This document shows, piece after piece, positions 1 through 64,000 of a DNA stretch of 64,000 nucleotides. The position numbers and the translations under genes are program-made. Under the pieces are notes generated by a model. The model did no database searches, was not told the DNA's origin, and saw only the letters and a program-made list of their open reading frames with translations. The DNA comes from Halomarina litorea (lineage in GTDB: Archaea > Halobacteriota > Halobacteria > Halobacteriales > Haloarculaceae): positions 2,501,655 to 2,565,654 of the forward strand of contig NZ_CP100448.1 in NCBI RefSeq assembly GCF_024227715.1. The letters are read 5' to 3'. Each line of letters begins with the position of its first letter. Positions within the stretch are counted from its first letter, which is position 1.

Positions 1-405
1 CCCTCGCGGCTGTTCCTCTTCGCGTTCGTCGGGAGCGTCGCCGCCGCGATGAGCGACACCCTCTCCAGCGAAATCGGCGGCCTCTACGACGACCCGCGCC
101 TCATCACAACCCTCCAGCGGGTGCCCCCCGGAACCGACGGCGGGGTCACGTGGCAGGGGGAACTCGCCGGCATCGCGGGGGCGGCCGTCGTCGCCGTCAT
201 CGCCGTCGTCGCCTTCTCGCTCTCGCCGCTGGGCGTCGTGGTCGTCGTCGCCGCCGGCGTCGCCGGGATGACCGTCGACAGCCTCCTCGGTGCGACCGTC
301 GAGGGCGTCTACGTCGACAACAAGGGGGTCAACTTCGCCGCGACGACGGCCGCCGCGTTCGTCGGGGGCGCACTCGCCGTCGCGACGGGACTGGTCGTGG
401 TCTGA
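1..405 (+). CDS. DUF92 family integral membrane protein, C-terminal part
   Basis: The reading frame is already open at base 1, so this is only the last 134 codons; the true start lies upstream. The visible part has a short DTLSSEIGG motif followed by two strongly hydrophobic glycine/valine-rich segments and a hydrophobic C-terminus. This matches the DUF92/TIGR00297 family of multi-pass membrane proteins, relatives of plant VTE6 phytyl-phosphate kinase, whose signature is an Asp-Thr-(L/A)-(A/S)-Ser-Glu stretch near a late membrane helix. An isoprenoid-phosphate kinase role is known only for plant relatives and is an inference here. It ends 64 bases before the flavoprotein gene on the same strand. 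Confidence 0.75.
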   Translation, partial: PSRLFLFAFVGSVAAAMSDTLSSEIGGLYDDPRLITTLQRVPPGTDGGVTWQGELAGIAGAAVVAVIAVVAFSLSPLGVVVVVAAGVAGMTVDSLLGATVEGVYVDNKGVNFAATTAAAFVGGALAVATGLVVV

Positions 406-469
406 GTCGGGGACGGTCCGAAGCGAAACGGGGCTAGTCCTCATGTGGGAGGCACGCGCGTCTCCGGGC

Positions 470-1516
470 ATGGAGGGCATCGAGGTCAAGCCGCACAACC
501 AACAGGAGGCCGCCGAGTCGCTCCCGCTCATCTCCGAGACGGCACGGGTGACGAGCGTCGAACCGATGGACCGCCGTCGCCACGCCGACGTGGCGGACGC
601 CGTCGCGACGCTCCTCGACGCTCACGACGAGGACCACCTGCTCGAATCGGGGGAGTGGGGCCCGGACCCCATCGACTGGCCACAGGTTGAGGCGGCGCTC
701 GACCCGGCGTCCGGCAGCACGCTCGAGCGGAAGGTCGAGAGCCTCCGTGACCGCGACGAACGGCCCTATCCCATGCTGGTCGACCTCCGCTTCGAGACCG
801 AGGGGGGCTTCGAGTTCCAGCCCGGCCAGTACGTCACCGTTCGCTACGAGGACGTCTCACGGCCCTACTCCATCGCCAGTTCGCCCACCGCCGAGGACAC
901 CGCCCTCGCCATCCGGCACGTCCCCGACGGGACGCTGACCCCGATGCTCGTGGACGCCGACCCCGGCCACGAACTGGAGATTCGCGGCCCGAACGGGGAG
1001 TTCCTCCTCGAATCGCCCTCCTCGCGCGATATCGTCTTCCTCGCGACGGGGACGGGCGTCGCGCCGTTCAAGTCGATGATCGACTACACCTTCGAGGAGG
1101 GCCGCGACGTCTTCGAGGACGAGGAACGCGACGTGTGGCTCTTCCTCGGGTGTGCGTGGGAGGACGACCTGCCCTACCGCGAGGCCTTCCGCGAGTACGA
1201 CGCCGAGCGCGAGAACTTCCACTTCGTGCCCACGCTCAGCCGCGAGGAGTACCTCTCGAAGTGGGACGGGGAGACGGACTACGTCCAGCACACGCTGATG
1301 AAGTACGTCGACGAGAGCGAACTCGCCGACGACGCCCCCGTGGAACTGCGGGAGTTCGCGGCGATGGACCCCGTCGCCGACCGGGACCGCCGCCTCGACC
1401 CGTCGACGATGGAGGTGTACGCCTGCGGCCTCAGCGCGATGGCCTACGGCCTCGTTGACGTCGCCGAGAGCATCGGCGTCTCGGGGCGCCACGTCCACGT
1501 GGAAGGGTACGGGTGA
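470..1516 (+). CDS. FAD/NAD(P)-binding oxidoreductase (ferredoxin-NADP reductase-like)
   Basis: A 348-residue cytoplasmic flavoprotein. Residues about 100-185 form an FAD-binding beta-barrel with the RPYS flavin motif at 131-134. The NAD(P) domain carries GTGVAP at 194-199 and ends with a YACG motif near residue 325 and an aromatic C-terminus. This is the layout of ferredoxin:NAD(P)+ reductases. The first 90 residues are acidic and have no recognised domain, and no iron-sulfur Cys cluster is present, so it must pass electrons to a separate carrier. The start is the ATG at 470; an in-frame ATG at 443 would add nine residues. The electron partner is unknown; the J-domain ferredoxin at 31.9 kb is one candidate by inference only. 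Confidence 0.85.
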   Translation: MEGIEVKPHNQQEAAESLPLISETARVTSVEPMDRRRHADVADAVATLLDAHDEDHLLESGEWGPDPIDWPQVEAALDPASGSTLERKVESLRDRDERPYPMLVDLRFETEGGFEFQPGQYVTVRYEDVSRPYSIASSPTAEDTALAIRHVPDGTLTPMLVDADPGHELEIRGPNGEFLLESPSSRDIVFLATGTGVAPFKSMIDYTFEEGRDVFEDEERDVWLFLGCAWEDDLPYREAFREYDAERENFHFVPTLSREEYLSKWDGETDYVQHTLMKYVDESELADDAPVELREFAAMDPVADRDRRLDPSTMEVYACGLSAMAYGLVDVAESIGVSGRHVHVEGYG

Positions 1517-1698
1517 CGGAACCGGACGCGGAGCCGTCCACGGTGTCTCGAACGACCGACCCGAGTTCAGTCCGTCGGCGGGCCGCTCATCGAGCGGTCT
1601 CGACTCCGTCCGGTCGTGCCGTGCCGGTTCGGCCCGGTTGAGGGCCGTGCGCCGCCACCCTTAGATAGCTACCGAACCAATGGGTATGGCTGATACCA

Positions 1699-2304
1699 AT
1701 GAGCACCAACAGCGTCCGGAAACTGATCTCCCGGACCATCGACGGGGTCGAAGCACTCGTCAACACCGAATCGGGGGAGATATTCATCGACGTACCCGCC
1801 GAGACCCCGCAGTACATCCGCGTCGGAGAGGGCGACGTCATCCGGGAAGGAGACGTCCGCTCGCGAGCGGAGAAGGAGCTCGACTCCTCGACCCTCAAGA
1901 GGTGGACGGTAGAACGAATCGGGCGGAAGACGGTCGTCGGGACGGACGAGGAGACGGGTGAGCGACGCGAGTGGGAGCGCGACTCGCTCGAACGGCAACT
2001 CGCGACCGGCGGACTCAGCACGACCCTCACGGACTTCGAGCGGACGAACGTCGTCGGGGGGACGAAAACCGCGGACCACGAGGGGGAGATGAGCAGGGAA
2101 TCGGTCGTCGTGATCCTCTACGGGAGCGACGGCCGGAAGTTCACCCAGACGTACCGCGTCACCGGTGTCGGGACCGACGGCGACGGCCAGCGCGTCGAAC
2201 TGGTGGAGTCCGACAAACGCGCCGAAGCGTTCGAACCCGCCCTCCGAGAGCGGTTCGACCAGACGGCCGAGGACGCGCTCCGAAAGGAGGGGTACGCGCT
2301 CTGA
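1699..2304 (+). CDS. Hypothetical acidic protein
   Basis: A 201-residue soluble protein that I do not recognise. It is rich in Glu, Arg and Asp, has no membrane segment or signal, and reads as alternating beta-strand-like and charged segments. The N-terminal third (about residues 1-60) and the part from residue 130 could be two small domains joined by a polar linker. Codon use (G or C at most third positions) matches its neighbours, so it is very likely a real gene. A weak TATA-like stretch (cttagata, near 1661) lies about 35 bases upstream, suiting a short leader. It stands alone between the flavoprotein gene and the convergent dnaG. Confidence 0.6.
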   Translation: MSTNSVRKLISRTIDGVEALVNTESGEIFIDVPAETPQYIRVGEGDVIREGDVRSRAEKELDSSTLKRWTVERIGRKTVVGTDEETGERREWERDSLERQLATGGLSTTLTDFERTNVVGGTKTADHEGEMSRESVVVILYGSDGRKFTQTYRVTGVGTDGDGQRVELVESDKRAEAFEPALRERFDQTAEDALRKEGYAL

Positions 2305-2462
2305 CCGACGCCGTCGCGCGACGGGCTCGCTCCGTCTCGGAGACGCCCCCGATACGTCGCTGAGGATGCCGGAGTGGGAACTCACGCCGTATCGGTCGGC
2401 GAACGACCGGCCAGCTAGACGGGTCGCCCGGACGCGAGCGGAGGGCGGCTACGGTTCGGGGC

Positions 2463-3869
2463 TCAGTCGGCGTCGGACTCGGCGCCCGTCTCCGGGCGGA
2501 GCAACTGGTCCGCGGTCCGCACCCGGACGCTCGTGGGCCGCTTGACGAACTCCCCGAGCGAGCGCCCGACGACCTGGTCGACCCCCCGCTGCGCGCAGAC
2601 GTCGAGCAGTCGCTGGGTCACCTCGCCGTCCACGACGACGGCGTCGGGGACGGTCCCGGCGTCGCGGACGAGGTCGAACGCCTCTCCCGCGGCCCCCTCG
2701 ACGAGGGTGGCGGCCTCGTCGTCGAGGAGGCGCGCGAGGCCAGTCTCCCCGTCGACGACCTGTTCGACGTGCCCGCGGAGCGACTCGGGGTCGCGGGGCG
2801 GGGCGTCCTCCGGGGCTGTCTCCGCGTCCTCGCTCTCGGCGTCGGCCGCCTCGTCCGTGGCGGTCTCCGCGCGGTCCTCGACTGACTCCCGGACCTCGGT
2901 GACGACGGGACCGTCCGACGCGGCGTCCCCCGACTCACCGGCGGGCGAGTCGGGCGTGGCCGTCCCGGCATCGGGCGTTTCTGGCTCCGGTTCGGCCGTC
3001 GTCTCCGGCGGTGCGGGGCGGGCGCTCCCGTCGGTGGCGGCGACGGCTTCGCGCGGCGTGTTGGCCCCCTCGATGGACTCGTAGGGCACCTTCTCGCGGA
3101 GGGCACGCATCACGGCGGCGCGGTCGAGGTCCTCGACGCTGTGGCCCGCGGGGGCGATGGCGACGTAGTCCACGTCCCCGACCTGCGCGAGTTCCTTCAG
3201 GATGAGGTCGCCCCCCCGGTCCCCGTCGAGGAAGGCGGTGACGGTCCGGTCTCTCGTCAGGTCGGCGACGGCCTGCGGGACGTTCGTTCCCTCGACGGCG
3301 ACGGCGTTCTTGATGCCGTATCGGAGGAGCGTCAGGACGTCCGCCCGGCCCTCGACGACGATGATGGCGTCGGAGTCGGCGACGCGCGGACCGGCGGGGA
3401 AGCCCTCGTACTCGGTGATGTCCTCGATGCGGATGGAGCGGCGGACCTCCTCGATGAGTTCCTGACTCGTGAGCATCGACCCGTCGAAGGCCTCGCCGAG
3501 GAGGCTCTTCGCGCGGTCGACGATGGCCCGGCGCTTCGCGGCGCGGACGTCCTCGATGCGGGCGACCTCGAGGGTGGCACGGCAGGGGCCGACGCGTTCG
3601 ATGGTCTCCAGGGCGGCGGCGAGGATGGCCGTCTCCACCTGGTCGAGGCCGCTGGCGATGGTGACGGTGCCGAACGACTGGCCGTTCTCGGAGGCGATCT
3701 CGACGTCGATGCGGCCCACCTTCGAGGAGTCCTGCAGGTCCCGAAGGTCGAGGTCGTCCCCCAGTAACCCCTCGGTCTGCCCGAAGATGGCGCCGACGAC
3801 GTCCGAGCGTTCGACCACCCCCTCGGCGGTGATGTCGGCGTGGATGAGGTATTTCGCGGTGTCTTGCAT
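2463..3869 (-). CDS. dnaG: Archaeal DnaG-like primase
   Basis: A 468-residue Toprim-family primase, annotated in archaea as DnaG; in several archaea it associates with the exosome, and primase activity has been reported. The N-terminal domain begins MQDTAKYLIHADI. The Toprim domain shows VVEGRADV (Glu173) and DGDRGGD (residues 215-221), the metal-binding acids. Residues about 270-390 are a low-complexity linker rich in Glu, Asp, Ala, Pro and Thr, followed by a conserved C-terminal domain. The start at 3869 matches the family N-terminus; the frame stays open 33 codons further upstream, but that stretch is His-rich and crosses both promoter TATA boxes. It is transcribed divergently from the tRNA-binding protein gene. 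Confidence 0.95.
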   Translation of the reverse strand: MQDTAKYLIHADITAEGVVERSDVVGAIFGQTEGLLGDDLDLRDLQDSSKVGRIDVEIASENGQSFGTVTIASGLDQVETAILAAALETIERVGPCRATLEVARIEDVRAAKRRAIVDRAKSLLGEAFDGSMLTSQELIEEVRRSIRIEDITEYEGFPAGPRVADSDAIIVVEGRADVLTLLRYGIKNAVAVEGTNVPQAVADLTRDRTVTAFLDGDRGGDLILKELAQVGDVDYVAIAPAGHSVEDLDRAAVMRALREKVPYESIEGANTPREAVAATDGSARPAPPETTAEPEPETPDAGTATPDSPAGESGDAASDGPVVTEVRESVEDRAETATDEAADAESEDAETAPEDAPPRDPESLRGHVEQVVDGETGLARLLDDEAATLVEGAAGEAFDLVRDAGTVPDAVVVDGEVTQRLLDVCAQRGVDQVVGRSLGEFVKRPTSVRVRTADQLLRPETGAESDAD

Positions 3870-3927
3870 GATGTGAGTGCCCGTGTGGGCGTGATGGTGA
3901 ATGCCACGCGCGGACGCATGGCTACGG

Positions 3928-3955
3928 TATAAAATGGTACCGGTCGATGTATAAA
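3928..3955 (-). promoter_or_regulatory. Tandem TATA boxes upstream of dnaG
   Basis: Two TATAAA-type elements stand 22 bases apart (centred near 3931 and 3953). Read on the minus strand, the proximal one would place transcription start near 3905, giving dnaG a leader of about 35 bases; the distal one would give about 60 bases. The proximity of two good boxes suggests alternative start sites. The assignment is from sequence alone. Confidence 0.6.
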
Positions 3956-4066
3956 GGATGCGGACCACGTCGTACGGGCCGCGCCGGACGCGAGGCGGCC
4001 CGCCGTCGTCCCGTCGCCCATCCGCGGCGCAGGAACGACTATACCCGACGCGTGTGAGCGCCCGCC

Positions 4067-4411
4067 ATGGGTATCGACGAGGCCGACATCGACCCCGGAC
4101 GCTTCCTGAACGACGTCGAGATGCGGATCGGCGAGATCGTCTCCGCGGAGCCGTTCCCCGAGGCGCGCAAGGACGTCTACAAGCTTGTCGTGGACTTCGG
4201 GTCCGAACGGCGGCAGTCGGCAGCGGGCCTGACCGACTGCTACCGGCCGGACGAACTCGTCGGGCGGCAGGTGGTGGCCGTCGTCAACCTCGGGACGGTG
4301 AACGTCGCGGGCTTCGAGAGCCAATGTCTCGTCACGGGCGTCGATGGACCGGAGGGCGTCGTCCACCTCCAACCCGAGCGCGAGGTGGAGAACGGGACGC
4401 GGGTGTACTGA
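4067..4411 (+). CDS. CsaA-like tRNA-binding protein (EMAP-II/OB fold)
   Basis: A 114-residue protein consisting of one tRNA-binding OB-fold domain, as in CsaA and the C-terminus of methionyl-tRNA synthetase. The pattern includes MRIGEIVSAEPFPEARKDVY near residue 18, a central LVGRQVVAVVNLG strand (residues about 65-77) and a QCLVTGV strand, which are characteristic of the family. Length equals stand-alone CsaA proteins. In bacteria CsaA acts as an export-related chaperone; archaeal members are usually called tRNA-binding proteins, and the physiological role is not settled. A TATA-like ctatacc near 4038 lies about 28 bases before the ATG, consistent with a leaderless transcript. Divergent from dnaG. 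Confidence 0.85.
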   Translation: MGIDEADIDPGRFLNDVEMRIGEIVSAEPFPEARKDVYKLVVDFGSERRQSAAGLTDCYRPDELVGRQVVAVVNLGTVNVAGFESQCLVTGVDGPEGVVHLQPEREVENGTRVY

Positions 4412-4533
4412 GACGGATATCGACCGACATCCGCCACTCACTCGCGCTTTTCGAAGAACTTTCTTCTCCAATACTGACGACCGTTGGCAATGACAGTAAT
4501 CTTTAGGTGCTGTGAATACTATTCGAGCTGGTA

Positions 4534-4770
4534 ATGGTCAGTCGACACGCGCTGGGCTGGGCGGCCGTCTTCACGATTCTCGTCGTGTTCTCGGTCCCGT
4601 GGTTCCTCTGGGGGGACGCGACGGTGGCGTTCGGCCTCCCGGTGTGGCTCTGGTGGCACGTCGGGTGGATGGTGGTGACCGCGGGCGTCTTCGCCGTCTT
4701 CGCCTCACGTGCGTGGGGGGTCGGTATCGAAGCGCCCGCCGAGTCGGGAGTCGGAGGTGACCGGGCGTGA
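4534..4770 (+). CDS. DUF3311 small membrane protein, symporter accessory subunit
   Basis: A 78-residue protein with two membrane helices (about residues 8-27 and 35-57), joined by a short aromatic loop with Trp-Leu-Trp-Gly, and a polar C-terminal tail. DUF3311 proteins typically precede sodium:solute symporters and are thought to be a small subunit. Its TGA overlaps the GTG start of the symporter by four bases (GTGA), so the two are translationally coupled. A TATA-like ctttagg at about 4499-4505 lies roughly 30 bases upstream of the ATG. Confidence 0.85.
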   Translation: MVSRHALGWAAVFTILVVFSVPWFLWGDATVAFGLPVWLWWHVGWMVVTAGVFAVFASRAWGVGIEAPAESGVGGDRA

Positions 4771-6302
4771 CACCCTTCCCGCTCCAGTCCGACCTCGCCC
4801 TCCAGTTGGGCGTCGTCGGCGCGTACCTCCTCGTCGCCCTCGCGGTGGGCGTCGTCGCCTACCGCCTCACCGACAACACCGCCGAGGACTACTACCTCGC
4901 GAGTCGCACCCTCGGCACCGTCGTCCTCCTCTTCACGACGTTCGCGACGCTCCTCTCGGCGTTCACGTTCTTCGCCGGGCCGAACATCGCCTACAACGCC
5001 GGACCCGAGTGGATACTGGTCATGGGCGTGATGGACGGCGTCGTCTTCGCCGTCCTCTGGTACGTCATCGGCTACAAGCAGTGGCTCGTCGGGCGGGCGC
5101 GAGGGTACGTCACCCTCGGCGAGATGCTCGGCGACCGCTTCGGCTCTACGGCCCTGCGGATGGCCGTCGCCGGCATCGCCCTGTTCTGGCTCCTGCCGTA
5201 CGTGATGCTCCAGCAACGCGGCGCGGGCCTCGCACTCAGCGGCCTCACGAACGGCGCCGTCCCGGTGTGGGCCGGCGCGGGGGCCATCACCGTGTTCATG
5301 ATACTGTACGTCGCCATCTCGGGGATGCGCGGGGTGGCGTGGACCGACACCCTGCAGGGCGCGTTCATGCTCTCGGTCGTCTGGATCGCCGTGCTCTGGG
5401 TCCTCTCCTCCGTGGGCGGTGCGGGCGCGGCGACGGCCCGCCTCGGCGACGTCGCCCCCGAGTTCCTCGGCCTCGGCGGAGGTCTCTACACCCCGCAGTA
5501 CGTCATCTCGACCGCCATCTACATCGCCTTCGGCGTCACTATGTTCCCGCAGATCAACCAGCGCTTCTTCGCCGCCGGGTCGAAGGAGACCCTCAAGCGC
5601 ACGTTCGCGCTCTGGCCCGTGCTGGTCCTCCTGCTGTTCGTCCCAGCGTTCATGCTCGGCGCGTGGGCGCGCGGCCTCGGCGTCGAGGTGCCCGCCGGGG
5701 AGAACGTCCTCCCCATCCTCCTGGAGGCGTTCACGCCGACGTGGTTCGCGGCGCTCGTCATCGCGGGCGCGCTCGCGGCCATGATGTCCTCCTCGGACTC
5801 GATGCTCCTCTCGGGGGCGTCGTACCTCACGCGGGACGTCTACCGCCCGCTGTTCGGCCGCCCGGACCGCGAGGCACTCGTCGCCCGTCTCGGCGTCGCC
5901 GCGTTCGCACTGGTCGCCTACGCGCTCAGCCTCACGACCGGCGCCACCCTCAGAGTCATCGGCGAGACGGCCTTCGGCGGCTTCGCACAGCTCGCGCTCC
6001 CCGTGATCGTCGCCCTCTACTGGCGGCGGACGACCAAGGCGGGGATGCTCGCGGGCGTCCTCGGGAGTCAGGCCTTTTACCTCGCGCACGTCGCGGTCAC
6101 GATTCCCCTCGTCCGCGACCTGTTCGGGCTGGCCGGCGAGGCCAGCCTCGCGAGCCTCGGGGCCGCCTTCTACCTCGGGTGGGCACCGCAACTCGTCGGG
6201 ATGGCCCTCTCGCTCCTCCTCACCGTTGGGGTCAGCGCCGTCACCTCCCCGGCGAGCAGCGAGGAACGGGCGGTCTACTTCGAGAGCCTCCGGGCGGACT
6301 GA
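4767..6302 (+). CDS. Sodium:solute symporter (SSS family)
   Basis: A 511-residue transporter with about 13 hydrophobic helices, which uses the sodium gradient to import an organic solute. Family marks are the early DYYLASRTLG segment (residues about 35-44), LLSAFTFFAGPN in the next helices, and the SSSDSMLLSG stretch (about 340-350), which in the family lies in a sodium-site helix. It begins at GTG 4767, overlapping the DUF3311 gene. The two-gene layout is like that of PanF/YhjB-type carriers, but the substrate cannot be predicted. The C-terminal tail is short and cytoplasmic. Confidence 0.9.
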   Translation: MTPFPLQSDLALQLGVVGAYLLVALAVGVVAYRLTDNTAEDYYLASRTLGTVVLLFTTFATLLSAFTFFAGPNIAYNAGPEWILVMGVMDGVVFAVLWYVIGYKQWLVGRARGYVTLGEMLGDRFGSTALRMAVAGIALFWLLPYVMLQQRGAGLALSGLTNGAVPVWAGAGAITVFMILYVAISGMRGVAWTDTLQGAFMLSVVWIAVLWVLSSVGGAGAATARLGDVAPEFLGLGGGLYTPQYVISTAIYIAFGVTMFPQINQRFFAAGSKETLKRTFALWPVLVLLLFVPAFMLGAWARGLGVEVPAGENVLPILLEAFTPTWFAALVIAGALAAMMSSSDSMLLSGASYLTRDVYRPLFGRPDREALVARLGVAAFALVAYALSLTTGATLRVIGETAFGGFAQLALPVIVALYWRRTTKAGMLAGVLGSQAFYLAHVAVTIPLVRDLFGLAGEASLASLGAAFYLGWAPQLVGMALSLLLTVGVSAVTSPASSEERAVYFESLRAD

Positions 6303-6331
6303 GGTTTATATACGATGCCGGGGGCACCCCC
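6303..6331 (+). promoter_or_regulatory. Orphan TATA box followed by GC palindrome
   Basis: Directly after the symporter stop lies a strong TATA-like tttatatac (6304-6312), followed by cgggggcacccccg (about 6318-6331), a perfect six-base inverted repeat with a two-base loop. The next gene starts 200 bases later and has its own TATA box (near 6497), so this element either marks the end of the symporter transcript or starts a short non-coding RNA. Confidence 0.3.
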
Positions 6332-6525
6332 GCCGTGTCCTGACCCACGCCACGGGCCGGGCCGCGGGGGCGACCCCGGACCGCGAGCGGGCGTCCCCCG
6401 CGACCGGAGCGCGACACGACGGCCCGTGGGTCCGCGGCGTGTCGCCTGCTCGCCACAACTTCGGAGAAGCGGCGGCACTCGTCGCCGCGACTACCTTTAT
6501 CCGACCGGCGCGCGTCCCGCCGGAC

Positions 6526-6804
6526 ATGGCAGACCTACTGTCCGACGACGAGATTTCCGAGCGGTTGCCCGACGGGTGGGAACGGGAGGGCGACGAGATC
6601 GTCCGCACCTACGAGTTCGACAGCTACCTCGGGGGCGTCGGCTTCGCCGCCGGTGCGGGCGGCGTCGCGCAGGACGCCTTTCACCACCCGACCATCACCA
6701 TCGGGTACAAGGAAGTCGAGGTGCGCCTGACGAGTCACGAGGAGGGCGGCGTCACCGACAAGGACATCGACCTCGCCGAGCGCTTCGACGACATCAGCGA
6801 GTAG
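6526..6804 (+). CDS. 4a-hydroxytetrahydrobiopterin dehydratase (PCD)
   Basis: A 92-residue pterin-4a-carbinolamine dehydratase-like protein, the full length for the family. The active-site region is HHPTITIGYKEVEVRLTSH (residues about 53-72); family members use the first His pair and a later His with an acidic residue. It dehydrates 4a-hydroxytetrahydropterin to the quinonoid dihydropterin. Haloarchaea often lack an obvious aromatic amino acid hydroxylase, so the physiological pterin is uncertain. The start follows a cctttatcc TATA-like element about 28 bases upstream. The stop lies four bases before the LWR-salt gene, suggesting an operon. Confidence 0.85.
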   Translation: MADLLSDDEISERLPDGWEREGDEIVRTYEFDSYLGGVGFAAGAGGVAQDAFHHPTITIGYKEVEVRLTSHEEGGVTDKDIDLAERFDDISE

Positions 6805-6808
6805 GACG

Positions 6809-7276
6809 ATGACCGACGGAACCGAGGAGCGCGCCCCCGGCGACGCCGCCTACGTCTTCCGGGTGCGCTTCCGCCTCGACCCGGCCGCCTCCGGCGTCAG
6901 CCTCTCGCCGAACACCTTCGAGACGACGCTCGAACGGGCCGCCGACCCGCCCGGCGAGGAGGGGTGGCTCTTCTTCCGGGACAACCTCTGGCGCGGCGAG
7001 GCGAATGACGCTACCCACGTCAGGGACCTCGCGGAGGAGGCCCTCGGGGGTCGCGGTGCGCGCACCCGCCCGACCGGTGAGGGGAGCGGCATCACCGTCG
7101 AGTCGGTCTCGTTCAGCGAACTCCGGACCTCCGAGGCGTACCTCGACGCACTCGAGGCGGCCATCGGCGACGAACTCGACGCTGACGGCGGCACCTTCGG
7201 GAACGCGAGGAGCGCCGACGAGGTGCTGAAGAACTACCTCGGGAGTTCCATCCACGTCCGCCCGGAACGTTCTTGA
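6809..7276 (+). CDS. LWR-salt protein
   Basis: A 155-residue acidic cytoplasmic protein restricted, as far as I know, to haloarchaea and named for a conserved Leu-Trp-Arg motif; here it is DNLWRGEAND, about residues 59-68. The N-terminal half begins with a YVFRVRFRL strand, and the C-terminal half has a predicted alpha/beta character ending in NYLGSSIHVRPE. No enzymatic residues are evident and no function is established. It starts four bases after the pterin dehydratase stop, and the HAD hydrolase gene begins 27 bases after its own stop, so the three genes may be co-transcribed. Confidence 0.75.
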   Translation: MTDGTEERAPGDAAYVFRVRFRLDPAASGVSLSPNTFETTLERAADPPGEEGWLFFRDNLWRGEANDATHVRDLAEEALGGRGARTRPTGEGSGITVESVSFSELRTSEAYLDALEAAIGDELDADGGTFGNARSADEVLKNYLGSSIHVRPERS

Positions 7277-7303
7277 TTCCAGAGGGACTAGAGAGCCCCT
7301 CGA

Positions 7304-7954
7304 ATGCGAACTGCCTACGACTTCTGGTTGCTGGACCTCGACGGTACCCTCATCGACGTGGAACCGGACTACGTCCACGAGGTGATGCGGGAGGTCGGTG
7401 ACCGAATCGGTCGGCCGTTCACCGAACGCGAGGCCGAACTGCTCTGGCACGGCCTCGGCGGGTCGCGCGACGAACTCCTCCGCCGCTGGGGGTTCGAGCC
7501 GACCGAGTTCTGGGCGACGTTCCACGCCGTCGAGGACCCCATCGCCCGCGCCGAGCACTCGTTCGTCTACGACGACGCGGCGTCCGTCGCCAACCTCGAC
7601 CGCCCGACGGGGCTGGTGACCCACTCACAGCAGCGTCTCGCGGACGCGGCGCTCGACGCTCTCGACATCAGCGACTGGTTCGACACGGTCGTCTGCTGCG
7701 ACGACGAACTGGGCTGGAAGCCCGACCCCGCGCCGGTCCAGTTGGCCATGACGAACCTCGGCGTCGGCCCCGACCACCGGGGCGTCCTCGTCGGCGACGG
7801 CCCGCAGGACGTGGGTGCGGCGTGGAACGCCGGTCTCGACGGCATCCACGTCGAGCGCCACGGCCACGAGCGCCGAGGGTCCTGCGTCCTCGGGGACCGC
7901 CGCGTCACGAGCTTCGACGACCTGCTCGGGACCGGCGCCTCCGCGAGCGACTGA
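7304..7954 (+). CDS. HAD-superfamily hydrolase (phosphoglycolate phosphatase-like)
   Basis: A 216-residue Haloacid Dehalogenase-type phosphatase. Motif I is DLDGT (residues about 10-14), with the nucleophilic Asp. Motif II is the THS near residue 106, motif III the Lys in GWKPDPAP (about 138-145), and motif IV VLVGDGPQD (about 164-172). A helical cap domain lies between motifs I and II. This is the C1-cap phosphatase layout shared with phosphoglycolate and pyrimidine-nucleotide phosphatases; the substrate is not predictable. It lies downstream of the LWR-salt gene in the same direction. Confidence 0.85.
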   Translation: MRTAYDFWLLDLDGTLIDVEPDYVHEVMREVGDRIGRPFTEREAELLWHGLGGSRDELLRRWGFEPTEFWATFHAVEDPIARAEHSFVYDDAASVANLDRPTGLVTHSQQRLADAALDALDISDWFDTVVCCDDELGWKPDPAPVQLAMTNLGVGPDHRGVLVGDGPQDVGAAWNAGLDGIHVERHGHERRGSCVLGDRRVTSFDDLLGTGASASD

Positions 7955-7966
7955 GCGCGAGCGCCG

Positions 7967-8179
7967 TCAGTCGTAGACGTCCTCGGCGTCGTCGAGCGGT
8001 AGGCTGAGTGCTGCCTCGTCCATCTCTTCGACGCGAGCGGTCAGCTCCAGAGCCAGGTCGCACTCCGGGCAGGGGACCGCAAACCGAATGTGGATGTCGT
8101 CGTCCTCCTCGAAGAGGTCGAGGACGGCGGCGTCGGAGGGGTAGAGGAACTCGGCGTCGAGTTCGTGGTCGCAACTCAT
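7967..8179 (-). CDS. Small acidic zinc-ribbon-like protein
   Basis: A 70-residue acidic protein with one Cys pair in the form CPEC (residues about 37-40) and a CDH near the N-terminus (Cys3, His5), which could together bind a zinc ion. There is no membrane segment. It is typical of the many short Cys-pair proteins of haloarchaea, and no function is known to me. It is convergent with the HAD hydrolase, 12 bases apart, and its start is the ATG at 8179. Confidence 0.6.
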   Translation of the reverse strand: MSCDHELDAEFLYPSDAAVLDLFEEDDDIHIRFAVPCPECDLALELTARVEEMDEAALSLPLDDAEDVYD

Positions 8180-8239
8180 CGGGGCATCACCATACGGAGC
8201 GGAGGCAGTCCCGCCGTTTCAAGCCTTTGCCGGCGACAC

Positions 8240-10168
8240 TCAGGGACGGCCGTACCCCGGCAGGTCCGCCAGCACGTCGTCCATCGCCGTGAGCGCGCTC
8301 CTCAGCGCGAGCACGCCCGACGTCTCCGCTCGGTCCGGGTTCCCGAGGACGCGCACCGTCTCGGTGCCGACGGGGGCGAACCCGAGTCCGAGGCGGTCGG
8401 CGGTGGCTCGCAGGCCGAGACCCGCGTCAGCGTCGCCAGCGAGCACCTTCCGGGCGGGGCTCTCGTGTGCCCGCACGGCCACCTCGAAGCCGTCGACGGC
8501 CGAGACGAGGTCGTGGCGCGTCTCGCCGCGCTCCTCGGCCAGTTCGGCGAGCGCGTCCGTCAAACTCGCCCGGAGGCCGGACGCTGAGGTGCGGTTGACG
8601 AACCGCAGGTCGCGGTCCACGAGGTCGTCGATCCCCTCGACTCCCTCCGGGTTGCCCTCGGGGACGACGAGGCCCCACTCGCGGGTCCACGCGCCGAGGT
8701 CGGTGGCCGGGAACTCGGTGTCGCCGCCGGTGGTCGTCACGGCGGCGTCCGGGACGCCGTTCCGGAGTCTGCGGAGGCCCTCGCGGCTCCCGAGACCGAG
8801 GAACCGAGGTCGGTCGAGGCGGTCGAGGAGGCGCGAGAGCGCCGGGTCGTCCTCGCCGACGGCGAACAGCGTCGGGGCGCGCACGTCCGGCGAGAACAGG
8901 CGCACCTCGACTCGCTCGCCGGCGTCCAGTCGCTCGGTGTCCGGGTGCATCTCGACGATGCCGTCGGCCTCGACGAGACTCGTCGTCGCGCCCGACCCCT
9001 TGTCGACGGGGTAGACGAGCGTCTCGCCACCCACGTCCTGCCCGGCGAGTTCCTCGTCGGGACCGGCCTCCACGAGGCCGACCGGCATCAGGCGCAGTCG
9101 CCCCTCGGCGTAGCGCTCCTCGGTCGCCATCCGTCCCTCGACGGTGGCGGTTCGGGGTTCCGGGAGGCCCGACGCCCGACGGACGGCGGGTGCGACGAAC
9201 GTCCGGAAGATGGTGAGCGCGCTGACGGGGTAGCCGGGGAGGCCGACGTACGCCGAGTCGTCCAGTCGGCCGACCAGCATCGGCTTGCCCGGTTTGACCG
9301 CGACGCCGTGTAACAACAACTCCCCGCGGTCCTCGATGACCCGGTAGATGACGTCCACGGCGCTGGCGCTGGTGGACCCCGAGGAGAGCACGAGGTCGCA
9401 CTCGTCGGCCGCTTCGAGCAGGATGTCCTCCATCGCGTCGTAGTCGTCCCCGGCGTGGGGGTAGAGGACGGCCTCGCCGCCCGCCTCCTCGACGCCCGCC
9501 GCGACGGTATAGCTGTTCACGTCGTAGATCTGTCCGGCCCCGCTGTCGACGGCCTCTCCGGGCCGGACGAGTTCGTCGCCGGTCGAGACGATGCCGACGC
9601 GGGGGCGACCCCGAACGGACACCTCGTCGACGCCGAGCGCGCTCAGGAGGCCGATTTCGCGGGCCGTGAGTCGCGTTCCCGGTCCGAGCGCCCGTTCCCC
9701 GGCGGCGACGTCCGCCCCGGCGAACATGATGCGGTCGCCGGGCGCGACGCCCGTCCGTATCTGGATTCGCGTCGTCCCGTCCTCCTCGACGGCGTCCGTC
9801 CGCTCGACCATCACGACGGCGTCCGCCCCGTCGGGGACCACCGCACCGGTCGATATCTCGGCGCAGGTGCCCGGTTCGACGGTGACGGCGGGTTCGGTCC
9901 CCGCGTGGACCTCGCCGGCGAGTTCGAGGACGGCGGGGTCGACCTCGTCCGCCCCGAACGTGTCCTCGGCGCGGAGGGCGTAGCCGTCCACGCTCGCCCG
10001 GTCGAACCCGGGGACGTCGATGGTCGCGTCCACCCGTTCCGCGAGGACGCGCCCGCGCGCCTCCCGCAGAGGGACCATCTCGGGGTCGCCCGTCAGGTCC
10101 AGCGAGGCGATGGCCTCGTGAGCGGCCTCGGGGGTCGCGAGGTCGCGGAACTCCTTACGCTCGGCCAT
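8240..10168 (-). CDS. MoeA-type molybdopterin protein with C-terminal periplasmic-binding-like (LysR substrate) domain
   Basis: A 642-residue fusion. The first 400 residues are MoeA-like (domains I-IV, with TGDEL, VSSGGTS-like VLSSGSTSAS and a GLPGYPVSAL loop), which inserts molybdate or tungstate into adenylated molybdopterin. The last 230 residues are a periplasmic-binding-like domain related to LysR and ModE-associated anion-binding folds, thought to sense or bind the oxyanion. The start at 10168 begins MAERKEFRDLATPEAAHEAIASL, the normal MoeA N-terminus; 11 more upstream codons are open but not conserved-looking. It lies 171 bases downstream of the shorter moeA paralogue on the same strand. 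Haloarchaea usually carry exactly this pair. Confidence 0.9.
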   Translation of the reverse strand: MAERKEFRDLATPEAAHEAIASLDLTGDPEMVPLREARGRVLAERVDATIDVPGFDRASVDGYALRAEDTFGADEVDPAVLELAGEVHAGTEPAVTVEPGTCAEISTGAVVPDGADAVVMVERTDAVEEDGTTRIQIRTGVAPGDRIMFAGADVAAGERALGPGTRLTAREIGLLSALGVDEVSVRGRPRVGIVSTGDELVRPGEAVDSGAGQIYDVNSYTVAAGVEEAGGEAVLYPHAGDDYDAMEDILLEAADECDLVLSSGSTSASAVDVIYRVIEDRGELLLHGVAVKPGKPMLVGRLDDSAYVGLPGYPVSALTIFRTFVAPAVRRASGLPEPRTATVEGRMATEERYAEGRLRLMPVGLVEAGPDEELAGQDVGGETLVYPVDKGSGATTSLVEADGIVEMHPDTERLDAGERVEVRLFSPDVRAPTLFAVGEDDPALSRLLDRLDRPRFLGLGSREGLRRLRNGVPDAAVTTTGGDTEFPATDLGAWTREWGLVVPEGNPEGVEGIDDLVDRDLRFVNRTSASGLRASLTDALAELAEERGETRHDLVSAVDGFEVAVRAHESPARKVLAGDADAGLGLRATADRLGLGFAPVGTETVRVLGNPDRAETSGVLALRSALTAMDDVLADLPGYGRP

Positions 10169-10339
10169 GGTCCCTCCGTCGGGGTGGTCGGGGGCTGGCA
10201 CGCGTTCCCGCGACGGCGTGCGCGGGGGGACGAGTCGTCATGTCCCCGAGTCGTCGCGGGCGCTACTTGTGTCTTCGCGGGGGCCGTCGCCCCCGCTCGC
10301 GCCGACCCGTCGAGGACGGGACCCCCGACGCGGCGGTCG

Positions 10340-11572
10340 TCACGGCGCGTACTCCCAGTCCTCGACGGGCACCGTCTCGCCCTCGGGGATGCCCTCGCGC
10401 GCCTCGGGGACGACGACCCACCCGTCGGCGAGGGCGACCGACGAGAGGACGCCCGACCCGCCCGCCCGCGTGGGGGTGGCCTCGGGGTGCGCGCCGTCCT
10501 CGGGAGCGCCGTCCCCCGACTCCTCGACGGAGACGCGGACGAACGTCCGGACGCCGGGTTCGCTCCGGACCTTGCGGGCGAGGCGGGCCTGCCTCGTGGG
10601 GTGCGGAACCGCGGGCAGGTGGCCGACGTGCTTGAGGAGGGGTCGGAGGAACTGGACGGCGTTGACGATGCAGGCGACGGGGTAGCCCGGCAGCATGACG
10701 ACGGGGGTGTCCTCGACGACGCCCAGCGCACAGGGGTGGCCGGGTTTGAGCGCCACGCCGTGGACGAGTACCTCGCCCAGTTCCTCGACCACGTCGGGGA
10801 CGAGGTCGCGTTCACCGACGGAGGACCCGCCGGTGGTGACGACGACGTCCTTCGTCAGGTCGCGCTGGATGGCCGCCCGGAGGGCCGCCTCGTCGTCCGT
10901 CACCACGTCGCGGTAGGTGGGGACCCCGCCCCAGCGCCGGACGTACTCGGAGACGGTGAGACCGTTCGTCTCGATCACTTCGCCCGGCGTGGGGTCAGCC
11001 TGCACGAGTTCCTCGCCGGTCGGAATCACGCCCACTGTGGGGCGGTCGTACGTCTCGACTCCCGTCACGCCCGTCGACTTCAGGAGACCGAGGTCGGAGG
11101 GGCGCAGGCGGTGGCCGGGGTCGTACAGCGTCTGTCCCTCGTCGACGTCCTCGCCGACGGGGGCGACGTTCTCGCCCTCCGCGACGGCGTCGAACACCTC
11201 CAGTTCGCCCCCGATGCGGTCGGTGTACTCCACCATTACCACCGCGTCCGCGCCGTCGGGAAGGGCGCTCCCCGTGTGGACGCGGACGGCGGTCCCGGGT
11301 TCCATCGCCTCCCCCTCTCTGAGGACGGTCGGGGAGCGGTCGCTCGCGCCGAAGGTGTCCTCGGCGCGGACCGCGTACCCGTCCATCGCGGCGCGGGCGT
11401 AGTGGGGGACGTTCCGCCGGGCGGCGACCCGTTCGGCGAGTACCCGGTCCGTGGCCTGTTCGAGGGGAACGCGTGCGGTCCGGTCGTGGGGCGTCACGGC
11501 GTCGAGGAGGCGCTGCCGTGCCTCCGCGACCCGCGTTACGGCCTTGAACCCGGAGTCGCTGACGTCTGTCAT
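10340..11572 (-). CDS. moeA: Molybdopterin molybdotransferase MoeA
   Basis: A 410-residue MoeA of normal length, which catalyses metal insertion into molybdopterin-AMP, the last step of Mo-cofactor synthesis. Visible marks are RAAMDGYAVRAEDT (about residues 61-74), GSALPDGADAVVMVEYTD (about 107-124), IPTGEEL (about 188-194), TTGGSSVGERD (about 254-264) and a LPGYPVA loop. It is the first gene of a pair with the MoeA/LysR-domain paralogue and is transcribed divergently from the P450, with 84 bases between their starts. Its product could serve the sulfite-oxidase-type enzyme at 39.6 kb. Confidence 0.92.
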   Translation of the reverse strand: MTDVSDSGFKAVTRVAEARQRLLDAVTPHDRTARVPLEQATDRVLAERVAARRNVPHYARAAMDGYAVRAEDTFGASDRSPTVLREGEAMEPGTAVRVHTGSALPDGADAVVMVEYTDRIGGELEVFDAVAEGENVAPVGEDVDEGQTLYDPGHRLRPSDLGLLKSTGVTGVETYDRPTVGVIPTGEELVQADPTPGEVIETNGLTVSEYVRRWGGVPTYRDVVTDDEAALRAAIQRDLTKDVVVTTGGSSVGERDLVPDVVEELGEVLVHGVALKPGHPCALGVVEDTPVVMLPGYPVACIVNAVQFLRPLLKHVGHLPAVPHPTRQARLARKVRSEPGVRTFVRVSVEESGDGAPEDGAHPEATPTRAGGSGVLSSVALADGWVVVPEAREGIPEGETVPVEDWEYAP

Positions 11573-11656
11573 GGGCGGTCCTTCGTCTCGGCGGGTAAAA
11601 ACGGGCGGGACAGGGCGGCCGACACCGTTTTGTCAGTAGGAAGCTACTCACATACT

Positions 11657-12856
11657 GTGAGTTCCGCAGGCCCCCTGCAGACGTTCCCGGACGCGCTCTC
11701 CTCTCGCGACGCGTGGCTCGACCCGTTCGACTGGTACGCCGAGATGCGTGCGACGTCGCCCGTCCGCCGCGACCCGGACCGCGGGTGCTGGGACGTCTTC
11801 TCGTACGCCGACGTGAAGGCGGTTCTCGGCGACGACGAGACGTTCTCGACGGACCCGCGTAACGCGACCGGGTTCCAGGCACGGGGCGAGGAGGCGTTCA
11901 TGCTGGAGACGATGCTGTTCCAGGACCCACCGAAACACGACCGGACCCGCGACGTGGTCGACGAGTTCTTCCGCCCGAGCGCGGTGAAGTCCCTCGAACC
12001 GTTCGTCGAGGCGGAGACGAACCGCCTGCTGGACGAGGCCATGGCGGACGCCGACGGCGGCGAGGTCGACCTCGTGGAGGCGCTCGCCTACCCGATTCCG
12101 GTCATCGTCATCGCGAAGATGCTCGGCGTCCCGGCCGAGGACCGCGCGCAGTTCAAGCAGTGGTCCGATACCATCGTCGAGGGGACGGCAGGTGACGGGG
12201 AGGGCGACGCGGAGGCCCTCCAGCAGCGACAGATGGAGGCGGGGATGGAACTGGCGAACTACTTCCGCGACCTCATCGCGGACCGGCGCGATGACCCCCG
12301 TGAGGACCTCGTGACGCGAATCGTGCAGGCGGACGCGGACATGACCGAGACGGAACTGCTCGGTTTCTGTATGCTGTTGCTCGTCGCGGGCAACGTGACG
12401 ACGACGAACCTCGTGGCGAACACAGTGCGTTGTTTCGCCGACGCCGACCACTGGCCCCGGTCGGGACTGGAGACGACCGTCGAGGAGGCGCTTCGCTACC
12501 GTTCGCCCGTGCAGGCGATGACCCGCGTGGCCAGGGAGGACGTCACCCTCGCGGGCCAGCGAGTCGAGGAGGGCGACACCCTCGTCTGCTGGCTCGGGTC
12601 GGCCAACCGCGACGGCGCGCAGTTCGCCGACGCGGACGCATTCGTCCCGGACCGGCGACCGAACCAGCACCTCGGGTTCGGCTACGGCACGCACTACTGC
12701 CTCGGCGCGCCACTGGCCCGACTGGAGGCGACGGTGGCCCTCCGGGAACTGCTCGGGCGCTTCGAGGTGACCCCGGCGTGGGACGAACTCCGGCCCGTCA
12801 GGAGTTCGTTCATCTACGGCGTCGAGTCGCTCCCGGTCCGTCTGACCGAGCGGTAG
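11657..12856 (+). CDS. Cytochrome P450
   Basis: A 399-residue soluble P450 of bacterial/archaeal class size, presumably a monooxygenase needing a ferredoxin and reductase encoded elsewhere. The heme-binding loop is FGYGTHYCLG with Cys348 as the iron ligand; the ExxR motif is EEALR near residue 276. The I-helix motif reads AGNVTTTN, with Val247 where most P450s, including archaeal CYP119 (AGNETTTN), have an acidic residue. The two Thr are present. The GTG at 11657 gives the expected N-terminus; no ATG is nearby. No redox partner gene is adjacent. Haloarchaeal relatives include CYP174-type enzymes of unknown substrate. Confidence 0.93.
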   Translation: MSSAGPLQTFPDALSSRDAWLDPFDWYAEMRATSPVRRDPDRGCWDVFSYADVKAVLGDDETFSTDPRNATGFQARGEEAFMLETMLFQDPPKHDRTRDVVDEFFRPSAVKSLEPFVEAETNRLLDEAMADADGGEVDLVEALAYPIPVIVIAKMLGVPAEDRAQFKQWSDTIVEGTAGDGEGDAEALQQRQMEAGMELANYFRDLIADRRDDPREDLVTRIVQADADMTETELLGFCMLLLVAGNVTTTNLVANTVRCFADADHWPRSGLETTVEEALRYRSPVQAMTRVAREDVTLAGQRVEEGDTLVCWLGSANRDGAQFADADAFVPDRRPNQHLGFGYGTHYCLGAPLARLEATVALRELLGRFEVTPAWDELRPVRSSFIYGVESLPVRLTER

Positions 12857-12951
12857 GTCCGCAGACGAGTCGCCCTCCAGTACGACATCTTTCGCCCAAG
12901 GACGGCGTTGGACTCCCGTGAGATACGTCCTCCACCATCGCGGGATTAGAC

Positions 12952-12962
12952 AGCATTAAAAC
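12952..12962 (+). promoter_or_regulatory. TATA box of the 5'-nucleotidase-like gene
   Basis: The element cattaaaaca stands out from GC-rich surroundings and is centred about 30 bases before the ATG at 12987, predicting a transcript with almost no leader. Confidence 0.55.
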
Positions 12963-12986
12963 ACGAGCGTTCGAGCGTTCCGACGG

Positions 12987-15047
12987 ATGCGACGCTTACT
13001 CCACCTACTCCTGGTGTGCTGTCTGGTCACCGCCGGTGCGGTCCCGGCGGTCGGCCTCGCGGCCGCCGACTCGGCGACTGACGCATCGACATCGACATCG
13101 ACACCGGCACTCTCGCAGGACGCCGCCAACAACTCCACGACGGTCACGCTCCTGACGTACAACGACGTCCAGACCGCGGCGGCGCGGGACGGGAACTTCC
13201 CGCGACTGGTCGAACTGGTCGAACAGCGCCGGGCCGCCATCGACAATCCGGTGGTGGTCGCGGGCGCAGGGGACCAGATCGGACCCCACCCGCTCTCGCC
13301 GGTGAGTCAGTGGCGACTCCCCGTCGCGGTGCTGAACCAGATGGACCCCGCGGCCGACGTCATCGGGAACCACGAGTTCGACTACGGCTACGAGGCCATC
13401 TCGAACGTCACGGACGCCTCCCGCTTCCCGTGGCTGGCGACGAACGTCGTCAAGAACGCCTCCGGCGAACCCTTCGACGGCACGGAGTCCTACGAGATCG
13501 TCGAGAAGGACGGCGTCCGCGTGGGCTTCATCGGCCTCGTCGACGAGGGCGCGACGTACGGCAAGACGACCATCGACTTCGCCGGGCGCAACGTCACCGT
13601 CGAGGACTTCCGCGAGGTCGGTCCCCGGACGGCTGAGATGCTGAAAGAAGAGAAGGACGTCGACGTGGTCGTCGCGCTGGCACACACGGGCGTCCCCGAG
13701 GCGAAGGACCTCGCGGAGGCCGACGCCGGTGCCATCGACGTCATCGCAGTCGGCGACGACGAGGTGAAGTACCCGCCGCAGGAGACGTCCGACACCGTCA
13801 TCACGGAGGCCGTCGCCCGCGCGGAGTTCCTCGGCGAACTCAACCTCACGGTGGAGAACGGCGACGTGACGGCGTGGAACGGCCGCCTCATCAACGTCAC
13901 CGACGACCTGCCGAAGGACGAGACGGCCTCGCGACTCGTCGAGGGCTACCGCGCGAACGCCAGCCTCGACAAGAACCTCACGAACTCGACGGTGGCGCTC
14001 GACGCCCGGTTCGCGACGAACTACCACGAGGAGTCGAACTACGGCAACCTCGTCACCGACGCGATGCGCGCCGAGGGCAACGCGACGGTGGCCATCACGA
14101 ACGCCGGCGGCATTCGCTCGAACGCGGTGTACGGTCCCGGCCCCATCACGGGCGGCGACGTCTTCAGCACGCTCCCGTTCGCGAACACCCTCGTCACGGT
14201 CGAACTGACGGGCGCGGAACTGAAGGAGGTGCTCGCGAGCCAACTCGTCACGCTGGAGAGCGAGACGGGCCAGCAGTACGGCGAGGAGGTCAGCCAGCAG
14301 GTCTCCGGCGTCCGCTTCGAGTGGGTGCCCCACGAGAACGCCAGCGACCCCATCCGTGACGTGTACGTGAACCGCAACGCCCCCCGCGAGGACCCGAACT
14401 GGGTCCGCCTCGACGAGGAGGCGACGTACACCGTCGCGGTCAACAGCTACATGGCCAGCGGCGGCAGCAGCTACCCCCTCGAGAACGCGACGGTCGTCAG
14501 CGAGACGGACCAGTTGCTCGCGGAGGCGGTCGTCGACTACGTCGACCCGCGGGAGACCATCTCGCCGACCGTCGAGGGTCGGATGCAGCGCGTGGACGCC
14601 ACCCTCGACAGCCGACTCCTCCTCGCGGACGGCAACGGGAAGGCCGTGCTGACGTTCGACGCCCCGGCCGGCCTCCAGAACGTCAGCGAGGGCACGTTCG
14701 TCCTCGCCAACGGTGCCGGTGAGACCGTCGAGGCCGAGCAGGTGATCGCCAACGGGAACCGCCTGACGGTCCGCTTCGACGACGGGGAGGTGCGGTCGCT
14801 CGTCGACAGCGAGTTCGCCGAACTCCAGTTGTACGGCGAGTACGCCACCACCGAGTACGACTTCGTCTACTTCGACGGTGCCCGCCTGAACGCCGACGTG
14901 TTCACCTACGCGCCCAGCGAGGACGCGGGTGCGGACAGCGAGGGCGACGGTGAGAGCGACGAGGAAGACGAAGAAGGCGGAGAAGAGGAATCGACCGACG
15001 ACGCGGAGGCGCTGACCGGCGCGTCGCTCGCCGCGGTCGCCGCGTAA
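12987..15047 (+). CDS. Secreted 5'-nucleotidase/metallophosphatase-family protein with altered metal site
   Basis: A 686-residue exported protein with a Sec-type signal peptide (residues 1-27), a calcineurin-like metallophosphatase domain (about 50-300), a 5'-nucleotidase C-terminal domain (about 330-530, with NAGGIRSN for substrate binding), and an extra beta-rich domain. The acidic tail ends in a short hydrophobic run. Some metal ligands are normal: Asp60, GAGDQ (Asp96), GNHEFD (Asn128-His129) and LAHTG (His233). The usual DxH is DVQ (Gln62), and the usual GHxH is GDDE (residues 256-259). Family enzymes hydrolyse extracellular nucleotides; whether this one is active with its altered site is open. 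A T-run follows at 15065-15069. Confidence 0.85.
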   Translation: MRRLLHLLLVCCLVTAGAVPAVGLAAADSATDASTSTSTPALSQDAANNSTTVTLLTYNDVQTAAARDGNFPRLVELVEQRRAAIDNPVVVAGAGDQIGPHPLSPVSQWRLPVAVLNQMDPAADVIGNHEFDYGYEAISNVTDASRFPWLATNVVKNASGEPFDGTESYEIVEKDGVRVGFIGLVDEGATYGKTTIDFAGRNVTVEDFREVGPRTAEMLKEEKDVDVVVALAHTGVPEAKDLAEADAGAIDVIAVGDDEVKYPPQETSDTVITEAVARAEFLGELNLTVENGDVTAWNGRLINVTDDLPKDETASRLVEGYRANASLDKNLTNSTVALDARFATNYHEESNYGNLVTDAMRAEGNATVAITNAGGIRSNAVYGPGPITGGDVFSTLPFANTLVTVELTGAELKEVLASQLVTLESETGQQYGEEVSQQVSGVRFEWVPHENASDPIRDVYVNRNAPREDPNWVRLDEEATYTVAVNSYMASGGSSYPLENATVVSETDQLLAEAVVDYVDPRETISPTVEGRMQRVDATLDSRLLLADGNGKAVLTFDAPAGLQNVSEGTFVLANGAGETVEAEQVIANGNRLTVRFDDGEVRSLVDSEFAELQLYGEYATTEYDFVYFDGARLNADVFTYAPSEDAGADSEGDGESDEEDEEGGEEESTDDAEALTGASLAAVAA

Positions 15048-15130
15048 TCGACCCGGAACTCCTGTTTTTCTCGCCGACGAGCGTGCGCCGCCCCCGACCG
15101 TTTATCACGTCCGACGACGCGGTACCGGTC

Positions 15131-15937
15131 ATGGTCCCGCTCCCCCTCCAGACGTTCGGCCTGCTGTTCGTCGGCGTCTTCGCCCTCGTCGGCCTGGCGC
15201 TCGTCGCCTACGCCGGCCGCGACCTGTTCGTCGCCTACCGCCTCTCGCGGATGGACCCGACGCCCGTCGCGGACCTGCCGAACGTCTCCGGCCCCGTCGA
15301 AATCGAGGGACGGGCGCTCGTCCACGAGGAGACGTTCGAGTCGCCGTTCACCGGGACGCCCTGTCTCGCCTGCGAGTGGCGCGTCGAGGAGGAACGCCAC
15401 GACGACGACGGCACCCACTGGGTCACCGTCGCCTCCGGGTCCGAGGCGGTACCCTTCCGCGTCGAGGACGACACCGCGAACGTCCTCGTCTACCCGGCCG
15501 GCGTCGACCTCAGACTGGCGAACGAGTCGCCCATCCGCGTCGACGGCGGGAAGCGCCCGCCCGAGCGAATCCAGCGGTTCATCGACTCGAACGGGGACGT
15601 CGGGCCGGAGGACACCAGCTTCGACATCGGCCCGCTCTCCATCACGACGGGCGACGACCGCCGGTACTACGAGTCCCGCCTCGACCCCGACGAACCGGTG
15701 TACGTCTACGGGACGCCGGTCTACTCCCCCGGCGTCGGGGACGCGGTTGGACAGGTGAACGCGACGATGGAACCCGGCGACGGGCGGTTCATCGTCTCGG
15801 ACACCACCGACTCGGGGGTCGTCCGCTGGTTCGTCCGGAGCGCGCTGATTCCGCTCGTCATCGGCGTCCTCTTCGTCGGGTTCGCGCTGTTCTTCGGGTT
15901 CTCCCTCGGCTGGGTGAACGGACTCCCCGGCCTGTGA
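15131..15937 (+). CDS. GIDE-domain membrane protein
   Basis: A 268-residue protein with one N-terminal helix (about residues 7-27) and a second near the C-terminus (about 237-260), flanking a soluble domain. The soluble part has a charged beta-rich pattern, including CLACEWRVEEER near residue 81 and TGDDRRYYESRL near 177, that resembles the GIDE domain of eukaryotic MULAN/MAPL-type membrane E3 ligases. There is no RING finger, so ubiquitin-ligase activity is not implied. The start is ATG 15131; upstream in-frame codons are open but not protein-like. The gene stands alone between the nucleotidase-like gene and hsp20. Confidence 0.65.
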   Translation: MVPLPLQTFGLLFVGVFALVGLALVAYAGRDLFVAYRLSRMDPTPVADLPNVSGPVEIEGRALVHEETFESPFTGTPCLACEWRVEEERHDDDGTHWVTVASGSEAVPFRVEDDTANVLVYPAGVDLRLANESPIRVDGGKRPPERIQRFIDSNGDVGPEDTSFDIGPLSITTGDDRRYYESRLDPDEPVYVYGTPVYSPGVGDAVGQVNATMEPGDGRFIVSDTTDSGVVRWFVRSALIPLVIGVLFVGFALFFGFSLGWVNGLPGL

Positions 15938-15955
15938 GGGCGGGGCGGTTGGTGT

Positions 15956-15975
15956 GTGCATCGGTACCGAAGCAC
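15956..15975. promoter_or_regulatory. 20-base near-perfect palindrome upstream of hsp20
   Basis: The sequence gtgcatcggtaccgaagcac pairs with itself at nine of ten positions. It sits 18 bases after the GIDE gene stop and 60 bases before the hsp20 start. It could be an operator for a dimeric regulator of hsp20. A hairpin ggggc-tttttc-gcccc-like stretch with T5 follows at about 15999-16014 and may end the upstream transcript. Confidence 0.4.
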
Positions 15976-16034
15976 AGTGAGTGAGCGGAGCCGCTACCGG
16001 GGGCTTTTTCGCCCTCGCAGGAGTACGTCGGAGT

Positions 16035-16397
16035 ATGTCTGCCCTTCGCGATGCGTTGCGGGACCTGCCGGACGCGGTGTTCGCGGACCTCCTCGAGTCG
16101 GACGAGGCGTACCTCGTCGTCGTGGACCTGCCCGGCGCGAGCGCGGAGACGGTCGACGCCCGCGTCGACAACGGTCGCCTCCGACTGGAGGCCCAGCGCG
16201 AGAAGGACCTGCCGCCGGAGTTCCGCTACCGGCAGGAGGACCGCTCGCTGTTCCTCGACGTCGAACTGCCCCTCCCGCCGGACGCCACCGGCAAGGACGC
16301 CGAGGCGACGATGAAGCGAGGGGTGCTCGAACTCCGCCTGCCGAAGACGAGTGCGGCCGGCGACGAGTCGATTCCCATCAGCGACGACGAGGCGTGA
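16035..16397 (+). CDS. Hsp20/alpha-crystallin family small heat-shock protein
   Basis: A 120-residue small heat-shock protein, an ATP-independent chaperone that holds unfolding proteins. The alpha-crystallin domain spans about residues 24-105: strand YLVVVDLPGAS, the loop with RLRLEAQRE, FLDVELPLPP, and the MKRGVLELRLPK motif that matches the family GxLxIxxPK signature. The N-terminal arm is very short. The start is ATG 16035. The palindrome at 15956-15975 lies upstream. Confidence 0.88.
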   Translation: MSALRDALRDLPDAVFADLLESDEAYLVVVDLPGASAETVDARVDNGRLRLEAQREKDLPPEFRYRQEDRSLFLDVELPLPPDATGKDAEATMKRGVLELRLPKTSAAGDESIPISDDEA

Positions 16398-16540
16398 CCG
16401 CGGCCCCGTGACGCGCACCGTCAGCCGACCCCGGCACCGCGCGAAACGAGGCGCCGACAGCGGCATCGCGGGGCACTGGGCGTGAACGCGGTCGCAGCAG
16501 GGTGGCTCCCCGCTCACGCTCAGCACCGGGGGTGCTTCGC

Positions 16541-18295
16541 GTGAACGTACGTGCGTACCGACGCTTTTTCGTCGTCGCCTACCAGTTCCTGCCCATCCTG
16601 CTGGCGTACGCCCGCGACCGGCGGCGCTTCCTGCTGTTCGGCGGCCCCCGGCAGGTGTCGAGTGCGACCAGACGGGACCGCGCCCGCAAGCTCCTCGACT
16701 CGATGCTCACGCTCGGGCCCACGTTCATCAAACTGGGCCAACTGCTCTCGACGCGACCGGACATCCTCCCGCCGGAGTACATCGAGGAGTTCTCCCAGCT
16801 ACAGGACAGCGTCCCCGCCGCTCCGTGGGCGGAGGCCGAACAGGTCGTCCGCGCGGAACTCGGCTCCATCGACGACGCGTTCGCCGCCTTCGACCCGCAG
16901 GCAATCAGCGGGGCGAGCCTCGGACAGGTCTACCTCGCGGAGTACGACGGCCGAAAAGTTGCCGTGAAGGTCCGCCGCCCGAACATCGAGTCGCTGGTGG
17001 AGGCCGACCTCCGGGTCATCAAGTTCTCCATCCCGCTCCTGATGCGCTTCGTGGGCGAGGCCCAGTCGTTCTCGCTGGAGACGCTGGCCGACGAGTTCGC
17101 CACCGTCATCCGCCAGGAGATGGACTACGCCCGAGAGGCGTCGATGCTGAAGGAGATCCGCTCGAATTTCGCCGACGACCGGCGCATCCGCATCCCCGAA
17201 GTCGTCGACGAACGCTCGACGGGGCGCGTCCTGACGATGGAGTACGTCCCCGGGACGAAGATATCGGACATCGACGACCTCGACGACCTCGGGGTCGACC
17301 GCTCGGAACTCGCCGAACACCTCCAGCGGGTGTACCTCCAGATGATCATCGACGACGGGGTGTTCCACGCCGACCCGCACCCGGGCAACCTCGCGGTGCA
17401 GGACGACGGCACCCTCGTCTTCTACGACTTCGGGATGTCCGGGCGCGTCGACCCCTTCATCCAGGACAAGATCGTCCAGTTCTACGGTGCCATCGCCCGG
17501 CAGGACATCGATGACATCCTCGATGCCCTCGTCGAGATGGGCACCCTCAGCCCGCAGGCCGACCGCCAGACGATGGCCGACGTGATGGAACTCGCCATCG
17601 CGGACGCCCGCGGGGAGAACATCGAGCAGTACCGCGTCCAGCAGATCGTCTCGCAGGTCGAGGACACCATCTACGAGTTCCCCCTCCGACTCCCGCCGAA
17701 CCTCGCGCTCGTCCTGCGCGTGGCGACGGTGGTCGAGGGGGTCTGTGTCACCCTCGACCCCGACTTCGACTTCATCGAGGTAGCGACCGGCTACCTACAG
17801 GAGGAGGGGCACATCGAGCGTGGCATCGAGGAGTTTATCGAGGACCGACTGGACGAGGTGGGGCAGGCGGTCCAGTCCTCGGTGCGCGTCCTCCCGAAGT
17901 TCGAGGACACCCTCGACACCGTCACGCGCGACAACCTCTCGGTGCAGGCGCGTATCAGCGACGCCAACGGGGTCGCCGAACGACTCGCGAGGCGACTCAT
18001 CCTCGGTGCGCTGGTGGCCGCGACGGTCCTCTCGACGGCCCTGCTGTGGGCGTTCGAGAAGCCCGACGCGACGGCCATCGCCGGGGCCCTCTCCCTCGTC
18101 GGCCTGTTCTTGCTCTATCGCTCGTTCCGCGAGAAGAAGGGCATCCGCGCCCAGCCACAGTTCACCCGGCAGGCGATGCGCGAGCGACAGGACGAGGCGG
18201 GGGTCGCGGGCGACGTGACCCCCACCGGCTCCGACGGGGACGACGCCCCGCCCGCCTCGCCGACGGGGCGAGTCGGCGGCGAGGACGCCCCGTAG
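16541..18295 (+). CDS. ABC1/AarF/UbiB-family atypical protein kinase
   Basis: A 584-residue membrane-anchored kinase-like protein; relatives (UbiB, COQ8, AarF) support quinone synthesis or lipid handling. The extended ABC1 N-terminus carries the KxGQ motif as FIKLGQLLSTRPDILP. The Ala-rich P-loop-like ASLGQVY follows, with the ATP-anchoring Lys in VAVKVRRP. Then come the catalytic HADPHPGN and the metal-binding DFG. Two C-terminal membrane helices (about residues 485-540) precede a basic then acidic tail. I chose GTG 16541 (NVRAYRRFF) as the likely family start; in-frame GTGs at 16532 and 16502 are alternatives. It is a single-gene unit after hsp20. Confidence 0.9.
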   Translation: MNVRAYRRFFVVAYQFLPILLAYARDRRRFLLFGGPRQVSSATRRDRARKLLDSMLTLGPTFIKLGQLLSTRPDILPPEYIEEFSQLQDSVPAAPWAEAEQVVRAELGSIDDAFAAFDPQAISGASLGQVYLAEYDGRKVAVKVRRPNIESLVEADLRVIKFSIPLLMRFVGEAQSFSLETLADEFATVIRQEMDYAREASMLKEIRSNFADDRRIRIPEVVDERSTGRVLTMEYVPGTKISDIDDLDDLGVDRSELAEHLQRVYLQMIIDDGVFHADPHPGNLAVQDDGTLVFYDFGMSGRVDPFIQDKIVQFYGAIARQDIDDILDALVEMGTLSPQADRQTMADVMELAIADARGENIEQYRVQQIVSQVEDTIYEFPLRLPPNLALVLRVATVVEGVCVTLDPDFDFIEVATGYLQEEGHIERGIEEFIEDRLDEVGQAVQSSVRVLPKFEDTLDTVTRDNLSVQARISDANGVAERLARRLILGALVAATVLSTALLWAFEKPDATAIAGALSLVGLFLLYRSFREKKGIRAQPQFTRQAMRERQDEAGVAGDVTPTGSDGDDAPPASPTGRVGGEDAP

Positions 18296-18336
18296 CCGCC
18301 GGCCACAGTTAACCCGGGGCGGGCCGACCGGGTGAC

Positions 18337-19404
18337 ATGGACGTCGAACCCTTCGCCCTCGAACGGTGGTTCGCCCGGTTCGAACACGACGCCGACATCA
18401 TGCTCGCCGAGAGCGGCATCCGCAGTCTGGACGCCGCCCGGTTCGACCGCGACCCCGGCGAACTGGGTTACGTCATCCCGACGAACGGCGACCCCGCCTT
18501 CCGCGAGACGATAGGCGACCGCTACGACCGGCCCGCCGACGAGGTGCTGTTCACCTGCGGGGCGCAGGAGGCGAACCTGCTCGCCTTCCTCGCACTCGTC
18601 GGGCGGGGCGACCACGCCGTCGTCGTCACGCCCACCTACCAGTCGCTCGTGAGTCTCCCCGCCGCGTTCGGGGAGGTGACCACCGTCGACCTCACCCCGC
18701 CCGAGTGGGACCTCGACGTCGAGGCGGTGAAGGAGGCGATTCGCCCGGAGACGGGCGTCGTCGTCCTCAACAACCCGAACAACCCCACCGGCAAGTACCT
18801 CGACGAATCGACCGTGGAGGCCGTCTACGACGTCGCGGCCGACGCGGGCGCGTACCTCCTCTGTGACGAGGTGTACCGCCTGCTCGCGGAAGCGCCCCTC
18901 CCGCCGGTCGCCTCGCTCGGCGAGTTCGGCGTCTCCACCTCCAGCGTGACCAAGTCGTACGGACTGGCGGGACTCCGGTTCGGGTGGCTGGCGGGGCCGC
19001 GGGAGGTGGTCGACGCCGCGTGGAACTGGAAGGACTACACGACCATCTCGCCCTCGCAGTTCGGCCAGCACCTCGCCCGGCAGGCGATAGAGAGCGAGAA
19101 CGACATCCTCGCGGTCAACCGCGAACTCGCCGCCGAGAACCGCGCCATCACCCGCGAGTGGGTCGAACGACACGACCTCTCGTGGTTCGATCCCGTCGGG
19201 GTCAACGGGTTCGTCACCGTCCCCGAGGGGTTCGACTCGGGCGAGTCGTTCTGTCGGCACGTCGTCGAGGAGACGGGCGTCGTCCTCGCGCCCGGGGAGG
19301 CGTTCGGCCACCCCGACCGCTTCCGCATCGGGTTCGGCCTCGCCACCGACGAACTGGAGGCGGGACTCGCCCGCGTGGACGCCCTCCTCGCGCGTCACGG
19401 CTGA
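18337..19404 (+). CDS. PLP-dependent aminotransferase, class I/II
   Basis: A 355-residue fold-type I aminotransferase. The cofactor-binding features are NNPNNPTG (residues 145-152), CDEVYR (176-181) and SVTKSYGLAGLR with the Schiff-base Lys206. A C-terminal small domain carries FRIGFGL. It resembles the aspartate/aromatic aminotransferase branch, but the substrate is not identifiable. The gene follows the ABC1 kinase by 41 bases on the same strand; any functional connection is unproven. Confidence 0.88.
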   Translation: MDVEPFALERWFARFEHDADIMLAESGIRSLDAARFDRDPGELGYVIPTNGDPAFRETIGDRYDRPADEVLFTCGAQEANLLAFLALVGRGDHAVVVTPTYQSLVSLPAAFGEVTTVDLTPPEWDLDVEAVKEAIRPETGVVVLNNPNNPTGKYLDESTVEAVYDVAADAGAYLLCDEVYRLLAEAPLPPVASLGEFGVSTSSVTKSYGLAGLRFGWLAGPREVVDAAWNWKDYTTISPSQFGQHLARQAIESENDILAVNRELAAENRAITREWVERHDLSWFDPVGVNGFVTVPEGFDSGESFCRHVVEETGVVLAPGEAFGHPDRFRIGFGLATDELEAGLARVDALLARHG

Positions 19405-19518
19405 ATCGTCGGTCCACCAGACGACCCGCTAGTCGGTCCCTACCACCGGCGAACCGGCCAATCAGCCCACCGATAACAAAACCAATAGAAGAGAGACATT
19501 CATACAGAGGAGAGATAA

Positions 19519-19692
19519 ATGAGCGCACCAGAAATCGACGACGGGGAGGAGGAAGGCGAGTTCGCGGCGTTCCAGACCGACACGGGTGACATCGTCATCT
19601 ACGACGTACGGCCGGGCGAGGACACGGAGGCGTCGGGCGCGTGGATTCGCATCCACCCGGACGACTGCGTGGACCTGACCGAAGCGCAGTAG
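19519..19692 (+). CDS. 57-aa acidic miniprotein (DUF7331-like)
   Basis: An ATG at 19519 opens a 57-codon gene with a GGAG purine run eight bases upstream. The product is acidic in its first third, then has GDIVIYDVRPG and AWIRIHPDDCVDL. This pattern (acidic head, a Gly-Asp-x-Val-Ile-Tyr-Asp strand, Ala-Trp-Ile strand) recalls the haloarchaeal DUF7331 miniprotein family, whose function is unknown. G/C at third codon positions supports coding. The AT-rich leader at 19475-19518 contrasts with its surroundings and probably contains the promoter. Confidence 0.6.
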   Translation: MSAPEIDDGEEEGEFAAFQTDTGDIVIYDVRPGEDTEASGAWIRIHPDDCVDLTEAQ

Positions 19693-19772
19693 GCGAGCGG
19701 TCACACGCACGACGTGGCGGGACAGACGAGAAGTGAGTTGCCTCCGAGGCTCTCGACTGGTGAGGGTGACGT

Positions 19773-20007
19773 TCGCGCCGCGAAGCGGCGCGATTCCCCG
19801 GACGTGAGCGAGCGAACGCGAGTGAACGTCCGGCCTTTTTAGTCCCATTGCGAGACGCTTCGCGTCTCGCTGGCTCCCAGAAGCCTCGTTACCAGAACGC
19901 TCCGCGTCCTGGTTGCCAGCGGGACCGGCGGTCCCGCGCGCTTACTGAGTGCGGTTTTTCGAGGAGTGGTGTCCACATCGGACGCCGGAGGCGTCCGCGG
20001 GGACACC
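19773..20007. repeat. Array of short-loop hairpins upstream of the eIF5A promoter
   Basis: Five compact inverted repeats with three-base loops follow one another: 19773-19793 (9 bp, loop GAA), 19850-19870 (9 bp, TTC), 19891-19913 (10 bp with one A.C mismatch, TCC), 19919-19937 (8 bp, GGC) and 19979-19997 (8 bp, GGA). The last is enclosed by a further 7-bp stem (19968-19974 with 20001-20007). A sixth hairpin with a longer loop and T-run is listed separately. Several stems share a GACGC/GCGTC or GGAC/GTCC core. No coding sequence overlaps, and the eIF5A TATA box lies just downstream. The 373-base gap from 19693 to 20065 holds only these structures and that promoter. Confidence 0.8.
19798..19840 (+). 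terminator. Hairpin plus T5 run
   Basis: An 8-bp stem (ccggacgt at 19798-19805 with acgtccgg at 19826-19833), a 20-base loop, and CC then five T (19836-19840) resemble an intrinsic terminator. It lies 106 bases after the 57-aa gene and may end that transcript; archaeal termination mainly needs the T-run. Confidence 0.45.
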
Positions 20008-20033
20008 CGACGACGAAAAAAGTGGTTCCGTAC

Positions 20034-20041
20034 CGTTTATC
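20034..20041 (+). promoter_or_regulatory. TATA box of the eIF5A-agmatinase operon
   Basis: The element cgtttatc is centred about 28 bases before the eIF5A ATG, predicting a leaderless transcript. A small inverted repeat, gggttgaaaccc (20048-20059), overlaps the predicted start region. Confidence 0.55.
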
Positions 20042-20065
20042 TGGACAGGGTTGAAACCCGGACGT

Positions 20066-20440
20066 ATGGCGAAACAGCAGACCGAGGTCCGCGACCTGCA
20101 GGAGGGGAGCTACGTCATGATCGAGGACGTCCCCTGCGTCATCAACTCTTACAGCACGGCGAAGCCGGGCAAGCACGGCAGCGCGAAGGCCCGCGTCGAG
20201 GGCAAGGGCGTCTTCGACAGCAAGAAGCGCAACTTCACGCAGCCGGTCGACGCGAAGGTGTGGGTCCCCATCATCGACCGCAAGCAGGGTCAGGTCGTCT
20301 CCGCCAACAACGGCGAGATGCAGGTGATGGACCTCGAGACGTACGAGACGTTCACGATGCGCGTCCCCGACGGCGTCGACGCCGCCAACGAGGACGAGAT
20401 CGAGTTCCTCCAGTACGAGGACCAGCGGAAGATCGTATAA
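20066..20440 (+). CDS. eif5a: Translation factor aIF5A (eIF5A homologue)
   Basis: A 124-residue full-length aIF5A, which binds the ribosome and promotes peptide-bond formation at difficult sequences and termination. The N-terminal domain has the modification loop [13 protein letters not shown]; Lys36 (in PGKHG) is the residue converted to deoxyhypusine or hypusine. The C-terminal OB-fold domain ends [15 protein letters not shown]. The stop is followed after one base by the agmatinase start, so both are co-transcribed. The modifying enzyme, deoxyhypusine synthase, is encoded at 25.0 kb. Start ATG 20066 is supported by the conserved [17 protein letters not shown]-terminus. Confidence 0.95.
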
Positions 20441-20441
20441 C

Positions 20442-21260
20442 GTGTTCCCCGGGGCCGTCGCGGACCGCGAGGACGCGCGCTACGTCCTCCTCGGCGCGCC
20501 CCTCGACATCTCGACGACGTTTCAGCCGGGCACCCGCTTCGGCCCCGATCGGGTCCGGCGGTTCGCCCGGACGTTCGACGACTTCGACCACCACACGCGG
20601 AGTCACTTCACCGACCTCGCGGTCCACGACGGCGGCGACCTGCGGGCGTGGGACGACGCCCGCGAGTACCTCGACTTCCTGGAGGGGATGGTCGGCGACG
20701 CCCGGAGCGACGGGGCGGTCCCCCTGTTGCTCGGCGGCGAACACACCGTCACGGTCGCGGGCGTTCGTGCCTGCGACCCCGACGTGTTCGTCTGTCTCGA
20801 CGCCCACCTCGACCTGCGCGAGGAGTACGACGGCAACCCGCTGAGCCACGCCACCGTCACCCGTCACGCCCTCGACGTGGCCGAGGAGGCCGTTGTCCTC
20901 GGGGCGCGGACGGGGAGCGAGGCCGAGTGGGACCGGGCGAGCGAGGCGGACGTGACCGTCGTCCCGCCCGGCGAGGTGGGGGAGTGGACGCCCGACTTCG
21001 GGGACCGATCGGTTTACCTGAGCGTGGACGTCGACGGTGCGGACCCCGCGTTCGCGCCGGGGACGGGGACGATGGAGCCGTTCGGTCTCTTCCCCCGCGA
21101 GATGCACCGCGTCGTCAGAGCCGTCGCCTCTCACTGCGTCGGGTTCGACGTCGTGGAGGTCAACGACCGGGACGACGGGCAGGCGGCGACACTGGCCGGA
21201 AAGCTCCTGCGGGCGTTCGTCTTCGCGCACGCGGCCGGTGGAGACGACAGCGGGCGCTGA
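20442..21260 (+). CDS. speB: Agmatinase/ureohydrolase (SpeB family)
   Basis: A 272-residue arginase-family hydrolase with a dinuclear manganese site. Ligands lie in GGEHT (about residues 98-102), DAHLD (about 118-122) and SVDVDGADPAFAPG (about 192-205). It hydrolyses agmatine, or an agmatine-derived guanidino group, to release urea. In haloarchaea this enzyme is linked to hypusination: agmatine, not spermidine, is thought to supply the aminobutyl group on eIF5A, and the guanidino group is removed later. Its GTG start lies one base after the eIF5A stop, supporting that link. Start GTG 20442 fits the family N-terminus ARYVLLGAPLD. Confidence 0.9.
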   Translation: MFPGAVADREDARYVLLGAPLDISTTFQPGTRFGPDRVRRFARTFDDFDHHTRSHFTDLAVHDGGDLRAWDDAREYLDFLEGMVGDARSDGAVPLLLGGEHTVTVAGVRACDPDVFVCLDAHLDLREEYDGNPLSHATVTRHALDVAEEAVVLGARTGSEAEWDRASEADVTVVPPGEVGEWTPDFGDRSVYLSVDVDGADPAFAPGTGTMEPFGLFPREMHRVVRAVASHCVGFDVVEVNDRDDGQAATLAGKLLRAFVFAHAAGGDDSGR

Positions 21261-21299
21261 CCGGTCGGGGTTCGGCCGCAAAACGAGCAGAGGCGGGGG

Positions 21300-21398
21300 T
21301 TACCGCCCGAAGACACGCCGCACCTTGCGTTTGATACTGCGCTTTACGCCGCGCGGCAGTCGTCGCCAAGCGAACATGGCTTTCCTGAACTTACCCAT
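21300..21398 (-). CDS. Putative 32-aa strongly basic peptide
   Basis: An ATG at 21398 opens a 32-codon frame ending TAA at 21300. The product has 15 Lys or Arg and no acidic residue, spaced as a possible amphipathic helix (MGKFRKAMFAWRRLPRGVK in its first half). This is very unusual for a halophile proteome. Rare AAG/AAA and CGC/CGG codons make codon statistics uninformative. The frame continues open far upstream, so only the position of the ATG and the nearby leader hairpin (21426-21443) suggest a gene. It could bind nucleic acid or membranes, or it could be fortuitous. Confidence 0.35.
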   Translation of the reverse strand: MGKFRKAMFAWRRLPRGVKRSIKRKVRRVFGR

Positions 21399-21425
21399 TG
21401 GAATCACCGTGTCGTTGGTCGCTCG

Positions 21426-21443
21426 CACCTGCCGAAGCAGGTG
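21426..21443 (-). promoter_or_regulatory. UUCG-tetraloop hairpin in the divergent intergenic region
   Basis: Perfect 7-bp inverted repeat cacctgc-cgaa-gcaggtg. Read on the minus strand the loop is TTCG closed by C-G, the extra-stable cUUCGg tetraloop of RNAs. It lies 27 bases before the basic miniORF and about 50 bases before the divergent Nif3 gene, so it could form in a minus-strand leader RNA. Confidence 0.5.
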
Positions 21444-21494
21444 ATGGCTCGATACTCCACCCGAGTTCATAACGCTGGCGGCCATCGACCCGAC

Positions 21495-22256
21495 ATGGAC
21501 CTCACGACGTTCTGTGCGCGACTGGACGACCGCCTCCGAACCGACGCCTACGCCGACGTCGACGCCAGCGCCAACGGCCTGCAGGTCGGACCGGACGAGG
21601 GGACGGTCGACCACGCCGCGTTCGCCGTCGACGCCGCGAGCGCGACCATCGAGACCGCCATCGACCGGGGCGCGGACTGCCTCGTCGTCCACCACGGCCT
21701 CTCGTGGGGCGGGTTCGACCGCCTCACCGGGCGGGACTACGAGCGCATCGCCCCGCTGGTGCGCGAGGGCGTCGCGCTGTACGTCTCGCACCTCCCGCTC
21801 GACGGACACCAGGAACTGGGCAATGCGGCCGGTCTCGCGGACCACCTCGGTCTGGAGAAGCGCGAACCGTTCGGCGAGTACGGGGGGGAGTACATCGGCC
21901 AGCGCGGCCGGACCGACCCCGTCGCCCCCCACGACCTCGCCGACGCGCTCTCGTCGCTCGACACGGGGGGCGAGACGGTCCAGCACCTCGAGTTCGGCCC
22001 CGACCGAATCGAGGAGGTGGCCGTCGTCACCGGGAGCGGGGCCGACTGGCTGGCCGAGGCCGAGGCGGTGGGCGCGGACGCCCTCGTCACCGGCGAGGGG
22101 AAACAGCAACTCTACCACGAGGCGCGCGAGGCGGGCGTCCACGCGTTCCTCGCGGGTCACTACGCCACGGAGACGTTCGGCGTGCGGGCGCTCCGCGACC
22201 TCGTCGACTCGTGGGGCGTCGAGACGACGTTCCTCGACCACCCGACGGGGTTGTAA
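21495..22256 (+). CDS. Nif3-like dinuclear metal-binding protein
   Basis: A 253-residue member of the Nif3/DUF34 family, a widely conserved fold with a two-metal site forming hexamer-like rings. Signature residues are VHHGLSW (about residues 62-68), SHLPLDGHQELGNA (about 96-109) and, near the C-terminus, GHYATETFG (about 222-230). Some members are linked to GTP cyclohydrolase I type 1b or to metal handling, but the role remains unsettled. A TATA-like ttcataacg lies 25-30 bases upstream of ATG 21495. Confidence 0.9.
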   Translation: MDLTTFCARLDDRLRTDAYADVDASANGLQVGPDEGTVDHAAFAVDAASATIETAIDRGADCLVVHHGLSWGGFDRLTGRDYERIAPLVREGVALYVSHLPLDGHQELGNAAGLADHLGLEKREPFGEYGGEYIGQRGRTDPVAPHDLADALSSLDTGGETVQHLEFGPDRIEEVAVVTGSGADWLAEAEAVGADALVTGEGKQQLYHEAREAGVHAFLAGHYATETFGVRALRDLVDSWGVETTFLDHPTGL

Positions 22257-22344
22257 CGTCGGGAGCGGCCCGGGCGGGCCGACGGTTACGCGCCCGTCGA
22301 CCCGACCTTCGTCACTGCGACTGCGACCATCTCCTGTTGTCCAA

Positions 22345-22384
22345 AATGAGTAAACTATTATATTAGAGTAATTCATTTTAAAAT
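22345..22384 (+). promoter_or_regulatory. AT-rich promoter of the GAF operon
   Basis: A 40-base run of almost pure A and T (containing attatatta and ttttaaaa) immediately precedes the ATG at 22387, in a region otherwise near 70 percent GC. The attatatta element sits about 33 bases upstream, giving a near-leaderless start. Confidence 0.6.
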
Positions 22385-22386
22385 TC

Positions 22387-23271
22387 ATGAACGTGGTTTC
22401 CGTCTCCGTCGTCGGCCGAGGTGCCCGCGACGTTGCCCGCCACCTCGAACATCACAATTCCTCCCTGACGACGACAGCAACCGAATCGGTCGAGGAAGCT
22501 CTCGAACGCGTCGAATCCGCCGGGCGGTGGCCCTACTACGAGGCCGTCGTGCTGACGGAACCGGAGGCGGTGGGTCGGCTCTTCGGCCCGTATCGCGAGC
22601 GGTGGCCCGACGTCGCGTGCTTCCTCTACGCGGACGCCCTCCCCGCACCCGACCCGGAGACGCCCATCTACGAGTACGTCCCCGACTCCGAGCCGACGGC
22701 GACGCTCACCGAACGCGTCGTGTACGCCGTCACCGAACGGACGCACGTGGCCTACCCGCTCCCGGAGAACGAGAAGCGACGTCTCGAATCCGTCGGCCGG
22801 TTCGACGTGGAGTCGCTCGTGGGGGACCCTCGGCTGGAGACGGTTGCCGAGGACCTCGCGGAGGCCGTCGGGGCGCCGTTCGCCGGTGTCTCGCTGATGG
22901 GCGCCCACATGGAGCACTTTCTCGCGTTCACCGAGCCGATCGACCCGCTGAAGTACGACAGGCAGGACACCGTGTGTTCGTACACGCTCCTTGGAAACGA
23001 CTCGTTCGTCGTCGAAGACCTGACGACCCACCCGATGTTCGCGACGGGGCAATTCGTCGAAGCCGGGATTCGTGCCTACGCGGGCGTCCCCATCCGGTGT
23101 CCGTCCGGGATGCCGGTGGGGGCCGTCTGTGTCGTCGACACGGAACCGCGCCTGTTCACCGACGACGAGCGGACGGCCCTCTGGGAAGCCGCTGCGACTG
23201 CGGAACGCGCCCTCCGCGAGAGCCTGAGGGAGAACAGTCACCTCGAATGGGACCTCGTCGGGGGAAATTGA
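22387..23271 (+). CDS. GAF-domain sensory protein
   Basis: A 294-residue cytoplasmic protein. The first 130 residues look like a degenerate receiver-like or partner domain (VVSVSVVGRGARDVARHLE), ending near TERTHVAYPLPE. Residues about 145-290 form a GAF domain with the pattern common in haloarchaeal signal proteins: FAGVSLMGAHMEHFLAF, YDRQDTVCSYTLLG, GIRAYAGVPIRCPSG, VGAVCVVDTEPR. No kinase or output domain is attached. It starts a three-gene unit with the 180-aa DUF7504-like protein and the broken gene behind it. Ligand unknown; light, redox and small molecules are all possible for GAF domains. Confidence 0.8.
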   Translation: MNVVSVSVVGRGARDVARHLEHHNSSLTTTATESVEEALERVESAGRWPYYEAVVLTEPEAVGRLFGPYRERWPDVACFLYADALPAPDPETPIYEYVPDSEPTATLTERVVYAVTERTHVAYPLPENEKRRLESVGRFDVESLVGDPRLETVAEDLAEAVGAPFAGVSLMGAHMEHFLAFTEPIDPLKYDRQDTVCSYTLLGNDSFVVEDLTTHPMFATGQFVEAGIRAYAGVPIRCPSGMPVGAVCVVDTEPRLFTDDERTALWEAAATAERALRESLRENSHLEWDLVGGN

Positions 23272-23272
23272 G

Positions 23273-23815
23273 ATGACCGATACGTACGACGTCGAGGCGT
23301 TTCACCCGTCCGCGCTCCCGGCGGGGACGACGATACTCCTCCTCGCGGGCATCGACAGACAGCGTGCGGTCGTCGACCGGTTCCTCGCCGGCCCGAGTGA
23401 CTGCGACGACCACCCCGTCACCGTGACGGACGGCGTCGTCCCCGAAGTGGCCGCCGACGGGGGAAGCGTCGACTGTCGCTCCCCCGGTCGGAGTGAGGTG
23501 GCGGACCCGCGGGGCGACCTCCGCGAGGTCGGCGTTCGCGTCTGTCGGTCGCTCGACGTCGCGGACCGACCGGTCCGTCTGGCCGTCTACGACGTCGGCA
23601 GGTTGCTCCGCGGCGTCGACGTCCAGACCGTCTACCGGTTCTTCCACGTCGTCGCCGAGACCGTCGCCCGGACCGGGGCCGTCGGCGTGTTCGGCCTCGA
23701 CGGCGCCCGGCGTGACGCGAAGTCCCTGAACGTCTACCGGCGCGTGTTCGACTACGTCGCCGACGCCCGCAGTGTCCCGCCGGGCGACCCCGTTCCGCTG
23801 TCCTCGGTGGGATGA
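23273..23815 (+). CDS. DUF7504-like (RecA-fold-related) haloarchaeal protein
   Basis: A 180-residue protein that begins one base after the GAF gene. It has TTILLLAGIDRQRAV in place of a nucleotide-binding strand-loop, a central DPRGDLREVGVRVCRSL segment, and LAVYDVGRLLRGVDVQTVYRFFHVV followed by GVFGLDGARRDA. This resembles the haloarchaeal DUF7504 (HTR-like) proteins, relatives of RecA-fold ATPases without a clear Walker A Lys. Such proteins often neighbour sensors. Function unknown. Its TGA overlaps the ATG of the frameshifted gene (ATGA), so the three genes were probably one operon. Confidence 0.6.
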   Translation: MTDTYDVEAFHPSALPAGTTILLLAGIDRQRAVVDRFLAGPSDCDDHPVTVTDGVVPEVAADGGSVDCRSPGRSEVADPRGDLREVGVRVCRSLDVADRPVRLAVYDVGRLLRGVDVQTVYRFFHVVAETVARTGAVGVFGLDGARRDAKSLNVYRRVFDYVADARSVPPGDPVPLSSVG

Positions 23816-24421
23816 GCACCGGCCGATCTAAATCGGTCCGCCGACCCGTCGGCGGAGTGCTTCGAGCGAGTCGTCGACGTCGTCGACCGGTGGGACGTCG
23901 AGTCGTTCGGTCACGTCCCCATCACGGACCAGACACGCGTCGCCCTGAACCGGGCGCTCAACCGGAACAACGGCTCCCCTGGAACCGCGACATCGTCGAA
24001 CGAGGGTACGCGACGGGCGACGTCGACCTCGTCGTCAACGGGAACATCGACATCGTCGTCGTCCGGCAGTTCAGTCAGGGCGGCACGACCAACCTCGGGC
24101 GGGACATCGACGGCTACGCCGCGGTGTACGACTACCTCCTCGTCTACCTCTACGGCTTCGCCCAAGCACGCCGACCGCTGGCGACTCGTAGAGCGCCACC
24201 ACACGGCGAGTCGACACGGCTTCGAGGACGTCGAGTTCGTCTACGCACCGCTCACCGAGCAGCCCACCTTCTCGAGTGGTGGGGGTCGGCGCGTCGCCCT
24301 CACGGTGGTCGTCGCCCTCCTCGGCGTCGGGATGGTCCAGTCGGGGAAACTCGTGGTCGTCCTCGGCGCGCTGTTCGCCTCGTCGGTCGTCCTCCTCGGG
24401 GCGCTCTGGTGGTACACCTGA
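23812..24421 (+). pseudogene. Frameshifted membrane protein gene (two certain, one likely frame break)
   Basis: Beginning at an ATGA overlap with the upstream gene, conceptual translation is protein-like only if frames are joined. Bases about 23837-23975 encode FERVVDVVDRWDVESFGHVPITDQ in frame 2; from about 23975 to 24160 frame 1 gives WNRDIVERGYATGDVDLVVN and DGYAAVYDYLLVYLYG; from 24161 frame 2 resumes with PKHADRWRLVERHHTASRHG and ends in two membrane helices at TGA 24419-24421. The breaks fall at ggctcccctgg (one base short of a GFPW codon string) and gcccaag (two C short). The first eight codons need a third shift. I do not recognise the intact family. Confidence 0.8.
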
Positions 24422-24550
24422 CTGTGCCGGACACCGGAGAGGGCGGTTAGCGGCCGCTTGCAGGGGGTACTCGGACGAGAATCGACACGCTGAGCGGCCG
24501 TAGGGGACGGCTAAGTATATACACAGGCATCGTTCCACGCAACAATCACG

Positions 24551-24964
24551 ATGAGCGAAGGAGACAGTTCGGTCCGACGGGTGGCGGTCGTCCTCGCGGT
24601 GGCCACGCTCGCGGCGTCGTCCGGATGTATGGGACTCGACCTCGGCGGTGCGGGAGACATCGTGAACCTCAACCCCGCGCCCGGCACGACGCTGGGTGCC
24701 GAGGCGGTCGAACAGGTGCCGAGCGACGCGACAGTCGTCGACGCGGACGACGAGCGACTCGCGAACGCGAGCCAGATACAGTCCGTCCTGGAGAAGGCGG
24801 GGTCGTCCGGTGACGGCTACGCCAGCCTCGAGGTGCGCGGCGAGAACGCGACGGCCTCGGTCGACGAGGCCCTCCGGAGCCTCCCCCGGTACGAGGACGC
24901 GAGCGCCTGGTACGTCCGGTACGACGGCGAGGTGTACCGCGTGTTCAAACTGAAATCCGACTGA
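24551..24964 (+). CDS. Small exported lipoprotein
   Basis: A 137-residue secreted protein with a hydrophobic signal (about residues 12-24) ending in the lipobox-like ASSGC, Cys26 being the probable lipid anchor. The mature part is small, acidic and alternating in secondary structure (SLEVRGENATASVDEALRSL, WYVRYDGEVYRVFKLKSD). No enzyme motif is seen. A TATA element (aagtatataca, near 24515-24525) lies about 30 bases upstream of the ATG, so the gene has its own promoter. Function unknown. Confidence 0.65.
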   Translation: MSEGDSSVRRVAVVLAVATLAASSGCMGLDLGGAGDIVNLNPAPGTTLGAEAVEQVPSDATVVDADDERLANASQIQSVLEKAGSSGDGYASLEVRGENATASVDEALRSLPRYEDASAWYVRYDGEVYRVFKLKSD

Positions 24965-25013
24965 CCGGGCGGCCTTTCCGAGCCTTCAAATCCCGTCCCG
25001 ACCAGCGGCGGGT

Positions 25014-26174
25014 ATGAGCGACGACGCCGACCGCGAGGACCACGAGGACCGGGGAGACCACGACGACCACGCGGACCACGGAGACGGGGAGGGTGCCGAG
25101 GCGACACCACGCCGCGAGGAGTTCCGTCACGACCCGGTCGGTCACGCCAGCGTCGGGGCGGGGATGAGCGTCGCCGACCTCGTCGAGCAGTACGGGCGGG
25201 CGGGCATCGGGGCCGCCGACCTCCACGAGGCCGTCGACGTCACCGCCGCGATGTTCGACGAGGACGTGACCTGCTTCATGGGCCTCGCGGGCGCGATGGT
25301 CCCCACCGGGATGCGAGCGCTCGTCACCGACCTCGTCCGCGAGGGCCACGTCGACGCGCTGGTCACGACGGGGGCGAACCTCACCCACGACGCCATCGAG
25401 GCCATCGGCGGGAAGCACCACCACGGTCGCGCCGGACCACACGAGGAGCGACCCGGCGCTCCCTGCTCACACTCGTCCGAGGACTCGCGTGAACACGGTC
25501 GGGACGAGGCGGAGGGCAAGACCGCCCGCGAGCACGACGAGCAGTTGCGCGACGAACAGGTCGACCGCATCTACAACGTCTACCTCCCGCAGGAGCACTT
25601 CGCCGCCTTCGAGGGACACCTCCTCGACGAAGTCTTCCCGCCCATCGAGGACGGCGAGGGCACCGTGAGCATCGCCGCGTTCACCCGCGAACTCGGCCGG
25701 GCGAACGCGGAGGTGAACGACCGCGAGGGCATCGAAGAGGACGCCGGCATCGCGGCCGCCGCCTACGAACACGACGTCCCCATCTACTGTCCCGCCATCC
25801 AGGACTCCGTCCTCGGCCTGCAGGCGTGGCTCCGCTCGCAGGTGTCGCCGTTCGGCCTCGACGCACTGGCGGACATGTCGGAGCTGAACGACCTCGCCTA
25901 CGAGGCCGACCGGACGGGCGCGTTCGTCGTCGGCGGGGGCGTCCCGAAGAACTACGTCCTCCAGACGATGCTCGTCACGCCCGGCGCGTACGACTACGCC
26001 GTCCAGTTGACGATGGACCCGCCCCAGACCGGCGGGCTCTCGGGCGCGACGCTGGACGAGGCGCGCTCGTGGGGGAAACTGGAGAAGGAAGCCCGGAACG
26101 TCTCGGTGTACGCCGACGCGACCATCACCCTCCCGCTGGTGGTCGCGGGCGCGCTGGACCGACTCGCCGAGTGA
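25014..26174 (+). CDS. dys: Deoxyhypusine synthase
   Basis: A 386-residue enzyme that transfers an aminobutyl group onto the conserved Lys of eIF5A in an NAD-dependent reaction. Conserved blocks are TTGANLTHD (NAD site), IYNVYLPQEHF, YCPAIQDS, GGGVPKNYVLQ and SWGKLEKEA, with catalytic Lys355. Two features are unusual: an Asp/His-rich N-terminal extension of about 45 residues before the domain, and an insertion of about 35 residues rich in His, Glu and Ser after GGKHHHG. Known haloarchaeal work proposes agmatine as the donor. The eIF5A-agmatinase operon lies 4.6 kb upstream on the same strand. Confidence 0.95.
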   Translation: MSDDADREDHEDRGDHDDHADHGDGEGAEATPRREEFRHDPVGHASVGAGMSVADLVEQYGRAGIGAADLHEAVDVTAAMFDEDVTCFMGLAGAMVPTGMRALVTDLVREGHVDALVTTGANLTHDAIEAIGGKHHHGRAGPHEERPGAPCSHSSEDSREHGRDEAEGKTAREHDEQLRDEQVDRIYNVYLPQEHFAAFEGHLLDEVFPPIEDGEGTVSIAAFTRELGRANAEVNDREGIEEDAGIAAAAYEHDVPIYCPAIQDSVLGLQAWLRSQVSPFGLDALADMSELNDLAYEADRTGAFVVGGGVPKNYVLQTMLVTPGAYDYAVQLTMDPPQTGGLSGATLDEARSWGKLEKEARNVSVYADATITLPLVVAGALDRLAE

Positions 26175-26396
26175 GGGCGTCCCGAAGCGTCCATACGCCC
26201 ACCGGGAGTACCGTCGGGTGGCCGATGACGAGGCACCCGTCCCGAACCGGACTAGGCACCCGGTGATGCGGAACCCTATGAGTGCCGAGGCCACCGTTTC
26301 CCTCGCATACTTCGGCAGCAGACAGGTACGACCAGGGAGGACCCCCACCGACACGGACCAGAAGTGTCTCGCAGAGTGCGGTGGAGGGAGGGGTGC

Positions 26397-27329
26397 CTAT
26401 CGTGAGACGTCCACGCCGACGTCCTCGCCGGAGAGGACGTCGGGGAGTGGTTCTTCGCGGTCACCCTCGATATCCGCGAGAATCTCCTTGAGGTAGGCGT
26501 TGAACAGTTCGGGGTTCTCGCTCATCGGGAAGTGCCCGATGTCTGCGGTCTCGACTGCGGTCGCTCCGTCGCCGACACCGTCCGCGACCTCCCGCCCCAT
26601 CTCCGGGTCGGTCAGGTAGTCGTACTCGCCGTTGACGACGTACAGCGGGCACTCTTCGGCGTCGACCTGGTCGAGGTCGTCCCGGTAGTCGTGGTCGACC
26701 GAGTAGTAGTAGAGGTCGCCCTTGAACACGCCCGTCGCCCCCTGTTCGTAGAGGTACATCGTCTCCCGGCGTGCGGGTTCGGGACTCTGTGTGGCCATCA
26801 ACCCCCAACACGAGTACGCGTTGACCTCCGTCGTGTTGACGTGGGCGTGGTCGAGCCAGTCGATGTAGAACCCCGGGCTGTGCGCTCCCGTCTCGAGACC
26901 GATGAGCGCGCGGAACCGGTCGGGGTACCAGTCGCCCAGTTCGAGTGTGATGTTCCCGCCCATGCTCGACCCCATGTAGATGGGGTCCTCGAGGTCGAGG
27001 GCGTCCGCGATGCTGACGATCGTCTCGGCGAACCGCTCGGCGGTCAGCGTGTAGTCCTCGTCCCACCACACCTCACTCGTCGGCGGGACGGACTTGCCGT
27101 GGAATGGGAGGTCGTAGGCTATCACCCGGTAGTCCTCGGTGATTTCGTCGTCTGCGAGGACGTGTCTCCACTCTTGGTTGTTGCAGCCGGCGGTGTGCTG
27201 GAGGAGCAGCGGCTTGCCGTCTTCGGGGCCGCTCTCCTCGAAGTATATCCGGTGGTCCACACCATCGACGTCCACGTGGACGTACTGTCCGTCGATCTCC
27301 TCGATGTCACCGTGTTCGTGTTCACTCAT
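26397..27329 (-). CDS. Alpha/beta hydrolase
   Basis: A 310-residue alpha/beta-fold hydrolase. The nucleophile elbow is GSSMGG (about residues 119-124, Ser121), the acid is likely in NGEYDYLTD (about 235), and the His is in IGHFPMSENPE (about 264). The oxyanion loop is LLLQHTAGCNNQEW (residues about 41-54). The substrate is unknown; the layout recalls ester or carbon-carbon bond hydrolases of the 3-oxoadipate enol-lactonase type. It is the second gene of a pair: its ATG overlaps the end of the SCP2-like gene by eight bases, implying coupled translation. Confidence 0.85.
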   Translation of the reverse strand: MSEHEHGDIEEIDGQYVHVDVDGVDHRIYFEESGPEDGKPLLLQHTAGCNNQEWRHVLADDEITEDYRVIAYDLPFHGKSVPPTSEVWWDEDYTLTAERFAETIVSIADALDLEDPIYMGSSMGGNITLELGDWYPDRFRALIGLETGAHSPGFYIDWLDHAHVNTTEVNAYSCWGLMATQSPEPARRETMYLYEQGATGVFKGDLYYYSVDHDYRDDLDQVDAEECPLYVVNGEYDYLTDPEMGREVADGVGDGATAVETADIGHFPMSENPELFNAYLKEILADIEGDREEPLPDVLSGEDVGVDVSR

Positions 27330-27759
27330 CGGAGTTCACCCCGTCGTTGTGCGTCGTGCGCATCAGGTCGAGTGCTCGTTGGAACGCCCGCAGGTTCTGG
27401 AATATCTTCTTGTTGTTCCCTGTCAGCTGGAGGTGGCCGGGGTCGTCCTTCACTGCCGTGCGGTAATGAGAGGCGATGACCTCGTGGTTGAACGCCGGCG
27501 GCACCTCCTGTACGAACTCCTCCCACGCCTCGCGGTCACCTTCGACACCGAACGACCACGCATGGTTCATTCCCGGGTCCGAAACGATCTCGTCAACGGT
27601 ACCCTCGTCCATCTCGATGAGGAACCGTTCGTCCCCGATTTCGACGTAGAAGTTCTCGTCGAACGTGTCGTGACCGCGGACGTGCATCTCGTCGTCCTGA
27701 TTGACGACCGCTTTGTACTCCTCCCACCAGTCGTTCGAAGCGAGTTCTGCCTCGGTCAT
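27322..27759 (-). CDS. SCP2-like small acidic protein
   Basis: A 145-residue acidic soluble protein with the strand-helix pattern of a sterol-carrier-protein-2 fold: NFYVEIGDERFLIEM, then AWSFGVEGDREAWEEF (about residues 69-84), and a C-terminal LQLTGNNKKIFQNLRAFQRALD. SCP2 domains bind hydrophobic ligands. It is upstream of, and overlaps, the alpha/beta hydrolase; ligand delivery to that enzyme is one possibility. The domain call is by pattern, not by strong signature. Confidence 0.6.
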   Translation of the reverse strand: MTEAELASNDWWEEYKAVVNQDDEMHVRGHDTFDENFYVEIGDERFLIEMDEGTVDEIVSDPGMNHAWSFGVEGDREAWEEFVQEVPPAFNHEVIASHYRTAVKDDPGHLQLTGNNKKIFQNLRAFQRALDLMRTTHNDGVNSDE

Positions 27760-28041
27760 GAGTAGCTCTCCGAACCATCGAACCGACGCCGACCCGGCCG
27801 AACGCCGGTCGCGCCGTGCGTCGGTCGGTCCGTGTTTGGACTCCGGCGGCGCAGGGGTAGATGTGTGGCCTGCACCCGCAAACGCCCCCAGAATGCAGGG
27901 AGAAGGCGTACAGACGGTATTCTCGGACGATGGGGCTCTGATCCTACGCGTCGGTTCTCCCCCCATCGTGGGAACCGCATCGTCACGGGCCCTGCGCACA
28001 CCTGCATCGCCTTTAGTGAGGTAGGGTTCGACGTACCATAT

Positions 28042-28188
28042 ATGTCCCACAGGGACGAGAGCGAGGTCGAGGAAGAGGACGAGTTCCAGTGCCAGCTGTG
28101 CGGCGAGACGTTCGAGAGCCAGCAGGCGCTGGAAGAGCACGGGGTCGAAGAACACGAAGAGGGCGACCGGGAGTCCCACCAGCCGTAG
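28042..28188 (+). CDS. C2H2 zinc-finger miniprotein
   Basis: A 48-residue acidic protein containing one classical C2H2 finger: C-x2-C (CQLC, residues 17-20), then FESQQALEEHGVEEH with the two His spaced x4. Haloarchaea encode several such one-finger miniproteins, likely DNA- or protein-binding regulators. The ATG is preceded by a ctttag TATA-like element about 30 bases upstream, consistent with a leaderless transcript. No neighbour on the same strand is close. Confidence 0.8.
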   Translation: MSHRDESEVEEEDEFQCQLCGETFESQQALEEHGVEEHEEGDRESHQP

Positions 28189-28308
28189 GAACGTCGAACG
28201 GGAAACGAGTAACGCGGCCACGACGTGGACGGCCGCTCGGGCTACCGAGCGTTCGGTCGTCCCTCCTGTACGCTCTTTCGAGTGTGAGCCGCGTAGCACC
28301 GTCTGTAG

Positions 28309-28446
28309 TCTCGGAGAGTCACCGTCGAGGCGGGCCGACCGGCCGAGTCGCTCGCCGTCCCGCCACGGGAGGAACCCGACGTGGCGGCGCTGACCGAAGT
28401 CGCCGTGCGGTACGACCTCGACATTCTCTCACCGCTCTCCGAGTGA
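28309..28446 (+). pseudogene. Orphan C-terminal gene remnant
   Basis: Between the zinc-finger and MFS genes one frame reads TVEAGRPAESLAVPPREEPD then VAALTEVAVRYDLDILSPLSE and a stop. The residue composition and third-position G/C are protein-like, but the frame has no start codon and is closed just upstream by TAG at 28306. It resembles the tail of a cupin-like or similar small metabolic protein. Most of the gene has been deleted. The rest of 28189-28552 shows no coding pattern. Confidence 0.4.
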
Positions 28447-28552
28447 CCGTCTCCGTCCCCGCTCCCACCCCGTACGGGCAGTCCGTCACACGGTACGCGT
28501 GCGCCGGTCGAAAGACCGATGCGGGTCCCCGTCGAGGAGGTGTCCACGAGCC

Positions 28553-29827
28553 GTGACGACACGAATCCGCGAGGGCGTCGAGTCGGTCCCGGGGGAGACG
28601 GCGCTGGTCGTCGGCCTCGTCAGCGGGTCGCAGTTCGTCAACCACGCCTTCCTCGTGCTTCTGCCGCCCATCCTGCCCGTCCTCTCGCGTGACCTCGACG
28701 TCTCGCTCGCGTTGCTCGGACTCGCGCTCGGCGCGGGGGCGCTCGTCAACACCCTCTTCCAGCTCCCGTTCGGCTACCTCGCGGACCACTACGACCGGAC
28801 CATCGCGCTCGGTCTCTCGTCGGTGCTGGGCGCGGTCGGTGCGCTCCTCACCGCCCTCGCGCCCGACTTCCCGACGCTGGTCGCCGGACAGGTCGTCCTC
28901 GGTATCGGCGTCGCGGGACACCACCCCTCCCACTACCCGCTGCTGACGGACGTCACGGCCGAAGACGTGCGCGGGCGGGCGTTCGCCGTCTACAACTTCG
29001 GCGGGAGCCTCGGCTTCGCGACGCCGCCCGTCGTCGTCACCGCCGTCGTCGCCGTCGAGGGGCTGAACTGGCGACACGCCGTCGGCCTCCTCGGTGCGGT
29101 CGGTCTGCTCTACGCCGTGGTCGTCACCGCCGTGTTCGCGTGGCGGGTCGACGACGCCGTCACCGGGCCGAACGTCGAGCGCGTGGCGAGCACGGACCCG
29201 CTTCCCGCCCGCGTCCGCTCTGGCCTGCGTGCGCTCGTCGCCGAACCCGGTATCCTCGCGCTGGCGGTGCTCGCGCTGTTCGCGTCGACGGCGAACTGGG
29301 GGGTGACCGCCTACGCCGTCGTCTTCCTCACCGACGCCTACGGCCTCTCGCTCGGCGCGGCGAACCTCACGCTCACCGGCCTGTTCGTCGTCGGCGCCGT
29401 GGCCATCCTCGTCGGCGGCTCGCTCACCGACCGCTTCGGGAGCAGCCCCGTCCTGCTCGGCAGTTTCGTCGGCTTCACGGCGCTCGTGGGACTCATCGCC
29501 GCACAGGTCGTCCCCGCCGCCGTCGCCGTCGGCCTCTTTCTCGCACTCGGCGGCGTCCGGAGCATGGCGGGGCCCGCCCGCGACGAACTCACCGAACGGC
29601 TGGCCGCCCGTGGCACCGTCGCGAAGAGCTTCGCCGTCGTCACCATCGGCATCATGCTCGGGAGCGCAATCGCCCCGCCCGCCTTCGGCTACCTCATCGA
29701 ACGGGCAGGCGTCCAGACGGCCTTCTTCGCCGTCGCCGGCGTGGGCGTGCTGGCGACGGCGGTCACGGCGCTCGTCGTCGCGGAGTTCGCGGGCGAGCGG
29801 CGAGCGACCGCCGCGGCGGACGACTGA
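28553..29827 (+). CDS. MFS transporter
   Basis: A 424-residue Major Facilitator with 12 predicted helices. The loop between helices 2 and 3 reads GYLADHYDRT, a variant of the family GxLaDrxGrr motif, and a second copy at the equivalent position of the other half is GSLTDRFGSS. Substrate unknown. Start: GTG 28553 gives the natural N-terminus with a short cytoplasmic segment; an upstream ATG at 28499 would add an Arg-rich stretch. Convergent with the GIY-YIG-like gene, 39 bases apart. Confidence 0.9.
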   Translation: MTTRIREGVESVPGETALVVGLVSGSQFVNHAFLVLLPPILPVLSRDLDVSLALLGLALGAGALVNTLFQLPFGYLADHYDRTIALGLSSVLGAVGALLTALAPDFPTLVAGQVVLGIGVAGHHPSHYPLLTDVTAEDVRGRAFAVYNFGGSLGFATPPVVVTAVVAVEGLNWRHAVGLLGAVGLLYAVVVTAVFAWRVDDAVTGPNVERVASTDPLPARVRSGLRALVAEPGILALAVLALFASTANWGVTAYAVVFLTDAYGLSLGAANLTLTGLFVVGAVAILVGGSLTDRFGSSPVLLGSFVGFTALVGLIAAQVVPAAVAVGLFLALGGVRSMAGPARDELTERLAARGTVAKSFAVVTIGIMLGSAIAPPAFGYLIERAGVQTAFFAVAGVGVLATAVTALVVAEFAGERRATAAADD

Positions 29828-29866
29828 ACGGAACCCGCCGGTCGGGCGAACAGTGGGCCTCCACAC

Positions 29867-30613
29867 TCACGGCGGGTCGGTCCCGTCCACCGCCTCGGCG
29901 AGTCTGTCGAGAAACGCCGGGTCGTACCCCTCCTCGACGTGGTCGACGTTCCACAGCCCCGACTCGCGAATCGCCCGACTGCGACTGTCCTGCCCGAGCC
30001 ACGTGGGTGGACGCGGGTCGAGCGGGTCCCTCCCGACGTTGCCGAGGAGGGCGATGGCGTTCCGTTCGACGTACGCCCGGTCGCTGTCGGCGCTCGGCTC
30101 GTCGTCGAGTTCGACCCAGAGGACGGGCTGCTCGCGGAGGTAGGCGCTCACGCGACGTTCGAGGGGGTACTCCTCGTCGCGGACGACCGACCGGTCGCGG
30201 TCGATGGCCGACCAGCGCGCGTCCCAGTCGGGGTACTCGTCGTGCAGGCCGTACCGCTCGACGATGGCCTCGCCGACGCGCTTGCGGTAGACCGAACCCC
30301 GGTGGTTGCCGCCGTGAGGGTGGTCGGAGCTCCGGCTTCCGGTGCCGTAGTGCTGTTTGAGCCGCTGCCAGAGCGTCGAGCTACTGCCCTCGGAGACGGC
30401 GTGCGTCCCGACTCGCGTCACCCGTGGCTGGTCGGTCGACGCCCGGGTCTCGCCCGGTTCGAGGAAGAAGTAGACGCCCCTGTCGGGCCAGCCCATCCGC
30501 CCGGTACAGCGTTTGAGCCGCCGAGGACCGCCGACCCGCCTCGCGAGACGGTCCAGCAGGGCGTAGAACCGGTCGACGTCGTCGCGTCGTGCCATCTCGG
30601 TGGTACTGGTCAT
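29867..30613 (-). CDS. GIY-YIG-like nuclease domain protein
   Basis: A 248-residue protein with a GIY-YIG-like core: RGVYFFLEPGE (about residues 45-55, for GIY), RVTRVGTHA (about 64-72, for YIG), then LWQRLKQHYG with the conserved Arg, and later a SVYRKRVGEAI segment. A candidate catalytic Glu lies in the C-terminal part (AYVERNAIALL). The C-terminal 100 residues are unassigned. GIY-YIG enzymes cut or nick DNA; here there is no associated homing or restriction gene. The start is ATG 30613, with ATG 30595 (MARRDDVDRF) as an alternative. Confidence 0.55.
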   Translation of the reverse strand: MTSTTEMARRDDVDRFYALLDRLARRVGGPRRLKRCTGRMGWPDRGVYFFLEPGETRASTDQPRVTRVGTHAVSEGSSSTLWQRLKQHYGTGSRSSDHPHGGNHRGSVYRKRVGEAIVERYGLHDEYPDWDARWSAIDRDRSVVRDEEYPLERRVSAYLREQPVLWVELDDEPSADSDRAYVERNAIALLGNVGRDPLDPRPPTWLGQDSRSRAIRESGLWNVDHVEEGYDPAFLDRLAEAVDGTDPP

Positions 30614-30654
30614 CCCGTCACACAAAGCGTTTCGTCCCCGGACTTCCGACCCGC

Positions 30655-31764
30655 TCAGCCGAAGCGGGTCGGCGACAGGAACGCGCGGACGGCGGGGTCA
30701 CACTCGCGGTCGGGTGCGACGACGTCCGCGAGCACGCTCCCGACGGCGGGCGCGAGGGTCACGCCGAGGCCGCTCAGCCCGGTCGCGACGTAGTAGCCCT
30801 CGCGGTCGGTCGCTCCGACCAGCGGGTTGCCGTCGGGGGTGATGGTCCGAAGGCCGACCCAGTCGGTGGCGACGCGGGCGTCCACGAGGGCCGGGAGGAA
30901 CCGCTCGAAGCGTTCGACGGCGGCGAGCGAGAACGACTCGTCGACGCTCCGGGCGGCGTCCGGGTCGAGGCGGGCGGCGTCCTCGTAGCGCGCGCCGTAC
31001 CCGCCCGCGAACACCTGCCGCGTCCCCTCCCCGCGCACGTAGTGGCCGTCTTCGAACTCCACGAACGGGAGCGGCGGGTCCGTGCCGTGGTCGAGAACCA
31101 GTATCTGCCCGCGGTTGTTCCGCAGGGGGTGGGAGACGCCCGCCATCGCGTCCACGGCGGGGGCCCACGGACCCGCCGCGTTCACGACCGCGCTGGCGTC
31201 CACGCGGTCGCCTTCGACGTCGACGCCGACCGCCCGACCCCCTTCGACGACCACGTCCGTCACCGCCGCACCCGTCTCCACCGTGCCGCCGGCGTCCCGG
31301 ACCTCGCCGACGAAGTGCTGGACGACCTCGTTCGGGTCGAGGTAGCCCTCGTCGGGGACCGACAGCGCACCGTGGAGGTGGTCGGTGGCGAGGCCGAAGC
31401 GCTCCAGGTCGGCGGGGGCGAGCAGTTCGGTCCGGACGCCGAGCGATTCGAGGTCGCTCGCGGTCGTCCGGTGGGTCTCGCACGTCTCGGGGCGTTCTTC
31501 GAGGTAGAGGCCGCCGATGCGGTCGAAATCGAGTGTCCCCGCTTCGACGAGGGGCCCGTAGGTCTCCCACGAGCGTTCCCGGAGGGCGTGGGCGGTCGGG
31601 TCGGGCGACGACTGGTGCCAGACGAACATCGCGACCGAGGCCGCCGTCGTCCCGCCGCCGAGCGAGTCGCGTTCGTAACAGGCGACCGGGAGGCCCGCCT
31701 CGGCGAAGTGGGCGGCGACGCTCGTCCCGACGATACCACCGCCGACCACGACGACGGGGTCCAT
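30655..31764 (-). CDS. FAD-dependent oxidoreductase (DAO/glycine oxidase family)
   Basis: A 369-residue flavoprotein of the D-amino-acid oxidase fold. The N-terminal dinucleotide-binding motif is VVVVGGGIVGTSVA (residues about 4-17), followed by YERDSLGGGTT and, mid-protein, VVNAAGPWAP, with a C-terminal GLSGLGVTLAPAVG. It probably oxidises the C-N bond of an amino acid or amine. The start ATG 31764 is preceded by a gttatg TATA-like element about 30 bases upstream, and it is divergent from the J-domain ferredoxin. Confidence 0.88.
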   Translation of the reverse strand: MDPVVVVGGGIVGTSVAAHFAEAGLPVACYERDSLGGGTTAASVAMFVWHQSSPDPTAHALRERSWETYGPLVEAGTLDFDRIGGLYLEERPETCETHRTTASDLESLGVRTELLAPADLERFGLATDHLHGALSVPDEGYLDPNEVVQHFVGEVRDAGGTVETGAAVTDVVVEGGRAVGVDVEGDRVDASAVVNAAGPWAPAVDAMAGVSHPLRNNRGQILVLDHGTDPPLPFVEFEDGHYVRGEGTRQVFAGGYGARYEDAARLDPDAARSVDESFSLAAVERFERFLPALVDARVATDWVGLRTITPDGNPLVGATDREGYYVATGLSGLGVTLAPAVGSVLADVVAPDRECDPAVRAFLSPTRFG

Positions 31765-31858
31765 GTGTCGACGGAGTAGCAACGGGGGCATAACGCTACC
31801 CCCGACCGATGTTACCGGAGAAAGAGGGTTTTACCCGCCGCGACCCCAACCGGTCGGT

Positions 31859-32551
31859 GTGGAGTCCCCGTTCGACGTCCTCGCGGTCGATTCGGACGCC
31901 GACGACGACGAGGTGGAACGCGCCTACAGACAGCGCGTGCTGGAGGCACACCCGGACCACGGCGGCACCGCGAGCGAGTTCCAGCAAGTCCGCCGGGCCT
32001 ACGAGCGCATCCAGTCGGGGTACGACCCCGAGGAGGCCGACGAGTTCGAGAGCGAGGACGCCGGGGACGCGGGCGTCGACGCCGACGACCCGGAGAGCAA
32101 CGGCGAGGTCGACGACGCCGAACCGGACGGCGTCCCGACGGAGTTCCTCAACTACGACGTCCTCGCGGACCACGGCTGGGAACTCAACGACGAGGACCTC
32201 TTCGAGAAAGCCGCGGCGGCGAACCTCGACCCGGACGACCACGGGCAGTTCACGGTCGGCCCGCGCGAGTCGGTCCTCGAAGCCGCGGAGGCCGACGGCA
32301 ACCTCTGGCCGTACGCCTGCCGGGGCGGGGCGTGTACGAACTGCGCCGTCGCCGTCGTCGAGGGTGAACTCCCCCCGCCGGCGAACCACATCCTCCCGCA
32401 GGGGATGATCGACCAGGGCATCCGCCTGTCGTGTGTGACCCAGCCAGTCTCGGACGAACTGAAGGTGGTCTACAACGTCAAGCACCTGCCGGGACTGGAC
32501 GAACTCCGCCTGCCGCCCAGTCGGTTCGACAAGGCGCGGTTCAACGATTAG
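31859..32551 (+). CDS. fer: J-domain/2Fe-2S ferredoxin fusion (haloarchaeal Fer)
   Basis: A 230-residue protein combining an N-terminal J-domain (residues about 3-60, with the HPD motif in EAHPDHGG) and a C-terminal plant-type [2Fe-2S] ferredoxin domain (about 130-215). The cluster ligands are CRGGACTNC plus a later Cys in RLSCVTQP. The linker between them is very acidic (about 60-100). This arrangement is known from haloarchaeal ferredoxin genes; the J-domain may recruit Hsp70 for cluster assembly, or it may be a structural leftover. The GTG 31859 start follows a tttacc element about 28 bases upstream. Confidence 0.9.
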   Translation: MESPFDVLAVDSDADDDEVERAYRQRVLEAHPDHGGTASEFQQVRRAYERIQSGYDPEEADEFESEDAGDAGVDADDPESNGEVDDAEPDGVPTEFLNYDVLADHGWELNDEDLFEKAAAANLDPDDHGQFTVGPRESVLEAAEADGNLWPYACRGGACTNCAVAVVEGELPPPANHILPQGMIDQGIRLSCVTQPVSDELKVVYNVKHLPGLDELRLPPSRFDKARFND

Positions 32552-32566
32552 CCGACCGAGGCGTGC

Positions 32567-33757
32567 TCAGTTCGACTCGACCTCCCGCGCTTCCGGGTGG
32601 GGGGACTCCTGCCCGGCGAGGCCGTGGACGAGTGCGTCCCCGGACTCGTCGAAGAGGTGAATCGCCGCGCGGTCCAGTTGGACGCGGTGGTCCTCGCCCT
32701 CGATACCCCCCGCGAGTTCGGGGTCCGGCGGAGCGCTCATCAGCAGTTGGGACTCCCCGCCGGTCTCCTTGCCGGTCGGCGTCGCCCCGCCCGACCCGTC
32801 GTCGAGGCGGTAGTAGACGAACACCTCGTCGCCGACCGGTTCGACGACGTCCACCGTCGCCCCGAAGGCGTCCGTCGGGTCCGTGAGGTTCTCCGTGCTG
32901 TCTTCTATCGCCACGTCCTCGGGCCGGACGCCGAGTGTGACTGACTGGCCGGGGCGGACGTCGAACGCGCTGGGGTCGAACGACACGTCGAAGAAGTTCG
33001 TCTCGACGCCGTCCTCGGTGACCTCCGCCTCGAAGAAGTTCATGCTCGGCGATCCGATGAAGCCGGCGACGAACTTGTTGGCCGGTTCGTTGTAGCAGAC
33101 GAGGGGGCTGGCGAACTGCTGGACCTGCCCCCCGTTCATCACGGCGAGGCGGTTCGACATCGTCATCGCCTCCTCCTGGTCGTGGGTGACGTAGACGATG
33201 GTCGTCTCCAGTTGCTTGTGGAGTCGCTGGAGTTCCGTCCGCATGTGGACCCGGAGCGCCGCGTCCAGGTTCGCCAGCGGTTCGTCCATCAGGAACACCT
33301 CAGGTTCGCGGACGATGGCCCGCGCGATGGCGATTCGCTGGCGCTGGCCCCCCGAGAGTTCGTCTGGCATCCGGTCGGTCATCCCGGACATCTGGACGGT
33401 CTCGGCGGCGCGTTCGACGCGGCTCTCTATCTCCTCGTCGTCGTAGTCGCGCAGGCGGAGGCCAAAGCTGATGTTGTCGTGGACGTCCATGTGCGGGAAC
33501 AGCGCGATGTTCTGGAACACCATCGCTATCTCCCGGTCCTTCGGCGGGAGGTTCGTCACGTCCCGGCCCGCGATTTCGACCGTGCCCTCGCTGGGCGTCG
33601 TGAGGCCGGCGACCATCTCCAACGTCGTCGACTTCCCGCACCCCGAGGGGCCGACCAGCGTGACGAACTCGCCGTCCTCGATGGCGAGGTCGACGCCGTC
33701 GACCGCGGTCACGTCTTCGTAGCGTTTCACCAGACTGTCGAGTGTTACGTTGCCCAT
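32567..33757 (-). CDS. ABC transporter ATP-binding protein (sugar-type, MalK/MsmK/UgpC-like)
   Basis: A 396-residue ATPase that powers the importer. Walker A is GPSGCGKST (residues about 37-45), the Q-loop is in VFQNIALFPHM, the signature LSGGQRQRIAIAR, Walker B VFLMDEPLANLD and the switch His in THDQEEA. The C-terminal 130 residues are the TOBE/regulatory domain of MalK-type subunits, here with an acidic insert. It is the last gene of a four-gene minus-strand operon (binding protein, two permeases, ATPase), four bases after the second permease, and is convergent with fer. Confidence 0.93.
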   Translation of the reverse strand: MGNVTLDSLVKRYEDVTAVDGVDLAIEDGEFVTLVGPSGCGKSTTLEMVAGLTTPSEGTVEIAGRDVTNLPPKDREIAMVFQNIALFPHMDVHDNISFGLRLRDYDDEEIESRVERAAETVQMSGMTDRMPDELSGGQRQRIAIARAIVREPEVFLMDEPLANLDAALRVHMRTELQRLHKQLETTIVYVTHDQEEAMTMSNRLAVMNGGQVQQFASPLVCYNEPANKFVAGFIGSPSMNFFEAEVTEDGVETNFFDVSFDPSAFDVRPGQSVTLGVRPEDVAIEDSTENLTDPTDAFGATVDVVEPVGDEVFVYYRLDDGSGGATPTGKETGGESQLLMSAPPDPELAGGIEGEDHRVQLDRAAIHLFDESGDALVHGLAGQESPHPEAREVESN

Positions 33758-33761
33758 TGGA

Positions 33762-34742
33762 TTACTCCTTGAGTGCGCCCGCGGTCAGTCCGCTCACGAT
33801 CTTCTCCTGTGCGACGACGACGAGGATGGCGATGGGGATGACACCGATGATGCTCGCCGCCGCCATCAGGTTGTACAGGTCGGCGTACTGCCCCTGGAAC
33901 TTCAGGATACCCCAGATGACGGGCGCCCAGTTCTGGGCCTGCCCGTCGGTCATCAGGTAGCCGAAGAAGAACTCGTTGTAGACGGCGATGAACGTCAGCA
34001 CGCCCGCCGTGGCCACGCCGGGGGCCGACAGCGGCATGATGACGCGGAAGAGCGCCCCGAGTCGCGTCGTCCCCTCGACGCGGGCGGCCTTCTCCAGTCC
34101 GTCCGGAATCTGGCTGTAGAACGTCGTCAGGATGAAGATGGACAGCGGGAGAAAGAGGGCGCTGTACGGCAGGACGAGTGCGCCCGGCGTGTTGAACAGC
34201 ATCGGACTCGTCACCGCCTCGCCGCCGGGGAGCGTCAGGAAGGTGACGTTCGCCGTGAACAGACGGAAGAGCGGCAGCAGGAACGCCGCTGGCGGAAAGT
34301 ACGACACCGCCAGCAACAGCAACATGAGTGGTGCTCGGCCGGGGAACTCCAGTCGCCCGAAGACGTAGCCTGCGATGCTCGCCAGCAGGAGGACGACGGC
34401 TGTCGTCAGGAGGCCCAGCACGACGCTGTTGAACACGTAGATGTGGAACGGCACCTTCTCGAAGACGGTGATGAAGGCGGTCGGATTGAACCCGTTGGGG
34501 AGCAACCCCACGTTCGACATGGCGTCCGCGGGCGTGAGCGCGAGGACGACCAGCCAGTACAGCGGGAAGAGCGTCGTCACGAGGAAGAAGCCCGCGGCGA
34601 CGACGAACATCGCGCGGTACACCTTCCGCGGGTTCTTGATGGAGTCGGCCACCCAGCGCTGGAAGGGGCTGTCGGAGTCGGACCCCGAGTCGCCCCCGCC
34701 GCCCGTGTCGGTCCCCGTCTCGTCTCTCGTGTCGGTGCTCAT
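33762..34742 (-). CDS. ABC transporter permease (MalG-like)
   Basis: A 326-residue inner-membrane permease with six predicted helices and the EAA-type cytoplasmic loop EKAARVEGTTRLGALFRVIMP (starting near residue 218), which contacts the ATPase. A polar N-terminal tail of about 40 residues, rich in Asp, Gly and Ser, precedes the first helix. It starts one base before the end of the gap after the first permease gene. MalG-type permeases import sugars or glycerol-phosphate-like compounds. Confidence 0.9.
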   Translation of the reverse strand: MSTDTRDETGTDTGGGGDSGSDSDSPFQRWVADSIKNPRKVYRAMFVVAAGFFLVTTLFPLYWLVVLALTPADAMSNVGLLPNGFNPTAFITVFEKVPFHIYVFNSVVLGLLTTAVVLLLASIAGYVFGRLEFPGRAPLMLLLLAVSYFPPAAFLLPLFRLFTANVTFLTLPGGEAVTSPMLFNTPGALVLPYSALFLPLSIFILTTFYSQIPDGLEKAARVEGTTRLGALFRVIMPLSAPGVATAGVLTFIAVYNEFFFGYLMTDGQAQNWAPVIWGILKFQGQYADLYNLMAAASIIGVIPIAILVVVAQEKIVSGLTAGALKE

Positions 34743-34743
34743 C

Positions 34744-35718
34744 TCAGAACCCCCCGCTGTCGGTGTCGGCGTACTTGATGATGTAGACGGAGACGACCAG
34801 CGCGATGACCGCCGCGGTCACGAACGCGATGGTCGCCGAGGTCCCGTACTGACGTGCGCTGAACGTCGAGACGACGAGACAGGACAGCGACGGCACCGTC
34901 GAACACGACGACACCGTCTCGATGAGCCCGTACACCCGCATCGACTGGATGGTCCGGAAGAGCATCGCGATGATGACCGTCGGCAGGACGATGGGCAGCG
35001 TGACCATCCGGAAGCGCTGGAGCGTCGACGCCCCCTCGACGCGCGCCACGTCGTAGAGGCTCCGGTCGACGCTCTGGAGGCCCGCGAGGATGAGCAGGGC
35101 CATGAACGCGGACGTTTTCCACACGTCGGCGACGATGATGATGAGCATCGAGTCCACGCTGTTGACCGTCGGCGTCGCCGAGACGATACCCAGCGACTGC
35201 AGCGGGTCGACGAGGAAGCTGATTCCCGGCTGGAAGAGCAGGAAGAAGATCATCCCCTGGATGACGATGGGGATGGCCCACGGGAGGATGATGGCGACGC
35301 GCACCCACCGCCGCCCGCGGAACTCCTGGTCGAGGACGAGCGCCTGTCCGAACCCGATGAGCGTCTCGAAGACGACGCTCACGACGGTGAAGATGAGCGT
35401 CACGGTGAGCGCGCTCGTGAAGGGCTGGCTCAGGTCGAAGAACGGCCGGGTGAGTTCGGCGTCGATGGCCCCCGTCAGGAGGGCGACGTAGTGGTCGAAC
35501 CCGACGAACCGTCCCAGCGGGTCTCCGCCGTAGAGGGCGTCTGCGTGCAGGGACATCGTGAACGTCCGCGCGAGCGGCCAGAACGCGATGACCGCCATCA
35601 ACAGGAGCATCGGCGAGAGCAGGAGGTAGGCGAACTGCGCCTCGCTCAGGTTCTCGATCCACCGGCTCCCGGACTGTACGACCCCGGTTCGACTGCGTGT
35701 TCCTGTGTCGGTCGACAT
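34744..35718 (-). CDS. ABC transporter permease (MalF-like)
   Basis: A 324-residue permease with six helices. The EAA loop is LYDVARVEGASTLQRFRMVTLP (starting near residue 206). A periplasmic loop and an N-terminal basic/aromatic tail follow the MalF pattern. It ends one base before the MalG-like gene and starts three bases after the binding-protein stop, so the operon is very tight. Two unusual Cys residues (TVSSCSTVPSLSCLVVS) occur near the extracytoplasmic side of a late helix. Confidence 0.9.
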   Translation of the reverse strand: MSTDTGTRSRTGVVQSGSRWIENLSEAQFAYLLLSPMLLLMAVIAFWPLARTFTMSLHADALYGGDPLGRFVGFDHYVALLTGAIDAELTRPFFDLSQPFTSALTVTLIFTVVSVVFETLIGFGQALVLDQEFRGRRWVRVAIILPWAIPIVIQGMIFFLLFQPGISFLVDPLQSLGIVSATPTVNSVDSMLIIIVADVWKTSAFMALLILAGLQSVDRSLYDVARVEGASTLQRFRMVTLPIVLPTVIIAMLFRTIQSMRVYGLIETVSSCSTVPSLSCLVVSTFSARQYGTSATIAFVTAAVIALVVSVYIIKYADTDSGGF

Positions 35719-35721
35719 CTG

Positions 35722-37143
35722 TCACTGCCTCGACTTCGTCGCGGTCTGTTCGATCTGTACCAGTCGCTCCTTCAGTTCGGCCATCGCCGGTTCGGGGGCC
35801 TGCGTGGCGCTCAGCACCGCGCTCACGCTCTGGGAGATGCGCGGCGACTCGCGGGGCCAGACCACGCTCACCGGCCGGGGAACCGCCCGCTGGCCGACGA
35901 ACTTCAGCGTCTCCAGATACCGGCTCACCACGTCGATGTTCTGTGCCTGCTGTGAGTCGAGGAGGGCCGGTTTCGGCGGGACGTAGCCGATCTCCTCCAT
36001 CAACATGAGGTAGAAGCTGTCGGCGGTCATCGCCTCCAGCACCTGCAACGCGGCCTCCTTGTGCTTCCCGTTGGGGTTGAGGGTGACGTGGTAGCCGCCG
36101 AGGGCGGAGCGCGACCCGCCCATGCCCGAGAACCTCGCCTCGGACTCGGGGACGCTGTAGGGCATCGGCATCACCCCGAGGCGCTCTCCGAGGGCCTTCT
36201 CGCTACCGCTCGCGAGGACGGAGTACGGCCAGTTGCGGTGCATCACCGCGTTCTCGTTCGTGAACGCGCTGAGCGAGGCCTGATGGCCCCACCCGAGGAC
36301 CGCCTTCGGGGCGATGTTGCCGGGCATCCCCTCCAGTGCGTGGGGGTCGTCGGCCCCCTGGATGAACGTCCGGGCCATCTTCGCCGCCTGAACCACCGGC
36401 TCAGTATCGACGGTGACCGGGCGGTTGCCCGCGTGCCCGAGGAGTTTCTCGCGCGGGCCGAAGTACGACCCGCCCCACGAGGTCATGAACTCGTTGAACG
36501 TACAGCACGCGAGTGCCTCCGCGACCGGTGCCTGGAACGAGAACCCGTAGGTCGTATTGGTCTGGTCTCTGGTCTGTTTCGTGACCTGCGCGAACTTCTT
36601 CCACGTCAGTGGTTCGGTGGCCCACCCGTTCGGGTCGAAGCCCGCCTGCTCGACGAGGTCCTTCCGGTAGAGCATGAGGCCGAAGTCCGAGAACAGCGGT
36701 ATCCCGTACAGCCCCCCCTCGGGGCCAGTCGCCGTGTCGACGCTGGCCTGGAAGTAGTTCTCCTTGACCGACGAGGCGACGTCCGGAAGCTCCTCGCTCA
36801 GGTTCACGAGTTGCTCGCGGACGATGAACGGGAGCGTCCACCCGTTGTCCATCCGGAGCAACGAGGGCTGTTCGAGGCCCGCCGAGAGCCACTGGGAGAA
36901 CTGCTGCTGGGCCGTCCCGGAGGGGACGGCGAGGATGTCCAGCGTGATGTCCTCGGGCAGGCCGGCCTCGTGGAGCGCGCGGTTGATCTTCGGCTGGGCG
37001 TCCTTCGCCGCAGAGTCCGCGACGAACTGGACGGTGGTCCCGCCGGCGGTGTCCACCTGGCCGAGGGTACATCCCGCGAGGCCGGCGAGACCCGCCGTGG
37101 CGGCCCCCGCGACGAAGCGCCGACGAGTCGGACGCCGGGTCAC
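35722..37143 (-). CDS. Extracellular solute-binding lipoprotein (sugar-type ABC importer)
   Basis: A 473-residue family-1 binding protein. It begins with a twin-arginine signal (RRPTRRRFVAGAATAGL) and a lipobox LAGC near residue 25, so it is exported folded and lipid-anchored. The mature protein has the two-lobed layout with LYGIPLFSDFGLMLYRKDLVEQAGF and WGGSYFG; the C-terminal part includes GGYHVTLNP. It captures the ligand for the two permeases. The substrate is probably an oligosaccharide, but this is inferred from family only. The first gene of the operon; divergent from tfb. Confidence 0.93.
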   Translation of the reverse strand: MTRRPTRRRFVAGAATAGLAGLAGCTLGQVDTAGGTTVQFVADSAAKDAQPKINRALHEAGLPEDITLDILAVPSGTAQQQFSQWLSAGLEQPSLLRMDNGWTLPFIVREQLVNLSEELPDVASSVKENYFQASVDTATGPEGGLYGIPLFSDFGLMLYRKDLVEQAGFDPNGWATEPLTWKKFAQVTKQTRDQTNTTYGFSFQAPVAEALACCTFNEFMTSWGGSYFGPREKLLGHAGNRPVTVDTEPVVQAAKMARTFIQGADDPHALEGMPGNIAPKAVLGWGHQASLSAFTNENAVMHRNWPYSVLASGSEKALGERLGVMPMPYSVPESEARFSGMGGSRSALGGYHVTLNPNGKHKEAALQVLEAMTADSFYLMLMEEIGYVPPKPALLDSQQAQNIDVVSRYLETLKFVGQRAVPRPVSVVWPRESPRISQSVSAVLSATQAPEPAMAELKERLVQIEQTATKSRQ

Positions 37144-37567
37144 GGTTCCTCGACGCTCGTACGACGAACTCGCTGCACGCCGCGACCGACGCGGCAGAGA
37201 CGGTCACGACCGGGGCTCCCGGTCTCAGCCTCGTCGGCCGCCCGTGCGCTCGGAACTGACGACATGTCCTTGGATTCGACTCCACATATCTGATTAATCG
37301 TTAGCCTTGCAGGTGAAAGCGCACCGGCGTCGACGGCCGAGGGCGCCGAACAGACGCGTTCGAGGACGCGGCCGCGTGGGTGGCGCGGGAAGTGCCGGAG
37401 TGGCACCGACCTGCACGCACCGAGGTAAAGGAGAAAGACCTACACCCTCGACCGACGCGGTATATAAAAATTTCGCTAATTTCAATAGATTTCCGCCGAA
37501 TACCTACCTCGGTACGGGGGAACAGGAGCGAGGGCTTAAGGGGACGGAAAGACGTTATCGGTACACG
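37144..37567. promoter_or_regulatory. Divergent intergenic region between the ABC operon and tfb
   Basis: This 424-base gap holds promoters for both directions. For tfb, a strong TATA box (tatataaaaa, 37461-37470) predicts a leader of about 80 bases, and a second weaker cttaag near 37536 could give a short leader. Toward the ABC operon there is gattaatcagatat (37284-37297). One frame is open upstream of tfb but lacks protein-like character. No gene was found inside. Confidence 0.6.
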
Positions 37568-38527
37568 ATGAAGAACCCCACCCGTGAGCGCGAGCGCGAG
37601 CAGGAGTCGGAGGAGCAAGCGCAGGAATCCAGCAAGCGGGTGTGCGCGGAGTGTGAGACGGGAACGCTCGTCAAGAGCGACGACCAGGGCGAACTGGTCT
37701 GCGACGAGTGTGGCCTCATCGTCGAGGATACGAACATCGACCGTGGTCCCGAGTGGCGGGCGTTCAACCACTCGGAGCGCCAGAGCAAGTCGCGGGTCGG
37801 CGCGCCGACGACCCAGACGATGCACGACAAGGGGCTGACGACCCAGATCGACTGGAAGAACAAGGACGCCTACGGGCGGTCGCTCTCCTCGGAGAAGCGC
37901 AGTCAGATGCACCGCCTGCGCAAGTGGCAAGAGCGCATCCGCACCAAGGACGCCGGCGAGCGCAACCTCCAGTTCGCGCTCAGTGAGACCGACCGCATGG
38001 CGAGCGCACTCGGCGTGCCCCGATCGGTGCGCGAGGTGGCGTCGGTCATCTACCGGCGCGCCCTCAAGGAGGACCTCATCCGCGGACGCTCCATCGAGGG
38101 CGTCGCGACGGCCTGCCTCTACGCTGCCTGTCGGAAAGAGGGCATCCCCCGCTCGCTGGAGGAGATCTCGGAGGTCTCCCGCGTCGAGCGAAAGGAGATC
38201 GGTCGAACGTATCGCTACATCTCGCAGAGCCTCGGTCTCGAGATGCGGCCCGTCGACCCCCAGAAGTACGTCCCCCGGTTCTGCTCGGAACTCGGCCTCT
38301 CGGAGGAGGTGCAGGCGAAGACGAAGGAGATCATCGAGGTCACCGCAGAGAAGGGTCTGCTCTCGGGCAAGTCCCCGACGGGGTACGCCGCCGCGGCCAT
38401 CTACGCCGCCTCCCTGCTCTGCAACGAGAAAAAGACCCAGCGAGAGGTCGCCGCCGTCGCGCAGGTCACCGAGGTCACCATCCGCAACCGCTATCAGGAG
38501 CAGATCGAAGCGATGGGCCTCCAGTAA
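37568..38527 (+). CDS. tfb: Transcription initiation factor TFB
   Basis: A 319-residue archaeal TFIIB homologue that bridges TBP-bound promoters and RNA polymerase. The zinc ribbon has CAEC (residues 23-26) and CDEC (43-46). The B-finger/linker region includes [20 protein letters not shown]. Two cyclin-like repeats follow (about 120-210 and 215-315), with the recognition segment [12 protein letters not shown] at the end. The N-terminus starts with an Arg/Glu-rich run. Haloarchaea have several TFBs with promoter specialisation; which one this is cannot be told. The ATG 37568 is the family-consistent start. Confidence 0.95.
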
Positions 38528-38734
38528 CTCCCGAGCTCTCACTCCGCGGACGCCCACTTCTCGCGTCGCCACCCTCACAGCGACGGGTCCCCCCGGCAGG
38601 CGGCAACGCTCGTTCCTTCAGTAACGTTCATTAACAACCGGGGCGCAGTGGGTACCATGCTCGTCGTACGCGTACTTCGGTGACCCCCTCTTCCGACCAG
38701 TATCGCCGTACGACCACCCCCGACTTCCAGACAC

Positions 38735-38956
38735 GTGAGCATCCAACAACCGACGGCCGACTCGACCGCACCGACACCCCGACCGACCACCCGGACCGCC
38801 CCCGCCGACACCGACCCCGGCGCCCACGCGGCGTGGGTCGCCCGCTGTCAGTCGCAGTTCGACGCGCGCTCGACCGGTCGCCTGCACAACCTCGCCGACG
38901 AGGAGAACTGGTTCGCCATGCCCGAAGACGAGGCGGAATCGCGGGACCACCGTTAA
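38735..38956 (+). CDS. Small haloarchaeal hypothetical protein
   Basis: A 73-residue protein beginning at GTG 38735. The first 30 residues are Thr/Pro/Ala-rich and probably disordered; the second half has AAWVARCQSQFDARSTGRLHN and EENWFAMPEDEAES. One Cys is present. No known domain. Its promoter may be the ttcattaac element near 38625, which would leave a leader of about 85 bases. Coding is supported by G/C-biased third positions. Confidence 0.5.
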   Translation: MSIQQPTADSTAPTPRPTTRTAPADTDPGAHAAWVARCQSQFDARSTGRLHNLADEENWFAMPEDEAESRDHR

Positions 38957-38982
38957 CTGACTGGCCGCAGTCACCCTAGCCG

Positions 38983-39084
38983 ATGGCCGAGACCTGTCTG
39001 TGCCCCATCTGTGGCTGGACCGGAACTGAAACCGACCTCGACGCCGGCGGCGAGTGTCCGGCCTGCGGGGCCGACGTCGACTGA
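38983..39084 (+). CDS. 33-aa zinc-ribbon microprotein with two CPxCG motifs
   Basis: ATG 38983 opens a 33-codon gene ending TGA at 39082-39084. The product contains CPICG (residues 7-11) and CPACG (26-30), the two zinc knuckles of a rubredoxin-like ribbon, separated by a short polar loop, plus an extra Cys5. Haloarchaea encode many such zinc-finger micro-proteins, some with reported effects on growth or swarming. It begins 26 bases after the 73-aa gene and may share its transcript. Confidence 0.75.
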   Translation: MAETCLCPICGWTGTETDLDAGGECPACGADVD

Positions 39085-39161
39085 CGGCGTCGTCACTCTC
39101 CGGGTCGAATCGGGTCGAAAACACGCGCTCCGCTCGTCGGACGGCGTCGCGGCGTACCGAG

Positions 39162-39446
39162 TTACTCGATGTGGCCTTCGCGGCGCAACTGGTCGGCGTC
39201 CTGCCCCGAGTAGCGCCACTCGATGTTGGCCTTCTCGTCCTGCCAGTCCCACGGTTCGACGAGGACGACGTCGCCCTCGTTGATCCAGGTGCGGTACTTC
39301 ATGCGGCCGGGGATGCGGCCCATCCGGTTCTTGCCGTCCTCACAGCGGACGCGAACGTGGTTCCCACCGTTGTGTTCCGTGACAACGGCGAACAGTTCGT
39401 CGTCGTTGGGCATTCGAAGGTTTCGACGCCCGCTCTCTTCACTCAC
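39162..39446 (-). CDS. eif1a: Translation initiation factor aIF1A
   Basis: A 94-residue aIF1A, which occupies the ribosomal A site during initiation. The OB fold is seen in [53 protein letters not shown] segments (residues about 17-70), nearly identical in pattern to other archaeal IF1A. The acidic C-terminal tail of eukaryotes is absent. A TATA-like cttaacc lies about 27 bases upstream of the ATG on the minus strand, suiting a leaderless mRNA. Divergent from the sulfite-oxidase-like gene. Confidence 0.95.
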
Positions 39447-39575
39447 GGGTTATCTATCTGGTGGACACGGTTAAGTCATCGGGTACACGTGCTACCGTGA
39501 TACACGGCCTCGTACGTCGATAGCCCGTCCCGTGCAGGGACAGCACCGAACCGTGCGAACGACGAACCGCCGGGC

Positions 39576-40799
39576 ATGTCCGAACGCCCCGCCCGGACGA
39601 CGGACGCCTCGCTCGAGTCCCGGTTCGAGGGGTTGACCGTCCTCGAGGAGTCGCCCGCGAACGCCGAACAGTCGCGCCGACCGACCCACCTGCTCACGCC
39701 GCGCCCGCACCACTACGTCAGGAGCCACTACCCGACCCCCGACATCGAGGCCGGAGACCACGCTATCGCCGTGACCGGGCAGGTCGAACGCGTGGGGGAG
39801 GTCACGGTCGAGGCACTCCGCGAGGACTTCCCGTCCGTCTCGCGTGCGCACACGATGGAGTGTTCCGGCAACGGCCGGTCGTCGTTCGACCCGGACGCGG
39901 AGGGCCACCAGTGGACCGAGGGTGCCCTCGGAACGGCCGTCTGGACGGGCGCGCCACTGGACGCCGTCCTCGACGACTACGGGGCCGGGACCGACGGTGA
40001 CCTGTGGCTCTCCGTCGTCGGGGCCGATGCGCCGGCCGACGAGGACGCCTACTGCCGGTCGGTTCCGATGGGGAAGGTCCGCGAGGACTGCCTGCTGGCC
40101 TACGAGATGAACGGCCTGCCGCTGACGCCCGAACACGGTGCGCCGGTTCGACTGCTCGTTCCCGGCTGGTTCGGCAACAACAGCGTGAAGTGGGTCGACA
40201 GGCTCCACGTCATGGACTCGATGGTGACCGGCGAGGAACTCCCCGCGGGCCACGCTCACTACCAGCAGGAGTCCTACCGGTTGCTCGCGGAGGGCGAGGA
40301 CGACCCGACGTACCACCGGACGCTGGGGGAGACGGACACGCAGGCACAGATGAACGGCGATGCCGTCCACAACCCCTACCTCCTCGACCAGTTACCGAAG
40401 TCGCTGGTCGGGTCGCCCGCCGACGGGGCGTCGCTCGAACCCGGAGCGGTGACCGTCGAGGGAGTCGCGTGGGCCGGCGAGGACCCCGTCGAGCGGGTCG
40501 ACCTCTCGACCGACGGCGGGGAGACGTGGCAAAAGGCGACGCTCGGTGCGGGGGCACTCGGCCGCCACGCGTGGCGTCGGTTCCGGTACCGGTGGGACGC
40601 CGAACCGGGCAGCCACGTCCTCGTGACGCGCGCCACCGACGGGGCGGGCCGGACACAGCCTTCCCGGGTCGCAGCCCCCAACGAGGGTGGTCTGGAACTC
40701 ACCGGGGAGACCTACCCGTGGAACCGGAAGGGCTACGGGAACAACGCGTTCCGGAGCTACGCCGCCAGCGTCACCGTCGAGCGCCGAACCGACGGCTGA
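39576..40799 (+). CDS. Sulfite-oxidase-type molybdopterin oxidoreductase
   Basis: A 407-residue protein with the SUOX Mo-cofactor domain (residues about 35-265), in which Cys96 (MECSGNGRS) is the expected molybdenum ligand, and a C-terminal dimerisation domain (about 290-400, WAGEDPVERVDLSTDGGETW). No heme domain and no obvious signal peptide: the N-terminus is polar. It probably oxidises sulfite or a similar oxyanion, or reduces an S- or N-oxide, in the cytoplasm or via an unseen partner. The MoeA genes at 8-11.6 kb would provide cofactor maturation. Confidence 0.88.
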   Translation: MSERPARTTDASLESRFEGLTVLEESPANAEQSRRPTHLLTPRPHHYVRSHYPTPDIEAGDHAIAVTGQVERVGEVTVEALREDFPSVSRAHTMECSGNGRSSFDPDAEGHQWTEGALGTAVWTGAPLDAVLDDYGAGTDGDLWLSVVGADAPADEDAYCRSVPMGKVREDCLLAYEMNGLPLTPEHGAPVRLLVPGWFGNNSVKWVDRLHVMDSMVTGEELPAGHAHYQQESYRLLAEGEDDPTYHRTLGETDTQAQMNGDAVHNPYLLDQLPKSLVGSPADGASLEPGAVTVEGVAWAGEDPVERVDLSTDGGETWQKATLGAGALGRHAWRRFRYRWDAEPGSHVLVTRATDGAGRTQPSRVAAPNEGGLELTGETYPWNRKGYGNNAFRSYAASVTVERRTDG

Positions 40800-40848
40800 T
40801 GGGAGAGCGTCCACGAAGCCGAAGAAGAGACGTCGGCCGGCCGCTCGC

Positions 40849-41280
40849 TCACTCCTCGTCGTCGATGTCGATGACCGTTCCGTCGTCGCCACCAGTGTCG
40901 GTACCGGCGTCGGCGAAGGACTCCGCGTCCATCTCCTCCAGCGTCTCGGCGACCGACGCCGAGTCGACGTTGTCGACGACGGCTTCGACGAGGTTCGCCC
41001 CGACTCGGCCGGCGAGTTCTCGACCGACGAGGCCGGTGACGCCGCCGCCGGTCACCCGGTCGGCGAGTTCGCGGGCGACGATGCGGCCCGCGGGGCCGCC
41101 GAGGGCCGCCCGGAGTCGCTCCTCGTCTATCGCCTCGGTGATGGGCGCGTCGCCCTGCAGTGCCTCCACGTCGATGGCCTCCAGGATGTCGGCGGCCACC
41201 TCGACGAGCGTCAGGGCGTCGAGTCCGGACTCCACGCTGTCCAGTGCGCCGCCCGCGTCGTCCGTGCCCTCGTCGCTCAT
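40849..41280 (-). CDS. Hypothetical acidic helical protein
   Basis: A 143-residue protein without membrane segments. Both ends are acidic and likely disordered; residues about 20-115 consist of helices with Leu/Ala/Val heptad-like patterning (VEAADILEAID, GRIVARELADRV, RELAGRVGANLVEAVV). No family recognised. It is convergent with the sulfite-oxidase-like gene (49 bases) and has a leader region of about 250 bases toward the DUF892 gene on the other strand. Confidence 0.55.
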   Translation of the reverse strand: MSDEGTDDAGGALDSVESGLDALTLVEVAADILEAIDVEALQGDAPITEAIDEERLRAALGGPAGRIVARELADRVTGGGVTGLVGRELAGRVGANLVEAVVDNVDSASVAETLEEMDAESFADAGTDTGGDDGTVIDIDDEE

Positions 41281-41533
41281 CGCGACCGCCTCCGGATAGT
41301 CAGGTTCGTCATGGCCGGGGATTGCGCCGGCGGACGGATGGGAGCGTGGCTTGCGAGGGGACGGCCCGTCCTCGCGACCCGTCCGTCCCCCTGTCGCGCC
41401 TCCGCGGGGCGACCCCGGCAGTCGCAGGGCGTCGTCCCGGCCGTGGGTACCGTCCGCGAGCGCGGGCGGCCTGCCTCCGACGGCCGACTACTTACCGACG
41501 TACCGGGAGTGGCTCCGGGTGAGGGTTACACAG

Positions 41534-42028
41534 ATGGCAGCATCCAACCTCGAAGAACTGTTCGAGCACGAACTCGAAGACATCTACCACGCGGAACACG
41601 AACTCCACGAGGCGCTCGGGAACCTCGCGAGTCAGGTCGAGACCGAGGAGATCCAGAGCGCCTTCGAGGAGCACCGCGAGGAGACCGAAGAGCACATCGA
41701 GCGTCTCGAGGAGGTCTTCGAGATGGTCGGCGAACCCCCCGAGAAAGAGGAGTGCGAGGGCATCCAGGGCCTCATCGAGGAACAGGAGGAGTTCGCAGAG
41801 GAGGACCCCGACACAGAGGTCCTCGAACTGTTCAACCTCGCGTCGGCCCAGAAGACCGAGCACTACGAGATAGCCGCCTACGGGAACACCACCCTGCTCG
41901 CCGCGGAACTGGGCCACGACGACGCCGCCGACCTCCTCGAGAAGAACCTCCGCGAGGAGGAGGAGACGCTCGACGAACTCTCGCAACTCGCCGAGAACTA
42001 CGACTTCGAGTCGGTCGCGCGCAAGTAA
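41534..42028 (+). CDS. DUF892/YciE-YciF family ferritin-like protein
   Basis: A 164-residue protein of four long helices with the DUF892 pattern: LEELFEHELEDIYHAEHELHEAL at the start and EHYEIAAYGNTTLLA in the last third. Glu and His residues at helix positions could form a dimetal site, as in ferritin-like proteins. YciE/YciF relatives respond to osmotic and oxidative stress, but function is not established. ATG 41534 is the evident start; the longer upstream frame is not protein-like. Confidence 0.85.
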   Translation: MAASNLEELFEHELEDIYHAEHELHEALGNLASQVETEEIQSAFEEHREETEEHIERLEEVFEMVGEPPEKEECEGIQGLIEEQEEFAEEDPDTEVLELFNLASAQKTEHYEIAAYGNTTLLAAELGHDDAADLLEKNLREEEETLDELSQLAENYDFESVARK

Positions 42029-42199
42029 GCCGCCCACCGAACCCCCACTTCTTTCGACCGTCGACCAGCCAGCGGCGGCGCTCGCCGCCGTGTGACTGTC
42101 TCACGAGCCACCGCCCCCCACGTCACCCGTCACCGGCCGACATACAAATCGCGCATATTTCACCACATACTTATGCGCCACGAGAATACACAGCGGTGA

Positions 42200-43666
42200 A
42201 TGGGAACGCTCGATATCACGCCGCTGTCGCTGGAGGACGTCGCCCCGGAGCACCGGCCGTCGGTCGGGATGGCGCTGTTGCCCGTCCTCGCCGTCGTCCT
42301 GTTCCTCGGCGTCGGGTCCGCCGTCCTCGGACTCGACCCGCACGTCCCCCTGCTGTGGAGCATCGTCGCCGTGGGACTGCTGGCGCGCTACGGACTCGAC
42401 CGGTCGTGGGAGGCCATCGGCGACGGCCTCGCGCGCGGGTTGCTGATGGGCCGGCAGGCGCTGTTCATCATCTTCGTCATCTACGCGCTCATCGCGACGT
42501 GGGTCAGTGCGGGCACCATCCCCGCGCTGATGTACTACGGGCTGGAACTACTGAGTCCGGCGGTGTACTTGCCCGTCGCGGCCCTGCTGGCGTTCACCGT
42601 CGCCTTCTCCATCGGGTCGTCGTGGACGACGGTGGGCACCCTCGGCGTCGCGTTCGTCGGCATCGGGGCGGGCCTCGGCATCCCCGCGCCGATGACCGTC
42701 GGCGCGGTGCTCTCGGGGGCGTACGCCGGCGACAAGCAGTCCCCGCTCTCGGACACGACGAACCTCGCCGCGGCGGTGACCAACACCGACCTCTACGCGC
42801 ACATCCGGGCGATGCGCGCGAGCACGCTGGTCGCGTTCGGCCTCGCCCTCGTCGCCTACGCTATCCTCGGCCTGCGGGCGGCGGGCGGCGCGGGCGGGAG
42901 CGTCGCCGAGATACAGACGGCGCTCGCGGGCACGTACTCCCTCTCGCCGCTGGCGTTCGCCCCGCTCCTCGTCACGTTCGGCCTCGCCTTCCGGCGGTAC
43001 CCGGCGCTCCCGACGCTCGTCGCGGGCGTCTTCGCGGGCGTCCTCACTACCCTCTTCCTGCAGGGGACGGGGTTCGTCGCCGCGTGGGAGGTGTTCATGT
43101 CCGGGACGGCCCCCGAGACGGGGAGCCAACTCGTGGACGGCCTGCTGGCGAGCGGCGGCCTCACCGGGTCGGCGTGGACCATCACCGTCGTCGTCGCCGC
43201 CCTCTCACTCGGCGGGTTGCTAGAGAAGGTGGGCGTGCTGGCCGTACTCGCGGACACGCTCGCCCGCTCGGTGCGGAGCGTCGGCGGCCTCGTCGCCGGC
43301 ACCGGCGCGGCGGCCATCCTCACGAACGTCCTCACTGCCCAGCAGTACATGAGCATCGTCGTCCCCGGGATGACCCTCCGGGACGTCTACGACGAGTACG
43401 GCCTCGACACCGAGGACCTCTCCTCGTCCATCGAGGCGGCGGGCACCCCGACGGGCGCGCTCGTCCCGTGGCACGCCGGCGCGGTGTACATGGCCGAGGT
43501 GACCGGCGTCACCCCGTGGGACTTCGGGGCGTTGCTGAGCGGGTACGCGCCGTACTACCTCTTCGGCTTCCTCTCGCCGCTGGTGCTGTTCGCCGTCGCG
43601 GCCACCGGCGTCGGCCTCCCCACCCCCGGGCCGGGACGCTCGGGGACGCCGGGGAGCGCCGACTGA
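42200..43666 (+). CDS. Na+/H+ antiporter, NhaC family
   Basis: A 488-residue transporter with about 11-12 helices of the NhaC/ArsB-like superfamily. The signature GDKQSPLSDTTNLAAAVTNTD appears at about residues 183-203, and a second polar re-entrant stretch, NVLTAQQYMSIVVPGM, at about 382. It expels sodium in exchange for protons, or carries a related acid/cation pair. A TATA-like acttatgcg lies about 30 bases before ATG 42200. Convergent with the CopD-like gene, 10 bases apart. The second NhaC-like gene is at 48.7 kb. Confidence 0.88.
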   Translation: MGTLDITPLSLEDVAPEHRPSVGMALLPVLAVVLFLGVGSAVLGLDPHVPLLWSIVAVGLLARYGLDRSWEAIGDGLARGLLMGRQALFIIFVIYALIATWVSAGTIPALMYYGLELLSPAVYLPVAALLAFTVAFSIGSSWTTVGTLGVAFVGIGAGLGIPAPMTVGAVLSGAYAGDKQSPLSDTTNLAAAVTNTDLYAHIRAMRASTLVAFGLALVAYAILGLRAAGGAGGSVAEIQTALAGTYSLSPLAFAPLLVTFGLAFRRYPALPTLVAGVFAGVLTTLFLQGTGFVAAWEVFMSGTAPETGSQLVDGLLASGGLTGSAWTITVVVAALSLGGLLEKVGVLAVLADTLARSVRSVGGLVAGTGAAAILTNVLTAQQYMSIVVPGMTLRDVYDEYGLDTEDLSSSIEAAGTPTGALVPWHAGAVYMAEVTGVTPWDFGALLSGYAPYYLFGFLSPLVLFAVAATGVGLPTPGPGRSGTPGSAD

Positions 43667-43676
43667 GGCGCACTCC

Positions 43677-44810
43677 CTACTGCCTGCGGACCGAGAACTC
43701 CCCAAGTTCGTAGCCGAGCGTCAGCGACCCGAGCAGGGCGATGCCGATGGCCCCGAACTCGAGTGCCGACCGGAAGACGGCGTCGAACGCCGCGTCCGTG
43801 GTCTGTCGCCCGACGTCGAGCAGTGCCCCGGCCGTCGGCGCGGGCACCGAGAGCGCCTCGTAGGAGGGCGCGAACGTCGAGGTGAGCAGGACGGACACCG
43901 CCACCACCGCAAGCAGGACGGCGAGTTCGAGCCGCACCGCGCGGACGAGCGACGCCACCGCGTCCCCCTCGCCGTGGAGCGCCGCGAACACCGCAAGCCC
44001 CGGGAGCGCGCCGCCCTCGCGGCCCGCGTGCTGGAGGTGCTGGTGGACGACGAAGCGGTTGAACCCGCCGAGACCCGCCGCGCCGAGGACGAGGAGGACC
44101 TTCAGCGAGAGCGCGAGACCGTACGGCGTCGTCACCAGCGCGACGGCCGAGGGGACGTGCCAGGTGACGATGAGCACGCCCGTGACGAACGCGACGGTGA
44201 CGGCCGCGACGGCGAGCAGCGAGAACCGGCGGACGAGCGCCGCCGCGACGCTCGCCGCGTCGTCGCCCCCTTCCCCCGGGACGAGTCGCGGCAGCGCCGC
44301 GAGCACGCCCAGACCGCCGACCCAGACGGCCGCACTGAGCATGTGCAGGAACTTCACGCTGATGGCGAGGGCGGCGCTGTCGACGGCCGACGAGTAGCGC
44401 GTCCAGCAGAACGCGAGGAGCATCGCCGACCCGCCGACGAGGACCGTACAGAGCCACCGGCGGCGCGAGAGCGCGTCCGGGGCGCTCCGCCGGGCCACGG
44501 TGACGGCGATGAGGCCGACGCCGACGGCGGTGAGCGCCACCCACGCCCCTCCGGCGGCGGTGCCGACCGACCACCCGCCGAGCGCGCCGATGCCGCCCGC
44601 GCGGACGGCGGCGAGGCCGGCGCCCGACGCGAGGGCGACCAGCAGCGTCCAGACGAGGGCCCCCCGCGCCACGCGGGCGGCGGGGGCCGTATCCAGCCCC
44701 CGGCGGGCCAGTTCGGGGAAGACGGCGAACCCGAAGACCGGGGGCGCGCCGACGAGGACCATGAGCGCAGTGACGAGGACGCCGCGCAGGAGGGGTTCGA
44801 CGGGCGTCAC
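43677..44810 (-). CDS. CopD-family membrane protein
   Basis: A 377-residue multi-pass membrane protein, mainly hydrophobic from residue 8 to the end with about 10 helices. The pattern KFLHMLSAAVWVGGLGVLAALP (about residues 155-176) is the family hallmark (CopD/PcoD), with His and Trp for copper handling. Later come KVLLVLGAAGLGGFNRFVVHQ. Relatives move copper into the cytoplasm or act with CopC; no copC gene is next to it. The start is GTG 44810, as upstream codons are Arg/Pro-rich and unlikely. Confidence 0.8.
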   Translation of the reverse strand: MTPVEPLLRGVLVTALMVLVGAPPVFGFAVFPELARRGLDTAPAARVARGALVWTLLVALASGAGLAAVRAGGIGALGGWSVGTAAGGAWVALTAVGVGLIAVTVARRSAPDALSRRRWLCTVLVGGSAMLLAFCWTRYSSAVDSAALAISVKFLHMLSAAVWVGGLGVLAALPRLVPGEGGDDAASVAAALVRRFSLLAVAAVTVAFVTGVLIVTWHVPSAVALVTTPYGLALSLKVLLVLGAAGLGGFNRFVVHQHLQHAGREGGALPGLAVFAALHGEGDAVASLVRAVRLELAVLLAVVAVSVLLTSTFAPSYEALSVPAPTAGALLDVGRQTTDAAFDAVFRSALEFGAIGIALLGSLTLGYELGEFSVRRQ

Positions 44811-44881
44811 TCTCGACGCACCTCCGGTACCGCGTCTGGCTGCGCTCCCACTCTGCCTCCCGCGGGCGGGACGTGGCCGGA

Positions 44882-44916
44882 CCGGCGGTCCGTCGGCGAC
44901 CCGACGGACCCGCCGG
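44882..44916. repeat. Strong 15-bp intergenic hairpin
   Basis: In the 304-base gap between the histidine kinase and CopD genes, ccggcggtccgtcgg pairs with ccgacggacccgccgg through a single bulged C and a CGAC loop. The rest of 44811-45114 shows no coding pattern. No T-run follows, so it is not an obvious terminator; it may be an RNA structure in the CopD leader, or a repeat. Confidence 0.6.
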
Positions 44917-45114
44917 ACTCTGTGTGTCGACTCGTGTGCATACAGGTTCCACACGGCGGTCGCGAGCCCTTACTGTTCCTCGCAACACCGCTCTCCGGGC
45001 CGTGTGCGCGTCGTCCGCCGGCGGATCAGTGTCGGCGGGCGAACGCCGTCCGAGCGGCTCGGACAGGCACGGCTCGGGGACTGTCGTCGGCGAAGACAGG
45101 CGACCGACCGGCCC

Positions 45115-46272
45115 TCACCGGGTCGACGTCGGGCGCTGGACGACCGGGTCGGGGGTGTCGACGGTGGCGGCGCAGGCGGTGGGGAGTTCGATGTCGAAGA
45201 CCGTGCCGGACGGCTCGTTGTCCCTGACGCGGATGTCGCCCCCGTAGCGGGTCACGAGCACGCGGGCGATGACGAGGCCGATGCCGTGGCCGTCGCGACC
45301 CACGTCGGCCTCGGTGACGCGGAACAGGCGGTCGCGCTGCTCCGGGGGGATGCCGGGGCCGTCGTCGGCGATGGAGACGGTGACCGTCTCGCCGTCGGGG
45401 GCCAGATCGGCGTCGACGGTGACGTGTGCGACGCCCTCGTTGTGCTGGACGGCGTTGTAGAGGACGTTCTCGAACACCTCCGAGAGCAGGTCGTCGCCGC
45501 AGACCGAGACGCCCGCGGGCACGTCGGTCTCGACGACGACGTCGTCGAACGCGACCCGGAGTCCCTCGACCTGCCGGTCGAGGATGGACGCGAGGTCGAC
45601 GGGTCCGAACTGGGCGTCGCGCTGTTCGCTCGCGACGTGGGTGAGCGTGCTGACGTCCCGGATGAGGTCGACGACGTCCTCGCTACAGCGGTGGATGGCG
45701 TCGAGGTGGCCGCGCCCCTCGTCGGACACCTCGTTCCGGAGCGAGTCCGCTCGCCCGAGGACGACGTTCATCCCGTTGAGGACGTTGTGGCGCAGCAGGT
45801 GGTTGAGAAAGGACATCCGTTCGCGCTCGCGGGTGAGCTTGCGGCGTTCCTCGACGAGCGCCGCCCGACGGCGCTTGCTCTGTGCGTCGTAGACGCCGAT
45901 GACGAACCCGGTGACGCTGCCGACGATGGCCGTGTTCGTCAGGACGAACGTGGTGTGGTGGAACGTCTCGCCGCGGATGAGCTGGTGGCCGATGACCCAC
46001 ACCGTCACGAGCAACATCCCGATGGTCCCGACGACGACCCACGAGAGGATGCGGAAGGTCCCCTCGGGGTCGAACCCGCTGCGCGCGAGCCAGCCCCCCG
46101 CGACCACCAGGAGGCAGGCGAGGGCCAGCGGGACGCCCGCCTCGAGGGTCATCCCGATGGTGGTGTCCATCTGCGAGACGTGTTCGAGTTCGACGGCGGC
46201 CATCGCGACGCCCAGCCCGCTGATGAGCGCCGGGGCGACGCCGGGGTGCCGGGCGGCGAAGCGGTCAGTCAT
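45115..46272 (-). CDS. Membrane histidine kinase
   Basis: A 385-residue sensor kinase. Four membrane helices (about residues 12-128) form the N-terminal sensor without a large extracellular domain. The phosphoacceptor is His162 in LLRHNVLNGMN. The ATPase domain has the N-box NVLYNAVQHN (about 279), G1 DDGPGIP and G2 GHGIGL (near 335). It closes the HTH, response regulator, kinase operon; its ATG overlaps the regulator stop (ATGACTGA). It presumably phosphorylates the adjacent response regulator. The stimulus is not deducible. Confidence 0.92.
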   Translation of the reverse strand: MTDRFAARHPGVAPALISGLGVAMAAVELEHVSQMDTTIGMTLEAGVPLALACLLVVAGGWLARSGFDPEGTFRILSWVVVGTIGMLLVTVWVIGHQLIRGETFHHTTFVLTNTAIVGSVTGFVIGVYDAQSKRRRAALVEERRKLTRERERMSFLNHLLRHNVLNGMNVVLGRADSLRNEVSDEGRGHLDAIHRCSEDVVDLIRDVSTLTHVASEQRDAQFGPVDLASILDRQVEGLRVAFDDVVVETDVPAGVSVCGDDLLSEVFENVLYNAVQHNEGVAHVTVDADLAPDGETVTVSIADDGPGIPPEQRDRLFRVTEADVGRDGHGIGLVIARVLVTRYGGDIRVRDNEPSGTVFDIELPTACAATVDTPDPVVQRPTSTR

Positions 46273-46861
46273 CCTTCCGGGGCGAGCGCAGGTGGTGTGC
46301 GAGCCGCCGGAACACCGTCGACCCCTCCTCGCGCCCGCGCCAGCGTGACCCCGCGTGGTCGACGTACTCGCGCAGCGAGTCGAGCACCGAGACCAGCTGG
46401 TCGTACTCCTCGCTGGCCGCGAGGCGTTCGGAGGGGACCTCCTCTTCGAGCAGCGAGCGCTTCTCGGTGAGCGCGTGGTACTGCCGGTAGGACTCGGTGT
46501 AGGTCCCGCGCGTGAGGAGGCTCTCGACGACGTGGTAGAGGTCGCCCTTCCTGACGGGCTTCGTGAGGTACTCGTCGAAGGCCATGTCGACGATGTCGAG
46601 GTCCGGTTCGACAGCCGTCACGAGGGCGACCCGGCAGTCGATACCCTCGTCGACGAGCCGTGCCAGCACCTCGTCGCCGGAGCAGTCGGGCATGAGGCGG
46701 TCGAGCAACACGACGTCCACCTCGTCGCCGAGGAGCGCCAGCGCCTCGTCGCCGTCGTAGGCCGTGAGGACCGTGTACGTCTCGGTGAGCCACTCGGAGT
46801 ACATGTCCGCGAGTTCCTCGTTGTCCTCGACGACGAGGACGGTCGGTCGCTCCGGGGTCAT
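46265..46861 (-). CDS. Response regulator with HalX domain
   Basis: A 198-residue regulator. The receiver has acidic residues Glu12 and Asp13, the phosphorylation site Asp54 (VVLLDRLMPD), a Thr82 and Lys101 (LTKPVRKG). Residues about 125-175 are the HalX domain, a haloarchaeal helical module found after receivers (SYRQYHALTEKRSLLEEEV). There is no DNA-binding domain, so output must run through partners. Its ATG overlaps the HTH gene stop by four bases; the kinase follows with an eight-base overlap. Confidence 0.93.
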   Translation of the reverse strand: MTPERPTVLVVEDNEELADMYSEWLTETYTVLTAYDGDEALALLGDEVDVVLLDRLMPDCSGDEVLARLVDEGIDCRVALVTAVEPDLDIVDMAFDEYLTKPVRKGDLYHVVESLLTRGTYTESYRQYHALTEKRSLLEEEVPSERLAASEEYDQLVSVLDSLREYVDHAGSRWRGREEGSTVFRRLAHHLRSPRKDD

Positions 46862-47748
46862 GGCTCCCGAACGACCTCCATCGAGACGACCGACGAGTCG
46901 GCGTGGTACTGGTCCCACGTCCTCTCGGCCCACTCCAGTGCGTCCTCGGTGTCGTTGACGACGAACCCGCGCAGGTCGCCCTTCGAGTCGTACACGAGGA
47001 CCCCCACCTGCGTGGTCGGGTCGTCGGAGAAGACGAGACCGAACGGGAGCCACTCCTCGGTGCGGCGGGCCACGAGGTTCCCCGTCCGGAGGACGTCCTC
47101 GAAGGCCTCGCGCTGGTGGGTGACGAGCCACTCGACGACCGGCCGCGTCATGACGAGGTCCGCGACCAGTTCGTCGACCGTCAGCCGTTCGTGGAACATC
47201 TCGATGTAGCTCGGCAGGACGACGGGGGTCATCCCGTAGAGCGTGTCGGCCTCCTCGAGCATCGCCTCCAGCGCGCGCAGCGGGTGGTGGGGGGCGTGTC
47301 GCTCGGCGTAGATGACCTCCGCGCCGCGCAGGACGGCCACGTCGAGGTCGCAGTCGGCGGCGAGTTCAGAGAGCAGCGGCCCCTTCGTACAGACCGCGTC
47401 GACGTTCGTCCGGAACTGGTCGTACTGGTCGAGCAACAGCGTTCCGAGGAGACTGAGCCGGTAGCCCCGGTCAGTCCGTTCGACCAGTCGGAGCCCCTCC
47501 AGTTCGCGGATGCCCTTGTACGCCGTCGAGCGGGAGATGTCGAGTTCCTCCTGCAACACCGGTCGGTGGACCGGCCCGTCGACCATCGCCATGAGGAAGT
47601 CGAAGCGCCGGGCGACGATGTCGATGGCCTCCCTCGGGTCGACTGACGCCTCCGGACTGGTCGCGCCGTCGTCTCCCCCCGACGGGTCGGGGGTGCCCGC
47701 CCCATCGATACGGTCCCACGGATTCGTCCGTTCCCCGGTTCCTTCCAT
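46858..47748 (-). CDS. HTH transcriptional regulator (FilR1/DUF1724 type)
   Basis: A 296-residue protein with an N-terminal winged helix (about residues 45-110: LQEELDISRSTAYKGIRELEGLRLVERTDRGYRL) and a C-terminal FilR1-like domain of the kind common in archaeal regulators (VLRGAEVIYAERHAPHHPLRAL, LPSYIEMFHERL, LPFGLVFSDDPTTQVGVLVYD). A ligand or protein-binding role is assumed. It heads the three-gene operon with the response regulator and kinase, suggesting signalling output or autoregulation through it. The ATG 47748 start lies about 33 bases after an atatttatgg TATA element. Confidence 0.88.
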   Translation of the reverse strand: MEGTGERTNPWDRIDGAGTPDPSGGDDGATSPEASVDPREAIDIVARRFDFLMAMVDGPVHRPVLQEELDISRSTAYKGIRELEGLRLVERTDRGYRLSLLGTLLLDQYDQFRTNVDAVCTKGPLLSELAADCDLDVAVLRGAEVIYAERHAPHHPLRALEAMLEEADTLYGMTPVVLPSYIEMFHERLTVDELVADLVMTRPVVEWLVTHQREAFEDVLRTGNLVARRTEEWLPFGLVFSDDPTTQVGVLVYDSKGDLRGFVVNDTEDALEWAERTWDQYHADSSVVSMEVVREP

Positions 47749-47775
47749 CGTGATTAGCAGGGTTGTGTTCCCGAC

Positions 47776-47800
47776 GACCATAAATATGATTGCTAGTAAT
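47776..47800 (-). promoter_or_regulatory. Promoter of the HTH / response regulator / kinase operon
   Basis: On the minus strand an AT-rich patch with atatttatgg and ttattactagcaatc stands upstream of ATG 47748 and predicts a short leader. The stretch is markedly richer in A and T than the neighbouring sequence. Confidence 0.55.
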
Positions 47801-47876
47801 AAACTCTAGAATCTCACGCTCGCGCGCACGGGACGTGTACAATTCCCCACCGAAGAACCCGAACACTGCCCGTTCG

Positions 47877-47914
47877 GGACACGTCCGAGCGCGCGAGACG
47901 TGTCCGAGCGTGCG
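47877..47914. promoter_or_regulatory. Inverted and direct repeats between divergent operons
   Basis: ggacacgt (47877-47884) and acgtgtcc (47898-47905) form a perfect 8-bp inverted repeat with a 13-base spacer. The same bases take part in a 19-base tandem direct repeat (gacacgtccgagcgcgcga / gacgtgtccgagcgtgcga, 16 of 19 identical). A third related sequence (gggacgtgta) lies near 47830. This arrangement in the 316-base gap (47749-48064) suits operator sites, perhaps for the adjacent HTH protein. The rest of the gap shows no gene. Confidence 0.5.
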
Positions 47915-48064
47915 AACGACGTCCGCCGTCATGACAGCCGTCCGGGGTGCCGAGACGCGTCCAGTCGATCCGATTGTTTCTCCGCCGCGAAAGTAAGAAC
48001 ATCTCCGACCCGACGGGGAGGTGAGGGGCGCAGACAGTGGGATGGCTGGCCCCGACGAACACGT

Positions 48065-48151
48065 ATGAACGCAACTCGCGACCGGACAACCGACCGTATC
48101 GAACCGACCGACGAAGCCAGTGGTGAGGAGGTGAGCGCGCGTGTCGAGTAA
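48065..48151 (+). CDS. Putative 28-aa leader ORF before DoxX
   Basis: ATG 48065 opens a 28-codon frame ending TAA at 48149-48151, overlapping the DoxX GTG by 11 bases. The product is polar and charged (MNATRDRTTDRIEPTDEASG). It may be a small coupled gene or chance. The GGAGGTGA purine run at about 48126-48133 inside it fits as the ribosome-binding site of DoxX rather than of this ORF. Confidence 0.3.
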   Translation: MNATRDRTTDRIEPTDEASGEEVSARVE

Positions 48152-48662
48152 GACCTCAAGCGCGACGAACTTCGCCCACGAGGCCGCCACGAACGTCTCC
48201 AGCGTCACCACCGCCGCGGTGGTGGCCCTCCGCGTCGTCCTCGGGTGGTCGTTCTTCTACTCGGGGGTGACCAAGGTCATGGACCCGACCTGGACGGCCT
48301 CCGGGTACCTCCAGAACGCCGTGGCCCCCACGAACCCCTTCGCGTCCGTGTGGCCGATGCTGGCGAGCGTGCCCCTCATCGACGTGCTGGTCCAGTGGGG
48401 CCTGCTGCTGACGGGCCTCGGGCTGATGGTCGGCGGACTGGTCCGCTGGAACGCCTTTTGGGCGTCGTTCATGATGCTGATGTTCTGGGCGAGCAGTCTC
48501 CCGCTCGAACGGGCGATTCTCGTCGACAACCACATCATCTACATCGCCGCACTCGCCGGGCTGGCGGCGCTCGGTGCGGGCCGCGTCGCCGGCGTGGACG
48601 CCTTCATCGAGTCTTCGAGCCTCGTCGAGCGCTATCCGCGGTTGCGGTACCTCCTCGGCTGA
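48141..48662 (+). CDS. DoxX-family membrane protein
   Basis: A 173-residue membrane protein with four helices. The first contains LRVVLGWSFFYSGVTKVMDP (about residues 30-49), the DoxX family start, followed by LLLTGLGLMVGGLVRW and a DNHIIYIAALAGL helix. DoxX relates to the small subunit of thiosulfate:quinone oxidoreductase in Acidianus, but most family members are of unknown function. GTG 48141 has a good GGAGGTGA ribosome-binding site eight bases upstream. The next gene (antiporter) follows in 86 bases. Confidence 0.82.
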   Translation: MSSKTSSATNFAHEAATNVSSVTTAAVVALRVVLGWSFFYSGVTKVMDPTWTASGYLQNAVAPTNPFASVWPMLASVPLIDVLVQWGLLLTGLGLMVGGLVRWNAFWASFMMLMFWASSLPLERAILVDNHIIYIAALAGLAALGAGRVAGVDAFIESSSLVERYPRLRYLLG

Positions 48663-48748
48663 CCACACGTCCCTTTCTCCCGCCGACGGTGGGCACGAAG
48701 CGTCGTCTTTATGCGGACGAATCCGGTTCGCTCGTACGAGAGCTATCC

Positions 48749-50311
48749 ATGAGCGACCAAGACACCGACCCGCCGGCGGACCTCGACCCCGGTATCGGCG
48801 GCGACACGCCCGAGTTGACGTTCCGTGGGGGGCGACTGGTGAGCGCGCTCCCCATCGCCCTGTTCATCGTCTGGGCCATCTTCCAGTCCGGCGTCCTGCG
48901 CGTGGGCGACACCTCCGGCCTCGTCGCCGGGATGCTCGTCTCGCTCACCGTCGGGATGCTGTTCGTGAAGGGTAACTGGAAGCAGTACGCGGACGTCATC
49001 TTCGAGGGGATGACCCAGCGCGTCGCGGCGACGGCCATCGTCGCGTGGCTCTGGGCCGGCATGTTCGCCGCCACCATCCGCGCGGGCGGGTTCGTCGGCG
49101 GCCTCGTCTGGGCCGCGGACACCTTCAACGTCGGCGCGGCACTGTTCCCCGCCGCCACCTTCCTGCTCGCGGGGCTGCTCGCGACGGGCATCGGCACCGG
49201 CTACGGGACCACCGTCGCGTTCTCCGCGCTGTTCTTCCCCGCCGGGGTGGCCCTCGGCGCGGACCCCGTCCTCCTGTTTGGGGCCATCCTCTCGGGGGCC
49301 GTCTTCGGCGACAACCTCGCGCCCGTCTCGGACACGACCATCGTGAGCGCCGTCACGCAGGACTCCGACATCGGCGGCGTCGTCGCCTCACGGCTCAAGT
49401 ACGCGCTCGTCGCGGCGAGCCTCGCACTCGTCGCCTACCTCGTCGCGGGGAGCGCCCTCGCCGGCGAACCCCTGCAGGGCGCCGGCGGCCTCCTCGTCGA
49501 GGAGGCCGACCCGTTCGGTCTGGTCCACGTCATCTCGATGTTCGTCGTCATCGTCACCGCCGTGGCGGGACGGCACATCATCGAGGCCATCTCGTGGGGC
49601 CTCATCGTCGCGTTCGTCTTCAACGTCGTCCTCGACGCCCTGCCCGTCGACGCGGGGGCACCGGTCAGCGACATGATAGTCTTCTACGTCAGTGAGGGGA
49701 GCGGCTTCACCGGCCTCCCGTTCGTCGTCGTCCCGGAGAACGCCGACCTCGTCGGCACCGCCGGCGGGTCGCTGTACTCCGGAGCCGTCGGCTTCTTCCC
49801 GCTCATCGTCCTGACGCTGCTCATCGTCGCGGGCGCGCAGGTGATGATTCGCGGCGGCGGCTTCGCCGCCATCCAGGACTTCCTGTTGAACCGGGTGGCG
49901 ACGGGCGTCCGCCGGGCAGAACTGACGATGGTCCTCGGCACGGCGATGGTCAACGCGATGATCACCATCAACACCGCCGCCGAGATCGCCATCGCACCCT
50001 ACATCGCTCGCATCGGCCAGCGCTTCAACATCAACGGCTACCGCCGGGCGAACATCCTCGACGCGAACACCTCGGCGCTCGGGTACATCTTCCCGTGGGC
50101 CGGCGGCGTCCTCGTCGGCTACACGCAGATTCAGGACCTGCCGGACACCTTCCAGTGGTTCAGCGAGTCGATGGTCGTCTCGCCCGTCGAGGTCTGGCCG
50201 TTCGTCTTCCACGGCTGGTTCCTGTTCTTCGTGTTCGTGTTCGCCGCGGTCACCGGGTTCGGCCTGGAGTACGTCCCCGACCGCGAGAGTGAGGAGGTGA
50301 GCCGCGTATGA
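48749..50311 (+). CDS. NhaC-family Na+/H+ antiporter
   Basis: A 520-residue protein of the NhaC superfamily with about 12 helices. The signature is GDNLAPVSDTTIVSAVTQDSD (about residues 187-207), and the second half has MVLGTAMVNAMITINTAAEIAIA. The polar N-terminal 35 residues are acidic. It is separate from the paralogue at 42.2 kb, and the two share the D-x-x-x-P-x-S-D-T-T motif but little else by eye. A tctttatgc element about 40 bases upstream may be the promoter. The TRAM-like gene overlaps its stop by four bases. Confidence 0.88.
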   Translation: MSDQDTDPPADLDPGIGGDTPELTFRGGRLVSALPIALFIVWAIFQSGVLRVGDTSGLVAGMLVSLTVGMLFVKGNWKQYADVIFEGMTQRVAATAIVAWLWAGMFAATIRAGGFVGGLVWAADTFNVGAALFPAATFLLAGLLATGIGTGYGTTVAFSALFFPAGVALGADPVLLFGAILSGAVFGDNLAPVSDTTIVSAVTQDSDIGGVVASRLKYALVAASLALVAYLVAGSALAGEPLQGAGGLLVEEADPFGLVHVISMFVVIVTAVAGRHIIEAISWGLIVAFVFNVVLDALPVDAGAPVSDMIVFYVSEGSGFTGLPFVVVPENADLVGTAGGSLYSGAVGFFPLIVLTLLIVAGAQVMIRGGGFAAIQDFLLNRVATGVRRAELTMVLGTAMVNAMITINTAAEIAIAPYIARIGQRFNINGYRRANILDANTSALGYIFPWAGGVLVGYTQIQDLPDTFQWFSESMVVSPVEVWPFVFHGWFLFFVFVFAAVTGFGLEYVPDRESEEVSRV

Positions 50312-50562
50312 GGAAGTTCCTCGCGGGTATCCGCTTCCGGACGAGTACGCCCACCTTCGAGGAGGGCGAGGAGATGAGCGCGTTCGTCACGGGACACGAC
50401 GGCGGGACGCCGCTGATTCGCGTCGGCGACAGCGTCCTGTACCTCCCCGGCGAGTCCGTCGACCCGGACACCCGTGTCCGGATCCGCGTCACGCGCTTCG
50501 ATGCGTCCACCCACGAGGGCGAGGCCGACCTCCTCGGCGTCGAGGGTGACGGCGCGTTCTGA
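50308..50562 (+). CDS. TRAM-like small protein (DUF7513-like)
   Basis: An 84-residue protein whose start (ATG 50308) overlaps the antiporter stop by four bases. The beta-rich second half (LIRVGDSVLYLPGE, VRIRVTRFDASTHEGEADLLGVEG) resembles a TRAM/OB-like RNA-binding fold, matching what I recall as the haloarchaeal DUF7513 family. Translational coupling with an antiporter gene is unexplained; a role in RNA binding or regulation of the operon is speculative. Confidence 0.6.
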   Translation: MRKFLAGIRFRTSTPTFEEGEEMSAFVTGHDGGTPLIRVGDSVLYLPGESVDPDTRVRIRVTRFDASTHEGEADLLGVEGDGAF

Positions 50563-50715
50563 CCGCCTCCGAGTTCTTTCGTTCCGACACGTCCCGGGCA
50601 CCGACCAGTCGTCTCCCTTCGTCTGGTAAGGCTCCTACCGGCCCGTCGTCGGGTCACACCGGGGTCAGGGACGACCTATCTCCCTCCGAGTCATTACTTC
50701 ACGCGGTGACGAATC

Positions 50716-51405
50716 ATGGGTCTCTCACGACGACACTACCTGACCGCAGTCGGGTCGGCCGCGGTGCTCCTGCCGGTATCCGTGGGTGCTTCGGGCATCC
50801 CCGCGGGCGGTGTCACGGGGCAGGTCGTCCAGTCCGACTCGCGGTTCCTCGAGTACGAACGCGACGAGAACGACGACATCACGTTCGTCGACCCGCGGAC
50901 GGGGACGCGATTCGAGACGCGCGGCGACGACCTCGACTTCGACGACGTGGGCGTGCGCTGTCGCGAGCGACCGGATCGCCTCCGCGGTGACTTCACGCGC
51001 CGCAACCTGCCGGGGCTCCCCGACACGGTCCGGTTCCAGCGCCGCGACCCGCGATTCCGGTTCCGGACCGACATCGGCGGCGAACGCGTCGACAACGACT
51101 TCGACGGCCTGCGCCACGACTTCTCGGTCGAGGGCGGCAGCACGCAGGTCGAAGACGAGGGGCAGGGCGAACGCGACAGCATCCAGTACCGCGGTCGGAC
51201 GTTCACCCTCGACTTGCGGCGCGACCGGCGCATCCGCGTTCGGGGGGCGCTCCGCTTCGACTTCAACGGGCGCGACGACGTGGACTTCCGGGACGGCGAG
51301 GTTCGCTTCAGGTCCGACGCCCGCAGGTTCCGCTGTCGGAGTCGACTGCTCGACCTGGAGTTCGACCGCCGGACCCGGGACTTCGACGCCCGCCGCGTGA
51401 CCTGA
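50716..51405 (+). CDS. Secreted Arg/Asp-rich hypothetical protein
   Basis: A 229-residue protein with a twin-arginine-like N-terminus (SRRHYLTAVGSAAVLLPVSVGAS). The mature part has very high and near-equal Arg and Asp content, with repeated beta-like segments (FRFRTDIGGERVDNDFDGL, RDRRIRVRGALRFDFNGRDD, VRFRSDARRFRCRSRLLDLEFD). Such Arg load is unusual for a halophile surface protein. Two pairs of Cys might be linked. No domain recognised. The gene lies between the TRAM-like gene and the protease and has its own upstream gap. Confidence 0.6.
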   Translation: MGLSRRHYLTAVGSAAVLLPVSVGASGIPAGGVTGQVVQSDSRFLEYERDENDDITFVDPRTGTRFETRGDDLDFDDVGVRCRERPDRLRGDFTRRNLPGLPDTVRFQRRDPRFRFRTDIGGERVDNDFDGLRHDFSVEGGSTQVEDEGQGERDSIQYRGRTFTLDLRRDRRIRVRGALRFDFNGRDDVDFRDGEVRFRSDARRFRCRSRLLDLEFDRRTRDFDARRVT

Positions 51406-51479
51406 TAGTCCAGTCGGTTCGGACATCGAGACTGACCGACCCGCCGCCGGACGGGTCAGATTGTGATAGAAACGTGTAG

Positions 51480-51608
51480 GACGACCTTTTCGAATACAAT
51501 CTCACGAAATCTAGCCATATTATAGCCTATTTGGATGTTTTTGGAGCCGTTTTGCCGTAAAAATACGATGCTTTAATATACAATGACACCGAGACCCCGA
51601 CCGGAGGT
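51480..51608 (+). promoter_or_regulatory. AT-rich upstream region of the protease
   Basis: About 100 bases before the protease ATG are far lower in GC than the rest of the window (runs such as ccatattatagcctattt and gccgtaaaaatacg). A TATA element (ctttaatata, 51571-51580) lies about 30 bases from the ATG at 51609. Such patches often carry activator sites or reflect transfer. Confidence 0.55.
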
Positions 51609-53477
51609 ATGGCAAGCGGAAACATATCGCGACGGAGACTACTGCGCACCGTCGGTGTCGGTGCCGTCGGGGTCGGACTCGCCGCTGGGCAGGCGTCGGG
51701 TCGGGTCGACGGGGAACGGTACGTAGTGGGGACGGCAGCGCGCCGCGGGGCGCTCGCCGCAAAGCACAACGCACAGAACGTCGACAGGGAGATCGACTTC
51801 GGCGAGGAGGGGGGTGCAGTCGCCGGGCAGTTCTCCGATTCGGACGCGCGGGCACTCGAAGCCGACCCGAACGTCCGATACGTCGAACCGGACTACGAGG
51901 TGCAGGCGTTCGCCGAGTCGGAGCCGTGGGGGGTCGACCGGGTCGGCGCGCTCGCCGCCCACGCGAAGGGGGCGACGGGCGGCGGGGCGCACATCGCGAT
52001 TCTCGACACCGGCATCGACGCCGACCACCCCGACCTGCGCGCGAACGTCGGGGAGGGCTACGCCGTCGAGGAGTGCGACGGGCCCGACTGTACGAGCGAC
52101 TGGGACGACGACCACAGCCACGGCACTCACTGCGCCGGCATCGCCGACGCCGTGGACAACTCGCGGGGCGTCGTCGGCGTCTCGACGGGCGCGACGCTCC
52201 ACTCGGTGAAGGTACTCACTGGGGAGGGGAGCGGGTCCGCCTCGGGCGTCGCCGAGGGCATCACGTGGGCCGCAGACCAGGGCCACGACGTCATCAGCAT
52301 GAGCCTCGGCGGGGACTCCTCGTCGTCGGTCATCCGGGACGCGGTGCAGTACGCCTGGGAGAAGGGTGCCGTCATCGTCGCCGCGGCGGGCAACAGCGGT
52401 CCCTGCGTTGACTGCGTCCGCTACCCGGCGAAGTACCCCGAGGTCATCGCCGTCAGCGCGACGGACGACGACGACGGCCTCGCGGGGTTCTCGTCGGTCG
52501 GCGAGGAGGTGGAACTCGCCGCACCGGGTAGCGACGTACTCTCGACGGTCGTCGGCGGCGCCTACCGCCGGTACTCCGGCACCTCGATGGCGACGCCGCA
52601 CGTCGCCGGGGCCGTCGGGGTCCTCATGGGCAACGGCCTCTCTAACAGCGAGGCCCGCCAGCGACTCCGGGACACCGCAGAGGACGTCGGCCTGCGCGAC
52701 ACCCAGCAGGGCTACGGCCTGCTCGACGTGGCGAAGGCCGTCGGCGCCGACGACGGCGACCGGCCGGACGACCCCGACGAACCGGACGAACCGGACGAGC
52801 CGCCGCAGGGCCTCAGCGTCACGACCGGCGAGGCCACCGCGGTCACCGAGGAGGGGGCGACCCTCCCCGGCGAACTCACGAGCCTCGGCAGCGCGAGCGA
52901 GGCCGCCGTCGGCTTCGAGTACTGGCCGCAGGGCGACGAGGACTCGAAGGAGACGGTCAAGGCCGACCAGCTCGACGAGCCGGGGCCGTTCAGCCTCGAC
53001 GTCGACGGGCTGGAGGCGAACGTCACCTACGTGTTCAACGCCGCCGCCGTCGGCGACGACGACAGCCAGGACCGCGGCGAGGCCCGGACGTTCACCACCG
53101 GCGGGGACGGCGGCGACCAGCCCGACGACCCCGACGACCCCGACGAACCGGACGAGCCGAACGACCCGCGCGCCCCGACCGTCGTGACCGGCGAGGCCCG
53201 GGACATCGACGACAACTCCGTCGACCTGTACGGCGAACTGACGGACCTCGGCGACGCCGAGGCGGTCGAACCGGTGTTCGTCTTCTGGGAGAAGGGCAAC
53301 CGGAGCCGAACCGAAGACGAGGACGACGCCTTCGACATGGAGCGTCCCGGTCCGTTCGACGAGACCGTCATGGGCCTCGAACCGGACACGACGTACGTCT
53401 ACGTCGCCCGGTGTGTCACCGAGGACGGCCGTGTGGCCGAGGGCGAGCCCCGCGAGTTCACGACCCGGGCGGACTGA
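51609..53477 (+). CDS. Halolysin-like subtilisin (S8) protease with two C-terminal beta domains
   Basis: A 622-residue exported serine protease. Twin-arginine signal NISRRRLLRTVGVGAVGVGL (residues 5-24), then an I9-like propeptide (about 35-100), then the catalytic domain with Asp133 (ILDTGID), His171 (HGTHCAG), the oxyanion Asn262 (AAAGNSGP) and Ser326 (GTSMATPH). Two linkers of Asp/Pro/Glu repeats (about 382-398 and 500-518) separate it from two related FN3-like domains, each opening with a TGEA motif. Halolysins degrade external protein in high salt and usually end in a different extension, so the tandem domains are distinctive. Confidence 0.93.
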   Translation: MASGNISRRRLLRTVGVGAVGVGLAAGQASGRVDGERYVVGTAARRGALAAKHNAQNVDREIDFGEEGGAVAGQFSDSDARALEADPNVRYVEPDYEVQAFAESEPWGVDRVGALAAHAKGATGGGAHIAILDTGIDADHPDLRANVGEGYAVEECDGPDCTSDWDDDHSHGTHCAGIADAVDNSRGVVGVSTGATLHSVKVLTGEGSGSASGVAEGITWAADQGHDVISMSLGGDSSSSVIRDAVQYAWEKGAVIVAAAGNSGPCVDCVRYPAKYPEVIAVSATDDDDGLAGFSSVGEEVELAAPGSDVLSTVVGGAYRRYSGTSMATPHVAGAVGVLMGNGLSNSEARQRLRDTAEDVGLRDTQQGYGLLDVAKAVGADDGDRPDDPDEPDEPDEPPQGLSVTTGEATAVTEEGATLPGELTSLGSASEAAVGFEYWPQGDEDSKETVKADQLDEPGPFSLDVDGLEANVTYVFNAAAVGDDDSQDRGEARTFTTGGDGGDQPDDPDDPDEPDEPNDPRAPTVVTGEARDIDDNSVDLYGELTDLGDAEAVEPVFVFWEKGNRSRTEDEDDAFDMERPGPFDETVMGLEPDTTYVYVARCVTEDGRVAEGEPREFTTRAD

Positions 53478-53570
53478 CCCGTCCCACCTCACTTCGTCCC
53501 GCCTCACTCCGTCGCGCCCGTGCGGTGACGGCGCGACAGATTCACCCGAGCGGCGCGCCTCTCTCGACCC

Positions 53571-53732
53571 GTGACAGACACAGACGACATGCGCGGGCCG
53601 TGGGCGCTCGCGCTCGGGATGGCCGCAATCGCCGCCGGCACCGTCGCCGTGAGCACGCTCCGACGACTCGCCCGGCGGCGGGACGACCCCGACGACTCCG
53701 ACCGCGAGCGGGCGGGACCGCCCGGGTCGTAG
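53571..53732 (+). CDS. Small single-helix membrane protein
   Basis: GTG 53571 opens a 53-codon frame (ending TAG 53732) with a short acidic N-terminus, one hydrophobic helix (about residues 8-27: PWALALGMAAIAAGTVAVST) and a basic then acidic tail. ATG 53589 is an internal alternative start. Too short to assign a family; codon bias supports it. It sits 93 bases after the protease and 61 before the GH13 gene. Confidence 0.5.
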   Translation: MTDTDDMRGPWALALGMAAIAAGTVAVSTLRRLARRRDDPDDSDRERAGPPGS

Positions 53733-53793
53733 CCCGCCCCGACCGCGCGGTACCCGCTGAGTTCTTATATCGCTGTGACGACTTGAGGGGGTA

Positions 53794-55524
53794 ATGGACT
53801 GGCACGACGAACTATCCTGGTGGCAGACGGCGGTGGTCTACCAGATCTATCCGCGGAGCTTCAACGACTCTCGGGAGGACACGGAGAGTGCGCGCCGAAC
53901 CGACGGTGAGGGGTCGGTGAGACACCCGGCGGGTCGCCCGCTCCCCGGAGACGGCGTCGGGGACATCCCCGGCATCGTCGAGCGACTCGACTACCTCGCG
54001 GACCTCGGGGTGGACGTGGTGTGGCTCAGCCCCGTCTACGACTCCCCGCAGGTCGACAACGGCTACGACGTGCGCGACTACCGGGCCATCGACGAGTCGT
54101 TCGGGACGCTCGCCGACATCGACCACCTCGTCGACGAACTCCACGCCCGCGGGATGCGTCTCGTGATGGACCTCGTCGTCAACCACACCTCCGACCAGCA
54201 CGAGTGGTTCGAGGCGTCGCGCCGCGGCGAGGAACCCTACGACGACTACTACATCTGGCGCGAGGGACACGACGGCGGCCCGCCGAACAACTGGGAGGCG
54301 GTGTTCGGCGGGTCGGCGTGGTCCTACGACGAGACGCGCGGCGAGTACTACCTCTCGGTGTTCAGTTCCTCGCAACCGGACCTCAACTGGGCGAACTCGC
54401 GCGTGCGTAAAGAAGTCCACGACGTGGTCCGGTGGTGGCTCGACCGGGGCGTCGACGGCTTCCGCATGGACGTGGTGAACTTTATCTCGAAGACGCCGGG
54501 GCTGCCCGACGGCGACCCGGACGGGAACGTCGTCGGGAGCGAGCACTTCATCGACGGCCCGGAGGTGACCGCGTACCTCCGGGAACTCCACGACGCGGTC
54601 CTCTCGGAGTACGACGCGATGACCGTCGGCGAGATGCCCGGCGTCAGCGTCGAGGCGGCCCGCGCGTACCTCGAGGCCGGACTGGACATGGTGTTTCACT
54701 TCGACCACGTCAACGTCGGCGTCGGCAAGTCCGGCATCTGGGACGTCCCCGAGTGGGAACTGCCGGAACTGAAGTCGGTCATCGACGAGTGGCAGAGCGG
54801 CCTCGAGGAGTACTGGAACGCGCCCTATCTCGGCAACCACGACCAGCCACGCGCCGTCTCCCGGTTCGGCGACGAGTCGTTCCGGGAGGAGTCGGCCACG
54901 GCGCTCGCGACGCTCCTGTTGACCCTGCGCGGGACGCCGTTCGTCTATCAGGGCGACGAACTCGGGATGACGAACTACCCCTTCGGGACGCCCGAGGAGT
55001 TCCGCGACATCGAGACGCGCCAGTACGTCCAGGAGGCGTTGAGCGGCGGGGAGCGGACCTTCGAGGACATCGCGCCCGCCGTCCGGTTCTGGAGCCGCGA
55101 CAACGCCCGGACCCCCATGCAGTGGACCGACGGCTCGAACGCCGGGTTCACGACGGGCGACCCGTGGCTCCCGGTCAACCCGAACCACGAGACGGTCAAC
55201 GCCGAGGCCGAACGCGCCGACCCGGAGTCCGTCTGGCACTACTACAGGCGGGCCATCGCGCTCAGGAAGGCCCACCCGGGCCTCGCGGCGGGGGACTTCG
55301 ACCACCTGATTCCCGACCACCCATCGGTGTTCGCCTACCGCCGCGACGGCGGGCGCTACCTCGTCGCCTGCAATCTCTCTGCGGAACCGGCGACGGTCGA
55401 CCTGCCCTGGACGTGGGAGGGCGCGGACCGCCTCATCGGGAACTACCCCGCGGACGACGAGGGCGGCCCGACGCTCGCGCTCCGGCCCTACGAGGCCCGC
55501 GTGTACGGGGCGGGGGTCGACTGA
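53794..55524 (+). CDS. GH13 alpha-glucosidase (oligo-1,6-glucosidase-like)
   Basis: A 576-residue glycoside hydrolase cleaving terminal alpha-glucosides of maltose or isomaltose-type oligosaccharides. The (beta/alpha)8 catalytic residues are Asp226 (GFRMDVV), Glu280 (TVGEMPG) and Asp350 (GNHDQPR), with MDLVVNHTS at 125-133. Between SFNDS and GVGDIPG, where family members read D-S-x-G-D-G-x-G-D, this one carries an insertion of about 24 residues (27-51). A cttatatcg TATA element lies about 28 bases upstream. The convergent GH13 gene ends one base away. Confidence 0.92.
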   Translation: MDWHDELSWWQTAVVYQIYPRSFNDSREDTESARRTDGEGSVRHPAGRPLPGDGVGDIPGIVERLDYLADLGVDVVWLSPVYDSPQVDNGYDVRDYRAIDESFGTLADIDHLVDELHARGMRLVMDLVVNHTSDQHEWFEASRRGEEPYDDYYIWREGHDGGPPNNWEAVFGGSAWSYDETRGEYYLSVFSSSQPDLNWANSRVRKEVHDVVRWWLDRGVDGFRMDVVNFISKTPGLPDGDPDGNVVGSEHFIDGPEVTAYLRELHDAVLSEYDAMTVGEMPGVSVEAARAYLEAGLDMVFHFDHVNVGVGKSGIWDVPEWELPELKSVIDEWQSGLEEYWNAPYLGNHDQPRAVSRFGDESFREESATALATLLLTLRGTPFVYQGDELGMTNYPFGTPEEFRDIETRQYVQEALSGGERTFEDIAPAVRFWSRDNARTPMQWTDGSNAGFTTGDPWLPVNPNHETVNAEAERADPESVWHYYRRAIALRKAHPGLAAGDFDHLIPDHPSVFAYRRDGGRYLVACNLSAEPATVDLPWTWEGADRLIGNYPADDEGGPTLALRPYEARVYGAGVD

Positions 55525-55525
55525 G

Positions 55526-57256
55526 TCAGGTCGGACCCGCGCTCGCGCCGTCCTCGCCGACCCGGAGCCACGCGAACCCGTAGCCGTCGAGGTCGACGGT
55601 GGGCGACCCGTCGCCGCCGATGGCCGGGTCGCCGAGGAGCACCCGGAGCGATCCGCCGTCGGCGTCGGGCAGGTCGAGGCGGACCGTCCGCGGGTCGGCC
55701 CCGAGGTTGTGGACCACGACCACCGTCCGCCCCTCGTGGTCGAACCGGTGGGCGAACGTCGCCGGGTCGTCGGTGTCGAGCAGCGTGAGACGGCCCGACC
55801 CGACCGCGGGACAGGACTTCCGCACACCGACGAGTTCCTGGACGAACCGGAGCAGCGAGTCGGGGTCGGTCCACTGGTCTGCGGCGTTCACCCGGTCGGG
55901 ACCGAACGCCCCGTCGACGACGGGCGCGACGAGCGACTCCGAACTCGCCGAGGAGAACCCGGCGTTCGGGCCGTCGGTCCACTGCATCGGCGTGCGAACC
56001 GCGCCCCGCCCCGGCACGTCGAGGGCCTCGCCCATCCCGAGTTCGTCGCCGTAGAGCACCAGCGGCGTCCCCGGCATCGAGAACACGAGGCTGAACGCCT
56101 GCTTCAGGCGGTCGCGGTCGCCGTCGAGCATGGGCGCGAGGCGGCGGCGGATGCCCCGCCCGTAGATGCGCATGTCCTCGTCGGGGGCGAAGCGGTCGAA
56201 GACGACGCGCTGGTCCTCCGGCGGGAGGCGACCGAGGTTGAGTTCGTCGTAGTTGCGCAGGAAGTTCGCCCACTGGCCGGCCTCGGTGGCCTCCGCGAGG
56301 TCCGTCAGGCACCGCTTCAGGGGGGTCGCCGTCTCGGTGGCCAGCGCGCCGAACAGGTGGGCGTTGAGGACGAAGTTGAGCAGAAGGTCCATCTCCTCGC
56401 CTGTCTCGGCCGCCGCGTCGGGGTCCGACGACCCGCCGTCGCCTTCGAGAACCGAACCGGGCAGGCGGTGCCCGCCGAAGTACGTGACGAGGTCCTCGGG
56501 GTCGTCGTCGGCCTCGGCGAGGAGGACCACCTCGCCGTTCGTCCGGGCGGCGTTCGCCCGCAGTTCGCGGAGGATGGCGTGCGGGTCGTCCATCTCGGGT
56601 TCGCCGGGGCGCTTCTGCTGGATCATCAGCGTCGCCGCGTCGATGCGGAAGCCGTCGACGCCGAGTTCCAGCCAGAAGTCCACGATCTTGTGTATCTCCT
56701 CTCGCACGTCCGGGTTCTGAAGGTCGAGGTCGGGCTGGAACGGGTAGAAGCGGTGGAAGTAGTAGGCGTCGGCGGCCTCGTCGTAGGTCCACACCCGGTC
56801 GTCCTCGACCTCGCCGGGGAACACCGACCCCCACTCGGGGGCCTCGCTCGGGTCGTCGGTCCAGACGTAGTAGTCGCGGTACTTCGAGTCGGGGGCCTCG
56901 CGGGCCCGCTGGAACCACGGGTGTTCGGTGGAGGTGTGGTTGACGACGAGGTCCACGATGACGCGGATGCCGCGCTCCTCGGCGGCCTGCAGGAACTCCA
57001 CCACGTCGCCGAGCGTTCCCAACCGACTGTCCACGGCGTAGTAGTCCCGCACGTCGTAGCCGTTGTCGCGGTTCGGCGTGTCGTAGAACGGGAGCAACCA
57101 GAGGCAGTCGACCCCCAGTCGGTCGAGGTAGTCGAGTCGCTCGGTCAGTCCCTCGAAGTCGCCCACACCGTCGCCGTCGCTGTCCTGAAACGCCTCGACG
57201 TCGATGGCGTAGATGACCGCGTTCTCGAACCAGCGTGCGCCTCGGGAGACGGTCAT
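55526..57256 (-). CDS. GH13 alpha-amylase/trehalose-synthase-like enzyme
   Basis: A 576-residue GH13 protein closest in pattern to trehalose synthase-type enzymes: FQDSDGDGVGDFEGL near residue 23, Asp206 (GFRIDAATLM, nucleophile), Glu248 (LLAEADDD, acid/base) and Asp337 (FLRNYDELNL). The last motif normally reads NHD; here the His is Tyr336. The C-terminal beta domain starts near residue 480. Likely reactions are maltose/trehalose interconversion or maltooligosaccharide hydrolysis, but the altered motif leaves this uncertain. It is convergent with the alpha-glucosidase, with only base 55525 between the stop codons. Confidence 0.88.
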   Translation of the reverse strand: MTVSRGARWFENAVIYAIDVEAFQDSDGDGVGDFEGLTERLDYLDRLGVDCLWLLPFYDTPNRDNGYDVRDYYAVDSRLGTLGDVVEFLQAAEERGIRVIVDLVVNHTSTEHPWFQRAREAPDSKYRDYYVWTDDPSEAPEWGSVFPGEVEDDRVWTYDEAADAYYFHRFYPFQPDLDLQNPDVREEIHKIVDFWLELGVDGFRIDAATLMIQQKRPGEPEMDDPHAILRELRANAARTNGEVVLLAEADDDPEDLVTYFGGHRLPGSVLEGDGGSSDPDAAAETGEEMDLLLNFVLNAHLFGALATETATPLKRCLTDLAEATEAGQWANFLRNYDELNLGRLPPEDQRVVFDRFAPDEDMRIYGRGIRRRLAPMLDGDRDRLKQAFSLVFSMPGTPLVLYGDELGMGEALDVPGRGAVRTPMQWTDGPNAGFSSASSESLVAPVVDGAFGPDRVNAADQWTDPDSLLRFVQELVGVRKSCPAVGSGRLTLLDTDDPATFAHRFDHEGRTVVVVHNLGADPRTVRLDLPDADGGSLRVLLGDPAIGGDGSPTVDLDGYGFAWLRVGEDGASAGPT

Positions 57257-57355
57257 TCGTTCGCCGATTCGCAGGGCGAGGACAAAAGTGACGATGCACG
57301 CACGCGAAAGTCGGACGGTCCGCCAGTCGGGTCGGTCGCCCCGACTCGGGCGGGG

Positions 57356-57802
57356 TCAATCGGGGTGCCTGACGATGTGGACGTCGTAGTGCGGGTCCTC
57401 GGAGACGGGCGACCCGACGCTCGTGACCGGTGAGGTGACCCGCCCAGCGTTCTCGCTGCCGACGAAGACGATGGAGACGTCGAGTTCGTGGGCCACCTGC
57501 CGAATGCGACGGCTGATGTCCATCGTCGTGGAGGCCATCGAACTGGTGTTCTCGGTGTGTTCGACCCGGACCGTCGCGTCGGGTGCCACCTCGCGCGCGC
57601 GGTCAGCGATGCGTTCGCCGACCGTCTCGGCGTCGAACGCTTCGTCCCCACGGAGCCACCCGCGTTCCTCGGCGAACTCGGCGTCGGGCGGGACGACGAC
57701 GAGGACGACGACCTCCTCGCCGGTCAGTTCGCCGAACCGCGTCGCGCGGGCGACGGCGGTCCGCGAGAGGTCGGACCCGTCGAACGGAGCCAGGAGAACC
57801 AT
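57356..57802 (-). CDS. Universal stress protein (UspA family)
   Basis: A 148-residue UspA-fold protein. MVLLAPFDGSDLSRTAVARA forms the first strand-loop-helix; GEEVVVLVVVPP the second strand. Near the C-terminus, DVSIVFVGSENAGRVTSPVTSVGSPVSEDPHYDVHIVRHPD gives the G-x2-G-x9-G(S/T)-like nucleotide-binding pattern in degenerate form, so ATP binding is uncertain. Haloarchaea have many UspA paralogues. A gap of 59 bases separates it from the DUF5789 gene upstream on the same strand. Confidence 0.85.
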   Translation of the reverse strand: MVLLAPFDGSDLSRTAVARATRFGELTGEEVVVLVVVPPDAEFAEERGWLRGDEAFDAETVGERIADRAREVAPDATVRVEHTENTSSMASTTMDISRRIRQVAHELDVSIVFVGSENAGRVTSPVTSVGSPVSEDPHYDVHIVRHPD

Positions 57803-57861
57803 ACCACCTCCACGGGACGCGCCGGCATAACTCCTGTCGGTGGAGCGAGCGGTCGGCCGCC

Positions 57862-58227
57862 TCAGAGCGACTCGGTCTCGTCGACGCTCTCCTCTACCTC
57901 CTCCAGGTCGCGTCCCTCGTTGGCCTCGCTCTTGCCCTCCGCCCTGCCCGTCAGTTCGCCGTAGAGGGCCTCGCGGACCTCCTCCGCACTGCCGAACTCG
58001 TCGCGACCCGTGTTGGTCATGCGGTCGAAGACGCTCCCCAGCGACTCCGTCTCGTTGGGCATGTCGAGTGGCTGGTCGGCGTACTCCTTGGCGAGTTCCT
58101 CGCTCCTGACGGGGTACTTCCGTCCGCCGAGGTCCTCCTCGACCGACTCCATGATGCGCTCGACGCTCTCGGCACGGTCGTGCTTTCGCTGCTCCGCACG
58201 GTCCTGGGCGCGGTCTCGGTCGGTCAT
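57862..58227 (-). CDS. DUF5789-like haloarchaeal protein
   Basis: A 121-residue acidic protein starting with a strongly charged Arg/Glu helix, then KYPVRSEELAKEYADQPLDMPNETESLGSVFDRM and EFGSAEEVREALYGEL. This pattern, with a YPV-S-x-EEL start and a later YG-E/A motif, matches DUF5789 as far as I recall. No function is known. It is the first gene before UspA in the minus direction and could be in the same transcript. Confidence 0.65.
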   Translation of the reverse strand: MTDRDRAQDRAEQRKHDRAESVERIMESVEEDLGGRKYPVRSEELAKEYADQPLDMPNETESLGSVFDRMTNTGRDEFGSAEEVREALYGELTGRAEGKSEANEGRDLEEVEESVDETESL

Positions 58228-58295
58228 TGTCGTACCCGGTGAGTAGACGCCTCGGACACAAAGGCGTGCGGGCCCGCCTGTGCAGGGTCGCCGGG

Positions 58296-59489
58296 TCAGT
58301 TCGTCGTGAGGATCTCGACGACGTCGCGGTGGTCGAGCGGGTGGTCCGCGCCGATCTGGCGCTTCGACCGGCAGTCGACGCCGTGCAGGAGGCCGTCGCC
58401 GATGTCCGAGTGCAGGAAGTACGCGAAGTCCTCGGTGGTCGCGTCGGGCGGCAGGAGGAAGCAGTCCCGGAGGACCTTCCCCTCGTCCGTGACGACGCCC
58501 TTCGCGCTCCCGGGGAAGATGGCCTTCACGCCGAGGACGTCGAAGAGGGCGCTCTCGAGGGCCGCCTGCACGCCCGTCCCCTCGAAGGCGGTGACGAAGT
58601 CGCGGATCTGTTCGAGGCCGCGCTTCTGGTCCATCGAGACGTCACCCACCACCTCGAAGTCCGACGCGCCGGGCGTGTAGTCGACGACGTCGTTCTCGGC
58701 GGCCTTCTTGAGTGCTCGCTCGGCGTGGGCGCTGACGGGGACGAACGTGAGGTGGTCGTAGTCGGGGTCGGCGGTTATCTCCTCGTAGTTGGCCTGCGCC
58801 TCGGGCGTGTCCATCTTGTTGGCCGCGATGACCATCGGCTTCGTGCGCTTTCGAATCTCGCGGGCGAGTTCGAGTTTCGCCGCCTCGTCCCACGCGTCGG
58901 GGTCCAGTTCCATCCCCATCGCGAGGATGACCTGCTTCATCTGGTCCTTGTTGATGCCGAAGGCGTCCATCTGTTCGGCCAACGACACCTCGATGTCCTT
59001 GTCGGTCCCGTGGTAGCCGTTGCGATAGCGCTCGATGCCTTTCTTCAGGACGCCGAGGTACCACTGGTCGAGTTCCTCCTCGAGGAAAGCGATGTCCTCG
59101 CGGGGGTCGTGGCCCTCGGTCGGTTCGCCCTCGATGTCGGTCTTCCCGGAGAAGTCGACGACGTGGACGAGGACGTCCGCCTCGTTGAGGTCGGTGAGAA
59201 ACTGGTTGCCCAGTCCCTTCCCCTCGTGGGCACCGGGGATGAGGCCGGCGACGTCCACGAGTTTCGTGGGGACGAAGCGCGTCCCGTCGTCGCAGAACCC
59301 CGTCTCGGGGGTGCACGTCTCGCCGAACTCGGGGGCGGCACACTCCACGCGCACGTACGCCTCCCCGATGCTCGGGTCGATGGTGGTGAACGGGTAGGCC
59401 CCCTCGGGCACGTCGTTCATCGTCGCCGCGTTGAAGAAGGAGGACTTGCCCACGGATGGCTTGCCCACGAGACCGATCTTGTAGCTCAT
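58296..59489 (-). CDS. YchF/OBG-like translational ATPase/GTPase
   Basis: A 397-residue YchF-family P-loop protein, involved in translation and stress response in other organisms and, unlike most Obg relatives, able to use ATP. G1 is GKPSVGKSS (residues 9-17), G3 DVAGLIPGAHEGKGLG, G4 is NKMD at about 255, and the C-terminal TGS-like domain ends at HPLDHRDVVEILTTN. The coiled helical insertion after G3 is normal for the family. A small Cys pair near the N-terminal third (ETCTPETGFCDDGTR) is an archaeal feature. Single-gene unit. Confidence 0.93.
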   Translation of the reverse strand: MSYKIGLVGKPSVGKSSFFNAATMNDVPEGAYPFTTIDPSIGEAYVRVECAAPEFGETCTPETGFCDDGTRFVPTKLVDVAGLIPGAHEGKGLGNQFLTDLNEADVLVHVVDFSGKTDIEGEPTEGHDPREDIAFLEEELDQWYLGVLKKGIERYRNGYHGTDKDIEVSLAEQMDAFGINKDQMKQVILAMGMELDPDAWDEAAKLELAREIRKRTKPMVIAANKMDTPEAQANYEEITADPDYDHLTFVPVSAHAERALKKAAENDVVDYTPGASDFEVVGDVSMDQKRGLEQIRDFVTAFEGTGVQAALESALFDVLGVKAIFPGSAKGVVTDEGKVLRDCFLLPPDATTEDFAYFLHSDIGDGLLHGVDCRSKRQIGADHPLDHRDVVEILTTN

Positions 59490-59618
59490 TGACCCTCGTC
59501 GGGAGTGGGGTCGCTAAGGGGTTGCGTCTCGGTCCGTAGTTGGCACGCGAACGCATGGCAGTCGCCTCGGCCACCCGTCGGCCCCCGAAGTGATGGGCCG
59601 CCCCCTCCTACCGCGGGC

Positions 59619-60020
59619 ATGGACGTCTCGCACATCGACCACGTGAACCTCCGCATCCCGGCCGACGGCGTCGAGGAGGCGGTGACGTTCTACGTCGACA
59701 TGCTCGGCTTCGAGACGGACCGGATGGACGCCTTCGAGTCCGGCGAGGAACCCTTCTTCTCGATTCGCCTCGCGCCCGACCACGTCGTCCACCTCTGGCC
59801 CACCGAGGAGTTCGACCCACCACAGGCGACGAACTACGACCACCTCGCACTCGTCGTGGAGGACGACGTCGACGGCATCGAGGCCGAACTGGAGGCGAGG
59901 GGCGTCGTGGTGCAGGAGCGACTCGACGCCCCCCTCGGCGCGACGGGCGAGGCACCCGCCGTCTACGTCCGCGACCCCTTCGGCTACCGCCTCGAACTGA
60001 AGGCCGGACGGGACACCTGA
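59619..60020 (+). CDS. VOC-family (glyoxalase/bleomycin-resistance fold) protein
   Basis: A 133-residue member of the vicinal-oxygen-chelate fold. Metal-ligand candidates are His8 (IDHVNLRIP), His49-like HVVHLWP, Asp-His in NYDHLALVV and a Glu in YRLELKAG. Such proteins include glyoxalase I, extradiol dioxygenases and resistance proteins, so function cannot be set. ATG 59619 is chosen because it begins the conserved domain; upstream frame is open but not protein-like. Confidence 0.8.
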   Translation: MDVSHIDHVNLRIPADGVEEAVTFYVDMLGFETDRMDAFESGEEPFFSIRLAPDHVVHLWPTEEFDPPQATNYDHLALVVEDDVDGIEAELEARGVVVQERLDAPLGATGEAPAVYVRDPFGYRLELKAGRDT

Positions 60021-60316
60021 GAGTCTGCCACAGTTGTTCACCGAGAATCTATGTAGGACGCTCGCGAGCGGCGCGGAGGCCAGCGAAACCCGCCCCGTAG
60101 TCCTGAACTATCACGAACGTTGTAGGTACGTACGCAGTACCACGGTACACCTTACACGGTCGTTACACGGGGTGAGGACACGATTCTTCACGACAGGTGT
60201 GGTACCACGTCTCATTTCCTATCACTTAGAGAGAATATTTTTATACCCGGAACCCGAACTACAGAGTGAGACCGGAGACGGGTGCTCCCCGCGTTCGTCC
60301 CCGCTCGGTTCGCACG
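60021..60316. promoter_or_regulatory. Palindrome-rich AT-shifted intergenic region
   Basis: This 296-base gap is less GC-rich than the genes and has several palindromes: cgctcgcgagcg near 60059-60070, gtaccacggtac near 60137-60148, and tggtacca near 60200. GTACCACG recurs. A TATA box (tttttata, about 60237-60244) lies upstream of the 97-aa membrane protein, predicting transcript start near 60266. No gene was seen in it. Confidence 0.5.
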
Positions 60317-60610
60317 ATGTCACGACGATTCACGCACTACGACGGCCGGTACGACCCACGAACACCCAGCGACACGTCCTCGCTCGTCGGGATGCTCGCG
60401 TTCGCCGCGCTCTTCCCCTTCCTCCTCTGGGCGGTCAGCCACCCCGCCGCCGCGGCGACAGTCGTCACCGTCGGCGCGGTGACGCTCCTGCTCGCCCGCT
60501 TCGGGACGGCCGCCGCCGTCCGGCGCCTTCGCGGTCGCTCGACGGCGTTCAAGCTCCCCGGCCTCGGCGCGCGCGTCGAGGTCAGCCTCTCGCCGAAGCT
60601 CAACCGATAG
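60317..60610 (+). CDS. Small membrane protein
   Basis: A 97-residue protein with two hydrophobic helices (about residues 23-44 and 45-62), a basic loop of Arg residues (AAVRRLRGRST) and a C-terminal domain FKLPGLGARVEVSLSPKLNR. A GTG 51 bases upstream (60266) coincides with the predicted transcription start and would add 17 residues, so leaderless initiation there is possible. No family recognised. It is convergent with the nucleoside-phosphorylase-family gene. Confidence 0.55.
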   Translation: MSRRFTHYDGRYDPRTPSDTSSLVGMLAFAALFPFLLWAVSHPAAAATVVTVGAVTLLLARFGTAAAVRRLRGRSTAFKLPGLGARVEVSLSPKLNR

Positions 60611-60727
60611 ACCCGCACCGCGCGAGAACACACCGACTCCGGCCCGCCGCGGGCCGCGTCGTGACTCGACTCCCGACCACCCGACCGCGCTGCTTCTTCC
60701 CGGCGTCCGCACGACGCCCCGCCGACC

Positions 60728-61582
60728 TCAGACCAGTAGCCCGTCGAGCACCGCCCGTCCGGCGCGGTAGGCGTTCTCCGCGGCCGCCTCGATGGCGTAC
60801 TCGCCGGTCTCTTCCGCGAGGCTCTCGCGTGGGGTCCGGTCGTCCAGCGGCCGGTCGTAGTTCGCCAGCGCCCGCACCGAGACGTACCGGTCGAGCAGGC
60901 CGACGCGGTCCAGCGCGACCGCGACGCCCGCCGACTCCATCTCTGTGATGCGGTAGGTCCCCGCGTCGTACGCCCCGACGAGCCACTCGACCTGGTCCGC
61001 GAGGGCCGCGCCGTGCCAGAACTCGTCGCCCGAGACGACGGTCCCCGACCCGACGACCGGCGGGTCGTCGCCCACCGTCCGGAGGTCCGTCCCCCGGACC
61101 GCCTCGACCGCCGCCGCGGCGCGGTCGCCGTCCAGCGGGTAGACGTAGTCGCGCTCGCGGAACGCCAAGAGTTCGACCGGTCGCTCGCCCCCGTGTTCGG
61201 GCAGGCGGTTCTTCCGGTCCCAGTCGACGACGCACTTGCCGACGGAGACGGACCCGAGCGGTCCCGCCGCAGGCGGACCACCCGCGATACCGGCGGAGAG
61301 GAACAGCGCGTCCGAGCACTCCACCCGGTCGGTCGCGAGCAGCGTGGCGACCGTCGTCGCCGCCTCCGCCTTCCCGATGCCCGTGGGAACGACGCCGACG
61401 CCCTCGTCCGTGTACCGCAGGGGGGCGACGAGTCCCGGCAGGTCGAGTTCGCCGGCGAAGGACACGCCGTCCAGCCACGGCTGGAGTTCGCTGAACCCGA
61501 GGACCTCGTGGAACGCGGGGAGGACGAGGGCGCGCAGGGTGAGCGGGCCGCCTCCGTCCCCGTCGGTCGCTTCCCCGCTCAT
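60728..61582 (-). CDS. Nucleoside phosphorylase/NUP-family protein
   Basis: A 284-residue protein of the phosphorylase fold, closest in pattern to the NUP (purine nucleoside permease) family: GVGVVPTGIGKAEAATTVATLL (about residues 61-82), ALFLSAGIAGG, VVGSGTVVSGDEFWHG (about 173-188) and ITEMESAGVAVAL. Members probably cleave or transport nucleosides; the fold is soluble here without a signal, so an intracellular enzyme is more likely. Its ATG overlaps the stop of the HAD hydrolase (ATGA), so the two are coupled and might work on the same sugar-phosphate or nucleotide. Confidence 0.7.
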   Translation of the reverse strand: MSGEATDGDGGGPLTLRALVLPAFHEVLGFSELQPWLDGVSFAGELDLPGLVAPLRYTDEGVGVVPTGIGKAEAATTVATLLATDRVECSDALFLSAGIAGGPPAAGPLGSVSVGKCVVDWDRKNRLPEHGGERPVELLAFRERDYVYPLDGDRAAAAVEAVRGTDLRTVGDDPPVVGSGTVVSGDEFWHGAALADQVEWLVGAYDAGTYRITEMESAGVAVALDRVGLLDRYVSVRALANYDRPLDDRTPRESLAEETGEYAIEAAAENAYRAGRAVLDGLLV

Positions 61583-62241
61583 CTCTCCACCACGTCGGGG
61601 AGGTCGGCCAGCCCCGACAGTTCGTGTGTGGGTTCGACGGAGAGGTCGTAGTCGGCGCGGTGTTCGCGCCACAGGAACGCCGAGTCGGTGCCGGCGGCGT
61701 GGGCGGCCACCACGTCGCCCTCGCTGTCGCCCACGTAGAGGGCGTCCTCGACCTCGACGCCGAGATCGGAGAGTGCCCGCTCGATGAAGTACGGTTCGGG
61801 CTTCTTGCGGCGGACGTCCTCGACCGTCGGCTGGCGGCCGTAGTACGTCTCGAAGTGCTCGCGGAGGTCGTAGTGGTCGAGGATGCACTCGATGGTCGCG
61901 TGCTGGTTCGAACTGACGATGCCCTTCGGCACGTCGAGCGCGAGGGCGGCGTCCACGTCGTCGTACAGCGGTTTCCGTCCGTCGAGCACCTCCGCCTGCT
62001 GGGCCTCGGTGTAGTTCGTATCGCGGCGGTGCCAGAACTCCTCGGGGTCGAGACCGTGCCGGGCACAGACCGCCTCCAGACCGTCGACGGTGACGTGCGA
62101 GAGAATCGCCCGCAGGTCGTCGTCGCTCGGGTCCACGCCGAAGGCGTCGAACGCGCCGTGGGCCGCGGCCCGGAGCACGTCCCAGTCGGTTATCTCGGTG
62201 AGGACCCCGTCGTTGTCGAAGACGACTGCCTCGTAACGCAT
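61579..62241 (-). CDS. HAD-superfamily hydrolase
   Basis: A 220-residue HAD phosphatase-like enzyme with motif I FDNDGVL (DxD at residues 9 and 11), the Ser of motif II in IVSSNQ (about 107-112), Lys of motif III in KKPEPYF and motif IV YVGDSEGDV. The cap is helical (C1 type). Substrate unknown; the family includes phosphoglycolate and sugar phosphatases. It is the upstream gene of the coupled pair with the nucleoside-phosphorylase-family protein and follows the FAH gene by 139 bases on the same strand. Confidence 0.87.
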   Translation of the reverse strand: MRYEAVVFDNDGVLTEITDWDVLRAAAHGAFDAFGVDPSDDDLRAILSHVTVDGLEAVCARHGLDPEEFWHRRDTNYTEAQQAEVLDGRKPLYDDVDAALALDVPKGIVSSNQHATIECILDHYDLREHFETYYGRQPTVEDVRRKKPEPYFIERALSDLGVEVEDALYVGDSEGDVVAAHAAGTDSAFLWREHRADYDLSVEPTHELSGLADLPDVVER

Positions 62242-62380
62242 GGGTGGACCTCGCTGCGAGACGCCGATGAGTCTACCGGACGACGGTTCCCCCGGTTGTG
62301 GCCTCGTCGCACTCGCGTTCGGGGCGTCGAGTGGACGCGGCCGTGTCGCTCGGCGGAAGAAGAGAAGCGTTCGCGGCGGC

Positions 62381-63091
62381 CTACTCGACCGTGTTCCGGA
62401 GGGTGCCGACGCCCTCGTAGGTTATCTCGATTTCGTCGCCCGACTCGACGAGTCCCGGGTTGGCGGGACTGCCGAAGGAGATGACGTCGCCGGGCCGGAA
62501 GGTGAACCGCTGGGAGAGGAAGGCGACGATCTCGCGGGGGGTGAAGAACATCTGGGCCGTCGTCGCCTCCTGACGGCGTTCGCCGTTGATGTCCGTCCAC
62601 ATGTCCATATCCGAGACGTCGGCGTCCGTCTCGACGTAGGGGCCGAGGGGGCCGGACCCGTCGAACGCCTTGCGGGCGGTGCGGCCCTCCTGGTCGAGGG
62701 CGTCGAGGTCGTTCATGATGGTGTAGCCGAGGAGGGCGTCGTCGACCTCGCTCTCGTCGAGTTCGTGGCACTCCTCGCCGACGACGACGGCGAGTTCGCC
62801 CGCGTAGGTGAGTTCGTCGGTCCACTCGGGGTACTCGATGGGCGCGCCGTGGGAGATGACCGACACCGGCGGCTTGATGAAGAAGTCCGGTTCGTCGGGC
62901 ACGTCGTAGCCCATCTGTTCGACCTTCGCGCCGAAGTTGCGACCCACGCAGAACAGCGCCGAGGGCTCACAGGGCGCGAGCAGGTCGTACTCCCCCTGCT
63001 CGTATCGCTCCCCGTCGTCGGTGGTGACGCCGCCGTCGACGTACTCGCCGGTCTGCACGCCGTCGTCCGTCTCGATGCGCGCGAGTTTCAT
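62381..63091 (-). CDS. Fumarylacetoacetate hydrolase family protein
   Basis: A 236-residue member of the FAH family, which cleaves or isomerises C-C bonds of beta-diketo acids. Marks are FCVGRNF (about residues 47-53), YAGELAVVVG with metal-ligand Glu near 95, YTIMNDLDALDQEG with an Asp ligand, and FRPGDVISFGSP. The catalytic site is metal-dependent. Relatives include 5-carboxymethyl-2-hydroxymuconate isomerase and acylpyruvases. The start is ATG 63091; the 33 upstream codons are not protein-like and overlap the divergent promoter. Divergent from the gamma-CA-like gene. Confidence 0.87.
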   Translation of the reverse strand: MKLARIETDDGVQTGEYVDGGVTTDDGERYEQGEYDLLAPCEPSALFCVGRNFGAKVEQMGYDVPDEPDFFIKPPVSVISHGAPIEYPEWTDELTYAGELAVVVGEECHELDESEVDDALLGYTIMNDLDALDQEGRTARKAFDGSGPLGPYVETDADVSDMDMWTDINGERRQEATTAQMFFTPREIVAFLSQRFTFRPGDVISFGSPANPGLVESGDEIEITYEGVGTLRNTVE

Positions 63092-63176
63092 GCCCCTACC
63101 TCCCGCCGGCGGGCCGTATGCCTTGCGAGTCGGGACGGTGAGAAGACATATCTCCGTGCCAACGAATACCACCCAC

Positions 63177-63695
63177 ATGGAGTCGGACAAGCGCCACTAC
63201 CCCTTCGAGGGCACGGAACCGCAGGTCCACGGCAACGCCCACGTCAGCCGCGAGTCCACGCTCGTCGGCGACGTGACGGTGGAGGCGAACGCGAGCGTCT
63301 GGCCGGGCGTCGTCCTCCGGGGCGACGTGGGACCGGTCGTCGTCGGCCGCGAGAGCCACATCGGGGACAACGCGACCATCCACGCCTCCCACCTCGGCGA
63401 ACGGGTGATGGTCGGCCACGGCGCGGTGCTGAACGAAGCCACCGTCGAGGACGGTGCGCTGATCGGGTTCAACGCCGCCATCAGCGAGGCCACCGTCGGC
63501 CGGGGGAGCATCGTCGCCATGGGGACGAACGTCCTCCCCGGCATGGACATCCCACCGAAGTCGTTCGTGTTCGGGACCCCCGCCCAGTACGTCCCGCTCT
63601 CGGAGTCGACGGTCAACACCGAGGGCGTCTTCGAGTCGTACTCCTCCGGGGAGTACACCAACCTCGCGGCGCGCCACGAGGCGCTGTTCGACTAG
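63177..63695 (+). CDS. Gamma-carbonic-anhydrase-like left-handed beta-helix protein
   Basis: A 172-residue hexapeptide-repeat protein (repeats such as VGDVTV, VWPGVVL, VGPVVV, VMVGHG, ALIGFN), forming a left-handed beta-helix trimer, with a polar C-terminal helix. Metal ligands in active gamma-CAs are three His. Here candidate ligands are His69 (ATIHAS) and His81 (VGHGAVL), but the position five residues after His81 is Asn86 rather than His. The enzyme may bind metal differently or have lost activity. A catatct element about 30 bases upstream of ATG 63177 may be the TATA box. Confidence 0.85.
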   Translation: MESDKRHYPFEGTEPQVHGNAHVSRESTLVGDVTVEANASVWPGVVLRGDVGPVVVGRESHIGDNATIHASHLGERVMVGHGAVLNEATVEDGALIGFNAAISEATVGRGSIVAMGTNVLPGMDIPPKSFVFGTPAQYVPLSESTVNTEGVFESYSSGEYTNLAARHEALFD

Positions 63696-63708
63696 TCGAC
63701 CCCCCCGA

Positions 63709-64000
63709 CTACGACAGTTCCTCGATCACGTCCGGCGAGTCGTTCGCCGGGTTGTTCACCGCCTTCGAGACCGGATACGCGCGGAACTCCTCGTCGGTGG
63801 GCATCCCCACCGCCTCGACGTCCGCGCCGTCCAGCCACGCCGCCTCGTCCTCGGGGGCGAGCACTAGCGCCTGCCGGTGGTGGTACTGCGCCATGAACGG
63901 CGTCGGCTCCCGGGTGACGATGGTGAACGTCTCGATAGCCTCCGTCTCCCGGTCCGGACCCCCCTCGCCGCCGAACTCCCCCAGTCCGGTCTGCTTCTGT
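63709..64000 (-). CDS. SOS response-associated peptidase (SRAP/HMCES/YedK), C-terminal part
   Basis: The frame is open to the window edge at 64000, giving the last 96 residues. They contain the SRAP core ETFTIVTREPTPFMAQYHHRQ and the typical end RAYPVSKAVNNPANDSPDVI. SRAP proteins cross-link to abasic sites in single-stranded DNA through their N-terminal Cys2 and protect replication; the Cys lies outside the window and cannot be checked. It is convergent with the gamma-CA-like gene, 13 bases apart. Confidence 0.88.
   Translation of the reverse strand, partial: QKQTGLGEFGGEGGPDRETEAIETFTIVTREPTPFMAQYHHRQALVLAPEDEAAWLDGADVEAVGMPTDEEFRAYPVSKAVNNPANDSPDVIEELS

Follow-up and report, generated by a model that had tools for sequence, protein, structure and literature searches.

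A dispersed palindromic cassette with conserved structure at gene ends in the archaeal order Halobacteriales

The eIF5A gene of Halomarina litorea is preceded by a dense array of hairpins, which raises the question of whether this array belongs to the expression of eIF5A or represents an element of its own, and what it might do at this position. The array is located in the window, i.e. the whole stretch of 64,000 nucleotides of contig NZ_CP100448.1 that was analysed here, and all features are described on its forward strand. A sequence-only reading had listed five triloop hairpins and a long-loop hairpin with a T5 run at positions 19773-20007, all of which were confirmed by direct reading and a repeat search. 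The comparison with other genomes revealed a dispersed cassette, of which the array is a composite copy.

Layout of the hairpin array in the window

Comparing the copies allowed us to divide the cassette into the modules M0, M1 and M2. Module M0 consists of two hairpins and ends in the first T-run. Its hairpin A (19773-19793) has a 9-bp stem and a GAA triloop, with the counterparts GCGTCCGCGCG..CGCGGTTCACCG in other genomes, and hairpin B (19798-19833), for which counterparts were likewise detected in other genomes, combines an 8-bp stem CCGGACGT/ACGTCCGG with a 20-nt loop and is followed by T5 at 19836-19840. Module M1 (19846-19952, ends approximate) is an insert that was found in genomes of the same genus only. 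It comprises a first hairpin of 9 bp with a TTC triloop (19850-19870) and a branched part, in which a partial closing stem (19874-19880/19945-19951) encloses two inner hairpins, one with eight of nine possible pairs and a TCC triloop (19892-19912) and one with 8 bp and a GGC triloop (19919-19937). The core of module M2 (19955-20025), assigned by a match to the covariance model R1 and by covariation, starts with the second T5 as left foot (19955-19959) and continues with the segment CGAGGAGTGG (19960-19969), a stem (19968-19974/20001-20007), an 8-bp inner hairpin with a GGA triloop (19979-19997) and the motif CCCGA (20006-20010), before it ends in the right foot, A6 at 20016-20021 followed by GTGG. 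The feature thus extends to approximately position 20025, since the last of the listed hairpins is the tip of a larger imperfect palindrome T5...A6-GTGG. Model R1 matched the window only once, at 19942-20028, with 49.5 bits and an E-value of 1.9e-9. Moreover, the predicted RNA fold of positions 19765-20035 (271 nt) reached -144 kcal/mol, compared with -114.9 ± 5.4 kcal/mol for dinucleotide shuffles (z -5.4), none of which attained the energy of the real sequence; the corresponding value for the reverse strand was z -6.1.

The promoter region of the eIF5A gene (20026-20042) directly follows the cassette and contains the TATA-like sequence TTTAT at 20036-20040, which has a similar counterpart at the same position before eIF5A orthologues. 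The gene itself starts with the ATG at 20066, and the domain assignments IF-5A and agmatinase were confirmed. The array is therefore located upstream of the eIF5A promoter, as had been proposed, but the implied link to this gene did not hold, because the array was missing from the upstream gaps of 28 out of 29 other eIF5A orthologues, with a rudiment in the remaining one, which belongs to a genome of the same genus. For these two reasons, i.e. the location upstream of the TATA box and the rarity at orthologues, a 5' leader or riboswitch of eIF5A was rejected. On the other side of the array, an ORF of 57 amino acids (19519-19692), which was regarded as coding on account of its score in an in-house model, is located between an aminotransferase gene and the array. 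The deduced protein is acidic, uncharacterised and without a match in Pfam or NCBIfam, and the ORF would represent a gene whose transcript runs into the array.

Modular composition and distribution of the cassette

The usual order of the cassette is M0, the first T5, an 8-nt linker, the second T5 and the M2 core, with the M2 consensus TTTTT-CGAGGAGYGG-(variable hairpin)-CCCGACGANG-AAAAA-gg-TGG, and the unit of M0 and M2 has a size of about 165 bp. In 145 of 170 copies the first T-run precedes the second one by 7-11 nt, mostly by 8 nt, irrespective of the orientation of the neighbouring genes. The copy in the window is an exception, as M1 separates its two T-runs. The number of inner hairpins in the branched part of M1 varies between copies; M1 occurs between the T-runs, exclusively in Halomarina genomes and in either orientation relative to M2, and might constitute a small module of its own that is mobile or exchangeable. 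At the loci L005, L006, L007, L008, L015, L029 and L030 of the same genus, M1 (the ATTGYGAGACGC hairpin followed by GGCTCCCAG...) is reversed relative to its neighbours. Two further variants of the architecture were observed: L253 carries two tandem M2 units at a distance of about 100 nt, whose flanks are repeated and whose inner stems differ, perhaps due to a local duplication, and L290, behind the korB gene of genome G007, has extra hairpins within the M2 core, as if a module had been inserted into a module.

This composition also corrects the view that the hairpins were derived from one element, since at least three modules with different distributions are present. The GACGC/GCGTC-type cores shared by several stems had been taken as a sign of one ancestral stem; they provide no evidence of it, as the stems of the homologous hairpins at other loci are unrelated in sequence.

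When the own genome was searched with the array sequence, two additional long copies with 87% identity and numerous short fragments were obtained, and more were found in relatives. In total, 12 M2 copies with E <= 0.01 were detected in the own genome, all of them on the largest contig. The M2 sequence pattern matched 43 of 60 genomes, with a handful of matches in the reversed control, and model R1 detected M2 in 51 of the 60 related genomes, with up to 51 copies each; these copy numbers are lower bounds, as scoring was restricted to the best candidates of each genome. In a phylum-wide draw, R1 recognised M2 in 19 of 24 genomes of the order Halobacteriales and in none of the 124 genomes outside this order. 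The carriers of the longest form include Haloarcula, Halogranum, Halosimplex, Halorientalis, Halovenus, Halohasta, Haloglomus and Halalkalicoccus. Related copies of the array are thus present in the own genome and across the order, in line with the initial suggestion of a repeated structured element. No similar DNA was detected on plasmids by blastn.

Covariation and conserved mismatches in the M2 core

The structural conservation of M2 was assessed in two sets of copies. In the seed set of 52 copies, 93.3% of the pair cells were paired, and 95 double-sided changes were counted, compared with 23 ± 3.7 in shuffles and at most 31 when the partner was slid by 1-3 columns. Since the fetched hits had been chosen partly by eye, this set leans towards palindromes, and a second set was therefore taken from 60 further stretches around R1 hits, mostly in other genomes, which provided 60 distinct copies. 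Here, 95.9% of the cells were paired, with 170 double-sided changes against 54 ± 5 in shuffles and no more than 41 in the slid registers; these numbers overstate independence, as related sequences were compared in an alignment that had been fitted to the model, yet the contrast to the slid registers remains large. The outermost CCA/TGG stem, which was not subject to selection by eye and is separated from the core by loops, covaries as well. These data clearly indicate that the palindrome between the T-runs is conserved as a structure, whereas the stem sequences change freely, and they reveal very strong compensatory variation of the kind that the sequence-only reading had named as a check.

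The positions between the M2 stems that do not form Watson-Crick pairs hardly vary and consist of G.A and A.G mismatches, which are present in 52 of 52 seed copies at the inner pair of positions and in 47-48 of 52 at the outer one, where some genomes (e.g. at L009) have ordinary pairs instead. The pair between the T-run and the following CG is G.T in 21, A-T in 8, G-C in 6 and A.C in 0 cases. Over the whole M2 structure the excess is weaker, with 35 G.T versus 15 A.C, of which 8 occur at one position, and the inner hairpins (8 G.T versus 4 A.C) display no clear excess. Tolerance of G.U on the strand with the G.A mismatches favours a folded strand as the acting form, either RNA or DNA, between which it does not decide.

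Location of the cassettes at gene ends

The neighbourhood of 170 copies was evaluated by means of a simple in-house coding model for genes and aragorn for tRNAs. Convergent neighbours were enriched (85 copies) and divergent ones depleted (13 copies), where the four arrangements are otherwise about equally frequent. Among the 126 copies towards which the right neighbour is oriented, 84 have the stop codon or tRNA 3' end of this neighbour at a distance of 0-15 nt from the A-run, with a mode of 6 nt, and the close share may even be higher, because some tRNA neighbours listed at about 100 nt appear to be misplaced. For comparison, 659 gene ends lacking M2 were evaluated, of which 2.7% are followed by a run of at least four T that starts at a distance of 5-9 nt and 6% by one that starts within 15 nt. 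The anchored neighbours include PAN2, PhoU, KorB, NuoI, the ribosomal protein L40e and an FtsZ-family protein scoring below the FtsZ equivalog cut-off, and the same families recur across genera.

Three sites were compared between genomes. At the end of korB, the T-run, the hairpin and the A-run are located within a few bases of the stop codon in about ten of the genomes examined, which represent five genera, and the stems share little sequence; other genomes are devoid of the cassette at this site. At the end of nuoI, the cassette occurs in both orientations, depending on the genome, and the stems are unrelated. The third site adjoins hisH and a small conserved gene, and here several genomes of the same genus and one other genus possess related structures, which are absent elsewhere. 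The variable presence and orientation at these sites suggest that cassettes have been gained, lost and flipped while the architecture was kept. The small protein of 115 amino acids adjoining hisH (L002, 1684-2032; orthologues L196-L225) has a match in 58 of 59 genomes of the family but none in NCBIfam, and it may be worth annotating.

Comparison with known structures and repeats

A scan of positions 19400-20500 with cmscan yielded chance-level matches to Rfam only, and a known Rfam RNA family was accordingly rejected; the open-licence literature, which was searched for palindromic repeats at haloarchaeal gene ends, likewise yielded no description of the cassette. A kink-turn and a bulge-helix-bulge were also dismissed for the M2 core, as their spacing, judged by hand, does not fit. 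The attC sites of integrons resemble the cassette in forming a hairpin with conserved unpaired positions and a variable stem shortly after a gene end. This analogy was abandoned, since the neighbours of the cassette are chromosomal core genes and an unsystematic look revealed neither cassette arrays nor a link to an integrase.

Archaeal T-tract terminators likewise have intergenic T-runs just past gene ends (PMC7237163; for Methanococcus, PMC8716108), which in the cassette are located on the sense strand of the 84 closely spaced neighbours, and the 3'-end map of Haloferax reports hairpins near some ends (PMC7237163). The cassette differs in that T-runs on both strands flank a covarying core within a modular repeat, and in that its termination activity is putative. 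Bacterial REPs of the GTAG and CGTC types are similarly palindromic, dispersed and extragenic, located downstream of genes and mostly in convergent or tandem arrangement, and those of the CGTC type are, as the cassette, without a known transposase (PMC3733652). However, REPs have a size of 20-40 bp and a terminal unpaired GTAG or CGTC tag, whereas the cassette comprises about 165 bp with internal T-runs and freely changing stems; the CGTC of M2 is located inside the bottom strand, as the complement of GACG, in the G.A/G-C region and not as an end tag. With the additional lack of a link to a Y1 (RAYT) transposase, an assignment to these REPs was rejected, and the literature terms searched revealed no REP in haloarchaea.

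The SMRs and PATEs of Haloquadratum walsbyi are, like the cassette, small, non-coding, repeated, palindromic and transposase-free haloarchaeal elements (PMC3119063). Terminal inverted repeats characterise SMRs, and M2 taken alone has inverted ends (T-run/A-run, CCA/TGG). SMR copies of one type are commonly more than 95% identical (PMC3119063), whereas most cassette copies are far below this value and near-identity was observed only within genome G151. Furthermore, A-type SMRs target PATEs and IS605-type elements (PMC3119063), in contrast to the gene ends occupied by the cassette. The ends of PATEs are related to IS605 elements (PMC3119063); for the cassette, only the Y1 link was compared, and the copy number did not correlate with Y1 transposases.

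Possible functions of the cassette

The cassette is a genuine repeat that has a conserved structure and is associated with gene ends. The two-sided T-runs, the location at 3' ends of protein and tRNA genes and the two orientations at nuoI fit a bidirectional transcription terminator and insulator, which, judging from sequence features, is probably its role. M0 and the second T-run would act as terminators of rightward transcription and the A-run, which reads as a T-run in the opposite direction, as that of leftward transcription, such that RNA polymerase arriving from both sides would be released. As the structured core lies beyond the first T-run from either direction, it might act on (antisense) RNA that has read through the gene boundary, either as a final barrier or as a signal for processing; the same location makes a part of the core in termination itself less than obvious, which counts against the terminator reading. 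The copy in the window, whose right end touches the eIF5A promoter region, would terminate the transcript arriving from the small gene upstream and protect the promoter of eIF5A, in agreement with transcription insulation as one of the options considered initially. In Haloferax, termination occurs at T-stretches, and one tested hairpin terminated 59% of the transcripts (PMC7237163), and in Methanococcus, aCPSF1 acts together with U-tracts (PMC8716108). Further points against a terminator are that about one third of the copies facing a convergent neighbour are not near its end, that 13 of the 170 copies are located between divergent genes, that many orthologous gene ends are devoid of the cassette and that the gene calls stem from an in-house model. 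A more tentative extension is that M2 might constitute a new class of structured nucleic acid, the folded strand of which would be recognised by a dedicated factor for the termination or cleavage of RNA reading through gene boundaries; the recognised form would be an antisense-facing hairpin of RNA (or single-stranded DNA) that contains conserved tandem G.A pairs together with a bulged pyrimidine.

A mobile or copied repeat similar to SMRs or REPs, spreading as a unit and reaching gene ends by chance, is a possible though rather doubtful explanation, in which the structure would be what a mobilising enzyme recognises and effects on transcription would be secondary. Genome G151 contains nine near-identical copies with sharp ends (L257-L265), which imply that the cassette spreads as a unit in this genome, either by transposition or by gene conversion. 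These M0-M2 units, some of them with a further repeated stretch upstream, are homogeneous and apparently the result of a recent expansion. Common stems among related copies of one genome, the variation in presence and orientation at orthologous gene ends and the resemblance of M1 to an insert in two orientations also agree with mobility, and the strand asymmetry of the hairpin would suit an enzyme reading single-stranded DNA. However, Y1 transposases do not explain the spread, as Y1_Tnp is absent from the own genome and its Spearman correlation with the copy number over 44 genomes was -0.02, and two strict patterns found no match in viral contigs. Moreover, the sharp spacing of 6 nt to the stop codons and tRNA ends of core genes and the retention of the cassette at korB in several genera despite exchanged stems point to selection at the site, and a T-run that could serve as a target of this kind is rare at genes lacking M2. 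A mobile element that was later recruited for a function would also be conceivable.

The absence of selection on structure is far less plausible still. The perfect pairing of GC-rich palindromes might be maintained by gene conversion or by quasi-palindrome template switching, with which the loop inversions (TTC/GAA) and the genome-typical stems would agree, but template switching would erase the G.A mismatches that are retained in nearly all seed copies; it is also at odds with the covariation of the loop-separated outermost stem and with the highly non-random position at gene ends. A signal for stabilisation or processing of RNA 3' ends, with leaky T-runs and hairpins that mainly protect or trim messages, is unlikely as well. 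Hairpins at the 3' ends of highly used genes would be in keeping with such a signal, and REPs, located mainly downstream of coding regions, are in many cases thought to act as RNA (PMC3733652); yet the T-run precedes the hairpin for the anchored gene, and the neighbours include tRNAs, which do not need a message stabiliser.

Termination at crowded gene boundaries is an unsettled question in archaea, and hairpins have so far appeared in Haloferax as an occasional addition to T-tracts. The cassette, recognised by model R1 in most of the haloarchaeal genomes searched and located a few bases past core genes and tRNAs, provides a defined set of sites for studying the function of a structured gene end, its possible blocking of antisense transcription and the factor that recognises it. 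The cassette represents a clear natural case in which a structure has been kept at the same gene end in different genera while nearly all of its stem sequence was replaced.
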